Origin: Oscillospiraceae bacterium
GTDB taxonomy: Bacteria; Bacillota; Clostridia; Oscillospirales; Oscillospiraceae
Reading direction: 5' to 3'
Assembly: GCA_031261635.1 (NCBI GenBank)
Contig: JAISJH010000018.1
Coordinates: forward strand, 35,161-99,160
DNA: 64,000 nucleotides
Notes under the pieces: generated by a model
Seen by the model: the letters and a program-made list of their open reading frames with translations, nothing else
What the model was told of the DNA's origin: nothing
The model's database searches: none
In this document: positions 1-64,000 of the stretch, piece by piece
Position numbering within the stretch: the first letter of the stretch is position 1
Layout of the letters: each line of letters starts with the position of its first letter
Position numbers and translations under genes: made by a program

Positions 1-1
1 C

Positions 2-1513
2 TCCGCGGTACTAATTCTTGCAATAGCGGCTGCTGCAATTCTTATTGGTGCGGGAAGCCTAAAAAACCCCGAGGACAGCTGGGAAAGCCCTCCCACACGC
101 GGCGACGGACCAAGCCCAAACGTCCCGCAGGAAGCGCAGGACGTACTAAATAACTACATCAAGGCAGTCAAAACCGGGGATATCAGCACAGCCATAGGCT
201 ATATGTATTACGAGGACGAGCGCGACTACCCGCAACCCGACGAAACACCCTGGTTCACAGATTACAATATCGTAAGCTACGGCTACATCAACGACGAACT
301 GTATTCTGTCACAATAACCGTTGACGCTGACACCCTTTCGCAGGGCTGGAATTTTTTAGGAAGCATAAACGGCGAATGGAAAGTGATTGCAAACGCGGGA
401 CAAATCCCCGCTGACATCGCTGAAAACATCGACTATAATAAATACGTCTACAGCGACCCTAATATTCTAAACCCGCGCCCCGGCGATACTGTTCAGAAAT
501 ATTTTGAACCCACACAGTGGATTGAATACTACCGCGACCAGGAGATTGTGGGCAATACCGCGCTCGAACTCGACGCGTACCCCGGCGTAGTCTTTAACTG
601 GACGCCCGAATCGATAACGGCAGTCACAGAGGACGGCGAAAAGCGGCTCTTTGGCGGTATGCCCGTCTGGGATACCTTCCTAACAGACCTGACGCAGGAC
701 GGACGGCCGGAAATCTGCGCCTCCGTAAGCTTTGGCTCGGGAATAGTCGATACCCGCGTCTGCGCCTACGACTACTACGAGGATACGCTCTATACCCTGT
801 CCGACCGCTTCTCCTACGACTATTGGCTCTCAATGAAGGGCGGAAATGTGTATGTCAGACAGACAAAATATATGGCAGACAATATGGATTTTTTAAGCGG
901 CGGCAACCTCGTAATCCGGGGCGGCGAACTCACGGGCTACAATCCCGATACCCGCAAATACCTCGACCGCACAGTCCCCGACGCGTCCCAATCGCCGCAG
1001 TATCAGCCAACGCAGTCGCCGCAGACAGGGCTAAAGCCGCTCGCGGAACTTCCCGCCGATTATGATTATTCACAGGCTCTGCGTGACAATTTGTTTATTC
1101 AAACCCTGAACGAGGTCTATAACCGTAATATAGTGGACAATTTCTACATAAACGCGCTGGCGGGAAAAGCCGCCTCTATGCGGACAATGCAGTACACGGT
1201 AGAAGGCGACCCTATTATAAAGGACTACGACTTTGACGGCAATATATACACCGTAACAAAGGATAACACCCGCGATAAATTCGGTCGCGGCGAAATAAAA
1301 AGCAAAACATACAAGTATCTAATAAAAATAGACCCGGCAAATTATAATACAATGCCGGATACAGTGCCGGAGGAATATAGCGAACCCGCGCAGATTGAAT
1401 ACTACCTAAGCAACGAAAAAGAAATAATGAAAACAGGAAGCAACGGCTACCCGGAATGGCTGACAGACGACGTAGAAAGCATACCGCCCCCAAACCCCGC
1501 CGCAGTGGCGTAG
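2..1513 (+). CDS. Hypothetical membrane-anchored protein, 5' truncated by window edge
   Basis: The 203..1513 ORF stays open upstream to base 2 in the same frame (SAVLILAIAAAAILIGAGSLKNPEDSWES...), giving an N-terminal hydrophobic anchor. The ATG at 203 is therefore probably internal. Confidence 0.7.
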   Translation, partial: SAVLILAIAAAAILIGAGSLKNPEDSWESPPTRGDGPSPNVPQEAQDVLNNYIKAVKTGDISTAIGYMYYEDERDYPQPDETPWFTDYNIVSYGYINDELYSVTITVDADTLSQGWNFLGSINGEWKVIANAGQIPADIAENIDYNKYVYSDPNILNPRPGDTVQKYFEPTQWIEYYRDQEIVGNTALELDAYPGVVFNWTPESITAVTEDGEKRLFGGMPVWDTFLTDLTQDGRPEICASVSFGSGIVDTRVCAYDYYEDTLYTLSDRFSYDYWLSMKGGNVYVRQTKYMADNMDFLSGGNLVIRGGELTGYNPDTRKYLDRTVPDASQSPQYQPTQSPQTGLKPLAELPADYDYSQALRDNLFIQTLNEVYNRNIVDNFYINALAGKAASMRTMQYTVEGDPIIKDYDFDGNIYTVTKDNTRDKFGRGEIKSKTYKYLIKIDPANYNTMPDTVPEEYSEPAQIEYYLSNEKEIMKTGSNGYPEWLTDDVESIPPPNPAAVA

Positions 1514-1579
1514 GGGGTTCATAAAGGTGAATAGGGGGGGGTCATAAAGTAAAAGAGCTTTTATAAAGTGAAAAGAGTT

Positions 1580-1740
1580 CGTCATTGCGAGCCGCGGAAA
1601 GCGTAAGATACGTACAACGTTTAGCGGCGAAGCAATCCAGTGCCGGGAGCCTCCGATACGTGTCTTTGGTCTCCGGCACTGGATTGCTTCGCGCCTAAAA
1701 CATAGTACGTATCTTAGGCTATCCGGCGCTCGCAATGACG
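1580..1740. repeat. Long palindromic element, copy 1
   Basis: CGTCATTGCGAG...GAAGCAATCCAGTGCCGG...CCGGCACTGGATTGCTTCGC...CTCGCAATGACG. Confidence 0.9.
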
Positions 1741-1891
1741 GGGGAGGGACGGAGATGCGTCCCTAAAACTCACGTCCCTCCACCGTAATTATTCATTATT
1801 CCCTATTCATTGTTTTAAGTGCAATGCGCGCCGGAATTTCCCGTCTTTATAATTGAGGCGGGAAATCTCAATATTGAGGAGTGACAACCAT

Positions 1892-2434
1892 ATGGAAACT
1901 GAAATCATAGACTTATTCCTGAAACGTTCGGAGGACGCTCTTAGCGTTGCCACGGAAAAATTCGGCTCGTACTGCCGTAAAATCGCGGAGAACATACTAC
2001 ACAGCGGGGGCGACGCGGAGGAGTGCGTAAACGAAACCTGGCTGAAAGCGTGGAACAGTATCCCGCCGATGAAACCCCGCTCGCTTAAGGCCTTTCTGGG
2101 GAAAATCACGCGCAACATAGCCCTCGACCGCTGGGAAGCCGCGCATACTCAAAAACGCGGCGGCGGCGTAGTCGAGATAGCCCTTGACGAACTCGCGGAA
2201 TTTGCCTTACCCGAGGACGCCGACGGCGGCGAAATAACCCGCGTCATAAACGAATTTCTACACGCCGAGCCGCAGGAAAACTCTGACATTTTCGTAAAAC
2301 GCTACTGGTACCTGCAAAATATAAAGGCCATAGCCGCGGAGTACGGCTATGGCGAGAATAAAGTTACCTCTCTGCTGTTTCGTATGAGAGGGAGGCTGAA
2401 ACAAAAACTTGAAAGCGAGGATATAGTAATATGA
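1892..2434 (+). CDS. RNA polymerase sigma factor, sigma-70/ECF-like
   Basis: METEIIDLFLKRSEDALSVATEKFGSYCRKIAENIL..DAEECVNETWLKAWNSIPP; region 2 and region 4-like pattern. ATG at 1892 preceded by an AGGAG-type RBS; the ORF-track start at 1853 is upstream. Confidence 0.85.
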   Translation: METEIIDLFLKRSEDALSVATEKFGSYCRKIAENILHSGGDAEECVNETWLKAWNSIPPMKPRSLKAFLGKITRNIALDRWEAAHTQKRGGGVVEIALDELAEFALPEDADGGEITRVINEFLHAEPQENSDIFVKRYWYLQNIKAIAAEYGYGENKVTSLLFRMRGRLKQKLESEDIVI

Positions 2435-3777
2435 AAATCCTAAAATCAATAGAAAACATCGACGACGAACTCATAACCCGCGCCGAACCTACCGGGCAAA
2501 CGCGTGTGCGCTTCACCGCGCGTCTGAAATGGGCGTTGCCGCTCGCGGCCTGTCTTGCCGTAGCGATTTATTTCGCAATGCCGCTGTTAAACACACAGCC
2601 CACGGACGGCGCAGCGGACACGGACGGCGCTTCGGACATTTTAGCAGGTCAGGCCGATAACGCAGCGGACAGTTTAGAGACCGAAGCCGGTACGGGTGGC
2701 GCACTAATCTCGGTGGGTACGGACGCTGAACCTGAAAATTGGCAGAAAATACCCTCGGACGAGCGCGTAATGCTTCCCGCGCCGCCGCTTAAAATCGACC
2801 CTTCGATAATGTACGAGGCCTGCTATATCGCGCTGGAGGACTGGCGCGGGCTACCCGCCTCCGGCAATGTTCTAAACGAAAAATGGGGCGATACAGGAAC
2901 CGCCGCCGCAGACAGGCTCGCGTTTACCGACCTCGACATTTTAATAAAGACCGCGGACGCGTTCGTGCTTACCGCGAACGTAATTGAAATTGCCGCCGAG
3001 GGCGATAATATGCAAACCGCGCTCGTGGAATATATTCCGCTTGCCGCAGGAAATTTAGACACAAGCGAGTGGAACGATATAACGGTATCTACAGGCAACC
3101 AAGTTCTTATCCGTCAGTACCTCATAGGCGGCTGTGCAATGGACGAGGCCAGTAACCTCCTGCGAGCGGGCGGTATATACGTCCTGCCGCTACGCTTCCA
3201 GCCGGGCTACTCGGCATATGAGGTTGTAGGCGATTTCGACGTACTGTTCGAGCTTGACGACGAGGGGAAAATGTTTTCACATTCGTCCTACCCGGAATTA
3301 AATAAATACGACGGCTATACTCTGCCGGAGTTTATAAGCACGCTCGAAGCGGCAACGGGGGAAAAACCGTCGCTACGCGCAACCCCGACCCCGATTAACG
3401 AGCCTGTAGAACCCGCCGCGGCGGCGTCGCCGAACGTCTTTGCGGCACCGAACAGACTACCGGGCGAGCCGCAGGAGCGTCTGGGCGAAACATACATCAG
3501 CATAATATCGCAGGAGGACGCGTATAACCTCTTAACGGAAACTTACGCGATACAGGGCTTAGGCGCGGTAAAAGCGGAGTTTAGGGCAATAACAACCCTA
3601 TGGGAAAAAATAGACGCGTACCTATTCGAGGTAACGCTCCCCGACGGAACCGACGAATACGGAGCGATAAGCGTAAACGCGGGAGCGTTTATAAGACTAA
3701 ACAAACTAGCTGACGGCGGCTTCGAGGCAATAGCAGGAATAGCGGCGGCAGAAGGCAGTGGGGAAGTGCGGGAATAA
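2431..3777 (+). CDS. Putative anti-sigma factor-like single-TM protein
   Basis: ATGA overlap with the sigma factor gene, one TM segment (WALPLAACLAVAIYFAMPLL) and a long extracytoplasmic domain. Confidence 0.55.
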   Translation: MKILKSIENIDDELITRAEPTGQTRVRFTARLKWALPLAACLAVAIYFAMPLLNTQPTDGAADTDGASDILAGQADNAADSLETEAGTGGALISVGTDAEPENWQKIPSDERVMLPAPPLKIDPSIMYEACYIALEDWRGLPASGNVLNEKWGDTGTAAADRLAFTDLDILIKTADAFVLTANVIEIAAEGDNMQTALVEYIPLAAGNLDTSEWNDITVSTGNQVLIRQYLIGGCAMDEASNLLRAGGIYVLPLRFQPGYSAYEVVGDFDVLFELDDEGKMFSHSSYPELNKYDGYTLPEFISTLEAATGEKPSLRATPTPINEPVEPAAAASPNVFAAPNRLPGEPQERLGETYISIISQEDAYNLLTETYAIQGLGAVKAEFRAITTLWEKIDAYLFEVTLPDGTDEYGAISVNAGAFIRLNKLADGGFEAIAGIAAAEGSGEVRE

Positions 3778-3984
3778 ACCACTACAAACATAAACGTAGG
3801 GGCGCGATAAATCGCGCCCCTACGCCGTGTCAATATACGTTGCGGCGTGTAGGGGCGGGTTTCAAACCCGCCCTCCCCCGTCCCACGCCGTGCGCGTGGT
3901 GCGCCGTCCCGGCGCCCCGTCATTGCGAGCCGCGCGAAGCAATCCAAGCCCAGTACCCCCGGCTTACCCAGCGTCCCGGCGCAC

Positions 3985-4146
3985 CGTCATTGCGAGCGCC
4001 GCCGCACTTGCGATACGTAGGACGTATAGGCGCGCGGCAATCCAGTGCCGGGAGTGTAACATACGTATGTTTTCCCCCCGGCACTGGATTGCTTCGCACC
4101 TGTAACTGGGTACGTATCGCACACTTACCGGTGCTTCGCAATGACG
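3985..4146. repeat. Long palindromic element, copy 2
   Basis: Same consensus; solo truncated arm just upstream at about 3918-3957. Confidence 0.9.
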
Positions 4147-4317
4147 GACTTTTGAATGGCTACCTTTTCAATACACGTACAAAACCCACGTCCCGCGTCC
4201 CCCCCGTCCAAACCTCCGTCTCTGATATCTGATATTTGCTAACTGTTAACTGAACTATCGTCTCTGATATTTGATATTTGATAACTGTTATCTGGAATAA
4301 CTGCTAACTGTCAACAG

Positions 4318-4346
4318 TTGACACGGTTTGCTAAATATGGTATAAT
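4318..4346 (+). promoter_or_regulatory. Sigma-A type promoter
   Basis: TTGACA (4318-4323), 17-bp spacer, TATAAT (4341-4346), upstream of the 4393 CDS. Confidence 0.75.
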
Positions 4347-4392
4347 AACAAAAATAACACGTGTATTCGTAACACACAGAAAGGCGGCGCGT

Positions 4393-5838
4393 ATGGCAAC
4401 GTATGGTTCGGAGGTATTCAGCGCTTACGATTCGGTTCACCAGTTTGACAGGAAGGGCAAAACCTCAAAAACGCTTGAGGAAGCGCGGAGGACTGTCGAG
4501 GTAATCCGCGAAACTGACGTTATAGTCGTCGGAGGCGGTCCCGGAGGCATCGCGGCGGCGGTATCGGCGGCGCGGGCGGGGGCTAAGACTATACTTATTG
4601 AACGCTACGGTCATCTCGGAGGTATGTCAACGGGAGGGCTTGTCAATATAATCCCTAATCTGGGGAGCATATACGGCGAGCGTTTAATAGGCGGCTTTTG
4701 CCAGGAACTGCTTGACAGGCTCGCGGCGCGGGACGCGGCGAGCGCGCCGGAGGCTCAATACTGGGGGAAGCCGAACGCCGCAGTAGTCGGCAAATACGTC
4801 AACGCGAATATGACGCACTTTTACGTAAGAAAAAACGCCGAGGGCGAGTACATAACGCTCTACACGGCGGTAATCGACCCGGAAGTCGCTAAGGACGAGA
4901 TAAACGCGATGGTTTACGAGTCCGGCTCGGAACTGCTCCTGCACACCTGGGTAACGGAGCCGATTATTGAGGACGGAGCGGTAAAGGGCGTTATAGTCGA
5001 GAGCAAATCCGGGCGGCAGGCGTTACTGGGTAAGGTTATAATCGACTGTTCCGGGGACGGCGACCTCCTGCCTAAAACGGGAGTTGAGACTACCGACTAT
5101 ATGGTTCCCGGCTCGCGTATAGCGCAGTTTGGCTGGGTGTACTGGATTTGCAACGTTGACCTTGCGAAATATGACGAGTTCGTTTCAAACGAGCCGGAGG
5201 CGTATAAACGCGTTAGCGAGGAGATTACAAAAGCCGGAGGCTCGGTGTTTTTTTCAAGGGGTCTGCTCGATAACCAGGAGGGCGTTGTGTGGGTTCACCG
5301 TCTTGTAGGTTCGCTTAACCAGACGGATATTGAGGAAATGACTTACATAGACGCAAAAACGCGCACAGAGCAGGTGCGCGGCTGGGAGCTTCTTAAAAAG
5401 CATATGCCGGGCTTTGAAAAGAGCTTTATAATGCTGAGTTCGCCGCAACTCGGAACCTCCGGCGGGCGCAGGATAATCGGCGAATATTATCTGACGGAAA
5501 AGGATATGGATACTGACACGCCCTTTGAGGATACTATAGCGATATTTGCCGATAACGACCGGGGCGAGCTGTCGCTTAAGTATCCGCGCACGTATATACC
5601 CTACCGTTCATTGATACCGAAGGGGATAGACGGACTGCTTGTAGCGTGCAGGGCGTTTTCCTCCGACCACGAGTTTCAGGAGTTTTTCAATCTTATACCG
5701 CACTGTATGTGCTTCGGACAGGCGGCGGGAGCCGCCGCGGCAATAGCCGTAAGCGACGGAGTAAGCGTCCGGGACGTTGACTTCACAAAACTGCGGAGCG
5801 AGCTGCTAAAACACGGCGCGATACTGCCGAATATATAG
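4393..5838 (+). CDS. FAD-dependent oxidoreductase
   Basis: Rossmann motif DVIVVGGGPGGIAAAVSAARAGAKTILIER; HCMCFGQAAGAAAAIAV near the C-terminus. ATG at 4393 is the probable start. Confidence 0.8.
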   Translation: MATYGSEVFSAYDSVHQFDRKGKTSKTLEEARRTVEVIRETDVIVVGGGPGGIAAAVSAARAGAKTILIERYGHLGGMSTGGLVNIIPNLGSIYGERLIGGFCQELLDRLAARDAASAPEAQYWGKPNAAVVGKYVNANMTHFYVRKNAEGEYITLYTAVIDPEVAKDEINAMVYESGSELLLHTWVTEPIIEDGAVKGVIVESKSGRQALLGKVIIDCSGDGDLLPKTGVETTDYMVPGSRIAQFGWVYWICNVDLAKYDEFVSNEPEAYKRVSEEITKAGGSVFFSRGLLDNQEGVVWVHRLVGSLNQTDIEEMTYIDAKTRTEQVRGWELLKKHMPGFEKSFIMLSSPQLGTSGGRRIIGEYYLTEKDMDTDTPFEDTIAIFADNDRGELSLKYPRTYIPYRSLIPKGIDGLLVACRAFSSDHEFQEFFNLIPHCMCFGQAAGAAAAIAVSDGVSVRDVDFTKLRSELLKHGAILPNI

Positions 5839-5877
5839 CGCGTAATTAGTAAAGAAAGTGCGGAAAACTCAAAAGTC

Positions 5878-6037
5878 CGTCATTGCGAAGCACCGGTAAG
5901 CTTAACATACAACGCGGTATAGGTGCGAAGCAATCCAGTAGTAAGAGCCACAGATACGTATGTTACGCCTCCGGCACTGGATTGCCGCGCCGGTCTCACT
6001 GGTACGTATCGCGAGCGTTCCGCGGCTCGCAATGACG
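5878..6037. repeat. Long palindromic element, copy 3
   Basis: Same consensus. Confidence 0.9.
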
Positions 6038-6149
6038 GGCTTTTGACTCGCTACGTGATACTTAACCCGCTACTCCTTGAATACACGCTCAATTATAACA
6101 CATCACATCACATCAAAATCACCACATCAAACAGAAAGAGGGAGAACGT

Positions 6150-8111
6150 ATGGCAAAGCAGATTAACTATGGCAGCGAACCCGCTAAGTGGCCGTACCCG
6201 GTGCGGTACGATGTTGAGAACCGCGTAGAAACGGACGTGCTGATTATCGGCGCGGGCGTAGCGGGGGCAATGGCGGGGCTAAGGGCTGCGCGGCGCGGAG
6301 TAAAGGTCGCCGTAGTCGACAAGTCGCCCGTGGACACCAGCGGAAGCGGGGGAAGCGGGCTTGACCACTACCTCGACTGCTTCTCAAACCCCGACTGCGC
6401 GATAACGCCGGAGGAAGTTATGGACCTGCCCCACGAGGAAAATTACTTTATGCCGCGCCGTGACCACAGGTCGTACATACATATGAAAGGCTCCTGGGAA
6501 AACCTCCTCGAAATGGAAAAACTGGGGCTGCACTTCCGCGACGAGGAGGACGAATTTAAGGGCGCGCCGTTCCGCGACGATAAGACAAAGATTATGTACG
6601 CCTACGATTATAAAACCCGCTCGTCAATCCGTCTGCGCGGCGGCGCGGCGCTCAAAAAGCATATGCGTGACGGTCTCGCTAAGGAGGCGACCGTGGCGCT
6701 TTACGAGCGTGTTATGATTACGTCGCTTTTAACGGAAAACGGCAAGCCGGGGGCGCGGATAACGGGCGCAACGGGCTTTAACGAGGAAAGCGGCGAGTTC
6801 TACGTATTCAGCGCGAAGTGCGTTATTATCAGCACTGCCGGAGTATCAATGCAGGGTACGCAGACCTGGACGTTTAACTCTGAAATGTTCGCAAACGGCT
6901 ACAGGGCAGACCCGCGCAATACCGGGGACGGCGTGGCAATGGCGTGGAACGCGGGCGCGGAACTCTACAGCGAGGAATCCTTCGGGCAAAGTATGATGAC
7001 AGGTCCCTTCGGCTGGCCCTGGTACGGTATCGGCAACCCCGACAATACCTGGCACCCCTGTACTATTGTCGATAACAAGGGTACGGTAATACCGTGGATA
7101 GACTCGCAGGGCAATCCGATTACAACTGTTGAGGAGCGCACCTTACCCGCGCCCGGCGAGAGGTTTATGAGTATGAACCGCCCTACGCCCTATATCGACC
7201 CGGAGCTTATTCGCAACGGAACGTATGAGCTGCCGCTCTGGGCTGATTTATCGTCGCTTCCCGAACACGAGCGGCGCGGTATCTGGGGCTTGATGGTCGG
7301 CAACGAGGGACGGACGCGCTACGCGGTCTACGACTACTACAACAAGGCGGGTTTTAACCCCGACACGGATATGCTGCAATGCCCTGTTATGACGCCTGAA
7401 AACTTCGGGAACCGCTGGAAAGACTGGTTCCAGGGCGAACCCGATAACAATAAATTCTGGAAAGCCGACACGCTAAAGGGCATAGCGAGCGACTGGAAGC
7501 AGATGTCAAATGTCGAGGGTCTATTCGTATCCGGCTCGGAATCGGGGCAGGGCGGCGCGGTAGCGGGTTCCTCCGGCGGCTACGCGGGAAACCGCGCGGC
7601 AGAATACGCGCTAAAGGTAACGCGCGGGCAGATAAGCGAAGCGCAGGTTGCGGCAGAAAAAGAGCGCGTATACGCTCCCGTAAAACGCGCGGGAAACGAG
7701 GAAGCCTCCGTAAGCTGGAAAGAGCTGTGGATGGGCTTAAACCGCGTTATGCAGCAGGACTGCGGGGAGTTTCGCTCGGTTGCGCTCTGTAAGCACGGTC
7801 TGATGTGGCTTGACAGTATCAAGAAGCACGAAATGCGGCTCACTTACGCGCGAAATCCTCACGAACTGGCGCGTGTGCTTGAAGCGGAGAGCCGCGTTAC
7901 AGTCGCGGAGATTTATCTCTATCTCTGCCTCGCGAATTTTGAATCCGAAGCGGAGGGTATTGCGAAAGACAAGCTGATGTTTACAAAGCTTATAGACGGC
8001 GAAATGATACGCACATACAAGGAGGACGGCTGGTGGCTGAAGGCTCCCTACGCCCCTACCTACAAGGAAAACTACGACAATTGCCGCGCGCTTGAAAAGG
8101 AGGCACAGTGA
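6150..8111 (+). CDS. FAD-binding protein, fumarate reductase/adenylylsulfate reductase alpha-like (AprA-like)
   Basis: DVLIIGAGVAGAMAGLRAARRGVKVAVVDKSPVDTSGSGGSGLDHYLD; GLFVSGSESGQGGAVAGSSGGYAGNRAAEYAL; followed by a two-cluster ferredoxin. Confidence 0.75.
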   Translation: MAKQINYGSEPAKWPYPVRYDVENRVETDVLIIGAGVAGAMAGLRAARRGVKVAVVDKSPVDTSGSGGSGLDHYLDCFSNPDCAITPEEVMDLPHEENYFMPRRDHRSYIHMKGSWENLLEMEKLGLHFRDEEDEFKGAPFRDDKTKIMYAYDYKTRSSIRLRGGAALKKHMRDGLAKEATVALYERVMITSLLTENGKPGARITGATGFNEESGEFYVFSAKCVIISTAGVSMQGTQTWTFNSEMFANGYRADPRNTGDGVAMAWNAGAELYSEESFGQSMMTGPFGWPWYGIGNPDNTWHPCTIVDNKGTVIPWIDSQGNPITTVEERTLPAPGERFMSMNRPTPYIDPELIRNGTYELPLWADLSSLPEHERRGIWGLMVGNEGRTRYAVYDYYNKAGFNPDTDMLQCPVMTPENFGNRWKDWFQGEPDNNKFWKADTLKGIASDWKQMSNVEGLFVSGSESGQGGAVAGSSGGYAGNRAAEYALKVTRGQISEAQVAAEKERVYAPVKRAGNEEASVSWKELWMGLNRVMQQDCGEFRSVALCKHGLMWLDSIKKHEMRLTYARNPHELARVLEAESRVTVAEIYLYLCLANFESEAEGIAKDKLMFTKLIDGEMIRTYKEDGWWLKAPYAPTYKENYDNCRALEKEAQ

Positions 8112-8112
8112 T

Positions 8113-8445
8113 ATGGAAGCGTATTTAGTACCGAACCCGATTGCCCCGAACCAAACCGTATCGGTTGACTCGGAGAAATGTATAGCCTGCAACGAGTGTA
8201 CGCGCCATTGCAGGACGCAGACGCTTATGCCGAACCCCGAAGCGGGAAACCCGCCGATTGTAATTTACCCTGACGAATGTTGGTTCTGCGGCTGCTGTAT
8301 TGCCGCCTGTCCTAAAGGCGCGATAACTATGCGCTACCCGATTAACCAGCGCGTGTTTTTCAAGCGCAGGGAGAGCGGCGAGGTGTACCGTATAGGCGGC
8401 CCCGACGCTCCTCCGCAGACATATTTCAAACCGCCTGTCGGCTGA
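8113..8445 (+). CDS. 4Fe-4S ferredoxin-like subunit (AprB-like)
   Basis: CIACNECTRHC and CWFCGCCIAACP clusters; ATG 8113 directly follows the upstream stop. Confidence 0.8.
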   Translation: MEAYLVPNPIAPNQTVSVDSEKCIACNECTRHCRTQTLMPNPEAGNPPIVIYPDECWFCGCCIAACPKGAITMRYPINQRVFFKRRESGEVYRIGGPDAPPQTYFKPPVG

Positions 8446-8458
8446 AAAGAGGTTTATT

Positions 8459-9448
8459 ATGACACCTAAAGAAAACTATCTGCGTATGTTAAACCACGAG
8501 AGCTACGAATACGTGCCGTCAATGCTCGAGCCGTATATGGCGGGAGTAACGGACGAGCTTCTAACGCCGCAAATGGCTCCCAACGGACCTATTGTAACAG
8601 GCCTCGGCGTGACCTACGTCGGAAGCCCGGATAACGGCTTCGGGGCTATGCCGAAGCCCGGCGAGGTTGTGCTTGACGATATAACAAAATGGCGCGACAT
8701 AATAAAACTCCCGGATTTATCGGGGCGCGATAAGGAGGCGTATTATAAGGCGCGTTCCGGGCAAATTGACCGCTCGCAAGTCGCGGTTGTTACGGACGGC
8801 GGCGACTACTTTCTAACGCTCGTCGCGCTTATGGGCTTTGAAAACGCTATGCTCGCGCTGTATGAGGAGCCGGAGGAAGTGCTTGCCCTGCTTGAACATA
8901 TCTCAAAGTTTTATATTGAAGTTACAAAGGATATTTTCCGCTATGTTAAGCCGGAGGTGTATATACTTATGGACGACGACGCGGCTTACCGCGCCCCGTT
9001 CTTTTCGCTTGAGATGTACCGTAAGTTTTTCAAGCCCTTTCATACGCTTCACTGCGACCTTGCGCGTGAGAACGGAGCGTTCATTAACCGCCACGACTGC
9101 GGCAAATCAGAGCAGTTTATAGACGACTGGCTCGAAATAGGCGTTCGCGAGTGGAACCCGATACAGATAACAAACGACTGCAAGGCGATAAAGCAAAAAT
9201 ACTGCGGCAAACTGGTAATGTCCGGCGGCTGGGACAGTCAGGGCGAACTGGGCGGCAAGACGGTTGACAAGCAAAAGCTTAAGGACGCGTTGGCGGAGTA
9301 CGTAGACAGCTACGCGCCGGGAGGCGATTTCACGTTCAGCGCAATGGTAGGAGGAATGGGCGACAACTCCCCCGAGGCAAACGAGCGCCGCGAGATAGTG
9401 CGAAGCTTCTTCTTCGACTACGCAAGGGATAAGGTAGGCGTAAAATAA
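8459..9448 (+). CDS. Uroporphyrinogen decarboxylase (URO-D)/methyltransferase-family protein
   Basis: MTPKENYLRMLNHESYEYVPS; HRHDCGKSEQFIDDWLEIGVREWNPIQ; MSGGWDSQGELGG; typical of URO-D-like corrinoid methyltransferase relatives. Confidence 0.75.
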   Translation: MTPKENYLRMLNHESYEYVPSMLEPYMAGVTDELLTPQMAPNGPIVTGLGVTYVGSPDNGFGAMPKPGEVVLDDITKWRDIIKLPDLSGRDKEAYYKARSGQIDRSQVAVVTDGGDYFLTLVALMGFENAMLALYEEPEEVLALLEHISKFYIEVTKDIFRYVKPEVYILMDDDAAYRAPFFSLEMYRKFFKPFHTLHCDLARENGAFINRHDCGKSEQFIDDWLEIGVREWNPIQITNDCKAIKQKYCGKLVMSGGWDSQGELGGKTVDKQKLKDALAEYVDSYAPGGDFTFSAMVGGMGDNSPEANERREIVRSFFFDYARDKVGVK

Positions 9449-9494
9449 AATCACGTAACAGAACGAACGGGGCGGGTTTCAAACCCGCCCCAGT

Positions 9495-10670
9495 TTACAC
9501 CGGCGCGGGGACTTCCTTCATCGAATACCGCGCCATAACCGTATCCATATCGCTTACTATATCCGCGTCAAGGCCGCCGTCCGCCGCCATTCTTTGTAAA
9601 ATCGCCATAGTTTCGCCGTGCGTCCGTTGCCCGTGGTACGGACGCGCTTCGCTTACCGCTTGATACACGTCGATACAGGCGATAAGCCTCGAGTTAAAAT
9701 CAAGTCGGGAGGCGTCCAAGCCCCGCGGATAGCCTTTGCCGTTCAGCTTTTCGTGATGGTTACCCGCCCATTCGCGTATTTCCTCTAAGCCCTCCACGCC
9801 TTTCAGCAGCTTTCGAGTTTGGGATACGTGGCTTTTTATTGTTATAAACTCCTCGTCCGTGAGTTTACCGGCTTTTTCGAGAACTTCGGGCGGTATGGCG
9901 AGTTTCCCTAGGTCGTGCAAAGCCGCCGCAAGAAACAGCCGCGCTTTTTCAGCGCGGCTGAAATCGTAAAACTCGCCCATAAGCCAGGAGCGGTTAGCAA
10001 TCTGCGAAGTATGGCGGCGCGTGAACTCCGATTTATAGTCGATAATATGAGCCGCGAGTTCCGCGATTTTCATTAAAGCCGCGTCGTCCGGCTGAATATT
10101 CCACGCGGGTATTAAAAGCTCGTCAGTAGCGGCGATATTCTCGTCGCGAAGTTTTTCAAGCAGTTCATCGCTCAATACGGAACAGAGCGCGTAGGCGGCG
10201 CGTTTAGTAAAGCGCGGGTCGCGCTCCGTCCTGCGAAGCAAAGCGTCTAAATCGCGCGTATTTTGAAAACGGTTTTCAACGTCCGATATATCGGCAATCG
10301 CGATAAGCTCCGCGCCTAGCGGGTACTCGCCCTCGCGTTTGCTGAAGACCCCGCTGCCGTCCGCGTGTTCGTGGTGATAGAGTATGTAGCCGCTGACGTC
10401 CGTACCGAGCGGTAGCAGCTCAATATTTCGCTGTCCGAGTTCGCAGTGCCTCGGCATTGCGGGAGCCTCCGAGAGCGCGGAATCGTGAAACAGAGCACAG
10501 GTAGCGAGCGCGGAAATCTCCGTCTCGGATAAACCAAAATCACGCGCCATAACAGCGCAGAGCGCGGCGATACGTCTGCCGTGGTTAGTAGTCGCGCCCA
10601 AAAGCTCGCTCTCGACAATGTCGAGAGCGTCTGCTATTGCGCGTATCAGTTGGTCTAAACGTAGTGACAT
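9495..10670 (-). CDS. HD-GYP domain protein with a degenerate N-terminal HD-like half
   Basis: C-terminal HDLGKLAIP...HHEKLNGKGYPRGL; N-terminal FHDSALSE...HHEHADGSGVF. Confidence 0.85.
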   Translation of the reverse strand: MSLRLDQLIRAIADALDIVESELLGATTNHGRRIAALCAVMARDFGLSETEISALATCALFHDSALSEAPAMPRHCELGQRNIELLPLGTDVSGYILYHHEHADGSGVFSKREGEYPLGAELIAIADISDVENRFQNTRDLDALLRRTERDPRFTKRAAYALCSVLSDELLEKLRDENIAATDELLIPAWNIQPDDAALMKIAELAAHIIDYKSEFTRRHTSQIANRSWLMGEFYDFSRAEKARLFLAAALHDLGKLAIPPEVLEKAGKLTDEEFITIKSHVSQTRKLLKGVEGLEEIREWAGNHHEKLNGKGYPRGLDASRLDFNSRLIACIDVYQAVSEARPYHGQRTHGETMAILQRMAADGGLDADIVSDMDTVMARYSMKEVPAPV

Positions 10671-10676
10671 AACTTT

Positions 10677-11084
10677 TCAGCCTCCGGCCGCCTTGACGTG
10701 CGCGGCGACTTTGACGTCCTCGCGCTTGATGTGCGTTATCAGCCAGCCGCCTATTTGGGCGTTTACTTTGCCGACCAGCGGAACCGTGGGACCGTCTTTG
10801 CGAAGCTCGTCGCCGAGTATTCTGACGCTCTGCTTGAAACCGTCGTGCAGTTTTTTGTGATTTACGCAATCGGGATATTTATACTGCTGCTGAAGTTTTT
10901 CCTCGTCTCCGAAGTGCTTATTAGTATAGTCGGAGAGGAATTTCAGCGTCGGTTCAAGCTGTGCGCGGCCTTTGCCGCCGTTGCAGGCGTTAAGTAGGTC
11001 GTCGATAGCCTTTATGAGTTCCTTGTGCTGGGAATCAATCATATTGTTTCCCGTAACTAAGTCCGGCGTAAAAGTATAGGCCAT
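10677..11084 (-). CDS. Hemerythrin family protein
   Basis: DSQHKELIKAIDDLLNAC...LSDYTNKHFGDEEKLQQQYKYPDCVNHKKLHDGF...LITHIKREDV. Confidence 0.9.
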   Translation of the reverse strand: MAYTFTPDLVTGNNMIDSQHKELIKAIDDLLNACNGGKGRAQLEPTLKFLSDYTNKHFGDEEKLQQQYKYPDCVNHKKLHDGFKQSVRILGDELRKDGPTVPLVGKVNAQIGGWLITHIKREDVKVAAHVKAAGG

Positions 11085-11641
11085 TAGTTAAAATACCTCG
11101 CAAGGAGGCCTTCAAACCCGCGCCCGTGCCGCGCTTCGTCTTTAGCCATTTCGTGAACGGTGTCGTGAATAGCGTCGTAGCCGAGTTCCTTGGCCTTTTT
11201 GGCAAGCTCGAATTTACCCGCCGTAGCGCCGTTTTCAGCCAAAGCGCGAAGCTCGATGTTTTTCTTAGTGTCCGGGTAGACAATCTCACCTAAGAGCTCG
11301 GCAAATCTCGACGCGTGGTCGGCTTCCTCCAGCGCGTAGCGTTTGAACGCTTCGGCGACTTCGGGATAGCCCTCGCGGTCAGCCTGACGGCTCATTGCGA
11401 TGTACATTCCGACTTCGGAACATTCGCCGTTGAAGTTGTCAACAAGACCCTGGTAAACCCAGTCGTCAATAGTACCCTTCTTGCCCGCGCCGATAACGTG
11501 TTCGGTAGCGTAGACTGTGGCACTGGCGGTTTCCTTGACTTCCTTGAACTTTTCAGCCCCCACCCCGCAGAGCGGACAAACATCGGGCGCGGAATTTCCC
11601 TCGTGAACATAGCCGCAAACTTCACAGATATACTTTTTCAT
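11084..11641 (-). CDS. Reverse rubrerythrin (N-terminal rubredoxin plus diiron domain), copy 1
   Basis: [32 protein letters not shown] then ferritin-like helices; stop overlaps the downstream hemerythrin start (TAATG). Confidence 0.9.
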
Positions 11642-11744
11642 AGTGATAATCCTCCAAAGATTTATTGATATCTAAAACCTAATAGGAATTAGTATTGATA
11701 AGAGTATAACATATATTTACTCGTTTGTCAAGAGGTTTTTTTCA

Positions 11745-12580
11745 GTTAACAGTTATCAAATATCAAATATCAGAGACGATGGTTCAGTTAACAGTTAGCA
11801 AATATCAAATATCAGAGACGGGGGGCGCACACGGGGGTTGCGCCCTGCGGGGGACACCCCCCGCCTCTGCGGGCGGCACGTGCGCTCTCTAAAGAGGGGG
11901 GCTTTGGAGGGTGGGACGGGGGTTGCGGGGGACGCCCTGCGGGGGAACCACCCTGCCGCCTGCGGGCGGCACCCCTCCCAAGAGGGGAATGGGTTTGGAC
12001 GTGGGTTGCGGGGTTGCGGGTTGTTGCGGTTCGTAGGGGCGGGTTTGAAACCCGCCCTCTCCCGTAAATTCCCCTCCTGGGAGGGAACGCACCGCGTAGC
12101 GCCGGGGTGGTATCCCGCGCCGTGCGCGGACGTAACCCCGTCCAACGTCCCGGCGCATTGCGCCGGGACAGGGCAGGGCTTCGCCCTACCCGTCTTTGCG
12201 AAGCGCCACCGCACTTGCGATACGTACCGATGATATGCGGCGAAGCAATCCAGGGTTGACGTAGAACCTAGCGATACGTAGGCTGTATGTTATCCCCCCG
12301 GCACTGGATTGCTTCGCACCTGTAACGTCCTACGTATCGCAGGCCTACCGGTGCTTCGCAAAGACGGTGCGCCGGAGGGCGCACCACGGGCAGGGCGACG
12401 CCCTGTCCTGTCCCGGCGCAATGCGCCGGGACGGTGGACGTGAGTACGCCGCGCACGGCGCGGGGTGGGCGGGTTTGAAACCCGCCCCTACGTTTACGTT
12501 GTGCGTTCCCCGCAACCCCCGTCCAAACCCTCGTCTCTGATATTTGATATTTGATAACTGTTATCTGAATTATAACTGTT
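11745..12580. repeat. Composite intergenic island with inverted AT-rich ends
   Basis: Left: CAGTTAACAGTTATCAAATATCAAATATCAGAGACG-type units; right: GTCTCTGATATTTGATATTTGATAACTGTTATCTG; interior has the other repeat families. Confidence 0.8.
12191..12366. repeat. Long palindromic element, copy 4 (chimeric arms)
   Basis: Left arm ends CAATCCAGGGTTGACGTAGAACC, right arm starts CCGGCACTGGATTGC. Confidence 0.9.
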
Positions 12581-12587
12581 ATCTGAA

Positions 12588-14432
12588 TTAAACGCGTTCA
12601 AAATCAGCCGCGCCGTGCTTACACAGGGGGCAGATTATATCCTCCGGCAATACGTCGCCCTCGTGGAAGTAGCCGCAGATTTTGCAGATGTAGCCGCGTT
12701 TCTTTTCCTTTTGCGGAGCGGGCTTAGGTTTAATGCGGTCGAAGTAGTAGGAGTACGTAACGGACGGAGCCGGCGACAGCACAGCCGCTTCCGTTACGTT
12801 CGCGATAAAGAGCGTATGCGTGCCGTAGTCGTAGCAGTCGATAACGTCGCAGGCGATGTACGCGTTCGAGCAAAACGGTATGTATACTAAGCCGCTCTGA
12901 CTGCGCGGCAAGGTTGTACCGGCAAATTTATCAACATCACGCCCGCTTTGGAAACCGTAGTGCTTGAAAACATCGAAGGGGGTATCCGTACTAAGCACGG
13001 AAACGCAGAATTTTTTAGAGTTCATAACCAAATCGTGAGTAAAGTTCGCCTTATTGACCGCGATAGTGATACGCTTGGGGTTGTCCGTAACCTGCAAGAC
13101 CGTGTTAATAACGCAGGCGTTGTCCCTGCCGCCGTCACGCGCGGACAGTATGAACAGCCCGTAGGAGAGCTTGAAAAACGTCGCCGGGTCAATCGCCGCG
13201 CTCTGCTCTGACGCCGGAGCGGCGGCCTTTGGCTTCGGAAACGTATCCGCTATAGCGTCGGCGAGTTTTTCAAGCTCGCCTAATTGCGCCGGTTTAAGTG
13301 AGGAGTTTATTGTAAGCGTATTCTCTAAAATAGTAAAACCTTTCAGCCCCGACAAAATCCCGCTCATAAGTTCCGCGGACTGCGCCGCCCAGGAACCGTT
13401 TTCAATCAGCGCGACGGTGCGGTTTTCAAGCTCGTGAGCGGCGATATCGCGAAGCAGGCTCTCCATAGGAGCGAAAATCCCGGCGTTATAGGTCGCGCTC
13501 GCGAATACAAGGTGCGAATACTTGAACGCGTCGGCAAGTATATAACTCGAATCCGATACGGAAACATCGTGCAGAACGGTTTTCAAGTCGCGCTCGTTTA
13601 GCTTGCTTGCTAAAATTTCCGCCGCGTTGCGCGTATTGCCGTAGACCGAGCCGTAGACAATCAGCACGGCGTTGACCTCCGGCGTGTAATTCGCCCAGAG
13701 ACGGTATTTTTCTATCAACCAACTTATATCGCGCCGCCAAATCGGACCGTGCAGCGGGCAAATCCGCGCTATATCAAGCGTTTCAAGTACGTCAAGCACC
13801 GCGTTAACCTGCGTGCTGTATTTCCCGACTATACCGCAGTAATATCGCCGCGCGTCGTCGAGATGTTCGTTTTCAAACTCCGCTTCGTCGGCAAAGATTG
13901 CGCCGTTTAACGCGCCGAAGGTTCCGAACGCGTCCGCTGAAAACAGCGTCTTGTCAAAGGTGTCATACGCGACCATAACCTCCGGCCAGTGTACCATAGG
14001 CGCCTCGGTAAAGACAAAACTGTGCCGCCCGGTTTCGAGCGTTCCGCCGTCTGTTACTATAAGCGTCTGAACATCGCGGTTAAAGCGGTTGAAATTCTGT
14101 ATCATCTCAAGCGACTTTTCGTTGACGACAAGCGTAACCTCCGGGTAGCGCAGAACGAGTTCCGCGAGCGTCCCCCCGTGGTCGGGTTCGGCGTGGCTCA
14201 CTACCGCGTAGTCAAGGCTTCGCCCGTTCAGCACCGCCGCCAGGTTTTCAAAAAACACTTCGGCGACAGAGCGGTCTACGGTATCGAAAAGCACGGTCTT
14301 ATCGTCCAGCACAACGTAGGAATTGTAGGACACGCCCTTCGGAACAGGGTAGACATTCTCAAAGAGCGCGATACGCCTGTCGCTCGCCCCGATATAGTAC
14401 AGGTCCTCCGAGATTTTTCGGTAATTAGTCAT
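12588..14432 (-). CDS. Flavodiiron protein fused to flavin reductase and rubredoxin domains
   Basis: Metallo-beta-lactamase motif SHAEPDHGG, flavodoxin segment (AVLIVYGSVYGNTRNAAEILASKL), flavin reductase segment, and C-terminal rubredoxin YICKICGYFHEG...CPLCKHGAADFERV. Confidence 0.9.
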   Translation of the reverse strand: MTNYRKISEDLYYIGASDRRIALFENVYPVPKGVSYNSYVVLDDKTVLFDTVDRSVAEVFFENLAAVLNGRSLDYAVVSHAEPDHGGTLAELVLRYPEVTLVVNEKSLEMIQNFNRFNRDVQTLIVTDGGTLETGRHSFVFTEAPMVHWPEVMVAYDTFDKTLFSADAFGTFGALNGAIFADEAEFENEHLDDARRYYCGIVGKYSTQVNAVLDVLETLDIARICPLHGPIWRRDISWLIEKYRLWANYTPEVNAVLIVYGSVYGNTRNAAEILASKLNERDLKTVLHDVSVSDSSYILADAFKYSHLVFASATYNAGIFAPMESLLRDIAAHELENRTVALIENGSWAAQSAELMSGILSGLKGFTILENTLTINSSLKPAQLGELEKLADAIADTFPKPKAAAPASEQSAAIDPATFFKLSYGLFILSARDGGRDNACVINTVLQVTDNPKRITIAVNKANFTHDLVMNSKKFCVSVLSTDTPFDVFKHYGFQSGRDVDKFAGTTLPRSQSGLVYIPFCSNAYIACDVIDCYDYGTHTLFIANVTEAAVLSPAPSVTYSYYFDRIKPKPAPQKEKKRGYICKICGYFHEGDVLPEDIICPLCKHGAADFERV

Positions 14433-14462
14433 TTCTGAAACTCCTCATTATAGTTGATTGAT

Positions 14463-14846
14463 TTATTCAGCGGCACAGTCCGGGCAAAGCCCCAGAAACA
14501 GCAGCTCGAAACCCGTTATTCTACAGCCCGAAGATTCGGCCTGAGCGAGTTCGAGCGGATTAAAGCCCGGAACGCTTATATCGGTAACGCGCTTGCAGGA
14601 GCCGCAAAGCAAATGCAGGTGAGGTTCCGTATTGCCGTCATAATGGTCGCCGGAATCGGGAACGTGAAGCTGAAGCACCGTCCCCTGCCCGGCAAACTGG
14701 TTAAGGACACGGTAAACAGTGGCGCGGCTGATAGTGGGAATAAGCAGTGAAACGTGTTCGTACACATTTTCCGCGGTGGGGTGAGTACCGCTCAGAGCGT
14801 ATAGGGCGTTCAAAATGCTCTGCTTCTGATGAGTCTTGCGTTCCAT
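14463..14846 (-). CDS. perR: Fur-family regulator, PerR-like
   Basis: RKTHQKQSILNALYALSGTHPTAENVYEHVSLLIPTISRATVYRVLNQF; CXXC pairs (LLCGSCKRV, GLCPDCAAE). ATG 14846 has better GGAGG spacing than the TTG called at 14852. Confidence 0.85.
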   Translation of the reverse strand: MERKTHQKQSILNALYALSGTHPTAENVYEHVSLLIPTISRATVYRVLNQFAGQGTVLQLHVPDSGDHYDGNTEPHLHLLCGSCKRVTDISVPGFNPLELAQAESSGCRITGFELLFLGLCPDCAAE

Positions 14847-14861
14847 AGGCAATACCCTCCA

Positions 14862-14876
14862 ATATAATAATTACTC
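14862..14876 (-). promoter_or_regulatory. Possible PerR box
   Basis: Minus strand GAGTAATTATTATAT resembles TTATAATNATTATAA (about 10 of 14 positions), downstream of TTGACA-N17-TATCAT on the same strand. Confidence 0.4.
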
Positions 14877-15057
14877 CTTAATGATAATACATCTCAATTG
14901 ATTTGTCAAGCGGTTTTTTTCAAATAACAGATATCAAATATCAGATGTCCGCGCACGGCGCGGGGACACCCCCCGCCTCTGCGGAGGCAGTGCGTCCTCT
15001 AAAGAGGGGGGCTTTGGAGGGTTAGGACGCGAGGGAGGGCTAAATATATGCTGCGAC

Positions 15058-15330
15058 GTGTAGGGGCGGGGCTTGCCCCGCCCGGATTACCAATTTTCGC
15101 CGGTTGTCAATTTTATCCGCACAATCCGGGCGAGGCAAGCCTCGCCCCTACAAGCCACAGCGCAAAATGTCCAATCCCTTGAAAGGGAGTAGTCAAAAAC
15201 GTTGTACGCCCTGTAGGGGGCGATGCCCACATCGCCCCAAGAATTGCACAAGCGCACGTATTGCGCAGAATGTCAAAACCCGGCGGGACGATGTGGGCAT
15301 CGTCCCCTACATAGCCACAGCGTAAAATGT
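15058..15330. repeat. Two adjacent MITE-like units with GTAGGGGCGA.../...TCGCCCCTAC ends
   Basis: GTAGGGGCGGGGCTTGCCCCGCCCGGAT...ATCCGGGCGAGGCAAGCCTCGCCCCTAC, then GTAGGGGGCGATGCCCACATCGCCCC...GGGACGATGTGGGCATCGTCCCCTAC. Each is followed by a similar AGCCACAGCG(C/T)AAAATGTCCA segment. Confidence 0.8.
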
Positions 15331-15351
15331 CCACTACCTTGAAAAACCCAC

Positions 15352-15380
15352 TTGACAAAGCAAAAACTATCTGTTATACT
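15352..15380 (+). promoter_or_regulatory. Promoter of the infC operon
   Basis: TTGACA, 17-bp spacer, TATACT. Confidence 0.8.
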
Positions 15381-15387
15381 ATACAGC

Positions 15388-15630
15388 GAGAGTAAGAAGG
15401 GCTTGCGCCCTCGCCCGGTATCGCTGTGCGCGACATATGCGGTCGGAGCTAATATTTCGTTTACTTAGCCGTGTTTTTACAGCGGCTAAGGTGTACGTAT
15501 GTTAGCGCGGGGTGACTTGACACTCGCGCTTTTTTCATCGCAAAACGCAAAATCTGCCCCCCGCGCAGGGCGCGGAAAATTGTCAACTGTCAATTATCAA
15601 TTGTCAATTGTAAAGAGGAGGCGAAACACT
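15388..15630 (+). ncRNA. Structured infC 5' leader, candidate L20-type ribosomal protein leader
   Basis: About 240-nt leader between promoter and infC with a CTTAGCCG...CGGCTAAG hairpin. The position matches the L20 autoregulatory leader of Firmicutes; the structure was not modelled. Confidence 0.4.
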
Positions 15631-16260
15631 ATCAGCAGTTTATCCCACCAAATTAACCGCGAGATTCGCGACCGCGAAGTCCGGCTAATCGGCGAGGAGG
15701 GCGAACAACTCGGAGTTATGCCCGTCCGCGAAGCTATGGACATTGCTATCGAGCGCAACCTTGACCTGGTTAAAATTTCACCGGGCGCAAACCCGCCCGT
15801 GTGCAAGCTTATGGACTACGGCAAGTTCCGCTTTGAACAGACTAAACGCGACAAGGAAACCAAGAAAAACCAAAAAATTGTCGAAATCAAGGAAATTCGT
15901 ATGACCCCCGGTATCGGTCAGCACGATTTTGACACGAAGCTCAAGGCTGCGCGGGGCTTCCTCGACGGCGGCGACAAGGTAAAGGTCGCGGTGCGTTTCA
16001 GAGGCCGCGAAATGACGCATACTGACATCGGCGCGGAACTGCTGAAAAAATTCGCCGCCGCCTTAGAGGACATTGCGACAGTCAACAAGGACGCAAAACT
16101 CGACGGCAGGCATATGGCAATGTTTATGGCACCCAAAGCCGCACCGGCGGTTAAGGCGGCTCCCGCTCCTGTAGTTCCGGCGGGACCTACAGTTGTCGCG
16201 ACAGCTCTGGCCGAAGCGACTAAGGCAGAGAACAAATTGCAAATATCAAATATCAGATAA
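15631..16260 (+). CDS. infC: Translation initiation factor IF-3
   Basis: NREIRDREVRLIGEEGEQLGVMPVREAMDIA...DLVKISPGANPPVCKLMDYGKFRFEQ. Likely start AUC at 15631 with an AGGAGG RBS nine bases upstream. Confidence 0.9.
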   Translation: MSSLSHQINREIRDREVRLIGEEGEQLGVMPVREAMDIAIERNLDLVKISPGANPPVCKLMDYGKFRFEQTKRDKETKKNQKIVEIKEIRMTPGIGQHDFDTKLKAARGFLDGGDKVKVAVRFRGREMTHTDIGAELLKKFAAALEDIATVNKDAKLDGRHMAMFMAPKAAPAVKAAPAPVVPAGPTVVATALAEATKAENKLQISNIR

Positions 16261-16760
16261 CGCGCTCGGCGCGGGACGGGGAAACCACCCCGCCGCCTGC
16301 GGGCGGCACCCCTCCACAGAGGGGATAGGGGTTTGGACGTGGGGTTGCGTTTAACCTCGTCTAACCTCGCCTAAACCTCGTCTAAACCTCGTCCAACTCC
16401 CGTCCCGGCGCACCGTCTTTGCGAGCCGCGGAAATTGTAAGATACGTAGGAAGTATAGCGGCGAAGCAATCCAGTGCCGCAGTCCGCAGATACGTATGTT
16501 ACGCTCCCGGCACTGGATTGCTTCGCGCCTAAAACCTTGTGCGTATCGCAAGCCTTCCGGCGCTCGCAAAGACGGCGCGCCGTATGGCGCACCCCGCGCA
16601 CGGCGCGGTACGGTGGACAGCGCACGAGGGCGGGTTTGAAACCCGCCCCTACGTCCCACGCGTCCCCGTCCAAACCCCCGTCATTGACAATTGTCAATTA
16701 TCAATTGTCAATTGTCATAACCTCCGTCTCTGATATTTGATATTTGATAACTGCAAACTA
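16238..16760. repeat. Composite intergenic island inside infC-rpmI
   Basis: CAAATATCAAATATCAGATAA left end; GTCTCTGATATTTGATATTTGATAACTG right end. Confidence 0.8.
16414..16574. repeat. Long palindromic element, copy 5
   Basis: Same consensus, CGTCTTTGCGAG end variant. Confidence 0.9.
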
Positions 16761-16785
16761 AAAAAGAAAGGACGATTAACAAATT

Positions 16786-16983
16786 ATGCCCAAGATGAAA
16801 ACCCACAGCGGCGCTAAGAAGCGCTTTAAGCTGACAAAATCCGGGCGCGTTAAACGCGCTCACGCGTATAAGCGTCATATCCTGTCTAAGAAAAGTCCTA
16901 AGCGTAAACGCGGTTTACGCGCCGGCGTGTATGCCGACGCTACCAACGAGGCTACTATCAAGAAGCTGATTCCCTATAAATAA
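16786..16983 (+). CDS. rpmI: 50S ribosomal protein L35
   Basis: [45 protein letters not shown]. Confidence 0.97.
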
Positions 16984-17054
16984 AGCGGGAGTTTGGCATA
17001 AAAATGAAAGGAGAGTAACATTTGCCTGTTCGGCAAGTGTTCAAAATAAATACT

Positions 17055-17414
17055 ATGGCACGCATTAAGGGCGCGTTGATGACGCGCAAACGCCGCAAGA
17101 AAATTATAGGACTGGCAAAAGGATACTGGGGCGCGAAATCGAAAAAGTTTAAGATGGCTAACCAGGCGGTAATGAAATCGCTCCGCTACGCCTATGTGGG
17201 ACGCAAACAGCGCAAGCGCGACTTCCGCAGGTTGTGGATTGTCCGCATAAACGCCGCCGCGAAGTTAAACGGGCTGAACTATTCTAACTTTATGCACGGC
17301 CTGAAGCTCGCGGGGATTGACCTCAACCGCAAATCCCTGTCGGAACTCGCGATACACGACGCCGCCGCGTTTACGGAACTGACCGTAGCGGCGAAAAACG
17401 CGCTCGCGAAATAA
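17055..17414 (+). CDS. rplT: 50S ribosomal protein L20
   Basis: [62 protein letters not shown]. Confidence 0.97.
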
Positions 17415-17525
17415 GAATCTGCGTAGGGGCGGGTTTCAAACCCGCCCTTATAGTAGCGTGTGCGATAATTTCAGAACACGCTATATAATTACCACTTCTA
17501 AAACCGACGTCCCGGCGCAGTGCGC

Positions 17526-17684
17526 CGTCTTTGCGAGCCGCGGTAAGGTCAAGATATATCAATGTTTAGCGGCGAAGCAATCCAGTGCCGCAGTCCGCAG
17601 ATACGTATGTTACGCTCCCGGCACTGGATTGCTTCGCGCCTAAACATTGTACGTATCTTGCGCTTCCCGGCGCTCGCAATGACG
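17526..17684. repeat. Long palindromic element, copy 6
   Basis: Between rplT and yebC. Confidence 0.9.
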
Positions 17685-17758
17685 GGGGAGGGCGCGGGTT
17701 TTCAAATAAACTTAATACAAGTCAAATACACATTTCAACATTCATCGAGGAATTGTCA

Positions 17759-18505
17759 ATGTCAGGACACTCAAAATGGAACAATATACGCGAAAAGAAG
17801 GGTAAGACCGACGCTCAGAAGGCTAAGGTGGTTACTAAGATTTCGCGCGAGATTCTTGTTGCCGCGAAAGAGGGCGGCGGGGCTAATCCCGATACTAACG
17901 GCAAGCTCCGCGACGTAATCGCCAAGGCGCGGGCTAACAACGTACCTAACGATAACATCAAGCGTCTGCTTGACAAGGCGGCGGGCGCAAATAACGCAGA
18001 GAACTACGAGGCCAATATATACGAGGGCTACGGACCCGCCGGCGTAGCGGTTATGGTTGAGACTATGACCGATAACAGGAACCGCACGGCCAGCGAAATG
18101 CGCCACCTGTTCGACAAATACGGTAGCGGTATGGGAGCGCAGAACAGCGTGTCCTGGGGCTTCGAGCGCAAAGGTTTTCTGGCGGTTACGGCGGAGGGAA
18201 CGAGCGAGGACGCTCTTATGGAACACGCCCTCGACGCGGGAGCGGACGACATAGGCGTATCGGACGGCTACGGCGAGGACGGCGACGAAACTGCTTTTGA
18301 AATTCTCACATCAGTGGAAAATTTCAGCGCGGTGCGCGACGAACTAAGCTCCAAGGGCTACAGCTTCCTAAGAGCGGAACTGGTCTACCTCCCGGGAACA
18401 ACGGTAGAAATAACCGACGACGCTGACGCGGAACGTTTCAGAAAGCTAATAGACGCGCTAGAGGACAACGACGACGTACAAAACGTGTGGGCTAACGACA
18501 GATAA
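17759..18505 (+). CDS. yebC: YebC/PmpR family protein
   Basis: MSGHSKWNNIREKKGKTDAQKAKVVTKISREILVAAKEGGGANPDTN...; the start at 17585 would translate a dispersed repeat. Confidence 0.93.
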   Translation: MSGHSKWNNIREKKGKTDAQKAKVVTKISREILVAAKEGGGANPDTNGKLRDVIAKARANNVPNDNIKRLLDKAAGANNAENYEANIYEGYGPAGVAVMVETMTDNRNRTASEMRHLFDKYGSGMGAQNSVSWGFERKGFLAVTAEGTSEDALMEHALDAGADDIGVSDGYGEDGDETAFEILTSVENFSAVRDELSSKGYSFLRAELVYLPGTTVEITDDADAERFRKLIDALEDNDDVQNVWANDR

Positions 18506-18690
18506 CAAATAACAAATAACAAATAACAAATAACAGATATCAAATATCAAATATCAGATGTCCGCGCGGCGGGGACGGAGGGTAGGAAGTTATGCTATAA
18601 CGCCCCCCCGCAGGGCGCAACCCCCGTCCAAACCTTCGTCTCTGATATTTGATATTTGATAACTGTTATCTGCGCTGTTATTTGCGTGCG

Positions 18691-20304
18691 CTACCGCGCA
18701 CGTGTAACTATGAGCATACCGTTTGCGGCGGTGTCCGCGTCGTCGGAGAGGCCGTTTGCGGCTCTTATTAGGGTTTGGGTTGAGCTGTATTTTTTTGCTA
18801 TTGACCAGAGCGTGTTTTCCGGTGATACTCTTGCTAATACTAAGGACGGTACGCCCTCGAAGCTTTTTGCTTCGCCTACTGTTACCTCGGTTACAGGTTC
18901 CGCAGTTGCCGCTTCAAACCCGCGTACTTGTAGCTCTACAGGGACGCGGATTTCTATAGCGCCCGCTATCGGCGCGGCAAAGGCTTCGCCCAGTACGAGC
19001 TTGCCTGTGGCCTCGCTGTCCGCTTCAAACTCGGGGGTTTTGAAATCGACCTCTACGCGCCCCTGTATGCTTAGGCAGCGGTCGTCCTCGCCTACGTAGA
19101 GGATATCCGCCGTGAGCGTTGCTGAAAAGCCGTCATTATCGCGGCGAACGCGCCCCGGATATACGCGCACGCAGGTAACGGCGCGGGCAGGGTCGGGAAT
19201 AGGCAGCGAGGCGCGGATTGAATCCCTGTAGACCTGCTCTTTACCTAAGCCGCTGATTGTATAGCGCTCGGTTTTGCAGTCGGTTTCGTGCGAGGTGGAA
19301 TAAGCGTCCGCTATGTAGGGCGCGGCGATTTTCTGCCACACTACGGCCTGCGCCAGAATTGGTATTTCTATCAGAACTCTCGAGGCTCCGTAGCTGTCCT
19401 CGCTGGCTTCCTGAACGTAGCTTCCCGTAGGAACGAGCGTTACGTCAAAGGAGCGGTTATCGTCCTCCGCTGAAACGTCAATAATCTCTGAAAACGGCAC
19501 GGCGAAATCAGCCGACTGCAAGTCTGACGTATCTGTCGAGAGATAAACAATGCCGATGTTAGCCGTACCCTTGACGACCGCCTTAGCTCCCGCCGGCTTC
19601 GTTTCCTCGGGCGTTAGGGTAACGTTTGATTTAACAATCGAGCTGATAGGCGCTTTGCCGCTCGGCAGGGTGAGTTCCTCGGAAACGGTAAAAGGCTTTT
19701 CGCCTATATCGACGACGGGGTTAATCTCTAGGAAACCGTTTCGCACTTCGGGTTTTAGCGTTGTGCCTTTAGCGTCCGCTTTCGCGGCTTCGGGATTGTA
19801 AATGACGGCTTCGGGTCTGCCCTTAGCGTCCGCTTTTGCCGTTGCGGGGGCGGGCTTATCCTCCGGGACAGACGTTAGCGGTATCGTTCCGTTGCCGTAG
19901 GCGTCAACCTCAAACAGCAAATCCGCGCGGAACAGGAGTTTGCGCGAGTTCAGCAAACGCGCCTCAATCCCGGAGAGTTTTACAGTCGCTACAAGCCTGC
20001 TGCCGGGCGAAATTTCGCTGTTTTCGAGCGTAATCGAAAAGGGAATTTGCGTTGACAGTCCGCGCGGCTTCGCCGAACCCTCCGGCATATAAATAGCGTG
20101 AGCGCGGATAAGCCCCGAGAGCGTGACGGAACCGTCTCCCGCCTCCTTGCTTTTGAGAATTGCCGTACCGTCTGAATTGACGATAGAGAGCGCGTCCGGC
20201 AGGGAATCGGGGACAATAAGCTCCTGCGTTTCCTCCTGCGTGGCGGTCAGGTGCGCCAGTTTGCGGTAGTAATTGATATTGTTGGTTTTGAGTTTCATTT
20301 CCAT
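18691..20304 (-). CDS. DUF3794-repeat plus C-terminal LysM protein, SipL-like spore morphogenesis protein
   Basis: Repeated DUF3794-like domains and a C-terminal LysM (ARVSPENTLWSIAKKYSSTQTLIRAANGL). Confidence 0.75.
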   Translation of the reverse strand: MEMKLKTNNINYYRKLAHLTATQEETQELIVPDSLPDALSIVNSDGTAILKSKEAGDGSVTLSGLIRAHAIYMPEGSAKPRGLSTQIPFSITLENSEISPGSRLVATVKLSGIEARLLNSRKLLFRADLLFEVDAYGNGTIPLTSVPEDKPAPATAKADAKGRPEAVIYNPEAAKADAKGTTLKPEVRNGFLEINPVVDIGEKPFTVSEELTLPSGKAPISSIVKSNVTLTPEETKPAGAKAVVKGTANIGIVYLSTDTSDLQSADFAVPFSEIIDVSAEDDNRSFDVTLVPTGSYVQEASEDSYGASRVLIEIPILAQAVVWQKIAAPYIADAYSTSHETDCKTERYTISGLGKEQVYRDSIRASLPIPDPARAVTCVRVYPGRVRRDNDGFSATLTADILYVGEDDRCLSIQGRVEVDFKTPEFEADSEATGKLVLGEAFAAPIAGAIEIRVPVELQVRGFEAATAEPVTEVTVGEAKSFEGVPSLVLARVSPENTLWSIAKKYSSTQTLIRAANGLSDDADTAANGMLIVTRAR

Positions 20305-20370
20305 AGTGTTTATTCTCCTAATCGGCGTTATATGTTAGTACAGCATACGCGCCGCTATTCGGGAGTAGAA

Positions 20371-20541
20371 CTATTTAATAAGCACAATCCCGCCGAATAC
20401 CAAGGCCGCGCCAAGCATAAACACCCACACAACAGGCGGGAGTATCAAAGCGGCGATTATAAACAGCCCTATGGCAATAATGATTATTCCGATTTTTTTG
20501 AACGGCTTACGAGGCCTGCCGCCCTTGCAGTTTCTATTCAT
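20371..20541 (-). CDS. Small membrane protein
   Basis: MNRNCKGGRPRKPFKKIGIIIIAIGLFIIAALILPPVVWVFMLGAALVFGGIVLIK; two TM segments. The upstream ORF extension encodes a repeat. Confidence 0.55.
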   Translation of the reverse strand: MNRNCKGGRPRKPFKKIGIIIIAIGLFIIAALILPPVVWVFMLGAALVFGGIVLIK

Positions 20542-20715
20542 CGTTATTCTCCTTATACGGTGAGTGTCAGATATGTGTTGCACACACTTGTAGGGGCAAC
20601 GCACCTTGCCTCGCCCGGCGGATTGCAAGGCAACCGGGCGAGGCAAGCCTCGCCCCTACAAGCTTGCTATGTCCCTACGCTATTATATGCCCACATAACC
20701 AAACAGGTGAACAGT

Positions 20716-21402
20716 ATGAACAATAACATCGCAGCCAACATATTACGCGTTCGCGAGAATATCGCGAACGCCGCGCTCCGCTCGGGGCGCGACCCCGCTT
20801 CCGTTAGCCTAATCGCCGCTAGTAAGACGCAGAGCGCGGAGAGCTGCCGCGAGGCTATCCTCGGCGGCGTTGACGGTTTAGGCGAAAACAGAGCGCAGGA
20901 GCTTACGGCGAAATACGCTGAGGGAGCCTACAGCGGTACGGAACTGCACTTTATCGGAAGTTTACAGCGCAATAAGGTCAACGCGCTCGTAGGCAAGGCG
21001 ACGCTTATACAGTCTGTTTCAAGCCTTTCAATAGCGGAGGCTATATCAAAGCGCGCCGCAACGCTCGGGATAATACAGCGCGTACTGCTCGAGGTCAACG
21101 TAAGCGGCGAAGCGTCCAAGAGCGGCGCGGACTACTACGCCGCGCGGGATATTTCAGAGGAAATCTCAACCTTAAAGGGGCTTCAACTTGACGGTTTTAT
21201 GGCTCTGGCGAGCCAAAACGGTAATATTTCGCAACAATTTGAAAAAATGTGTAAGATATGCCTTGACTTTAGCGCAAAAGAGGGTTATAATAGTAGATGT
21301 ATTGTGCTATCAATGGGTATGAGCGGAGATTACGAGCTTGCCGTAGAGTGCGGAGCGACAATGGTTCGCGTAGGTTCCGCGATATTCGGGAGCCGGATAT
21401 AA
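20716..21402 (+). CDS. YggS family pyridoxal phosphate-binding protein
   Basis: VSLIAASKTQSAESCREAILGGVDGLGENRAQEL...LHFIGSLQRNKV...LSMGMSGDYELAVECGATMVRVGSAIFG; ATG 20716. Confidence 0.93.
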   Translation: MNNNIAANILRVRENIANAALRSGRDPASVSLIAASKTQSAESCREAILGGVDGLGENRAQELTAKYAEGAYSGTELHFIGSLQRNKVNALVGKATLIQSVSSLSIAEAISKRAATLGIIQRVLLEVNVSGEASKSGADYYAARDISEEISTLKGLQLDGFMALASQNGNISQQFEKMCKICLDFSAKEGYNSRCIVLSMGMSGDYELAVECGATMVRVGSAIFGSRI

Positions 21403-21518
21403 ACAGGCTTCGACAAAAAACCCGCTAAACCGGCAAATTGAGAGCCAGTGAAAATTCTGAAACCTGTTAACGTAGTAAAAGTCAACCGTTGGTTGACTGA
21501 CGAATGGAGAATACAGCT

Positions 21519-22013
21519 ATGGCCGCTTGGTACGACGGAGCGCGTGATTTTATAGGGGCTTTCCTCGACCCTAAAGACAATGACGGCAGTGATGAATACG
21601 AATCGTTTTCGTCAGAGCCCGCGCGCACTCGCTCAAATATACCCGACAACATCGCGCGTGACCCGATTCAGCCGAAGCGCAATAACGAGTCGCGGGCTGT
21701 GGTGCGCGATATGCAGGTTTCGACAAGCATTAAGGTCTCGTGGTACCGTCCGACCTCGTATAACAATAACGGCGAGGTTACGGAAATCGCCGACCAGCTT
21801 CGCGAAAAACGCACGGTAATACTAAACCTCGAGGACATCAACCGCAAAGAGGACTCGCGGCGACTTTTGGACTTCCTCTGCGGGGTAGTCTACGCGCAGC
21901 AGGGCATAGTGCGTAAAATAGCCATCAACGCCTACCTCTTCGGCCCGTATAATCTCGACTTCCAGGGTAACGATATACTTACAATGATAGACGACAGCTC
22001 GAATTTTAACTAA
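21519..22013 (+). CDS. sepF: Cell division protein SepF
   Basis: ADQLREKRTVILNLEDINRKEDSRRLLDFLCGVVYAQQGIVRKIAINAYLFGP. Confidence 0.9.
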   Translation: MAAWYDGARDFIGAFLDPKDNDGSDEYESFSSEPARTRSNIPDNIARDPIQPKRNNESRAVVRDMQVSTSIKVSWYRPTSYNNNGEVTEIADQLREKRTVILNLEDINRKEDSRRLLDFLCGVVYAQQGIVRKIAINAYLFGPYNLDFQGNDILTMIDDSSNFN

Positions 22014-22163
22014 GGCCTTGTACCATTGCGTATGGCAACCTGCGGCGCGTCCTTGCCCTGTCCCCGCGCACCGTATTCGTCCCGCGCAGTGTAATTCGTC
22101 CCGGCGCACCGTAACAACCGTAACAGCGGAGCGTCCTCTCCGTATCAGCGGAGCGCCCTCCCC

Positions 22164-22325
22164 CGTCATTGCGAAGCACCGGTAAGCTCGCGATACGTAG
22201 GGCGTTACAGGTGCGAAGCAATCCAGTGCCGGGGGGAAAACTTACTTATCTGCGGACTGCGGCACTGGATTGCTTCGCCGCTATACGTCCTACGTATCGC
22301 GGGCTTACCGCGGCTCGCAAAGACG
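22164..22325. repeat. Long palindromic element, copy 7
   Basis: Same consensus. Confidence 0.9.
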
Positions 22326-22512
22326 GCGCACGGCGCCGGGACGTGGGACGGTGGACGTGGGACGTAGGACGCGGGACGTGGGACGTGGGACGCGATAACG
22401 GGCGGGACGCGTGACGGCGCAACGCGCCGGGACGATGTGGTGTCCCCTACAGAGATTGCAAAACAAATATATAACACGCGCTAACAAAACGCTGTAACGG
22501 AGGGAAGTCTAA

Positions 22513-23295
22513 ATGCTGACACCGCAGGAAGTTCGCGACCGACAGTTTAATACGGTTCTGTTCAAAGGTTATGACGCGGGAGAAGTGAGCGAATTTCTCA
22601 AAGCCGTTTCAGAGGATTACAGCGCGTTATACAAAGACAACCAGGCCTTGAAAAGTAAACTGAAAGTCCTTGCCGATAAAGTTGAGGAATACCGCACGAC
22701 GGAGGAGCCTATGCATAAGGCTCTGCTCGCGGCGCAGAAAATCGCGGACGACCTCGAACTTTCCGCTAAGGAAAAGTACGATGAAATAGTCGAAGCCGCC
22801 GAATCGGCCGCGCGTGAGCGTATTGAAAACCTCAAACTCGACGTTCGCGACCAGGAACTTCGTTTGGACGCGGCAAAGAAAGAGACCGCCGAGTTCACTT
22901 TCGCGGCGGGGCAAATGGTATCGAAGCTTGACAGCTTCCTTAAAAACATCAATAATCTGACCTTCGTAACGGCGCAGTTCCCGCGCCCCTCCGACGAAGC
23001 CGCCGCAAAGCGCGATACTGCGAGGATAGTAGCCGCCGCCGCAACGGCGCAAATAGCAAAAGCCGAGCAGGAGGCGCACATAAAAACCGCCGAAGTCCCG
23101 GTAGTAACAAAGCCGGAACCCCCCGCACAACCCCCGGAGCCTCCCGCGCCGCCTCCACCTCCGGCACAGCCCCAAGCTGAACCTCCCGCCGCTCCCGCAC
23201 CCGCTCCCGCAGAGGTCAGCGAAGCCGCCGAGTCGCAGCCGCTTGTGGAGAACACTCGAAAATTTATCACAAGTATCCAAATAGACACGGAATGA
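22513..23295 (+). CDS. divIVA: DivIVA-domain protein with Pro/Ala-rich C-terminal region
   Basis: MLTPQEVRDRQFNTVLFKGYDAGEVSEFLKAVSEDYSALYKDNQALKSKL. Confidence 0.9.
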   Translation: MLTPQEVRDRQFNTVLFKGYDAGEVSEFLKAVSEDYSALYKDNQALKSKLKVLADKVEEYRTTEEPMHKALLAAQKIADDLELSAKEKYDEIVEAAESAARERIENLKLDVRDQELRLDAAKKETAEFTFAAGQMVSKLDSFLKNINNLTFVTAQFPRPSDEAAAKRDTARIVAAAATAQIAKAEQEAHIKTAEVPVVTKPEPPAQPPEPPAPPPPPAQPQAEPPAAPAPAPAEVSEAAESQPLVENTRKFITSIQIDTE

Positions 23296-23299
23296 GTTG

Positions 23300-24175
23300 C
23301 AGATAGCAGATAACAGATAACAGTTATCAAATATCAAATATCAGAGACGAAGGTTTGGACGTGGGTACGGCACCCCCCGCGCCTGCGGGCGCACCCCCCT
23401 CTAAAGAGGGGGGCTTTGGAGGGTTTGGTCGTGGGTCGCGGGTTTTGGACGTGGGACGTGTATTCACAAGGTAGCCATTCAAAAGTCCGTCATTGCGAAG
23501 CACCCTCCCCCGTCATTGCGAAGCACCGGTGAGCTTGCGATACGTACAATGTTACAGGTGCGAAGCAATCCAGTGCCGGGAGGGAAACATACGTCCTTAC
23601 GTATCGTAGAGTTTGTACGTCAACCCTGGATTGCTTCGCCGCATATCATCGGTACGTATCGCAAGTGCGGTGGCGGCTTCGCAATGACGGGCAGGGGCAA
23701 GCCCTGCCCTGTCCCGGCGCATTGCGCCGGGACGGTGGACGGGGTTACGTCGCGCACGGCGCGGGAAACCACCCCGCCGCAATGCGCCGGGACGGTGGAC
23801 GGAGTTACGTCGCGCACGGCGCGGGAAACCACCCCGCCGCTACGCGGCACCCCTCCCAAGAGGGGAATTTACGGGGGAGGCTTCCGCAAGCCTACAAGCC
23901 GCAAGCCTGCAAGCCTGTAAGCCCGCAAGCCCGCAAGCCACGTGTGCGCCCCTATTCCCCTCTTGGGAGGGGTGCCGCCGCAGCGGCGGGGTGGTTCCCC
24001 CGCAGGGCGTAGCCAACGTCCAAACCCTCCAAAGCCCCCCTCTTTAGAGGGGCGGGGGGTGTCCCCCGCCCCTACGCAACCCACGTCCAAACCATCGTCT
24101 CTGATATCTGATATTTGCTAACTGTTAACTGTAATATCGTCTCTGATATTTGATATTTGCTAACTGTTATTTGAA
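23300..24175. repeat. Composite intergenic island between divIVA and ileS
   Basis: Inverted AT-rich ends; contains a 60-bp tandem duplication and a CAAGCC(T/C)G array. Confidence 0.8.
23511..23689. repeat. Long palindromic element, copy 8 (chimeric arms)
   Basis: CAGTGCCGGG left arm, GTACGTCAACCCTGGATTGC right arm. Confidence 0.9.
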
Positions 24176-24191
24176 ACAACGAGGTATTGCA

Positions 24192-26855
24192 ATGGACTAC
24201 AACGCTACGCTTTGTCTGCCTAAGACTGATTTTCCTATGCGCGCCGGGTTGCCCGCGCGTGAGCCGGGTATGCTTGACGCCTGGGACGGGCTTTATGAAA
24301 AGATTATAGCGGCTAACGAGGGGAAGCCTCGTTTTGTTTTACACGACGGACCGCCGTTTTCTAACGGCGAAATTCATATGGGTCACGCGCTGAATAAGCT
24401 GACGAAAGATTTTATCGTGCGCTATAAAAACATTTCAGGCTTTCAGGCACCGTATATCCCCGGTTGGGATAACCACGGTATGCCTATTGAAAGCGCGATT
24501 ATCAAGCAGAACAAGCTTGACCGCAAAAAGATGAGCGTAGCGGAGTTCCGCGCGGCCTGTCACGAGTTCGCGCAGGGCTGGATTGACAAACAACGCGAGG
24601 GTTTCAAGCGGCTCGGGATACTCGGGGAGTGGGACGCGCCGTATATGACTATGGCGAAATCGTTCGAGGCGCTCGAGGTCAAGGTCTTTGGCGCGATGTT
24701 TGAAAAGGGCTACATCTATAAAGGTTTGAAGCCGGTGTACTGGTGTCCTAAAGACGAAACGAGCCTTGCGGAGGCTGAAATCGAATACAAGGACGACCCC
24801 TGCACGTCTATCTACGTAAAATTCGCGGAGAACGGGCGCGATAAGGTCTACTTCGTAGCGTGGACTACTACGCCCTGGACGCTGCCGGGGAATCTGGCTC
24901 TCTGCCTCAACGCGGAGTTTGACTATGCCGAACTGAAACTTGAAAACGGCGATGTTTATATTGTTGCCAGCGATTTAATAGAAGCGTTTGCTAAAGATAT
25001 CGGTTTAGAGAATTATATTGTAGCGGAAACTCACAAGGGTAGCCACTACGAAAACAGAACTTTCCGGCACCCGTTTTTAGAGCGTGACGGCCTCGTTATT
25101 TTGGGCGAGCACGTAACGCTCGAAGCCGGGACGGGAGTAGTACACACCGCGCCCGGTCACGGTATGGAGGATTTTATAGCTTGTAAAGCCTATAAGCTTG
25201 ACGTGGTTGTCCCCGTTGACGCTCGCGGGATTATGACTGATGAAGCCGGTATCTACGGCGGTATGCATTACTCTAAGGCCAACGAGCAGATAGTCACAGA
25301 CCTTGAAGCCGCCGGGAAACTCGCGGGTGTAAAGTCATTTACTCACCAGTACCCGCACTGCTGGCGTTGCGGTAATCCTATAATCTATCGCGCTACCGAA
25401 CAGTGGTTTTGCTCTGTTGACAGTTTTAAGGAGCAGGCGGCGGAGGCCTGTAACGACGTCGAATGGCTGAACTCTTGGGGCGAGGGGCGTATGCTCTCAA
25501 TGCTTCGCGACCGCGCCGACTGGTGCATATCGCGTCAGCGCCGCTGGGGCTTGCCTATTCCCGTTTTCTACTGCGACGACTGCGGCAAGCCTGTTTGCAA
25601 CGATGAAACTATCGAATACACCTCGATTGCCTTTGAGGAGTTCGGCTCAAACGCGTGGTTTGACGATACGACGATACTGCCGGAGGGCTATAAATGCCCA
25701 CACTGCGGCGGTACGCATTTAACGCGCGAGGAGGATACGCTCGACTGCTGGTTTGACAGCGGCTCGTCGCATATCGCCGCGCTTGAAGCCCGCGACGGCA
25801 CCTGGCCTGCCGATATCTACTTAGAGGGCGGCGACCAGTATCGCGGTTGGTTCCAGAGTTCGCTATTGACAAGCGTCGCGCTTCGCGGCCGCGCACCGTA
25901 CCGCGCTGTTCTGACAAACGGTTGGGTGCTTGACGGCAAGGGTCACCCTATGCACAAGTCCGCCGGAAACGTTATAAGCCCCGCCGATTTGATTACAAAA
26001 TACGGCGCGGAGATAATGCGCCTCTGGGCGGCAAGCTCGGACTATCGCAACGACGTGTGGGTTACGGACAACACCTTTAAGCAGCTGTCCGAAGTGTATA
26101 TGAAAATTCGCAATACCGCCCGCTATATCCTCGGCAACCTATATGATTTCACGCCGGAAACGGATTTAATCGCCGTTGAAAAATTGGAGTTCGCGGACGC
26201 CTGGGCAATCAGCAAGCTAAACGAGTTAATAGCGAAATGCCGCGAGGCCTATGAAAAATACGAGTTCCACATTATCTATCACGCGGTTCATAATTTCTGC
26301 GTTATAGAGCTGTCAAATTTCTACTTTATGATACTAAAAGACACGCTCTATTGCGAGGCGGCGGCGGGGCAGAAGCGCCGCTCGGCTCAGACCGCTATTT
26401 GGCATATCCTGCACGCGCTGTCGCGGATACTCTCGCCGCTTTTAAGTTTCACCTCGGAGGAGATTTGGAAAGAGCTTCCGCATTTGTCAAGTGATAAACT
26501 TGACAGCGTTATGTTAAACGATTACCCTACGGAACTGCCCGTTCCCGAGGTTGACGCCGCAAAATGGGAGAACTTCTTTACAATCCGCGAACAGGTCAAT
26601 AAGAAGCTAGAGGAAGCCCGCGCGGACAAGGCAATCGGCAAATCCCTCGAAGCGGAAGTTACAATTCCCGCGCAAGCCGATAGCTTTACAACGACTGATT
26701 TAGCCTATCTGCTGAATGTTTCAAGTGTAAAGGTTAAAACTGAACTCGCCGTCGCCGCAAGCACGGCTGAAAAATGCCCGCGCTGCTGGACGCATACCTA
26801 CGAGCCTGCCGCAGACGGACTTTGCCCGAGGTGCGCCTCGGTCGTGGCGGGCTAG
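24192..26855 (+). CDS. ileS: Isoleucyl-tRNA synthetase
   Basis: MDYNATLCLPKTDFPMRAGLPAREPGML...DGPPFSNGEIHMGHALNKLTKDF...GWFQSSLLTSVA...MHKSAGN; C-terminal Zn site CPRCWTHT...LCPRC. Confidence 0.95.
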   Translation: MDYNATLCLPKTDFPMRAGLPAREPGMLDAWDGLYEKIIAANEGKPRFVLHDGPPFSNGEIHMGHALNKLTKDFIVRYKNISGFQAPYIPGWDNHGMPIESAIIKQNKLDRKKMSVAEFRAACHEFAQGWIDKQREGFKRLGILGEWDAPYMTMAKSFEALEVKVFGAMFEKGYIYKGLKPVYWCPKDETSLAEAEIEYKDDPCTSIYVKFAENGRDKVYFVAWTTTPWTLPGNLALCLNAEFDYAELKLENGDVYIVASDLIEAFAKDIGLENYIVAETHKGSHYENRTFRHPFLERDGLVILGEHVTLEAGTGVVHTAPGHGMEDFIACKAYKLDVVVPVDARGIMTDEAGIYGGMHYSKANEQIVTDLEAAGKLAGVKSFTHQYPHCWRCGNPIIYRATEQWFCSVDSFKEQAAEACNDVEWLNSWGEGRMLSMLRDRADWCISRQRRWGLPIPVFYCDDCGKPVCNDETIEYTSIAFEEFGSNAWFDDTTILPEGYKCPHCGGTHLTREEDTLDCWFDSGSSHIAALEARDGTWPADIYLEGGDQYRGWFQSSLLTSVALRGRAPYRAVLTNGWVLDGKGHPMHKSAGNVISPADLITKYGAEIMRLWAASSDYRNDVWVTDNTFKQLSEVYMKIRNTARYILGNLYDFTPETDLIAVEKLEFADAWAISKLNELIAKCREAYEKYEFHIIYHAVHNFCVIELSNFYFMILKDTLYCEAAAGQKRRSAQTAIWHILHALSRILSPLLSFTSEEIWKELPHLSSDKLDSVMLNDYPTELPVPEVDAAKWENFFTIREQVNKKLEEARADKAIGKSLEAEVTIPAQADSFTTTDLAYLLNVSSVKVKTELAVAASTAEKCPRCWTHTYEPAADGLCPRCASVVAG

Positions 26856-26860
26856 CCGCT

Positions 26861-28642
26861 ATGCAGTATTTCATTATATCGCTGCTGACAGTAATCCTCG
26901 ACCAGTGGCTGAAAATTGAGGTTTCAAAGCACCTTGCGCTCGGCGCGGTTAGGGAGCTTATCCCGGGGCTTATCAGTCTTACTCACGCTGAAAATCGCGG
27001 CGTGTCCTTCGGTTTTTTAAGTGATTCGCCGAATTTGCTCGTTATAATTTCCGGGCTTACTGTCGTGGTCTGCCTCGCGCTTATCTTCGCGCAGCTTTTT
27101 GCGGAGCGTCTGGATTTCGATACTTTTCCGCGCAGGTTGTCGCTGTCGCTTCTGCTCGGCGGGGCGTTCGGGAATTTTATCGACCGCACGGCCTTTTCGC
27201 AGGTCACGGATATGCTGCAATTCGACTTCGTGAACTTCGCGATTTTTAATCTGGCAGACGTGTTCTTGACCTGCGGAACGGCCTTATTGATAATTGTGCT
27301 TATTAAGGAAGTACGCGACCACCGCGTGGCAGCTACGCCGAAGCTTGCGCTTGCAACGGAAACGGTAGCGATTGAGCCTGTTGAAACACCGTTGGTAATT
27401 GAGCCGCCGAAAACTGACGCGCCAAACATCGAATTAGCAGAAACAGAAACGGCAACGGAAGTTGAAGCGATTGCCGAAGCGGAACCGCCGGAGCCAATCG
27501 AGCCGGAGCCTGCAATTCCCGAAGCGATTGAGCCGGAGCCTGCAACTCCCGAAGTCGCAGAAGTCGCAGAAGCTCCCGAACCGCTTGAACTTGAAAAACA
27601 AACGCCGGACGCAAGGTTTGACTGGCGTATGGCGATTGCGCTGGCCTCGCTCTCGGCACAGCCCAAAGAGGTCGCCGCGCGGGTACGTCCCGAAGTTCGC
27701 GCCGCGGTGCCGCCGGGGAGGTCTGAATTGATACTGACAGTAGGCACGGAGAACGCCGGAGAGCGGCTTGACGTGTTCCTCGCGCGCTTCCTCGGTTCGC
27801 GTAGCGCGGCGGTTCGCGCCGCCGGGTCTTTGAGCTTCGCAAAAAGCTACCGCGTTCAGCCGGGCGACGCGTTTAACCTCACGGAGTTTATAGCGACGGC
27901 TCCCGAGCCGTATTCTGCCGAAGCGGAGGATATCCCGCTCGACATCATTTACGAGGACGAGGATTTAATAGTCGTCAACAAGGCAAAGGGCATAGTCGTT
28001 CACCCCGCGCCCGGTCACTACGGCGGGACGCTTGTTAACGCGCTTCTGCACCACTGCGCCGGCTCGCTAAGCGGTATCGGCGGCGAGCTTCGCCCCGGGA
28101 TTGTTCACAGGATTGACAAGGACACCTCCGGGCTTCTGATTGTCGCAAAAAACGACTTCGCGCACCGCGAACTTGCCGCGCAGTTAGTCGACCACAGCCT
28201 TTCGCGTACATATGAGGCCGTTATTCGCGGAAGCTTCGCGGAGGATTTTGGGACAATCAGTCAACCGCTCGGACGCGCGGCGGGTTCCTCCCCGAACGAT
28301 AGAAAACGTATGGCGGTGCGGAGCGACGGGAAACCCGCCATTACGCATTGGGAGCGCATAGCGGGCTACAGCGGCTACACACATATCCGCTGCAAACTCG
28401 AAACCGGGCGAACGCACCAAATCCGCGTACACCTCGCGTATACCGGCCACCCGGTACTTGGCGACGTACTCTACGGCGCGGGCAATAAGTTGGGCAAAAC
28501 GCCGTTGCCCTTCGAGGGACAGTGCCTCCACGCAAAAGAGTTAACCTTCGTCCACCCGAGGACAAAGGAAACGGTACACCTCGAAAGCGACCTGCCGGAG
28601 TATTTCAAGTGGGTGCTTGATATTTTGAGCGATGACGGATAA
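26861..28642 (+). CDS. Fusion: prolipoprotein signal peptidase (LspA), Pro/Glu/Ala linker, RluD-type pseudouridine synthase
   Basis: N-terminus LTVILDQWLKIEV...ENRGVSFGFL...LLLGGAFGNFIDR...FNLADVFLTCG; C-terminus EDEDLIVVNKAKGIVVHPAPGH...GIVHRIDKDTSGLLIVAK...GRTHQIRVHLAYTGHPVLGD; one uninterrupted frame. Confidence 0.9.
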   Translation: MQYFIISLLTVILDQWLKIEVSKHLALGAVRELIPGLISLTHAENRGVSFGFLSDSPNLLVIISGLTVVVCLALIFAQLFAERLDFDTFPRRLSLSLLLGGAFGNFIDRTAFSQVTDMLQFDFVNFAIFNLADVFLTCGTALLIIVLIKEVRDHRVAATPKLALATETVAIEPVETPLVIEPPKTDAPNIELAETETATEVEAIAEAEPPEPIEPEPAIPEAIEPEPATPEVAEVAEAPEPLELEKQTPDARFDWRMAIALASLSAQPKEVAARVRPEVRAAVPPGRSELILTVGTENAGERLDVFLARFLGSRSAAVRAAGSLSFAKSYRVQPGDAFNLTEFIATAPEPYSAEAEDIPLDIIYEDEDLIVVNKAKGIVVHPAPGHYGGTLVNALLHHCAGSLSGIGGELRPGIVHRIDKDTSGLLIVAKNDFAHRELAAQLVDHSLSRTYEAVIRGSFAEDFGTISQPLGRAAGSSPNDRKRMAVRSDGKPAITHWERIAGYSGYTHIRCKLETGRTHQIRVHLAYTGHPVLGDVLYGAGNKLGKTPLPFEGQCLHAKELTFVHPRTKETVHLESDLPEYFKWVLDILSDDG

Positions 28643-28674
28643 TACGTTTCCTACAACCCTCTTGGCTCAACCCC

Positions 28675-28826
28675 CGCCGCTTCGGCGGCACCCCCTTCGT
28701 GCGCGAAGGGGGCTTTTTTGGTTTGGACGGTGGTTACGGAGTGCCGTCCTATCGCAACCTTCGTCTAAACCAAAAAGCCCCCTTCCGTAGAAGGGGGTGC
28801 CGTCCGCAGACGGCGGGGGTTGTCCC
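28675..28826. terminator. Nested inverted repeat with two outward terminator-like hairpins between convergent genes
   Basis: CCCCCTTCGTGCGCGAAGGGGGCTTTTTT (28691-28719, plus strand) and the reverse complement of AAAAAGCCCCCTTCCGTAGAAGGGGG (about 28772-28797, minus strand), with GCCG..CGGC outer pairing. Confidence 0.8.
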
Positions 28827-28865
28827 CGCGAATTACGGTGGTATATGTCCGAGCCACCGTTCCCT

Positions 28866-29420
28866 CTACTTAAAATACCGCGCGAGCAGTCCCTCGAAGC
28901 CGCGTCCGTGGCGTGCCTCGTCCTTTGCCATTTCGTGAACCGTGTCGTGTATCGCGTCGTAGTCGAGCTGTTTCGCCTTTTTCGCAATCTCGAATTTGCC
29001 CGCCGTTGCCCCGTTTTCCGCCAGAGCGCGGAGTTCGAGGTTCTTTTTCGTGTCGGGATAGACAATCTCGCCCAAAAGCTCCGCGAATTTCGCGGCGTGT
29101 TCGGCTTCCTCGAGCGCGTAACGCTTGAACGCCTCGGCGATTTCAGGATAGCCCTCGCGGTCGGCCTGACGGCTCATCGCGAGATACATTCCGACTTCCT
29201 TACATTCGCCGTCGAAATTCTCAACAAGTCCCTGGTACACCCAGTCGTCGATAGTACCCTTCGCGCCCGCGCCGATAATGTGTTCCGTAGCGTAGGCGGT
29301 AGTCCCGGCGGCGGCGACTTCGTTGAACTTCGCGGCACCCGCGCCGCAAAGCGGGCATTTATCGGGCGGCGCGTCGCCCTCGTGAACATAACCGCAGACC
29401 GCGCAGACATACTTTTTCAT
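28866..29420 (-). CDS. Reverse rubrerythrin, copy 2
   Basis: [32 protein letters not shown]; closely similar to 11084..11641 over its full length. Confidence 0.9.
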
Positions 29421-29438
29421 CGTGTTTCCTCCTGTAAA

Positions 29439-29496
29439 AATAATGGACAGGCTTTCACCTGTCCATTATTATACAGTATTCTACTAGATTTTGCAA
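29439..29496 (-). promoter_or_regulatory. Promoter overlapped by a 13-bp-arm palindrome upstream of rubrerythrin copy 2
   Basis: AATAATGGACAGG-CTTTCA-CCTGTCCATTATT (29439-29470). Minus-strand promoter TTGCAA (29491-29496), 17 bp, TATAAT (29468-29473). Confidence 0.65.
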
Positions 29497-29914
29497 GAGG
29501 GAGTTTATTCAGTTGACAGATATCAAATATCAAATATCAGAGGGTTATGACAATTGATAATTGATAATGTATAATTGATAATTACGATGGATTGGACGTT
29601 GGTTGCGGCACCCCCCGCCTCTGCGGAGGCACCCCCCTCTAAAGAGGGGGGCTTTGGAGGGTTTGGACGTGGTTACGCCGCGCACGGCGCGGGAACCACC
29701 CCGCCGCCTGCGGGCGGCACCCCTCCCAAGAGGGGAATGGGTTTGGACGGGGATACGTAGGGGCGGGTTTCAAACCCGCCCTCCCCCGTAAATTCCCCTC
29801 TTGGGAGGGAACGCACCGCGAAGCGCCGGGGTGGTTCCCCGCGCCGTGCGCGGACGTAACTCCGTCCAACGTCCCGGCGCATTGCGCCGGGACAGGGCAG
29901 GGCTTCGCCCTGCC

Positions 29915-30092
29915 CGTCTTTGCGAAGCCGCCACCGCACTTGCGATACGTACCTATGAAACGCGGCGAAGCAATCCAGGGTTGACGTAGTAGTCCTACGA
30001 TACGTAGTCCGTATGTTATCCCCCCGGCACTGGATTGCTTCGCACCTGTAACATTGTACGTATCGCGTGCTTACCGGTGCTTCGCAATGACG
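29915..30092. repeat. Long palindromic element, copy 9 (chimeric arms)
   Basis: Same consensus with CAATCCAGGGTTGACGTAG left arm. Confidence 0.9.
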
Positions 30093-30267
30093 GGCAGGGC
30101 GAAGCCCTGCCCCCGCACAATCCGGGCGAGGCAAGCCTCGCCCCTACAAGCGTAACGGTATTTGTATACGCGCACTGCGCGGAAAGGGCGGGTTTGAAAC
30201 CCGCCCCTACGTATATTTTGCGGAAAAGGGGCGGGTTTGAAACCCGCCCCTACGAAGCATTATCTAA

Positions 30268-32619
30268 TTATTTCAAGCTCAGAAGCGCGCGTTTTACTAG
30301 CGTTTTCGCTATTTGCACCTTGTACTTTGTTGCCTCGAACGGTACTGCTTCGGTAACCGCCGCTTCTCCGGCGGCCGCGGCTGTGGCTTCGTCGATTGCT
30401 TTTCCGGCTAGAACTTCCTCCGCCGCGTAGGCGCGGTAGGGCTTCGGAGCTACCGCGTTCAGGCAGATACGCGGGGCTTTGCCGCCGTAGCTTATCGCGA
30501 CGTTCACAAGCGGAAAGTCGATGGATTTACGAAGCGCCATCTTGACGAAAGTGCTTTTCTGACCGGGAAGAGGCGCGGGGAGGCGAATTTCCGTGATAAT
30601 CTCGTCCTCTGAAAGGATAGTGTTGCTCCAGCCGTTGTTGGCGGCGAACAAATCCTCCGCGTCGATAGTCCGCGCGGTCGTAACGATTTTAGCTCCCAAA
30701 GCAATCAGCGCGGGCGCGGTATCGCTCGGGTTGACCGTGTAGCAGCCGCAGTTGAGGCAGCGCTCGGCTTCGATAGCCGCGGCTTCTCTTGTCGGCGTGA
30801 GTGAATCTTCTGTAACGAGGTCGCGCACATTCGCGGGGTTTTCCGCAAGTCTTAAAGCGCATTTATTGGCCAAGCCCGAGGGGCAGATTGTTGTGTACCG
30901 CTCCGCGCGGTTTGCCTTCGGCGTGATTTGCTGATAGCTCACTCCGAGGTAACGGTTGATACCGTTTGAAGCGCGGTGTCCGGCGGCTATGCCTCCGATT
31001 ACGGTAGCTGTCCCGGTGGTTACGTCGCCCGCCGCGAATACGCCCTCGCGCGAAGTCGCCTGTTCCTCCTCGTCGGCTTCGATGCGGCCGCGATTTAGCT
31101 GAACGGTGTACTTGTCGCCGAGGAACGAGGTGTCAACGCCCTGTCCCGTAGCCATCAGCACGTTCTGCGCCGCGACTACCTGCTTGTCGTTCTCGTCATA
31201 CTGCGGGTTGAAGCGTCCCGTTTCGTCCCAGGGTGAGAGGCAACGCTTAATTTCAAGACCCTTGACGACGCCCGATTCCTCGACTACTTTAGAAAGCCCC
31301 CAACCGGGAAGTATTTTAATGCCTTCCTCTAAGGCGCGTCCGATTTCCTCCTCGCTTGCCGGCATACGGTCGCGCGGTTCAAGGCAGGCGAGAGTTACGT
31401 TTTTCGCGCCAAGGCGTTTCGCCGTTACGGCTACGTCCATAGCAACGTTACCGCCGCCGGAAATCATTACGTCCGTACCGACTTTGCCGTCCATCCACTT
31501 TTCAATGTCGGAGAGGAAGTCAAGCCCGAATACGGTCAGTTCCTCACCCGCAAGCCCGAGAACCGGGCGTTTCCAAGCACCCGTCGTATACAGTACGCTG
31601 TCAAATTTCCGCTCAAGGTCAACAGGGTCAACGTCCTTGCCGAGCGTGGTATTGAGCTTGAACTCAATGCCCATACCTTCAAGCAGTTTAATGAAATTGC
31701 GAACGATATCTTTAGGCAGACGGTACGCCGGGATTGCGTACATCAACATTCCCCCGGCCTCCGGCTTAGTCTCGTAAACGGTGACTTTATTCCCGGCGAC
31801 GCGCTGATAATATGCCGCCGCAAGTCCCGCCGGGCCGCCGCCGATTATCGCGACGGTTTTGCCGGTTTCTTTTTCCGGCGCTTTATAGAATTTATCGGCG
31901 TTCTCAACGATATAGTCCGCAAGCGTGCGCTCAACCGCGTTAACGTTCACGGCCTCGTCGTGCGAACAGCGGTTACAGCCGTCCTGACAGAAGTGAGCGC
32001 AGATACGCCCCGTCATCATCGGCATAGGATTGTGCTTAAGAATGAGCCGCGCCGCGCCGTCCCAGTCGCCCTTGCGAATAAGTTCAAGGTAGCCCGGGAT
32101 ATCGGTACCCGCCGGGCATTTATTGGCGCACTGCGCCTGCGGAGCCTGAACGCCGCCGAAGATTGAGTGGTAGCGATTGTCGCCGGTTTCCGCAAAGCAA
32201 CCGGGACCGCCCTTACGAATACAGTCGAAGCGGTTATTCAGCTTTCGGAAGTACCAGCAACGCGGCTGCTGCGCGAGGTTGCCGCCGATTGTTCCCATAT
32301 TGCGGATATTCGGCGTAGCCACGGCCTTTGCGGCCTCCGCGAGCGCGGTATAGCGGTCGCGGATTACTTCGCTCTCGGCAATGTCGGCGAGGCGGGTTGT
32401 TGCTCCGATACGGAGCGTTCCGTTTTCCTCGCGGATATAGTCAAGCCCGAGCTTTTTAATGTCAACTACGGTATTCGTATAGTCGCTGTCGCGGATTACC
32501 GCGTCCTTAAGCGTTCCGAGGAGGTCTGTGCCGCCCGCGATAATCTCCGTACCGGGGATTTGGAGCGCGGCTACCGCGTCGTCAAGCGTCTTTGCTGTTT
32601 TATGGTTAAAAGGTTTCAT
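30268..32619 (-). CDS. Molybdopterin-dehydrogenase FAD subunit (CoxM/HcrB-like) with an inserted GltD-like FAD/NAD(P) oxidoreductase module
   Basis: N-terminus GTEIIAGGTDLLGTLKD...TPNIRNMGTIGGNLAQQPRCWYFR...GDNRYHSIFGG; inserted APEKETGKTVAIIGGGPAGLAAAYYQRVAGNKVTVYE...MISGGGNVAMDVAVTAKRLGA; then NPSDTAPALIALGAKIVTTARTIDAEDLF. Confidence 0.85.
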   Translation of the reverse strand: MKPFNHKTAKTLDDAVAALQIPGTEIIAGGTDLLGTLKDAVIRDSDYTNTVVDIKKLGLDYIREENGTLRIGATTRLADIAESEVIRDRYTALAEAAKAVATPNIRNMGTIGGNLAQQPRCWYFRKLNNRFDCIRKGGPGCFAETGDNRYHSIFGGVQAPQAQCANKCPAGTDIPGYLELIRKGDWDGAARLILKHNPMPMMTGRICAHFCQDGCNRCSHDEAVNVNAVERTLADYIVENADKFYKAPEKETGKTVAIIGGGPAGLAAAYYQRVAGNKVTVYETKPEAGGMLMYAIPAYRLPKDIVRNFIKLLEGMGIEFKLNTTLGKDVDPVDLERKFDSVLYTTGAWKRPVLGLAGEELTVFGLDFLSDIEKWMDGKVGTDVMISGGGNVAMDVAVTAKRLGAKNVTLACLEPRDRMPASEEEIGRALEEGIKILPGWGLSKVVEESGVVKGLEIKRCLSPWDETGRFNPQYDENDKQVVAAQNVLMATGQGVDTSFLGDKYTVQLNRGRIEADEEEQATSREGVFAAGDVTTGTATVIGGIAAGHRASNGINRYLGVSYQQITPKANRAERYTTICPSGLANKCALRLAENPANVRDLVTEDSLTPTREAAAIEAERCLNCGCYTVNPSDTAPALIALGAKIVTTARTIDAEDLFAANNGWSNTILSEDEIITEIRLPAPLPGQKSTFVKMALRKSIDFPLVNVAISYGGKAPRICLNAVAPKPYRAYAAEEVLAGKAIDEATAAAAGEAAVTEAVPFEATKYKVQIAKTLVKRALLSLK

Positions 32620-32637
32620 TTATAATATATCCTCCCC

Positions 32638-35019
32638 TTATATTTTTCCGAGAGCTTTGAGAACTTTATCCGGCGTGGCGGGGGGCTGAACCCATACGCC
32701 TGTCGCGTTATGAATAGCGCACATTATTAAATGTGTATTTGAAAGGCTGTGGCTTATTCCGCTCGCGCCGTAGGCCGCGTTGCCGGAGCGCGTTTCGAGC
32801 GCGACTTTGAGGCTCGGGGGAACGTCCAGAACTCCGGGGTGCTTGTAGTCTATCATATTTTTATTCAGCTGAACTCCGGTTTCCTGGTCGAAGTAATAGT
32901 CCTCCGTAAGCTGACAACCGACCGAGAAGTAAACGCTCTGGTCAAGCTGGCTCTCGAGCGAAGTAGAACGCAGAACCTTGCCCGGGTCAATCGCCGTGCC
33001 GTATTTGGTGACCTCGACAATGCCGGTCTCCTCGTCAACCGCGACTTCCGCGTACACTGTGTTCATAGTGTCAAACTTCTTGCCCATATGCCCCCAGATT
33101 GCCGCGGGGGGACGACCCTCAAAGGTCGAAACAAGCGTTTTCTTAACTGCAAGCCCGAGCGGGTGACTGATTTGCGGGTCGGCTTTAACAACAATTTTGC
33201 CGTCCACAAGGTCAAGGTCCTCCGGCTTATAGCCCTTTAAGGGGTTCGGAGTGGGAGGGCCAAACGAGAACATACCGCCGGCGGGGGGATTTTCAGCCTC
33301 CTCAACGGCCTGTTTCAGTATCATATTTTTCAAAAGCACGGCGTTTTCTTTAGTCGCCCAGCTCGAAGCCGAGGAACCGTCGGAACCGCCGCCGACAGGG
33401 GTAAAGGTATGGCGATAGTCAAAATCAATAACTACATCGTCATAGTCAACGCCGACTTCCTCGGCGACTACAAGCGCGTTGCACTCAACCGCGAAGATGC
33501 CCGTACAGGGACCCTGCGTCGGGAGGTGAACCTTGCCGCCTTTGTACTCGAGCTTCGACTCGTAGCCGGAGAACGCGTGGCGCGGACACATCTGATAGCG
33601 GAACGCCGCGCCGTGCTTGCGCCCGTCGGGAAGCGTTTTAGCTCCCGTAGCGTGCCAGTCCCAGTCCATCATCTCTTTGCCCGCTTCGATACAGGCTTCA
33701 AACGACAGGACTTCGTTCGGGTCCTCCTGGCTCTCGGGGCCGTGCAGGTTGCGTTTAGCTATTTCGATAACGTCAGTGTTGAGTTTATCAGCGATAATGT
33801 GCAGGGCGACGGTAACGCTGTCCCAGTTAAACGGGCAGTGCTGACCGGAGAGGTACATCATTCCGCGGTTAGTATCAATAATCTCCATACGCTGGCGAAT
33901 ATCAAGACAGCGCAGGGTGTAGTACGGACCGTAGCCCTGGTCGTTAGCCGTACCGAAGCTCGAGTTGCTGAACGTCCCGCCGTCCGCTACCGAATAATCG
34001 TCAACGGCGGTGATAACGCCTCTGTCGTCAAAGGCAACCTTTATCGACATATGACGCTGGTTCATTAAAAATCCAAAAGTTTCCTCACGCGTATCGACAC
34101 AGCGTACCGGGCGTCCGACGCGCTTTGCGAGAAACGGCGTAATTTCCTGCGCCTTACGCATACCCCAGTCGCAGTATTTACCGCCCTGGAATAAGCCCTC
34201 CTGAACCGTGCGCTCATCGGGAACGCCGTACATCTGACCTACGCTCGTTCTGCGCTGTACCGCGCCCTCTACGTGAAGCGCGGGTCCCTCGGGGTGATAG
34301 GGGTCGTCAAACCACCACGCTATAGAGCCGACCTGGTTAGGAATATGGCTCGCGAAAGCGGGAAGCTCGACGGTGTATTCAAATATATGGTCAGCGTCGG
34401 TTTTCGCGAATACAGCGTCAACGTCGCCCTGTATCGTATCTGCGTAGCTTACGTTCGCGGCCTTGGGCTTCGCCGGCTGAGGTCCGAACATATCCATTTT
34501 TGTGTAATTAAGTTGACGGATAACGGGGTGTTCGGTGTCGCGTCCTTTTTCGATGTCAACGATAAAGGGCAGAACTTCCCACTGCGGGTCAAGCGCTTTG
34601 AGCGCGAGCTCACAGATATCCTCGTTTTCAGCGACGACTATAACGCCGACTTCGGCGGTATCCTGCTCGGCGTATTCGTCGAGATAGGGGCGTCCCGGAG
34701 GTCCGAAGGGCTGTGCGCCGATTTTTTTGAGTTCCTCGTCCTCCCAGGTGATTATATCAATAACGCCGGGAACGGCAAGCCCCGCCTCGAGGTCAACGGA
34801 AAGTAACTTGGCGTTAGCGTGGGGCGAGCGCAGGAAGCGCGCTTCGCACATATTCGGCACTACATAGTCAGAGCCGAACTTCGCCGTGCCGGTTGCGAGC
34901 GCGTAGGACAGCTTGCCCGGAACGTTCGGCTTGCCGACCCACTTGAAATCCATACGCTTATCGTTCGTGCCGATAAGCTGGTCCATTGAGGATATTCTCT
35001 CTTTTAACTGTAAAGCCAT
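32638..35019 (-). CDS. Xanthine dehydrogenase-family molybdopterin-binding subunit
   Basis: GKLSYALATGTAKFGSDYVVPNMCEARFLRSPHANAKLLSVD...VGRPVRCVDTREETFGFLMNQRH...; ATG 35019 with GGAGG. Confidence 0.85.
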   Translation of the reverse strand: MALQLKERISSMDQLIGTNDKRMDFKWVGKPNVPGKLSYALATGTAKFGSDYVVPNMCEARFLRSPHANAKLLSVDLEAGLAVPGVIDIITWEDEELKKIGAQPFGPPGRPYLDEYAEQDTAEVGVIVVAENEDICELALKALDPQWEVLPFIVDIEKGRDTEHPVIRQLNYTKMDMFGPQPAKPKAANVSYADTIQGDVDAVFAKTDADHIFEYTVELPAFASHIPNQVGSIAWWFDDPYHPEGPALHVEGAVQRRTSVGQMYGVPDERTVQEGLFQGGKYCDWGMRKAQEITPFLAKRVGRPVRCVDTREETFGFLMNQRHMSIKVAFDDRGVITAVDDYSVADGGTFSNSSFGTANDQGYGPYYTLRCLDIRQRMEIIDTNRGMMYLSGQHCPFNWDSVTVALHIIADKLNTDVIEIAKRNLHGPESQEDPNEVLSFEACIEAGKEMMDWDWHATGAKTLPDGRKHGAAFRYQMCPRHAFSGYESKLEYKGGKVHLPTQGPCTGIFAVECNALVVAEEVGVDYDDVVIDFDYRHTFTPVGGGSDGSSASSWATKENAVLLKNMILKQAVEEAENPPAGGMFSFGPPTPNPLKGYKPEDLDLVDGKIVVKADPQISHPLGLAVKKTLVSTFEGRPPAAIWGHMGKKFDTMNTVYAEVAVDEETGIVEVTKYGTAIDPGKVLRSTSLESQLDQSVYFSVGCQLTEDYYFDQETGVQLNKNMIDYKHPGVLDVPPSLKVALETRSGNAAYGASGISHSLSNTHLIMCAIHNATGVWVQPPATPDKVLKALGKI

Positions 35020-35033
35020 TATTATGTTCCCTC

Positions 35034-35681
35034 CTATGCTATTTTCAGCGCGGCTTCGAGGATAGCCTGCGAGTGACGCGGATACGTCCCGCAAATACAG
35101 ATATTACCCGCGAGCGCTTCCTTGCAGTCCTGCTCCGTAGGATTAGGATTGCGGTCAAGCAGCGCCTTCGCGGCAACTAGGAAGCCCGGAGTGCAGTAGC
35201 CGCACTGCATCGCGTCCCATTTACAGTACGCGTCAATGAGCGGTTTCCACTTCGGGTCGGCGGCGATACCCTCAACAGTCTGGATTTTGGTATCTTCAAG
35301 CTCGATTGTGAGGATTTGGCAGGCGAGAATGGGACGGTTGTCCACAATTACGGTACACGAACCGCAAACTCCGCGGTCGCACATATGCTTTGCGCCCGTA
35401 AGCCCCAGACGGAACTGCAAGGTGCGCTGTAGCGTCCAGTGCGGCTCAATGAGCAGGTCGCAGAGTTTACCGTTGAGGTCGAGCGTGACTGTAACGGGGA
35501 GAACCGAAGCGGGGTGTTCGTCGCCGTAGTGAGCGACAAGGGCGTCATACGAGCCGAAATCGCGGTTGCAGAGCGGACAGCGGTACGCCGCCAGAGAGGA
35601 CGGTACCGCCGCAATCAGGTCAGCGGCGCGCTGATGAGCGGCTTCCGCGGTGACTGAAGTGCTGATTTTGTCGTTTGCCAT
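35034..35681 (-). CDS. [2Fe-2S] subunit of a molybdenum hydroxylase (CoxS-like) with an N-terminal C2H2-type zinc-finger motif
   Basis: GAKHMCDRGVCGSCTVIVDNRPILAC...DAMQCGYCTPGFLVAAKALL...GNICICGTY; N-terminus YRCPLCNRDFGSYDALVAHYGDEHP. Confidence 0.88.
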   Translation of the reverse strand: MANDKISTSVTAEAAHQRAADLIAAVPSSLAAYRCPLCNRDFGSYDALVAHYGDEHPASVLPVTVTLDLNGKLCDLLIEPHWTLQRTLQFRLGLTGAKHMCDRGVCGSCTVIVDNRPILACQILTIELEDTKIQTVEGIAADPKWKPLIDAYCKWDAMQCGYCTPGFLVAAKALLDRNPNPTEQDCKEALAGNICICGTYPRHSQAILEAALKIA

Positions 35682-36042
35682 ATTATTTACTCCTTCTTAG
35701 AAGATGGTTTTGTGGTCGTGAACTATTCTTTTGCCACCATTCTACCATATAAGAACGCACCGTGTCAAGTGCTTTGTCAATAATACTCGAAGGGGTACCC
35801 CCCAATCGCGCGCGATTGGGGGTCAGTTAACAGTTAGCAAATATCAAATATCAGAGACGGAGGTTCAGTTAACAGTTAGCAAATATCAGATATCAGAGAC
35901 GATTGGTTTGGACGGGGGTTGCGCCCTGCGGGGGAAACCACCCCGCCCCTGCGGGGGCACCCCTCCACAGAGGGGATGGGGGTTAGGACGTGGGATGCGG
36001 CGCGCACGGTGCGGATTACACAATCCCGTCCCCCGCAACTCT

Positions 36043-36118
36043 CGTCCAAACCCCCGTCCAAACCCCCGTCCAAACCCCCGTCCAAACCCCCGTCCAAACT
36101 CTCGTCCAAACCCGCGTC
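36043..36118. repeat. Tandem array of about 12-bp units (CGTCCAAACCCC)
   Basis: CTCGTCCAAACCCCCGTCCAAACCCCCGTCCAAACCCCCGTCCAAACCCC... about seven units. Confidence 0.9.
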
Positions 36119-36301
36119 CTCATCCCCTCTGTGGAGGGGTGCCGCCCGCAGGCGGCGGGGTGGTTTCCACCGTCCCTCGTCCCGGCGCCGTGCGCCGTCT
36201 TTGCGAAGCGCCGTACGGCGCACCCCGCGCACTGCGCGTAGGACGGGAGAGGGCGGGTTTGAAACCCGCCCCTACGTTTGTTATGCTTATTAGGCTGTTC
36301 T

Positions 36302-36331
36302 AACTATCAAAAGGTGTACCTTTTGATAGTT
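36302..36331. repeat. 30-bp palindrome, site A (central GT)
   Basis: AACTATCAAAAGGT-GT-ACCTTTTGATAGTT; exact reverse complement of site B. Confidence 0.95.
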
Positions 36332-36448
36332 GGGGACAGCAGAGCGATTCTACCAGGTTTTTACAAATTACCCTGCATTTTCTACCCCTTTAGCTCAATT
36401 ATAACATCTTTTATACACCTGCCAGCCCCCTTTTTCGTCAAAAGTGAC

Positions 36449-36478
36449 AACTATCAAAAGGTACACCTTTTGATAGTT
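36449..36478. repeat. 30-bp palindrome, site B (central AC), extended to 18-bp arms at 36445-36482
   Basis: TGAC-AACTATCAAAAGGT-AC-ACCTTTTGATAGTT-GTCA. Confidence 0.95.
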
Positions 36479-36511
36479 GTCAATTTTATTAAGAAATTGT
36501 TAAATCGGGGG

Positions 36512-36540
36512 TTGACAGTTATGACAGAATGTGCTATAAT
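36512..36540 (+). promoter_or_regulatory. Promoter upstream of the MCP gene
   Basis: TTGACA, 17 bp, TATAAT. Confidence 0.8.
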
Positions 36541-36712
36541 ACCAAGTATCTAACATATATATACGGAAAATGTAAACCTTGACGTGCGCTATGATGTTAA
36601 TATCCGGCAAACTTCTCTATGGCAGTCAACTATAAAAAAATGTACACATATGTACGCATTTTATAGTTATTATAAACCGTCAACCAACCATATTAAGAAG
36701 GAGAGCCTCAAA

Positions 36713-38554
36713 ATGAAGAACCTCAAAATCGCGCAAAAGCTCATCGTCAGTTTCCTTATTATCGCGGTGCTTGCCGCTGTTGTCGGGATAGTCGGGATTG
36801 TTTCCGCAAGGTCCCTGTCCACGAGCGGTAATTTGCTTAATACCAGAGCCAATACCGGCATCTTAACCGGTGACCTGCTGGCGTCGGCCTACCATCAGCG
36901 CGCGACTATTACCGCTATATCCTTATACACCGCGACGTTTAACCCTGATATGGTGGAGCAGCAGAAAACGTCACTCCAGCATTATATCAGCGACGGTTCC
37001 GCTCTGTTTAACAAAATCAATGACCTTATTACGACGACTGAAGCGCGAAAGCTCTTTGATACGATTTCGTCGAGGCGGCAGGTGTACAGCGGCGGGATTG
37101 ATACCTTCCTAAAGGATATAGCCCACGCCGCGACGCTTGAGTCCGATATGGACGTAGGCAGGGGCAACGGTATGGAATCGGCCGCTGAAAAGTCGCTGGA
37201 GGATTTCAAAGCCGGAATGGACGATTACTTAAACGCTATTTCAGCCTTATCAGACTTTATGGAGGAAGCGACGGACACGCAGGCGGCGGAAATGAATACG
37301 CTGGCGACTTTCGTGCTGATTTTGCTTATTGTCATTCTTCTCGCCGCGGTTGTAGCCGCGATATTCCTCGCGGTTTACATATCCGGGCTAATCGGTAAGC
37401 CGATTAACTTAATGCAGCGGTTCATTGTGCAGGTCGGCAGAACCGGCAACCTTAACTTTAGCGACAGCGACAAGGCCGCGCTCCAAAAGGAAGCGGAGGG
37501 TAAAGACGAAATCGGGCAGAGCCTCGGGGCGTTCAGCGAAATGCTCACGCAGTTCATATATTACGGCGATATGCTTAATACGATAGCGGGACAGGACCTC
37601 ACCGCGAATATAAAGGTTCTCGGCGACCAGGACACTATCGGCAACGCGCTCGCGGAAATGCTGAACGATTTGAACGAGATGTTCGCGGAAATCAACAGCG
37701 CGACTGAAAAAGTAGCCGACGAAGCGAAACAAATTTCCGACAGTTCGCAAACTATGGCGCAGGGCGCGACCGAGCAGGCGGCGTCCGTTGAGGAACTCTC
37801 GTCCTCAATCGCGGAGGTCGCGGGGACAATCAGTTCAGCCGCCCAGAGCGCAAGCAACGCGGCGACGCTCTCCGATTCAATCAGGGATAAAGCGCTCCAG
37901 GGCGCGGGACAAATGGGTCAGATGATGGACGCGGTTCGCGAAATCGGCGAAGCGTCGGCGAACATCTCAAAAGTTATCTCCGTTATAGACAATATCGCGT
38001 TCCAGACGAATATTCTGGCGCTGAACGCGGCGGTCGAAGCGGCGCGCGCGGGTTCTGCCGGAAAAGGCTTCGCGGTCGTCGCGGAGGAAGTTCGGAGTTT
38101 GGCGTCTAAATCAGCGGAAGCCGCCAAAGAAACCAGCGGGCTTATTGAAAACTCGACCCAAAAAGCGGAACTCGGTATCCGCATAGCGAACGAAACCAAC
38201 GCGAGCTTGCAGGAGATTGTTGAGGGTATCGCCCAAACGTCCTCGATTGTAAATGAAATCGCCGAGAGCAGTCAGTCCGAAGCGGAGGCAATACGCCAAA
38301 TCAACCTGGGCGTTGACCAGGTGGCGCAGGTGGTTCAGCAGAACAGCGCGATAAGCGAGGAATCGGCGGCAACAGCGTCAGAACTGTCCTCACAGGCAAG
38401 CGTACTGGAGGGCTTAGTAGGTGAGTTCAAGCTAACGGGCAATCAAAACAAGCGCATATCAACGGCAAGCCCCAAAAAGCTCAAACCGGCACCCAAGGCA
38501 ACCGCCGGAGGCAGTTCCCCAATAAGCACCGACGACTCTTTTGGCAAATATTGA
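36713..38554 (+). CDS. Methyl-accepting chemotaxis protein
   Basis: N-terminal TM segment, sensor region, second TM, and signalling hairpin [58 protein letters not shown]. Confidence 0.95.
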
Positions 38555-38578
38555 TTCAGATAGCAGATATCAAATATC

Positions 38579-38621
38579 AAATATCAGCTAGCAGGTATCT
38601 ATAATCTGCTAGCTGATATTT
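38579..38621. terminator. 16-bp perfect hairpin between convergent genes, within a minimal TIR-type element
   Basis: AAATATCAGCTAGCAG-GTATCTATAAT-CTGCTAGCTGATATTT. Confidence 0.7.
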
Positions 38622-38657
38622 TAATATATCTGATATTTGATAACTGTTAACTGCAAT

Positions 38658-39494
38658 CTAACTATGTACCCAGTAGCGGACGTTTGGCATTGCCGCTTGC
38701 GTGTATGTTTCGTTTACGGTGCTGTAGGCGTAGTTGTTTCGTCCCGCCTGGGATATTGCCGCGCCGGTTTGGGGGTTGTAGTTGCCGTCTTTTGAGGGGA
38801 TAACCATTTGGACGTGACCAATCGCGCCGGAGCTTGTAATCGCGGGTAGTCCGGCGTTTGCGGCGTACTGCGCCTGTTCGGCGGTTGTTTCGAGCCAGCC
38901 GTAGTCTGAGCCCGTGGTTTCGAGCCAGGTTTCAGTGGCTATCGCGCCGAGTTCCCTCGCGCCCTCGGTGTCGGGGTACTTGCGCGGCTCGCCCGTCGCG
39001 GGGTCGACGTAGTGCGGGATTTCCGCGCCCATTGCGGAGGTGACGTCCCAGACGTAGATATTGCACCAGGTGGAGTCGAGCTTCCCGGGGGTATAGCGCG
39101 GATTGCTCTCAACCGCGAACTGGTTGATAACCGCGTTATAACGCTCGGCGCTGCGGTTCGTTTCGTCGCCCGTGAGCGGAGGATTAGCCGGAACGCCGCC
39201 GTTTGCCGGGATTCCCGCCGCCGTGAAATTTGCGCTTGTAAGCCCCAGCGCGACATTCGGCGGGGCGACGCTCCTGAACAGCCCCGAAGCCGTGTTGTCG
39301 TTAGCAAGCGCCATAAGCACGGGATTTGCGAACTCCTCCGGCATTTCTTTCAGCAGCATCTGCGCGAGCAAAAGCGCGAAAGTCTCCTGCGTAACGGCCT
39401 TATCGTCCCCGGCGGTCGCGGCCGCCATACTGTTCTGAACCCGCTCGAGCAAAGCGTCCGAGGAGTAGTTTTTCATAAATTCCAGTTCGGTCAT
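38658..39494 (-). CDS. Hypothetical protein, possible cysteine peptidase/amidase-like C-terminal domain
   Basis: C-terminal STWCNIYVWDVTSAMGAEIPHYV...GHVQMVIPS: Cys and His spacing reminiscent of CHAP/NlpC-type folds; weak. Confidence 0.5.
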   Translation of the reverse strand: MTELEFMKNYSSDALLERVQNSMAAATAGDDKAVTQETFALLLAQMLLKEMPEEFANPVLMALANDNTASGLFRSVAPPNVALGLTSANFTAAGIPANGGVPANPPLTGDETNRSAERYNAVINQFAVESNPRYTPGKLDSTWCNIYVWDVTSAMGAEIPHYVDPATGEPRKYPDTEGARELGAIATETWLETTGSDYGWLETTAEQAQYAANAGLPAITSSGAIGHVQMVIPSKDGNYNPQTGAAISQAGRNNYAYSTVNETYTQAAMPNVRYWVHS

Positions 39495-39534
39495 AGTTAT
39501 GTACCTATCAATAATTTATTTGTTTGCACAAGGT

Positions 39535-39963
39535 TCAACTCTCCGCTATAACCCGCTTCAAAATCGTCAAATCAAGTTCCTGTTCAGTTGCCGTTTTCAG
39601 ACCTTGTTCAAATTCCGCTGTCAAACCCCAGGCGTTTGCGGAGTTGTATATGGCTTTGTACAGCGCCGTCTGCCCGGCGATATCGAGTTCCGCTATAGCC
39701 GCCGCGAGTTCGCCCGGCGCGGCGCTCCAGCGCGTTATAAGTTCTGAAAACGCGGCTTCGGAGTAGCCTCCGTCTGATAAACTTGCATATTTTACCAGTT
39801 CGTCGCAGGAAATTTCTGTCAGCTCGTCGAATTTATCGCGCAGATAGTCCATACGTTCGTCGGGTGTTGCGGTATCCGGCGTAGGCGCGGGAGCGGGATT
39901 TGCTGCGTTACAAGAGGCAAGCAAAGTCAAAATAATCGCTAAAAAAAGTATTTTTTTCATCAT
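39535..39963 (-). CDS. Putative lipoprotein
   Basis: MMKKILFLAIILTLLASCNAANPAPAP: lipobox LLASC. Confidence 0.65.
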   Translation of the reverse strand: MMKKILFLAIILTLLASCNAANPAPAPTPDTATPDERMDYLRDKFDELTEISCDELVKYASLSDGGYSEAAFSELITRWSAAPGELAAAIAELDIAGQTALYKAIYNSANAWGLTAEFEQGLKTATEQELDLTILKRVIAES

Positions 39964-40054
39964 AGCCCCTTGTGTGTAAATATCAGTTATCAAATATCAA
40001 ATATCAAATAACGATTAGCAGAACGCGTATTCAAACAGTAAAGACGCAAGAGTT

Positions 40055-40135
40055 CGTCATTGCGAGCCTGCGGCACTGGATTGCTTCGCGCCTAGACCGC
40101 GTTGTATGTTGAGATTTCCGGCGCTCGCAATGACG
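40055..40135. repeat. Long palindromic element, deleted copy
   Basis: Both termini present; most of the left arm missing. Confidence 0.8.
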
Positions 40136-40216
40136 GACTTTTTAATTTTTCACGTTTTCAATGTGGCTTGCAAGCAGTTATTAAATATTTGATATTTGAT
40201 ATTTGATAACTGTTAA

Positions 40217-40636
40217 CTATACCATAGGTTTTACCTGTATTGAGATTGAGTTTCGTGCCGCCATATCGCCGTTTTGCCCTAGGGTGTATTCGAGTTCGAG
40301 CTTGCCGCCGTTTTTTCCGAAGCCTGTCTTGGCCTTTAGCGTGTCGATGTGGATTGACATAGCGCCCATAGGCGTTTCGTAGACGACGACCTGCTTGTGA
40401 CCCTGCTCGAAGGGCATAGTGGCGTTGACCGTCCCGGCGCGTGTGAGAACGACCCTCTGATTAGAAACGCTGATGGTGGTTTCCGTGCCTTCCATACCAG
40501 TGATTGCGCTCTCGCTGTATTTAAGTACGCTGAAGCCCCTGTCGTAGGAATATTTGCCGTCCGTGATAAGCGTAAAAGATTCGGGGCTGTTATCCTCAAC
40601 CTGAGTGGCGTTAATGGTAACGGTTACATTTCGCAT
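40217..40636 (-). CDS. DUF1934-like beta-barrel protein
   Basis: 139 aa with the YwiB/DUF1934-like pattern (DGKYSYDRGFSVLKYSESAITGMEGTETTISVSNQRVVLTRAGTVNATMPFEQG). Minus-strand promoter TTGACA-N17-TACAAT upstream. Confidence 0.6.
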   Translation of the reverse strand: MRNVTVTINATQVEDNSPESFTLITDGKYSYDRGFSVLKYSESAITGMEGTETTISVSNQRVVLTRAGTVNATMPFEQGHKQVVVYETPMGAMSIHIDTLKAKTGFGKNGGKLELEYTLGQNGDMAARNSISIQVKPMV

Positions 40637-40714
40637 TTGTTGCTCCTCTGTTAGTGTTATGTACGGGTTAATGTCTTATTGTATCACAATATTGTTTGCT
40701 TGTCAATTGGTTTA

Positions 40715-41290
40715 TTTGGGTCAAATATCAGTTATCAAATATCAAATATCAGAGACGTGGGGTTTTGGACGGGGGTTGCGCCCTGCGGGGGAAACCACCC
40801 CGCCGCCTGCGGGCGGCACCCCTCCACAGAGGGGATGAGGACGGGGGCTTGGACGGACGGTGGTGTTAAATTATAATTGTGACTTGTAGGGGCGAGGCTG
40901 GCCTCGCCCGGATAATCACTTTCCGCCGGTTGTCAATTTTACCTCGCATCATCCGGGCGAGGCTCGCCTCGCCCCTACACGCCGCAAAGCACATTTACGC
41001 GCTCGTAACCCACGTCCAAACCCTCGTCCCCTATCCCCTCTGTGGAGGGGTGCCGCCCGCAGGCGGCGGGGTGGTTTCCCCGCGCCGTGCGCGGTAGGGA
41101 TAGCAACGCAAGCAAAACAAGACGTGCGTCAGTGGTTTCCCCGCGCCGTGCGCGGGAAGGGCGGGTTTGAAACCCGCCCTTGCGTAGCCCCCCGCAACCA
41201 ACGTCCAATCCATCGTAATTATCAATTATACATTATCAATTATCAATTGTCATAACGTCTCTGATATTTGATATTTGCTAACTGTTAACT
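40715..41290. repeat. Composite intergenic island upstream of rpoB
   Basis: Inverted AT-rich ends with GTAGGGGCGAGG MITE-like element and GCCGCCTGCGGGCGGC cassettes inside. Confidence 0.8.
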
Positions 41291-41300
41291 CAAAACTAAA

Positions 41301-41337
41301 AAAGGGGCTTGACAAGCCCCTTTGATTGTGATATACT
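41301..41337 (+). promoter_or_regulatory. rpoB promoter whose -35 box is at the centre of a hairpin
   Basis: TTGACA (41309-41314), 17 bp, TATACT (41332-41337); hairpin AAAGGGGCTT-GAC-AAGCCCCTTT (41301-41323). Confidence 0.75.
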
Positions 41338-41494
41338 GGTAGACCCTGTAAGATTTAACTTACACGCATTAGTTTCCACTTTAATTTAATTATACTCCAT
41401 ACCCGCGCAAATGTCAAGCGTTTTACCTGCAAAATAAAACAACGCACCCGGGTGTTTCGTGTTCGCCCGTCATTTCGTTTTGATAGGAGAAAGT

Positions 41495-44400
41495 ATGGCT
41501 AACGTTAAAGACGTTTACTACGGCAAAACTCAGCGGAAGTCTTTCGCTAAGATGACTGAAATCCAGGATACTCCACCGCTGCTCGGTATCCAGAAGGCCT
41601 CGTACAGGTGGTTTCTGGACAGAGGGCTGCGCGATGTTTTCCGCGATGTTTCAGCTATTTCAGACTACGCGCAAAACCTTGAACTTACCTTTATTGATTA
41701 CTCTATGGACCCGGCAAAGGCTAAGTACGACTTGCGCGAATGCGCCCGGCGGGACGCTACCTACGCCGCGCCTATGAGGGTCAGCGTCCGGCTTCGCAAC
41801 CGCGATACCGGCGAGCTTAAAGAGCAGGAAATCTTTATGGGCGACTTCCCGCTTATGACGCCCGGCGCGACTTTTGTCATCAACGGCGCGGAGCGCGTCG
41901 TCGTATCGCAGATTATCCGCTCGCCCGGCGTGTATTTTGAAAAGCGCACGGACAAGAGCGCGATTAGCCTTTACGGAGCTACGCTAATACCGTACCGCGG
42001 CGCGTGGCTTGAATACGAGACCGACACCTCAGACCTCTTTTTCGTGCGTATAGACAAAAACCGCAAGCTTCCCGTATCGCTCCTGCTTCGGGCGATGGGC
42101 GGCGAGCTTGACGTCAAGGCTAACCCCTGGGCTGAAATCTCTATCGCGCAGGGCTTGGGCGGCGCGACCTCAAACGAGCAGCTGATAGAAATATTCGGCG
42201 GCGACACGCGCATTGTAAATACAGTCGAGCGCGACACCTGCCGGGGGCGCGAGGACGCTGTACAGGAAATTTACCACCGCCTGCGGCCGGGCGACCCTGC
42301 AAACCTTGAGAGTTCGGAAGCGCTGTTGAATAATTTGTTCTTTGAGCCGCGCCGCTACGACCTGTCTAATGTGGGACGCTATAAAATAAATAAGAAGCTG
42401 GCACTCGGAGCTAGGATACTCGGGCGCACGCTCGCGGACGCTGTGGCTGACCCGCGCACAGGCGAAATCATCGCGGACGCGGGGACGCTGATAACTGGCG
42501 GCATCGCGGAGGCCATCGAAAGCGCGGGTGTTTTGAGCGTATTCTTATCGGCCTCGTCTGTCGAGGAGACCCCGGTTAAAGTGTTTTCTAATGGTATGGT
42601 GGATATACGCAACTTCGTCGATTTAACGCCGGAGGATATAACGGAACTCGGCATAACCGAGCGCGTGCGTTTTATACTGCTTATTCGCCTGATTGACGAA
42701 TACGGCGACGATTTGGGCGTTCTGAAAAAGGCTATTAAAAATAATATCGAGGAGCTTATTCCGAAGCATATTATCCCCGACGACGTATTCGCAAGCGTGA
42801 ATTACCTCAACTGCCTCGCGCACGATATAGGCTCGCCGGACGATATCGACCACCTCGGCAACCGCCGTATGAGAAGCGTGGGCGAGCTTCTGCAAAACCA
42901 GTTCCGCGTGGGTTTTGCGCGAATGGAGCGCGTTATTAAAGAGCGTATGACCTTGCAGGATTTGTCAATGATAACACCGCAGACGCTCATTAACATTCGC
43001 CCCGTAACCGCCGCTATAAAAGAGTTCTTTGGTTCCTCGCCCCTGTCGCAGTTTATGGACCAGACTAACCCGCTTGCGGAACTTACGCATAAGCGGCGTA
43101 TGTCCGCGCTCGGCCCCGGAGGTTTATCGCGGGAACGGGCTAACTTCGACGTTCGCGACGTTCACTATACCCACTACGGGCGTATGTGTCCGATTGAAAC
43201 GCCGGAGGGTCCTAATATCGGGCTGATTTCATACTTAGCGGGCTACGCGCAGGTCAACGAATACGGCTTTATTGTCACGCCCTACAGAAAGATTGATAAA
43301 ATAGGCGAGGACAAGTTTTTCGTCACGGACAGGGTGGAGTATCTGACCGCCGATATGGAGGACGCGTATATAGTCTGCCAGGCTACGGAACCGCTTGACG
43401 CGGACGGCTGCCTTGTAAACAAGCGTATCACCTGCCGCCACAGAGAGGATATTATCGAGGTCGACAGGAGCCGCGTTGATTATATTGACATTTCGCCGCG
43501 AATGATGGTTTCAATGGCAACCGCTATGATACCGTTTCTTGAAAACGACGCGGCAAACCGCGCTCTAATGGGCGCGAATATGCAGCGGCAGGCCGTTCCG
43601 CTTCTTAAAACCGAAGCTCCCGTTGTAGCCACAGGTATAGAATACAAATGCGCGGTGGATTCGGGCGTTGTGGAAGTCACGGAGGAAGCGGGAGAGGTTA
43701 TCTCGGTTTCAGCTGACGAGATTGTTGTTGATACTAAAGAGAACGGCATACAGACGCACAGTTTATTAAAATTCGTGCGCTCAAACCAAGGGACTTGCAT
43801 AAACCAGCGTCCTATTGTCGAGGCGGGGGAAACCGTCAGCGCGGGGCAGGTACTCGCGGACGGTCCGTCTACCGCTAACGGCGAGCTGTCGCTCGGTAAA
43901 AACGTTTTAGTCGGCTTTATGAACTGGGAGGGCTATAACTACGAGGACGCTATTCTTATAAATGAACGTTTGTGTCAGGACGATGTGTTTACCTCTATCC
44001 ATATAGAGGAATACGAGCTTGACTCACGCGATACGAAGCTTGGTCCCGAGGACATTACGCGCGATATACCGGGCGTAGGCGACGACGCTTTGAAATACCT
44101 TGACGAGCGCGGAGTAATCACAATCGGCGCGGAAGTCCACGCCGGCGATATCTTAGTCGGTAAAGTCACGCCCAAGGGCGAGAGCGACCTCACGGCCGAG
44201 GAGCGGCTGCTTCGCGCAATCTTCGGCGACAAGGCGCGCGAAGTCCGTGACACTTCATTGAAAGTGCCTCACGGAGAGAGCGGCATAATCGTAGACGTTA
44301 ACGTATTTTCAAGAGAAGCGGGCGACGAGCTTTCGCCGGGTGTTAATCAGGTTGTGCGCGTTTATATAGCGCAGAAGCGCAAAATAAGCGTTGGCGACAA

Positions 44401-45340
44401 AATGGCGGGGCGGCACGGTAACAAGGGCGTTGTATCGCGCATTTTGCCGCGTGAGGATATGCCCTATCTGCCGGACGGCACTCCGCTTGATATTGTTTTG
44501 AACCCGCTCGGCGTTCCGTCTCGTATGAATATCGGACAGGTTTTAGAGGTTCACTTAGGCTACGCGGCGAGGACACTAGGCTGGAAAGTGGCTACACCGA
44601 TTTTCAACGGAGCTAAGGAAAACGAAATCGGCGAACTGCTAGAGAGCGCGGGACTGCGCCGCGACGGTAAGAGTACGCTCTATGACGGACGCACGGGAGT
44701 GCCGTTTGATAACGCCGTTACGGTCGGTTATGTATACTTCTTAAAACTTCACCATTTGGTCGATGATAAAATACACGCGCGAAGCACAGGACCGTACAGT
44801 CTCGTTACTCAGCAGCCGCTTGGCGGCAAGGCGCAGTTCGGCGGTCAGCGCTTCGGCGAAATGGAGGTTTGGGCGCTCGAAGCCTACGGCGCGGCCTATA
44901 CCCTACAGGAAATTTTAACCGTTAAATCGGACGATGTTACCGGGCGCGTTAAGACCTACGAGAGCATTGTCAAGGGGCATAACGTTCCCACGCCGGGCGT
45001 GCCGGAGTCGTTTAAGGTGCTTGTAAAAGAGCTTCAGTCGCTCTGCCTTGATTTGCGCGTACTTGACGCGGAGGGCGGCGAAGTTGACCTGCGCGGTGAG
45101 GAGGAGCAGTTTACCCCGCCGCCGGACGATTACTTTATCCCCGACGAGTTTGATACCGATACTAAAGACAGCGAATTTGAAAAGGCAGGTTACGAGATAG
45201 AGGACGTTCCCGAGGACGAAATAGGCATCGAGGACCTCCTCGGTGAGGTTTCAAGGGACGACGATTTCGATTTGAGTATGGACGAACTGGACGACGATAC
45301 GGATATAATTATTGATATTGACGAAAGCGAGGAAGAATAA
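41495..45340 (+). CDS. rpoB: DNA-directed RNA polymerase subunit beta
   Basis: [69 protein letters not shown]. Confidence 0.98.
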
Positions 45341-45341
45341 T

Positions 45342-48300
45342 ATGGTGCAGTTTGACGCTATCAAAATAGGTATCGCCTCGCCGGAATCCATTCTCGAGTG
45401 GTCAAGGGGCGAGGTAACGAAGCCGGAGACAATTAACTACCGCACGTTAAAGCCCGAGAAGGACGGTCTGTTCTGCGAAAAAATATTCGGACCCACTAAA
45501 GACTGGGAATGTCACTGCGGAAAATATAAAAAAATCCGCTTTCGCGGCAAGGTCTGCGAACGCTGCGGCGTGGAAGTTACGAGCCAGAAAGTTCGCCGCG
45601 AGCGTATGGGGCATATCGCCCTTGCCGCGCCTGTTAGCCATATATGGTATTTTAAGGGGATACCGTCCCGAATGGGCTTAATCCTCGATATATCGCCGCG
45701 AACTCTTGAAAAGCTTTTGTATTTCGCCTGCTATGTTGTTATCGAACCCGGCTCCACGCCGCTTTTGCGTAATCAGATTTTAACTGAAAAAGAGTTCCAC
45801 GAGTTCCGCGAAAAATACGGCGGGGATTTTAAGGCGGGAATGGGCGCGGAGGCTGTTAAGGAACTGCTCTCAAACCTCGACCTTGACGCGCTGTCGTTCG
45901 AGCTTCGCTCACAGCTGACGGACGCGCAGGGGCAGAAGAAAGCTAAGATTGTCAAGCGTTTAGAGGTTGTCGAGGCGTTCAGACTTAGCGGCAATAAGCC
46001 GGAGTGGATGATAATAGACAACCTCCCGGTTATACCGCCGGAGCTTCGCCCTATGGTTCAGCTGGACGGCGGACGCTTTGCCACGAGCGACTTGAATGAC
46101 CTCTACAGGCGGGTTATCAATCGTAACAACCGTCTGCGGCGTTTGTATAAATTATCCGCGCCGGACATAATCGTTCGCAACGAGAAGCGTATGTTACAGG
46201 AGGCCGTTGACGCGCTGATTGACAACGGCAAGCGCGGCCGCGCCGTAACGGGTATGAACTCGCGCGTGTTAAAATCCTTATCGGATATGCTGAAAGGCAA
46301 GCAGGGGCGTTTCCGCCAGAACCTTTTGGGTAAGCGCGTTGACTATTCCGGGCGTTCGGTTATAGTCGTAGGACCCGATTTGAAACTTTATCAGTGCGGT
46401 TTGCCCAAGGAAATGGCTATAGAGCTGTTCCGCCCCTTTGTAATGAAAAAGCTCGTGAGTGACGGCTTTGCTAATAATATTAAATCGGCAAAGAAAATGG
46501 TTGACCGGGGCAAGACGGAGGTTTGGGACGCGCTTGACGATATTATCAAAGAACACCCTGTGCTACTGAACCGCGCTCCTACGCTTCACAGGCTCGGTAT
46601 ACAGGCCTTTGAACCCGTACTGGTTGAGGGGCGGGCTTTGAAACTGCACCCGCTTGTTTGTACTGCCTATAACGCCGACTTCGACGGCGACCAAATGGCG
46701 GTACACGTCCCGCTCTCCGCTGAAGCGCAGGCTGAGGCGCGTATCCTTATGCTGTCTGCTAATAACCTACTGCGGCCGCAGGACGGTAAGCCTGTAACCG
46801 TTTTGTCGCAGGATATGATACTCGGCGCGTATTACCTCACTAACGAAACTAAAATCCCGGAGGGTACGGTTCTCCGCGTTTTCCGCGACGTCGCCGAGGC
46901 GCAAATGGCCTATGACAACGGCGATATTAAAATCCACGACCCGATTCGCGTTAGGCGCGTAAAGGGCGATATTTCAGCGATTGTAACTACCACAATCGGG
47001 CGCATTATCTTTAACGAATCGGTGCCGCAGGATTTAGGCTTTGTTGACAGAACTATCCCCGGCAACGAACTTGTGTTTGAGATTGGCTTCCTCACTAAAA
47101 AGAAGCACCTCAACGATATTATTGACCGCTGTATCTCACAGCACGGTTTTACGAAATCGACCGAAGTGCTTGACGCCTTGAAAAACCTCGGCTTCAAGTA
47201 TTCGACGCTCGGCGCGATAACTATTTCAATCTCCGATATGACGGTTCCGAGCAAGAAGCAGGAGCTTATTGAGGCGACTAACGGCAAGGTTATAGAGATT
47301 GAATCGCTCTACCGCGAGGGCGAGATAACAAACGACGAACGCGCCCGCCTTGTTATAGCGGAGTGGGAGCGCACTACTACGGAAGTCACGGCGGCGCTTG
47401 AGGGTACGCTTGACGAGTTTAACCCGATATATATGATGGCGGACTCCGGGGCGCGCGGAAGTATGGCGCAGATACGCCAGCTCGCGGGTATGCTCGGCCT
47501 GATGTCCTCAACCTCCGGCAAAACCATTGAAATTCCGATTAAGGCTAATTACCGTGAGGGCTTGACGGTTCTTGACTACTTCATTAACTCACGCGGGGCG
47601 CGTAAGGGGCTTGCCGATACCGCGCTTCGGACGGCCGACTCGGGTTATCTTACCCGCCGCCTTGTCGATGTTTCGCAGGACGTTATAATCCGCGAGCCCG
47701 ACTGCGGAACGCGCCAGGGCGTTACGGCAAACGAAATACGCGAAAACGGTCAGGCGGTACGCACCTTTGCCGACAGCATACACGGGCGTTTCCCGCTCGA
47801 CGATATCGCAGACCCCGCTACCGGCGAGCTTCTCTTTAGCCATACCACTATGCTTAAATCAAAGGACGCTAAGGTTTTAGAGGCCGCGGGGATTCACGAA
47901 ATACAAATCCGCTCGGTGCTTGCCTGCGAGGCAAAGCGCGGCGTTTGCGCGAAGTGCTACGGAATGAACCTCGCTACAGGCGGTCCCGTTTCAGAGGGCG
48001 AAGCCGTCGGGGTTATCGCCGCGCAGTCTATCGGCGAACCCGGTACTCAGCTTACAATGAGAACCTTCCACACGGGCGGCGTTGCCGGCGACGATATTAC
48101 GCAGGGTCTGCCCCGCGTTGAGGAGCTGTTTGAAGCGCGTAAGCCTAAGAAAATGGCGATACTGGCGGAGATTTCCGGCAAAATCGCGGCGGATACCGAG
48201 AAAACTAAAAAAGGCAATATCATTGTCTACAACATTATCAACGAGGAGGCCGGGGAAGTCTGGAGCTTCCAAACCTCGGCGGCCGCGCTCAAAGCCAAAG

Positions 48301-49313
48301 AGGGCGACTACGTTGGTAAAGGGCAGAAGCTTACGGACGGCGCGCTCTATCCCGCCGATGTCCTGCGTATCAACGGCATTGAGGCCTGCCAGAATTATCT
48401 TATACAGGAAGTTCAGAAAGTGTACCGCCAGCAGGGCGTTGATATTAACGATAAGCATATCGAGGTCATAGTGCGCCAGATGATGCGTAAGGTTCGCGTT
48501 GACGATTCGGCCTCCTCCGAGTTCCTCTCCGGCTCAACTGTCGATATGGGCGACGTGGTCAGGACGAATATTGAAACTACGCTGAACCTCTCTGACGACA
48601 GCTTTGACGTATTCGGCGAGGTTGAGCTTGACGCGGACGCGGACTTCACGCTTGACGCTGACGATACGGATATCCTGCCGGAGGGCGAGCGCGATACTGT
48701 GATAAGCGTCCCGGACACTATCGAGGACGGACAGGTGACGTTCACGCGCCTGCTGATGGGTATAACAAAGGCGTCGCTCGCGACTGAAAGCTGGCTATCT
48801 GCGGCGAGTTTCCAGGAAACGACAAAGGTACTGACGGACGCGGCAATCCGCGCTAAGGTTGACCATTTGGTCGGCTTGAAAGAAAACGTAATAATCGGAA
48901 AACTAATCCCGGCGGGCAGCGGGCTTGAAGTATACCGCGAGTTTGAGGACGTACTGGTAAACCGCTACGCCGAGGACGCGCTGCCGGAAACGGCCTACAC
49001 GGAATTTGACGCCTACGAAAAAGCCCTGGCGGAGGCGGAGATAGACGCGTACCTGGACGCCCAAGAGAAGCCGGAAATTGAAGCCGAAGCGGAAATCGAA
49101 GCGGAGATTGAAGCCGAAGCCGAAATTGAGGCCGAAGCGGAAATCGAAGCCGAAGCGGAGATTGAAGCCGAAGCGGAGATTGAGGCCGAAGCGGAGATTG
49201 AGGCTGAAGCGGAGATTGAAGCCGAAGCAGAAATTGAGGCCGAAGCGGAGATTGAGGCCGAAGCGGAAGAAGTAGCCGAACAAAAACAGGAAACAGAACC
49301 TATAACCGAATAA
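45342..49313 (+). CDS. rpoC: DNA-directed RNA polymerase subunit beta' with an (EAEAEI)n C-terminal tail
   Basis: [45 protein letters not shown]-terminal Glu/Ala/Ile repeats. Confidence 0.98.
49076..49268 (+). repeat. Coding tandem repeat of 18-nt units at the 3' end of rpoC
   Basis: GAAGCCGAAGCGGAGATT-like units, about ten copies. Confidence 0.9.
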
Positions 49314-49315
49314 AT

Positions 49316-49344
49316 AAAGTGCGGAGTTTTTAACTCCGCACTTT
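49316..49344 (+). terminator. rpoC terminator hairpin
   Basis: AAAGTGCGGAGTT-TTT-AACTCCGCACTTT immediately after the stop codon. Confidence 0.75.
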
Positions 49345-49475
49345 GTGCAATTGGAAAAGCTGTGTTTATATTTTAGCGCAATTATGCGGTTTTGTATAGG
49401 GTGAACGCTGTCGGTTGTTGGGAAGTTTCGTCGGGTTATCGGGGAACGCGGCAGGGGCGAGGGCGAAGCCCCGCC

Positions 49476-49636
49476 CGTCATTGCGAGCGCCGCCGCACTT
49501 GCGATACGTAGGACGTATAGGCGCGCGGCAATCCAGTGCCGGGAGAGTAACATACGTATGTTCCCCCCCGGCACTGGATTGCTTCGCACCTGTAACATTG
49601 TACGTATCGTGGGCTTATCGGTGCTTCGCAATGACG
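49476..49636. repeat. Long palindromic element, copy 10
   Basis: Same consensus. Confidence 0.9.
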
Positions 49637-49646
49637 GGGGGAACCC

Positions 49647-50489
49647 CTACAACGACGCGGAGGCGTGGCGTAGTACGTGGCAGCACATATTTATCGCTAC
49701 GGGGAGGCCGGCTATGTGTGTCGGGAGCGCGTTTACGTTTACCGCGAGGGCGGTTGTGCGGCCTCCGAAGCCCTGCGCGCCTATTCCCGTTGCGTTTATT
49801 TTTTGAAGCAGGCGCGTTTCCATTTCAGCGTAAAAAGGGTCGGAGTTCAGCGTATCGACCGGGCGGAGTAGGGCGCGTTTAGCGGCCAGCGCCACGCCCT
49901 CGAACGTGCCTCCTACCCCTATTCCGAGGATTATCGGCGGGCAGGGTTTTGAACCCGCGTGAATAACCGCGTCAATGATAAAATCCTCGATAAACTCAAC
50001 GCTGTCGGTAGGGTTAAACATTCGCAGAGCCGACATATTTTCGCTTCCAAAACCCTTTGGGGCTACGGTTAGACTTAGAGTATCGCCGGAAACGAGCCGC
50101 GTATGTATAACCGCCGGGGTATTGTCGTCAGTATTGACGCGCCTGAAAGGGTCAGCCACGACCGAGCAGCGCAGACCGCCGGTAGTGTACGCTAGGCGTA
50201 TGCCCTCGTTTACCGCCGCCTCGAAATTTCCGCCGCTGATGTGAACGTCCTGCCCGATGTCGGCGAATACGACAGCCATTCCGGTATCCTGGCAAATCGG
50301 CAGGCCGGATTCCGCGGCGTATTTGAAGTTGTCGTTTAAGTCCTCGAGCGCGGCGCGTGCCGTGGCGTTGGCTTCAACCTCGGACGCGCACTCGAGCGCC
50401 ATAGCAACGTCCGGCGGCAGGAAGCAGTTAGCCCTGACAGCGAGGGAGCGCACCGCTTCGGTAATCTGCCCGGTAGTGATTTGTTTCAT
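49647..50489 (-). CDS. Class I fumarate hydratase alpha-type (FumA N-terminal/TtdA-like)
   Basis: GLPICQDTGMAVVFADIGQDVHISGG...NEGIRLAYTTGGLR...KGFGSENMSALRM...GIGVGGTFEGVALAAKRALLRPV. Confidence 0.88.
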   Translation of the reverse strand: MKQITTGQITEAVRSLAVRANCFLPPDVAMALECASEVEANATARAALEDLNDNFKYAAESGLPICQDTGMAVVFADIGQDVHISGGNFEAAVNEGIRLAYTTGGLRCSVVADPFRRVNTDDNTPAVIHTRLVSGDTLSLTVAPKGFGSENMSALRMFNPTDSVEFIEDFIIDAVIHAGSKPCPPIILGIGVGGTFEGVALAAKRALLRPVDTLNSDPFYAEMETRLLQKINATGIGAQGFGGRTTALAVNVNALPTHIAGLPVAINMCCHVLRHASASL

Positions 50490-50587
50490 TTTGTGCTACG
50501 CCTCCCCCGGTTAAAGTTTACAAAACACGCCGTTTGACCGCGTTCGCCGCGCCTCGAAAACTTTTTTGGCTTTTTTGTAAAAACCGC

Positions 50588-50745
50588 TTGCAATTTGTAG
50601 AATGATTGTGCTATAATAATCATTGCCGACATCTAACATATCGGCCACCGTAGAGGTGGTAGCACACCTCCACGGTTATGCAGGATAAAGTGAGTGTCCC
50701 ACAAAGCAGTCTTGTCTCTGCACCGCCGACTATTATACTCGTTTT
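50588..50745 (+). ncRNA. Candidate structured RNA or long 5' leader
   Basis: TTGCAA-N18-TATAAT followed by hairpin CCGTAGAGGTG-GTAGCA-CACCTCCACGG (50648-50675); no convincing ORF until 51006. Confidence 0.35.
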
Positions 50746-51005
50746 TCCCCAATTTTTCAAGTGGGATTTATTGGTCGGTCGGCGGCTGTGGAATAAGGCG
50801 GTGCGGGGGGTTCTCCCTGCGCCGCCATTGTTATATGCTCGGTATGCGGGTATCTTACGCGGAGGGCGGGAATTGACCCGCCCCCGCAGGCGAGCCGCAT
50901 ACCGGGGGATAAATCAACATTTAGGAGGAACCCGGCAATGTTCTCTGCGGGCAACAGGCACAGGGCAAAACCAGAATATCTTCTATTGAAAGGGGCTGAA
51001 TAAAT

Positions 51006-51248
51006 ATGGGCGAAGTCGATAAAAACGGTGTCGAAAAGCAACAGGATTTAGCCGGGAAAGATAAAAGCATCGAAACAAAGGCAAAAATATCAGAGGAAAT
51101 TCACACGATAAACGCGACGATAAAAGGCATAGAATACAAAATATATATGAGCGAAAGCGAGGAGGAAAAGGAAAGCCTGAAAATCCGCAAAGCCGAGCTG
51201 ATTGCAAGGAGAACAGAACTGCACCTGGCGGTACAGGATATAAGGTAG
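51006..51248 (+). CDS. Small charged, coiled-coil-like protein
   Basis: MGEVDKNGVEKQQDLAGKDKSIETKAKISEEIHTINATIKGIEYKIYMSESEEEKESLKIRKAELIARRTELHLAVQDIR; preceded by GAAAGGGG at suitable spacing. Confidence 0.6.
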   Translation: MGEVDKNGVEKQQDLAGKDKSIETKAKISEEIHTINATIKGIEYKIYMSESEEEKESLKIRKAELIARRTELHLAVQDIR

Positions 51249-51354
51249 CGGCGGGTTATAACGTTGGGGCGGGTTTCAAACCCGCCCGCCGGAGGCTTGC
51301 TCAATCACCGTGTTTGTTTCCGCGCCATTTTGTAGGGGCAGGGTACGCCCTGCC

Positions 51355-51515
51355 CGTCATTGCGAAGCGCCGGTAAACTTGCGATACGTAGGACGTTACA
51401 GGCGCGAAGCAATCCAGTGCCGGGGGCGTAACATACGTATCTGAGGACTGCGGCACTGGATTGCCGCGCGCCTAAACCGGGTTATATGTTTAGCTTCCCG
51501 GCGCTCGCAATGACG
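51355..51515. repeat. Long palindromic element, copy 11
   Basis: Same consensus. Confidence 0.9.
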
Positions 51516-51629
51516 GACTTTTTAGTCTTACGCGTTTTGAATATAGCTTTACATATTAAATATCAGATATCAAATATCGAATATCAGATATCAGATACTA
51601 AATATTTGTTATTTGTTATTTGTTATTTG

Positions 51630-53345
51630 TCAACTGTTATCTGTCAAAAGTTCCGCTAGCAGTAGGTACACGCTCGCGGGCCAGGCGGAGAACGGGTATG
51701 TTACGCTGCCGCCGCCCTTAAATTCGGGGACGGGGGAGTGGTCGCGCGGCTCGAAGCGGTAGGGGTTTATCGCGAGCGCCAAGCCCTCTTTGTTTAGAGC
51801 GTTCAGGTACCTTGCGGCTATTAGTTTAGCCGCTTCTTTTTCGCCCGCGTCGTACAGGCCGTAGACTATTAACGCCTGCGCGGGAGCCATTACGGGGCCG
51901 CGCGAAAAGCTTAGGGCGCGGTAGTCGGGGCTTTGCAGGTTTTCGCCAGTTATGCCGTAGGCTGAAAAAAACTCGTTAGGGTCGGTCAGGCGTTTAGCTA
52001 GAGTTTTAACAATGCTGCCCGGCAACCTGTGACCGAGGCAGACCGCCTGTAACTGCGCCACGGAGCCGCATTTGTGCTTTTCTTTTGTAAGGGGCGCGTA
52101 GGCGAGGAACTGTTCGCCGTCCCATAATTCGTTTACCAAATACTCTAAGGTGTGCTTACTTAGGGAAGTAAAAAAGCCGAAGTCGTCCCTGCGCCCGAGT
52201 ATGTCCGCGATTTTGGCACAGGCTTCGCAGAGGCAGGCGGCGTAGGCAAGCAAATCCGGCGATACCAGCGGCAAACCCTTGTCGAACAGCGTTGATTCGT
52301 CGTAGCCGGATTCGTCGATATGATAATACTGCGGCACGCCTATTTTAGCGTGGTCGTGATGAGTGTACCAATAGCGCGTATAGCTTGAAAGTTTTTCATA
52401 GATGTTGCGATAATCGGCGGTAGTGAGCGCGGAGAGGTCGAAATTTTCTAAGATATAGCACGCGCTCCAGCCAAAAATAGGCGGCTTGCTTGATATCCAC
52501 GTCTCCTGGTGAAGGTCAGAGAGGTTATCGGGGAAGATGCCGTATTCGTTCTGATAATCAAACATAGCGAGCAGGGTTTCAAAGGCTTTTTTAGCGTCAT
52601 TTCGCATAGCCATAGCGTGAAAACCGTGGTGCCAGCCAAAGGCGCGGTCAAACCAAATCTTCTGCATATAGATAACGCGCGAAGTGAGCGCGCCGCGCGG
52701 TCCGAGCTGACTGTGCCACACGACCCACTTAGCCCGCTCCGCCATCTCCGCGTAGGCGGGGGCTACGGCGGGGTAACGCCTTGAAAAGGCCGTATAATCC
52801 GCGCCCGTTTCGCGAACGCAGACCTCGAAGGGTTTATACACCTCCGGCGTTGGGAGGTTTGAGTAATACTCGTGTATCGCAAGTTCTCCGGCGGCGGTAA
52901 TCCCGTCGCCGTTGTAGGTCATTTCGCCTGTTAGATTGCGAAACAGCAGTTTCCCGATAAAATTAAACGTGACCTCTACGGCTTCTAAAGAGCGCACACG
53001 CGTACTCTCGCCCTCCTGCGCGACGTATGTGAAGCGCAGGGTTACGCCGTTTGTACGTATTCTGAGCGTTTGAGCGTTTTCGTAGGTAATCTCTATCGTC
53101 CCTTTTGCCGTGGTAATAGTCAGCAAGCTCTCGTCGCAACTGTAGGAAAAATCAAGTTCTAAGCCGTCCGCGACGGGCGTTAGTTTTACTAAGTTAGGAC
53201 GCTCGTTGATAACCTGCACCGAGCGGCACATATTCAAATATAAGCCGCCGTCCGAATACTCCTGATAGACATTGAGAAACGCCCTCGCGCGTGAAAAGGG
53301 TACGCGCTCTAAGGTGAATTGTTCGTCCGTTCCGAATAGTTTCAT
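51630..53345 (-). CDS. GH63/MGH1-like (alpha/alpha)6 glycoside hydrolase-like protein
   Basis: IWFDRAFGWHHGFHAMAMRNDAKKAFETLLAMFDYQNEYGIFPDNLSDLHQETWISSKPPIFGWS; C-terminal SVTYPFSAWPASVYLLLAELL. Confidence 0.7.
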   Translation of the reverse strand: MKLFGTDEQFTLERVPFSRARAFLNVYQEYSDGGLYLNMCRSVQVINERPNLVKLTPVADGLELDFSYSCDESLLTITTAKGTIEITYENAQTLRIRTNGVTLRFTYVAQEGESTRVRSLEAVEVTFNFIGKLLFRNLTGEMTYNGDGITAAGELAIHEYYSNLPTPEVYKPFEVCVRETGADYTAFSRRYPAVAPAYAEMAERAKWVVWHSQLGPRGALTSRVIYMQKIWFDRAFGWHHGFHAMAMRNDAKKAFETLLAMFDYQNEYGIFPDNLSDLHQETWISSKPPIFGWSACYILENFDLSALTTADYRNIYEKLSSYTRYWYTHHDHAKIGVPQYYHIDESGYDESTLFDKGLPLVSPDLLAYAACLCEACAKIADILGRRDDFGFFTSLSKHTLEYLVNELWDGEQFLAYAPLTKEKHKCGSVAQLQAVCLGHRLPGSIVKTLAKRLTDPNEFFSAYGITGENLQSPDYRALSFSRGPVMAPAQALIVYGLYDAGEKEAAKLIAARYLNALNKEGLALAINPYRFEPRDHSPVPEFKGGGSVTYPFSAWPASVYLLLAELLTDNS

Positions 53346-54523
53346 TTTGCACCCCGTTTCTCACTGTAGAAATCGTATTTTTTTTGGAGGCTGTCGGCCT
53401 CGGCGGTTTTGCCGAGTACGAGCGCGAGTTTTGAAGCGGCGAGTATGCAGTCGCCTAATTCGTCGCAGGCGAGTATTTCCGCTTCGTCCGGCCGGAAGTT
53501 AAACCACCACTCAATCCAGCGTTTGAAAGGCTCGTATAAAAGCTCCGCGTGGGTGCGCGTTATAGCCGATAACCCGGCCTTTTCGATTATCCCGAGTAGC
53601 GCGCTTCCCTGCCCCGGGTGTGCGGGCTTCGCGTATTCAACTCCCCAGGGCGTAGCGTCAACGGGGATTTGCCCGTATTCGTCCTGCAAGCTGAACGCCG
53701 AATATACGAGTTTTACAGCGAGGTCAATATCCTGCCACAGTTCCGCGGCGTAGAGGCTTTGCATAGCCGTGTCGCCGCCGATTTTTATATAATCACCCTC
53801 GGGAGGGTTGCGGAAGCCTATGCCGATAATAGTGTCGGTTTTGAGGTAGCCTTTGGGGTACATACAGCCTATCCAGGTTGCGTAGGGCGTGCTTATCGGG
53901 CAGTCGGTATCCTCCGGGTACTTGGCGCACCACTGGCGGTAATCGCTGTAATTCGCCCCGGCGTGAGCGTCGAAGTCGCCGAGCGGCGCGGCGGGGCGGT
54001 TGACGCAGTAGTCGGCGTGATGTATGTAACCATATACCTCGCCGCCGTTTTGAGGTTCCCAGGTGAGTTCGAGCGGTTCCGGCTTCATAGCAAACGCGAC
54101 CCAGCGGTAATTGTGGGTCTGAACGCCCGTTACCGCTTCAAAGAGAAATTCGCCGAGCATTGAAAAGCCGGCATAGACTGTTCCGTCCAAGCGGTCCATA
54201 AACTGCTCGTGAGCATTGAACTCAATGCAGAAGCGTAAACCCAAGCCGCCAAAAGCGCGAATCAGAAGCGTTTCGCCGTTGCCGTAGACAAATTCGAGCC
54301 CCCCCTCCCCGCGCTCCTCTGAAAGGGTAAGCTTCCCGGCGGTGCAGACCGCGCTATAGCGCACGGCGCAACCGTTCCGCGTGGGAACAAGCCGTATAAG
54401 CTCGGGGCGCTCATCAGCCCCGGTGTAATTCAGCCACAGCGAGCCGCCCCGCGAGGCAATCAGCAACCGGGTATACCGCCGCCCAAAAGGCAGAACGGTG
54501 AAGTCGATGTTTGTAGTCAGCAT
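53342..54523 (-). CDS. Shorter paralogue of the GH63-like protein
   Basis: Similar N-terminal beta domain and an aligned helical segment (LVYSAFSLQDEYGQIPVD); ends about 180 residues earlier than the neighbour; overlaps its start. Confidence 0.6.
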   Translation of the reverse strand: MLTTNIDFTVLPFGRRYTRLLIASRGGSLWLNYTGADERPELIRLVPTRNGCAVRYSAVCTAGKLTLSEERGEGGLEFVYGNGETLLIRAFGGLGLRFCIEFNAHEQFMDRLDGTVYAGFSMLGEFLFEAVTGVQTHNYRWVAFAMKPEPLELTWEPQNGGEVYGYIHHADYCVNRPAAPLGDFDAHAGANYSDYRQWCAKYPEDTDCPISTPYATWIGCMYPKGYLKTDTIIGIGFRNPPEGDYIKIGGDTAMQSLYAAELWQDIDLAVKLVYSAFSLQDEYGQIPVDATPWGVEYAKPAHPGQGSALLGIIEKAGLSAITRTHAELLYEPFKRWIEWWFNFRPDEAEILACDELGDCILAASKLALVLGKTAEADSLQKKYDFYSEKRGAK

Positions 54524-54604
54524 AAAAAACCTCGCAACAAATAAATTTTGAAAGCGGAAAGGTTACATATGTATAGTGTAACACATTTAGAGGGAAACGT
54601 CAAG

Positions 54605-55195
54605 CGATAACAGATAACAGATATCAAATATCAAATATCAGAGACGTTGGTTTGGACGGAGGTTGCGTAGGGGCGGGTTTCAAACCCGCCCCGTTGGTTT
54701 GAACCAGTATGTAGGGGCAACGCACCTCGCCTCGCCCGGATTGCGTAACCCACGTCCCCTGTCCCGGCGCACCGCGCCGGGACAGGGCAGGGCTTCGCCC
54801 TGCCCCGTCATTGCGAGCCGCGCGAAGCAATCCAAGCCCAGTCCCCCCGTCCAACTCCGCGCAGTGCGCGGGGTGCGCCGTGACGGCGCACCGTCATTGC
54901 GAAGCACCGGTACGCCTGCGATACGTAGGACGTTACAGGTGCGAAGCAATCCAGTGCCGGGGGACAACATACGTATGTTACGCTCCCGGCACTGGATTGC
55001 CGCGCGCCTGTAACGCCCTACGTATCGCAAGTGCGGCGGCGCTCGCAAAGACGGCGCACGGCGCCGGGACGTGGGACGCGGGACGGGGGAGGGCGGGTTT
55101 GAAACCCGCCCCTACGTTTTATTGTGCAACCCGCAACCCCGTCCCCGTAACCCTCGTCCTAACCCCCGTCTCTGATATTTGATAACTGTTATTTG
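54605..55195. repeat. Composite intergenic island upstream of livK
   Basis: Inverted AT-rich ends with long palindrome and GGGCGGGTTTGAAACCCGCCC inside. Confidence 0.8.
54892..55053. repeat. Long palindromic element, copy 12
   Basis: Same consensus; solo truncated arm at about 54805-54848. Confidence 0.9.
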
Positions 55196-55251
55196 CTATA
55201 TTGCTAACTGTTATTTATTTGAAGTTTTCTTAACATTTTGTTAAAAAGCTG

Positions 55252-55280
55252 TTGACAAATAGTTAATATTGTGATATAGT
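55252..55280 (+). promoter_or_regulatory. Promoter of the liv operon substrate-binding gene
   Basis: TTGACA, 17 bp, TATAGT. Confidence 0.75.
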
Positions 55281-55366
55281 ATTCGTTGATTGAATTAGCG
55301 CGGAGTGCGCCGGTTCGATACATACTTTGCATATCAACACACTAAACAAACGGAGGACAAACCACT

Positions 55367-56575
55367 ATGAAACGTATTCTCGCACTCTCCCTCGCGCTCG
55401 TGATGACTTTCGCAATGTTCGCGGGCTGTTCGTCTAACGATAACGCCGCGGGAACGGCCGCTTCGGGCGGTGATACCGCAAGCAGCGGCAAAATTATTAA
55501 ACTCGGCATTTTCGAGTCGCTTTCAGGCGATAACGGCGCCGGAGGCAAGCAGGAAGCCCTCGGTTACGTTTACGCGAACTACGTTCAGCCGACTGTCGAA
55601 ATCGGCGGCGAAACGTACACAATAGTTCTCGAAACGGTTGACAACGAAAGTTCGACCGACAAAGCCCCCTCGGCGGCTCAGAAGCTCGTTTCGCTCGGAG
55701 TGAGCGCGGTTCTCGGCTCCTACGGTTCGGGCGTGTGTCTTGCTTCCTACAGCGTTTTTGAAGCGGCGGGTCTGCCAATGCTGACCGTTTCCGCGACTAA
55801 CCCGCAGGTTACGGCTGATAACGATACCGTTTTCAGACTGTGTTTCCTTGACCCGTTCCAGTCAACGGTGCTTGCGAACTACGCCTTTACCTCGCTGAAC
55901 GCGACTAACGCCTACGTGCTTTCAAAGCAGGGCGACGACTACAGCGCGGGGCTTGCGAACTACTTCAAAGAGGAATTTGAAAAACTCGGCGGCACGGTAA
56001 CCGACGAGCAGTTCCCGCAGGGCAACACCGATTTCTCAAGCTACGTCGCAAACGCCAAAAAAGCCGGGGCGCAGGTTTTCTTCAGCCCGGTAAGCACCGA
56101 AGCCGCATCGAACATAATCGACCAGGCGGACGCTCAGGCGCTCGGTATTCCTATCCTCGCCGGCGATACCTGGGACAGCAACGTTATCACGCAGTCCGCG
56201 AAAGGCAAGAATGTTGAGATAAATATTGACACATTCTACCAGGAGAGCGGCACTCCCTTCGACTTAGCGTTCAAAGAGTGGATTTCAGAGGATTCCCGCC
56301 GTCTGGCCGACAATAACGGCGACGACACGCTCGCGGCATTCTCCGTAATGGCCTACGACGGCTACTTCACAATGCTCGAGGCGATAAAAGCCGCCGACAG
56401 CGCCGACGCGGGAGCGATAAAAGCGGCTCTCTCCGGAGTAAACTATAACGGCGAAACCGGCGCGATAGCTTTCGACGACACAGGCGACGCGTTCCGCGAC
56501 AGCGCCTACATAAAAACAGTAGACACAGAAGCCGGAGCCTGGAGGTTCCTTGAAGTCGCAACGGTAAACAGTTAG
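55367..56575 (+). CDS. livK: Branched-chain amino acid-type ABC transporter substrate-binding lipoprotein
   Basis: Lipobox MFAGCSSN; IKLGIFESLSGDNGAGGKQEALGYVYA...SAVLGSYGSGVCLA; genes for H, M, G and F follow. Confidence 0.88.
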   Translation: MKRILALSLALVMTFAMFAGCSSNDNAAGTAASGGDTASSGKIIKLGIFESLSGDNGAGGKQEALGYVYANYVQPTVEIGGETYTIVLETVDNESSTDKAPSAAQKLVSLGVSAVLGSYGSGVCLASYSVFEAAGLPMLTVSATNPQVTADNDTVFRLCFLDPFQSTVLANYAFTSLNATNAYVLSKQGDDYSAGLANYFKEEFEKLGGTVTDEQFPQGNTDFSSYVANAKKAGAQVFFSPVSTEAASNIIDQADAQALGIPILAGDTWDSNVITQSAKGKNVEINIDTFYQESGTPFDLAFKEWISEDSRRLADNNGDDTLAAFSVMAYDGYFTMLEAIKAADSADAGAIKAALSGVNYNGETGAIAFDDTGDAFRDSAYIKTVDTEAGAWRFLEVATVNS

Positions 56576-56674
56576 TCCAGTTAACAGTTAGGACAGTTAA
56601 CAGTTATCAAATATCAAATATCAGAGACGATAACAGGACGTAGGGGCGGGTTTCAAACCCGCCCTTTTGGTGGC

Positions 56675-56703
56675 TTGACAACCGCGCGCGCTTATTGTAT
56701 AAT
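56675..56703 (+). promoter_or_regulatory. Promoter directly abutting the DUF6883-like gene
   Basis: TTGACA, 17 bp, TATAAT ending 7 nt before ATG 56711. Confidence 0.75.
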
Positions 56704-56710
56704 ACATAGT

Positions 56711-57070
56711 ATGAATATACTACCGAGAGCCGATGAGGCCGTTATACCTTTTGAGAAGTTTACAAAATACGCGCTGAACCCTGACGGCGACGCTAATAAA
56801 GCCGAGGCGTTTCTTATGGCGTTGGAGTATGACTTGACCAATTATGAAATGCTGATTGAGGATATCAAGCTCAATATCACAAACTATAACGCGGTGCCTA
56901 AACCGGACTTGGGTCACGGACAGAGATACGAAATCATTATGGAACTTACCGGACCAAACGGCAAAACCGCAAACGTCTTAACGGCGTGGATTGACGACAA
57001 GGAAACAGGCGAGATGCGTTTAATCAACGCATATATAGACAGGAAAAAAGGAGGAACCGGCAATGATTAA
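56711..57070 (+). CDS. DUF6883-like protein
   Basis: MNILPRADEAVIPFEKFTKYALNPDGDANKAEAFL...GQRYEIIMELTGPNGKTANVLTAWIDDKETGEMRLINAY matches my recollection of the family. Confidence 0.65.
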   Translation: MNILPRADEAVIPFEKFTKYALNPDGDANKAEAFLMALEYDLTNYEMLIEDIKLNITNYNAVPKPDLGHGQRYEIIMELTGPNGKTANVLTAWIDDKETGEMRLINAYIDRKKGGTGND

Positions 57071-57278
57071 AGAATACGCCAAAATACGGCTCACGACCGG
57101 GGAAATCGCCAGAATCCTCGAAATATTCAAAGACGGAGGTTATATTGCGGAGATTTTCCGTAAAAAAGGCGGTCTTGAAACAACCGAGATACGACAAAGC
57201 GACATAGCCAGCGTCTTTGTCGAGAACGAAATCCCGCTACGCTACGAGAACAATAAGCTGACTGCGGTGTACGGTTGA
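57063..57278 (+). CDS. Small DUF4926-like protein
   Basis: 71 aa, overlaps the upstream gene by 8 nt: MIKEYAKIRLTTGEIARILEIFKDGGYIAEIFRKKGGLETTEIRQSDIASVF. Confidence 0.5.
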   Translation: MIKEYAKIRLTTGEIARILEIFKDGGYIAEIFRKKGGLETTEIRQSDIASVFVENEIPLRYENNKLTAVYG

Positions 57279-57337
57279 CAACGCGCTTGTTTTGTGGTAT
57301 TATGTAGGTATCAAACAATAACTTTAGGAGGTGGCTT

Positions 57338-57517
57338 ATGCCTACAATCGGTGAAATTGCGATTCGGCTTGCGCGCGCTGAGAGCTATCGTCAGGCCATA
57401 ACGCGTATTGATGAGGAAATCAACTCAAAACCCGCGCCCAGCGAAGCTACGCTGAAATCTCTTAACGATATCAGAGATTGGCTGAAAGTAAGAGCTGACA
57501 AAGACTCGGCTGTGTAA
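57338..57517 (+). CDS. Small protein, 59 aa (below the ORF-track cutoff)
   Basis: TTGACA (57275-57280), 17 bp, TATTAT (57298-57303), RBS AGGAGG, then MPTIGEIAIRLARAESYRQAITRIDEEINSKPAPSEATLKSLNDIRDWLKVRADKDSAV; terminator-like hairpin at about 57538-57565. Confidence 0.65.
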   Translation: MPTIGEIAIRLARAESYRQAITRIDEEINSKPAPSEATLKSLNDIRDWLKVRADKDSAV

Positions 57518-57681
57518 ATTACGCGAAAAACGTCCTGAGAGGCGGTCTGTCGACCGTCTCTTATTTTGTCCCCGTGTTCCCCCGCAACCACCGTCCTAAC
57601 CTCCGTCCAATCCACCGTCTCTGATATTTGATATTTGATAACTGTTATTTGAATTTGCTAACTGTTAACTGTTATTTGTGG

Positions 57682-57710
57682 TTGACAAGGCGGGCGGTTT
57701 GTGGTATTAT
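57682..57710 (+). promoter_or_regulatory. Promoter upstream of livH
   Basis: TTGACA, 17 bp, TATTAT. Confidence 0.75.
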
Positions 57711-57782
57711 AGAGAAGCAAGTGTTGATTTCAGTCGCTTCATAAAATTAAAGCTTAGTCGGCAAAGGAGTTACAATCGCCAT

Positions 57783-58661
57783 ATGGATTATTTGCCCTAC
57801 CTATTAGCCGGAGTATCGGTCGGCGGACAATACGCCCTCATCGCCATAGGCTACACGATGGTCTACGGTATCTTGCGGTTGATTAACTTCGCTCACGGCG
57901 ACATTTTTATGGCGGCGGGGCTTATTATGGTCTACCTCTGTACCGCGCTTCCGCTCGCTGTTTCTATACCGCTTGTGCTTGTTATTACCGTCGCGATTGG
58001 CTTTATTGTCGAACGCGCCGCGTATATGCCGCTTCGCGAGGCTCCGCGTATGAGCGTTATGATTAGCGCAATCGGCGTGAGCTATCTTATTCAGAACCTC
58101 GCGTTATACTTAACCGGGGGGCTTGCGAAGCCCTATGTGTCTATTCCGTGGATTAGCGATACGATAACGGTTTTTGGCGCGGCCACACGCCGGGTCACCG
58201 TTATCACGCCTATCCTCACTATCGCGCTTATGGTTGCGCTTATACTCTTAATCAAGAAAACCAAAATCGGTATGGCTATGAGGGCGGTATCGCGCGATTT
58301 CGATACGAGCCGCCTAATGGGCATACGCGTCAATAACGTTATAAGCGTTACGTTCGTAATAGGCTCGCTGCTCGCCGCTATCGGGAGCATTCTGTATTTC
58401 ACGAACTACACGGCCGTAGTGCCGAACTCGGGGCAAATGCCGGGCTTAAAAGCCTTCGTGGCGGCGGTATTCGGAGGCATAGGCTCAATACCCGGCGCGG
58501 TTCTGGGAGCCTTCCTAATAGGCATATGCGAAAACCTCATAAAAAGCGGAGGCGGCGCGTGGACAAACTTCAGCGACGCGTTCACATTCGTGCTGCTGAT
58601 AGGGGTTTTGCTTGTGCGTCCTACGGGCTTATTCGCGGAAAAGAAAATAGACAAAGTTTAG
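57783..58661 (+). CDS. livH: Branched-chain amino acid ABC transporter permease
   Basis: MDYLPYLLAGVSVGGQYALIAIGYTMVYGILRLINFAHGDIFM. Confidence 0.93.
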   Translation: MDYLPYLLAGVSVGGQYALIAIGYTMVYGILRLINFAHGDIFMAAGLIMVYLCTALPLAVSIPLVLVITVAIGFIVERAAYMPLREAPRMSVMISAIGVSYLIQNLALYLTGGLAKPYVSIPWISDTITVFGAATRRVTVITPILTIALMVALILLIKKTKIGMAMRAVSRDFDTSRLMGIRVNNVISVTFVIGSLLAAIGSILYFTNYTAVVPNSGQMPGLKAFVAAVFGGIGSIPGAVLGAFLIGICENLIKSGGGAWTNFSDAFTFVLLIGVLLVRPTGLFAEKKIDKV

Positions 58662-58667
58662 TTATAG

Positions 58668-58946
58668 TTCAGTTAACAGTTATCAAATATCAAATATCAA
58701 ATGACGCGCGCGGCGCGGGACGGGGGAGACCACCCCGCCGTCTGCGGACGGCACCCCTCCACAGAGGGGATGAGGACGGGGAATTAGACGAGGGTTACGA
58801 AAACCGTCGTTCCCCGCCTCCCACGTCTAACCCCTATCCCCTCTTGGGAGGGGTGCCGCCCGCAGGCGGCGGGGTGGTTCCCCCGCAGGGCGCACCTCCG
58901 TCCAAACCCTCGTCTCTGATATTTGATATTTAATACCTGTTATCTG
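58668..58946. repeat. Composite intergenic island between livH and livM
   Basis: CAGTTAACAGTTATCAAATATCAAATATCAAATGACG left; CGTCTCTGATATTTGATATTTAATACCTG right. Confidence 0.8.
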
Positions 58947-58951
58947 AAAAT

Positions 58952-60127
58952 ATGAGAGGTAACAACCGAGTGAACAACATCAAACACCGCAGGCAGAAGC
59001 GTATTCTTACAATAGTCAACGCCGCGCTGGTACTTGCGATTTTCGTCGCGGTTTTCATTGCGGAACAGGTACTGCCGCAGACCAGTATGCTTTTTGTCGT
59101 GCTTAAAAAAGGCTCTATCTACGCGCTGATTGCCGTTTCTATGAACCTCTTAAACGGTTTTACGGGGCTGTTCAGTCTCGGGCAGGCGGGCTTTATGCTT
59201 ATCGGAGCCTACGTTTACGGGATATTCACTATTCCGGAGGAATTTAGGCAGAGCGTTTACCAGTATTTCGACGGCGGGCTGATACATTTCACCGTGCCTA
59301 TAGTAATCGCGCTCGTAATGGCGGGAGCCGCCGCGGCGATTTTCGCGGCTCTTATAGGCCTCCCGGTACTGCGGCTTAAGAGCGACTACCTCGCAATCGC
59401 TACGCTCGGGTTTGCGGAAATTCTGCGCGCGCTGTTCCAGTGGAAAATTATCGGTCCCGTTACTAACGGCTCAAACCTTTTGCGGAAATTCCCGAATTTT
59501 AACGATTTCAATATTAAAAACGCGGACGGGCAGGTTGTGCTGTACTTATCCACGCTCGTGCCGTTTATAGTCGCGGGAGTGTGTATACTGCTGATTGTCC
59601 TGCTGATACGTTCAAGCTACGGCAGGGCGTTCCGCGCAATCCGCGACGACGAGATTGCCGCCGAAGCTATGGGGGTAAACCTTTTCAAGCATAAACAGCT
59701 CGCGTTCGTTATAAGCTCGTTTTTCGCGGGCGTAGGTGGCGCGTTGCTCGCGATGTACCAAATGGCGATACAGGCAAACGCCTTTACAAGCGCGATGACC
59801 TACGAAATACTGCTGATAGTCGTAATTGGCGGCTTAGGCTCCGTAACCGGCAGTTGCTTCGGGTCGTTCCTGTTTATCGCGGCGTCCGAATGGTGGCTTC
59901 GCGGGCTTGACAGCGGAGCTTTCCTCGGGATTAACGCGCCGGGGGTTTTCCGCGCGGGTTTCAGAAAGGTCGTATTCGCCGTGATAATTATGGCGGTGGT
60001 GCTATTCTACCGCAAGGGCATAATGGGCGACAGCGAGTTCTCGGCAAAACGCATAGCTGAAAGATTCCGAAGGATTTTTATGAAGCGAAAGTCAAAAATT
60101 GAAGCGGTTGATTCAATTGACAATTGA
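58952..60127 (+). CDS. livM: Branched-chain amino acid ABC transporter permease
   Basis: GFTGLFSLGQAGFMLIGAYVYG...GLPVLRLKSDYLAIATLGFAEILR. Confidence 0.92.
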   Translation: MRGNNRVNNIKHRRQKRILTIVNAALVLAIFVAVFIAEQVLPQTSMLFVVLKKGSIYALIAVSMNLLNGFTGLFSLGQAGFMLIGAYVYGIFTIPEEFRQSVYQYFDGGLIHFTVPIVIALVMAGAAAAIFAALIGLPVLRLKSDYLAIATLGFAEILRALFQWKIIGPVTNGSNLLRKFPNFNDFNIKNADGQVVLYLSTLVPFIVAGVCILLIVLLIRSSYGRAFRAIRDDEIAAEAMGVNLFKHKQLAFVISSFFAGVGGALLAMYQMAIQANAFTSAMTYEILLIVVIGGLGSVTGSCFGSFLFIAASEWWLRGLDSGAFLGINAPGVFRAGFRKVVFAVIIMAVVLFYRKGIMGDSEFSAKRIAERFRRIFMKRKSKIEAVDSIDN

Positions 60128-60201
60128 TAATTGATAATTGACAATTCAGGTTGCTTTTTTGACTAAGGTAGTTCTAAGTATCGTAACCCCCGTCCCTCCC
60201 C

Positions 60202-60345
60202 CGTCATTGCGAAGCCGCCACCGCACTTGCGATACGTAACATTGAAACGCGGCGAAGCAATCCACGGTTGACGTAGTATCCTACGATACGTTAGGTTAGG
60301 ACGAGGGAACTGGGCTTGGAAAGCTTGGCGCGGCTCGCAATGACG
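60202..60345. repeat. Long palindromic element, divergent copy
   Basis: CGTCATTGCGAAGCC left end, GGCTCGCAATGACG right end; shorter interior. Confidence 0.8.
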
Positions 60346-60403
60346 GCGCACTGCGCCGGGACGTAGGACGAGGTTTTTCATCACAACTAGGAGAGATAAC
60401 ACG

Positions 60404-61213
60404 ATGGCAAATAAAAACACGGTTCTGGCTATTGATAATCTGACTATGAAATTCGGCGGTGTTACGGCTATCGACGATTTATCTCTGCACGTCGACGAGG
60501 GCGAGATTGTCGCGCTTATCGGCCCTAACGGAGCGGGTAAGACCACCGCGTTCAACGTCATAACCGGGGTGTACGAAGCGACCTCCGGGCTTGTGAGCTT
60601 CGACGGCTCGCCTATACAGAAGGGCGTTACGCCGGATAAGATTACGAAGCTCGGCATTGCGCGGACGTTTCAGAATATCCGCATATTCGGCTCAATGACG
60701 GTGCTTGAAAACATACTCGTGGCAAAACATATGCGGACTAAACAAAACGTCTTTACGGCAACATTTCGCCTAAGCCGCGCGGAGGAGCGCAGAGTGCGCC
60801 GCGAGGCAGAGGAACTCCTCGACGACCAGGGCTTGCTGCAAATGAAAGACGAAACAGCCTCCTCCCTGCCCTACGGCTTGCAGCGGCATCTGGAGATTGC
60901 CCGCGCCCTCGCTACCGACCCTAAGGTTATACTCCTAGACGAGCCGGCGGCGGGTATGAACCCGCAGGAAACTCTGGAGCTTGCGGCCTTCGTAAAACGT
61001 ATACGCGAAAAGCACGGACTGACCGTGTTTATCATAGAACATCATATGGACCTGGTTATGCAGATTTCCGACAGGATTTACGTTCTGGACTTCGGAAAAC
61101 TTATCGCTAACGGTACTCCGAAGCAGATACAGACTAACAAAAAAGTCATTGACGCGTATCTCGGCTCAATCGAAGAAGACGAACTGGAGGAAACCGCCGA
61201 TGTTAAAAGTTGA
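60404..61213 (+). CDS. livG: Branched-chain amino acid ABC transporter ATPase
   Basis: LIGPNGAGKTTAFNVITGVYEATSGLVSFDG...LGIARTFQNIRIFGSMTVLENI. Confidence 0.95.
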   Translation: MANKNTVLAIDNLTMKFGGVTAIDDLSLHVDEGEIVALIGPNGAGKTTAFNVITGVYEATSGLVSFDGSPIQKGVTPDKITKLGIARTFQNIRIFGSMTVLENILVAKHMRTKQNVFTATFRLSRAEERRVRREAEELLDDQGLLQMKDETASSLPYGLQRHLEIARALATDPKVILLDEPAAGMNPQETLELAAFVKRIREKHGLTVFIIEHHMDLVMQISDRIYVLDFGKLIANGTPKQIQTNKKVIDAYLGSIEEDELEETADVKS

Positions 61214-61913
61214 AAATCTACAGGTAAGCTACGGCGGTATAGAAGCGCTCAAAGGCATATCATTCGAGGTGCCTACGGGCAAAATCGTCACGCTGATAGG
61301 CGCGAACGGAGCGGGGAAAACAACAACCCTGCGGACAATTTCAGGTCTTATAAAACCAAAAAACGGCGCGATAACTTTCGAGGACGTTAGCATAGCGGGA
61401 AATGACGCGGCGGCAATAGTCGGGCGCGGAATAACGCTCGTCCCCGAGGGTCGCAGAATTTTCCCGGATATGACGGTACTCGAAAACCTCCGCATTGGCG
61501 CGTATCTGCGAAAAGATAAGCTCGATAATGACATCGAGCGTGTGTACGCGCTGTTCCCGCGCCTAAAAGAGCGCTCGTGGCAACTCGGGGGAACGCTCTC
61601 AGGCGGCGAACAGCAAATGCTTGCCGTAGGCCGCGCCCTTATGGCTAACCCGAAGCTACTGATGATGGACGAACCCTCGCTGGGGCTTGCGCCGATTATA
61701 GTGCGCGAGATTTTCGACATCATAAGAGAAGTAAATAAACAGGGCGTGACCGTCCTGCTGATAGAACAAAACGCGAATATGGCGCTCAAAACCGCCGACT
61801 ACGCCTACGTAATGGAAACAGGCAGAATAACAAGAAGCGGCTCCGGCAACGAACTACTAAACGACCCGACGATTAAAGAAGCCTATCTGGGAACAATGAA
61901 CGAGGAGGAATAG
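61200..61913 (+). CDS. livF: Branched-chain amino acid ABC transporter ATPase
   Basis: MLKVENLQVSYGGIEALKGISFEVPTGKIVTLIGANGAGKTTTLRTISGL; start overlaps the livG 3' end by 14 nt. Confidence 0.95.
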   Translation: MLKVENLQVSYGGIEALKGISFEVPTGKIVTLIGANGAGKTTTLRTISGLIKPKNGAITFEDVSIAGNDAAAIVGRGITLVPEGRRIFPDMTVLENLRIGAYLRKDKLDNDIERVYALFPRLKERSWQLGGTLSGGEQQMLAVGRALMANPKLLMMDEPSLGLAPIIVREIFDIIREVNKQGVTVLLIEQNANMALKTADYAYVMETGRITRSGSGNELLNDPTIKEAYLGTMNEEE

Positions 61914-61914
61914 G

Positions 61915-62385
61915 TCAGATAATAGTTATCAAATATTAAATATCAGATTTATCCTCCTGAAGCGGGGGAGTGTTGACATTTGCCCAAATATATGCTAGAA
62001 TTACAACATCGCGGGGAGTGAAGCCGTTGCACGTCCCCATAACAGCGAAGCGCCCGCTCCCGTCATTGCGAAGCCGCCGCCGCACTTGCGATACGTACTA
62101 TTGATATGCGGCGAAGCAATCCAGGGTTGACGTAGAACCCTGCGATACGTAGGCACGTAGGCTGTATATTGTCCCCCCGGCACTGGATTGCTTCGCACCT
62201 GTAACGTCCTACGTATCGCAAGCGTACCGGTGCTTCGCAATGACGAACTCTTTAACTATCAGCAAAATGTGAGCCGTACACACGCTCCGCGCAACCAAAC
62301 GTCCAAGCCCCCGCAACTGTTCACTGTTCATTGTTAACTGAATAACCCCCGTATTTGATATTTGATATTTGATAACTGTTATTTG
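61915..62385. repeat. Composite intergenic island between livF and the ABC exporter
   Basis: CAGATAATAGTTATCAAATATTAAATATCAG left; TATTTGATATTTGATATTTGATAACTG right; long palindrome inside. Confidence 0.8.
62061..62245. repeat. Long palindromic element, copy 13 (chimeric arms)
   Basis: CAATCCAGGGTTGACGTAGAACC left arm, CCGGCACTGGATTGC right arm. Confidence 0.9.
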
Positions 62386-62405
62386 CAACAAAGAGGATTT
62401 TTACC

Positions 62406-64000
62406 GTGAAACTCAAACAAAATTTACGCTCCTTATGGGGCTACACTAAGGGGTTCAGACCCCTTTTTCTGTTCAGCTTTTTGCTTATTGTCGCGGAAAT
62501 GCTGTTGTCGTTTATCGCGCCGCTTGTTATGTCGGTTACTATCGACAGTGTGCTTGACGGCAAACCGTTGAATGTTCCGGGCTATTTTTCCTGGTACATT
62601 GAGGCCCTGGGAGGGCCGGAGGCTATCGCGCCTAAGATTTGGCTAATGGGCTTGACTATGGTCGCGCTGACCGTGCTTACGGGTCTGTGCCAGTTCGCGC
62701 GGGCAAAGTTCAACGCCACAGCAAGCGAGGGCGCGGTTAAGCGGCTTCGGGACAAGCTCTACGCTCACATTCAGCGGCTTCCCTACGCCTGGCACGCCGG
62801 GGCGCAGACCGGCGATATTATCCAGCGCGCCACGAACGACGTGACGCAGATACAACGCTTCCTCAACGGCACCTGTCTGCAATTCCTGCGGATTATCCTG
62901 CTGTTGACCGTCGGCATATTCGTTATGCTGTCGGTCAATGTTACGCTCGCGGTGGTGTCGATTGCGGTCGTAATCCCCGTCGCGCTCGTGTCAATCCTGT
63001 TTTCGCGGCATCTCGATAAGCTAATGAAAGACCAGGAGAACACCGAGGGCAAGCTCTTTGCGGTAATACAGGAAAACCTGACCGGAACGCGAGTGGTACG
63101 AGCCTTCGGGCGGCAGAAATTCGAGATGGATAAATTCGACGGCGAGAACGAGCTCAACCGTCGAAAGCTCGTAAAACTGAATAACTCCTTCGCGCTGTTG
63201 TGGACGATGCTCGATTTACTGATGTGCGCCGAGCAGGTGCTTGTGGTAGTAATCGGAGTGCTACTGGTGGTTCGCGGCGAGATGTCGATAGGGCAGTTCA
63301 CGGCGTTTAACGCCTACGTGTTCCTGTTCTTTTGGCCGCTGCGGGAATTTGGGCGCGTGCTGAACGGCTTTATACATACGCTCGTAGCCGTAGGGCGCGT
63401 CAAGGAAGTGCTTGACGAAGCGCCGGAGGAGGGGCTTACGAGCGGAAGCACCTCCGTAGACCTCGCGGGTGATATAGTTTTCAAAAATGTAAACTTCGAC
63501 TACGGCGACGGCAAAACCGTTCTGAAAAATCTGAATCTCACAATCCCCGGCGGTAAGACTGCGGCGTTTCTCGGAGGAACGGGTAGCGGCAAATCGACGC
63601 TCGCGCTGCTATTAATGCGGCTCTACGAGCCTACGGGCGGCACAATTACTATCGGCGGCGTGCCGATAACGGAACTGAGCAAGCGGTATCTGCGCTCAAA
63701 GCTCGGGATAGTCTTGCAGGAGCCGTTCCTATACAGCAAAACCCTGCGTGAAAATATAGGTATACGCGAAAAGAACCCGGATATAGAAACGGTTCGCAAA
63801 GCCGCGCTGGCGGCGTCGATTGACGAGGATATAGCGGAGTTTGCCGAGGGCTACGAAACGGTAGTAGGCGAGCGCGGAGTAACGCTCTCCGGCGGTCAGA
63901 AACAGCGCGTAGCCATAGCCCGCGCGCTTCTAGGCGACCCTAAAGTGCTTATTTTCGACGATTCCCTCTCCGCCGTCGACACTAAAACCGACGCGGCGAT
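62406..64000 (+). CDS. ABC exporter, permease-ATPase half transporter, 3' truncated by window edge
   Basis: GTG start with AGAGGA RBS; VKLKQNLRSLWGYTKGFRPLFLFSFLLIVAEMLLSFIAPLVMSVTIDSVL...; Walker A GGTGSGKSTLALLL, signature LSGGQKQRVAIARALL. Absent from the ORF track because it is open-ended. Confidence 0.92.
   Translation, partial: MKLKQNLRSLWGYTKGFRPLFLFSFLLIVAEMLLSFIAPLVMSVTIDSVLDGKPLNVPGYFSWYIEALGGPEAIAPKIWLMGLTMVALTVLTGLCQFARAKFNATASEGAVKRLRDKLYAHIQRLPYAWHAGAQTGDIIQRATNDVTQIQRFLNGTCLQFLRIILLLTVGIFVMLSVNVTLAVVSIAVVIPVALVSILFSRHLDKLMKDQENTEGKLFAVIQENLTGTRVVRAFGRQKFEMDKFDGENELNRRKLVKLNNSFALLWTMLDLLMCAEQVLVVVIGVLLVVRGEMSIGQFTAFNAYVFLFFWPLREFGRVLNGFIHTLVAVGRVKEVLDEAPEEGLTSGSTSVDLAGDIVFKNVNFDYGDGKTVLKNLNLTIPGGKTAAFLGGTGSGKSTLALLLMRLYEPTGGTITIGGVPITELSKRYLRSKLGIVLQEPFLYSKTLRENIGIREKNPDIETVRKAALAASIDEDIAEFAEGYETVVGERGVTLSGGQKQRVAIARALLGDPKVLIFDDSLSAVDTKTDAA

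Follow-up and report, generated by a model that had tools for sequence, protein, structure and literature searches.

A GltD-like reductase module inserted in the FAD subunit of a xanthine-oxidase-family complex from an Oscillospiraceae bacterium

4-Hydroxybenzoyl-CoA reductase is a ferredoxin-driven enzyme. Its beta subunit, HcrB (1rm6 chain B), is an FAD subunit with an extra four-cysteine loop for a [4Fe-4S] cluster, as is the protein encoded in the window (the whole 64,000-nt stretch of DNA analysed here), but the HcrB loop lacks the GltD-like module found in the window protein. The best solved matches to the insert-free core of that protein are PaoB (5g5g chain B), from the periplasmic PaoABC of E. 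coli, and 5y6q chain B. Both share with it the spacing of the loop cysteines and a C-A-x-H/N-P-S-D motif; in both, the loop is uninterrupted and the partner enzyme oxidises aldehydes. A clostridial, reductive example is Ucdh, the urolithin C dehydroxylase of Enterocloster bolteae. This gut enzyme of the xanthine-oxidase family is built from small, FAD and MCD subunits and runs with NADH as donor, and its catalytic subunit is close to that of 4-hydroxybenzoyl-CoA reductase (32.7%; PMC12771579), a point of difference from the window complex. In E. coli XdhD-YgfM, a Mo large subunit is likewise combined with an FAD subunit that takes electrons from NAD(P)H, and the same reductive urate pathway includes YgfK, a GltD-containing reductase that works as an enzyme in its own right, on a different substrate (PMC12507026).

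GltD-like domains pass electrons from NAD(P)H to partner proteins, and a Glu(Cys)3 ligand set has been reported for one [4Fe-4S] cluster of GltS and Nfn (PMC8097209). The pair of Fer4_20 and Pyr_redox_2 domains is shared by the module in the window, the glutamate synthase small subunit, NfnB, dihydropyrimidine dehydrogenase, the NfnA-type chain 9n5u and PRK12771. A C-terminal RCxxCGC motif is common to the window insert and the 9n5u and 9bov chains. The known modules are stand-alone or terminal, whereas that of the window sits inside another domain. A different arrangement is seen elsewhere in the genome, on contig 34, where a molybdopterin-dependent aldehyde oxidoreductase is encoded next to a dicluster GltD-like protein (NF045668/NF045663 type; the matches are below the equivalog cut-offs in the parts scanned). 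There, the GltD-like protein is linked in trans and no FAD subunit is interrupted.

The FAD subunit and its inserted module

The FAD-subunit gene occupies positions 30268..32619 and encodes 783 aa in one intact open reading frame with an ATG start and zero internal stops (this gene, the genes of the two partner subunits and all features within them lie on the minus strand). The Pfam domains called in the protein, each above its gathering cut-off, are FAD_binding_5, split over two stretches (best 5-117), Fer4_20 (160-240), Pyr_redox_2 (255-541) and CO_deh_flav_C (693-781). Residues 1-157 (32149..32619) form the N half of the subunit and contain the first part of FAD_binding_5 together with C121, C133 and C141. 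This half is followed by the GltD-like module (residues 158-625; 30745..32148), which has solved GltD-like homologues and includes a PRK12771-like stretch at 162-627 (NCBIfam). Within this module are Fer4_20 with C164, C168, C207, C211 and C215 (31900..32142) and the FAD/NAD(P)H domain Pyr_redox_2 (30997..31857; E 5e-32). Residues 626-783 (30271..30744), which make up the C half, carry CO_deh_flav_C.

An earlier note on this DNA had proposed that a GltD-type module, placed at about 30730-32151, interrupts a CoxM-type FAD subunit. The domain order in a single intact frame, with an FAD-subunit N half, a full GltD module and an FAD-subunit C half, bears out the insertion, and the approximate coordinates agree with those given above. 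The two halves belong to one FAD-subunit fold. The insert-free core (314 residues) aligns with the aldehyde oxidase medium subunit 5y6q_B over residues 1-312 (E 2e-35), with PaoB (5g5g_B) over 1-272 and with HcrB (1rm6_B) over 6-250, and a paralogue without insert, also encoded in this genome, is 54% identical over residues 1-157 and 47% identical over 625-782. AlphaFold2 modelling of the 783-aa protein, run with a four-sequence input, gave a mean pLDDT of 42.9, too low for conclusions on the fold. The assignment of the host to the CoxM type needs revision: an FAD subunit is indeed interrupted, but it is of the PaoB/HcrB type, with a [4Fe-4S] loop of its own, and not an ordinary CoxM.

The module enters this HcrB/PaoB-type four-cysteine loop after its third ligand and before its fourth. 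The likeness to the Fe-S insertion of 4-hydroxybenzoyl-CoA reductase, also drawn in the earlier note, therefore goes further than a resemblance, as that loop is the exact site of insertion. The loop ligands, C121, C133, C141 and C626, follow the same pattern as in PaoB, from which a putative cluster can be read, and are invariant in 58 of 58 homologues whether the insert is present or absent. Seven further cysteines are added (C164, C168, C207, C211, C215, C621 and C624), invariant in 46/46 inserted proteins; all 11 Fe-S cysteines are kept in the 46 full-length inserted homologues. The added cysteines would fit two [4Fe-4S] clusters, one of them with a Glu(Cys)3 ligand set. At the downstream junction, the motif RC621LNC624GC626 (30742..30762) contains two ligands of GltD type, C621 and C624, and places C624 two residues from C626, which completes the loop of the FAD subunit. 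Because of this C624-Gly-C626 junction, the neighbouring clusters should be close to each other and within electron-transfer range.

None of the three subunits (small, large or FAD) reaches an NCBIfam equivalog cut-off among the matches listed. The beta, alpha and gamma equivalogs of 4-hydroxybenzoyl-CoA reductase score 130, 130.1 and 131.1 bits against cut-offs of 404.55, 994.55 and 257.8, respectively, and the YgfK equivalog scores 253.4 bits against 835.3. A plasmid search returned only GltD-like or partial matches, none of which reached 80% query coverage. The inserted form is filed here as a variant of the xanthine-oxidase-family complex, the architecture being one for which no description was found in the open-access literature searched.

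Partner subunits and neighbouring genes

The genes for the small, large and FAD subunits are adjacent in the window operon. Where the flanking sequence is long enough, the inserted FAD gene almost always lies beside small- and large-subunit genes, the exceptions being L144 and L002, the latter with a small subunit present and the large subunit not found. The small subunit of the window (35034..35681) is a 2Fe-2S protein with Fer2_2 and Fer2_3 domains (Pfam) and both cluster motifs. The large subunit (32638..35019; 793 aa from the ATG) is of the molybdopterin type, with Ald_Xan_dh_C, MoCoBD_1 and MoCoBD_2 all above Pfam cut-offs, and is placed by alignment in a divergent group, referred to as group A.

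The active site of group A departs from that of the family at several places. In the alignment, the catalytic Glu of the C-terminal GxGE motif is replaced by His757 in the window protein (codon 32749..32751). Every one of the 32 group A members has His here, as does L145 (34% identical); the other 22 sequences aligned have Glu. The pocket motif GGSFGxK is replaced by QGGKYCDWGMR in the window (34156..34188) and by QGGKYCDWG or MGGKYCDWG in group A, and RGFGGQE gives way to a GQ..P..WD-type sequence. Large subunits of a second group, B, keep the canonical GVGE, GGSYGNK and RGYGGQE. Both groups accompany inserted FAD subunits, and the His-type clade, with loci that include L081-L083, L091-L095, L098, L099, L105-L113, L118-L128 and L145, also includes partners of uninserted FAD subunits.

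The small subunits of group A loci have an N-terminal CxxC-x12-H-x4-H, represented in the window by the C2H2 zinc-finger-like motif CPLCNRDFGSYDALVAHYGDEH (35514..35579), which scores just under the cut-off of Pfam zf-C2H2_6. Among the group A small subunits examined, it is absent only from L123, probably owing to a missing protein start, and it occurs in no Glu-type locus among the small subunits examined. The motif thus goes with the His-type large subunit, whether the GltD insert is present or absent.

These features raise the question of whether group A large subunits are working Mo enzymes at all. Moco could have been lost or exchanged for another cofactor, with the chain serving other chemistry or being partly vestigial; we regard this as rather unlikely, yet as a reading to be taken seriously. 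His in place of Glu in 33/33 sequences, the rebuilt pocket motifs and the C2H2-like motif carried by the small subunits of these loci all fit it. On the other hand, the MoCoBD domains are still recognised above Pfam cut-offs, and the 59-67% conservation among inserted group A loci favours a functional site. The window genome also has Moco and XdhC genes (MoaA-type and XdhC-type), but these do not prove that Moco is present in group A, because the Glu-type aldehyde oxidoreductase of contig 34 could account for them. It is possible, and we put it forward tentatively, that group A constitutes a new catalytic class in the xanthine-oxidase fold. Such a class would be NADH-driven via the cassette and carry out a reduction as yet not known from the family, with His for Glu, a rebuilt pocket that is perhaps without molybdenum, and a zinc-finger-like extension of the small subunit.

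The surroundings of the operons differ between loci. A short-chain dehydrogenase adjoins the group A loci L081, L092, L093, L113, L120, L124 and L125 (three called by Pfam scan, the rest by clustering). A glycyl-radical enzyme adjoins the group A operons at L124 (L124:6411-8852, plus strand) and L107 (L107:8203-10680, minus strand); both are under all NCBIfam equivalog cut-offs, and L108 has a clustered homologue. In family group f79, genes of the corrinoid-protein or uroporphyrinogen-decarboxylase type lie close to group B loci. At several loci (L118, L124, L125 and L128), one FAD subunit is accompanied by two large subunits, and in the window genome a large subunit of group A (L158:7272-9620, plus strand) is an orphan, with no small or FAD subunit nearby. 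A single reductase core may serve several catalytic subunits. Urate reduction was considered as a function and rejected; no urate genes were recognised beside the window operon, and the large subunit lacks the usual pocket.

Two other observations concern the window itself. Positions 26774-28642 (plus strand) hold a 622-aa open reading frame that combines signal peptidase II (Peptidase_A8) with a domain of RNA pseudouridine synthase type, either as a fusion or through frame read-through. In addition, a palindromic 25-mer, GGGCGGGTTTGAAACCCGCCCCTAC, is present in 14 copies at two or fewer mismatches, with none expected by chance. The sites include 30186-30253, 29757-29781, 36251-36275 and ten more places, and two of the copies are directly downstream of the FAD-subunit gene.

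Proposed electron path and its probable direction

As judged from the sequence, the inserted module would provide the complex with an entry point for electrons from NADH. NADH would reduce the FAD of the GltD-like module, and electrons would pass from there through the two GltD-type [4Fe-4S] clusters to the [4Fe-4S] cluster of the PaoB/HcrB-type loop. They would then be transferred to the FAD of the FAD subunit, to the 2x[2Fe-2S] and, finally, to the active site of the large subunit. We consider this path, operating in the reductive direction, to be the most probable one and hold it with moderate confidence. With somewhat less certainty, the complex would run reductively with NADH in place of the ferredoxin that drives 4-hydroxybenzoyl-CoA reductase.

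The choice of coenzyme is suggested by the second Rossmann motif of the module (GGGNVAMDV...CLE..MPA, residues 388-421; 31357..31458). An Arg at this motif is usually read as a contact to the 2'-phosphate. CLE is found in nearly all inserted proteins, as opposed to YRR in the best solved homologues, and the presence of CLE rather than the Arg-bearing YRR points to a preference for NADH. L077, L078 and L080 have CRK or FRK in place of CLE. The complex probably takes electrons directly from NADH. The insert is not essential to the complex, because some homologues work without it.

A single subunit linking NAD(P)H to a molybdenum centre was the functional proposal of the earlier note. The first half of it has fared well, the link to NAD(P)H being well supported by the ligands (46/46) and by the operon, whereas a working Mo centre is uncertain in view of His757 and the altered pocket. 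A link between NAD(P)H and Mo is likely for the architecture and less certain for the member in the window. A large subunit that does not work with Mo is compatible with the explanation favoured here for the FAD subunit.

Electrons may also be thought to run the opposite way, with the substrate being oxidised and the GltD module handing electrons to NAD+, so that the complex would be a dehydrogenase with an unusual NAD site. Electron transfer of the GltD type is reversible in principle. The family members characterised so far are for the most part oxidative (PMC12771579), and PaoB, with the same loop, is part of an aldehyde oxidoreductase (PMC3958847). The four-cysteine loop is therefore no proof of a reductive direction. 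However, the ordinary FAD of the family already reduces NAD+, which would make a second, low-potential NAD module needless. Moreover, the loop cluster of HcrB serves an inverted electron flow, and the large subunit in the window is without the Glu used in hydroxylation. Taken with these points, an oxidative role is unlikely.

Schemes in which NADH, ferredoxin and the substrate couple would be joined by confurcation or bifurcation, and in which electrons would branch at either the GltD FAD or the second FAD, appear improbable. The cluster of HcrB is an entry point for ferredoxin. The GltD-like subunit of Nfn holds the bifurcating FAD (PMC8097209). Nothing specific was found for confurcation, which the earlier note had raised: among the neighbours at the loci scanned, neither a domain of ferredoxin type nor an additional partner gene was recognised, and the loop cluster is readily accounted for as a relay.

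Occurrence and origin of the insert

The inserted architecture is found in about 50 genomes from five family groups, counted as open frames of ~700 aa or longer that match the N half; the full domain order was checked in 46 proteins. In the family group of the window genome, 38 of 401 genomes have the inserted form. Elsewhere it is present in f79 (4/40 genomes), f52 (4/299) and, within the same phylum, f173 and f204 (3 together), and genome G1528 is an additional carrier. A second MAG has the same architecture at 93% identity, and inserted FAD subunits are carried by two single-contig genomes, G188 and G1283. Although the window genome is a draft of 125 contigs, an assembly chimera or annotation artefact has a negligible probability and is refuted by the same architecture in these independent assemblies, with ligands conserved on either side of both junctions. 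The two doubts expressed at the outset, that the halves might not form one fold and that the assembly might be chimeric, are thus answered by the core alignment and by the independent genomes, respectively.

In a tree of the cores, the distribution of inserted and uninserted forms requires at least three changes. In a tree of the modules, a strongly supported split separates the inserts from eleven GltD-like modules that stand alone, when L024_sa (extreme branch) and L021_sa (long branch), possibly wrong-strand translations, are discounted. We read this as one acquisition of the insert followed by losses; alternatively, the insert may have been gained independently. At L084 (L084:5493-7850, minus strand), the FAD core groups with uninserted homologues and the insert with group B inserts.

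Genome G880 has two paralogous FAD subunits (L096:9675-11259, plus strand; L103:7749-10130, minus strand) that share a near-identical cassette. The inserts are 99% identical at the protein level and the N cores 65%. DNA identity of the G880 paralogues rises at about residue 160 and, between L100 and L103, drops at about residue 640, such that the boundary of the shared segment is that of the insert. From these comparisons, the cassette appears to be exchanged as a unit between paralogues, by exchange or gene conversion.

In conclusion, reductive enzymes of the xanthine-oxidase family are few (4-hydroxybenzoyl-CoA reductase, Ucdh and XdhD-YgfM), and the way in which they are supplied with reducing power is a matter of current interest. 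With its position beside the cluster through which electrons enter the FAD subunit, the GltD cassette would mark NADH-driven members directly in their genes, and it offers a wiring that can be tested. This mark is found in dozens of genomes of Clostridia, and the carriers are anaerobic gut bacteria. The His-type catalytic subunits, for their part, challenge the expected need for a catalytic glutamate in this family.
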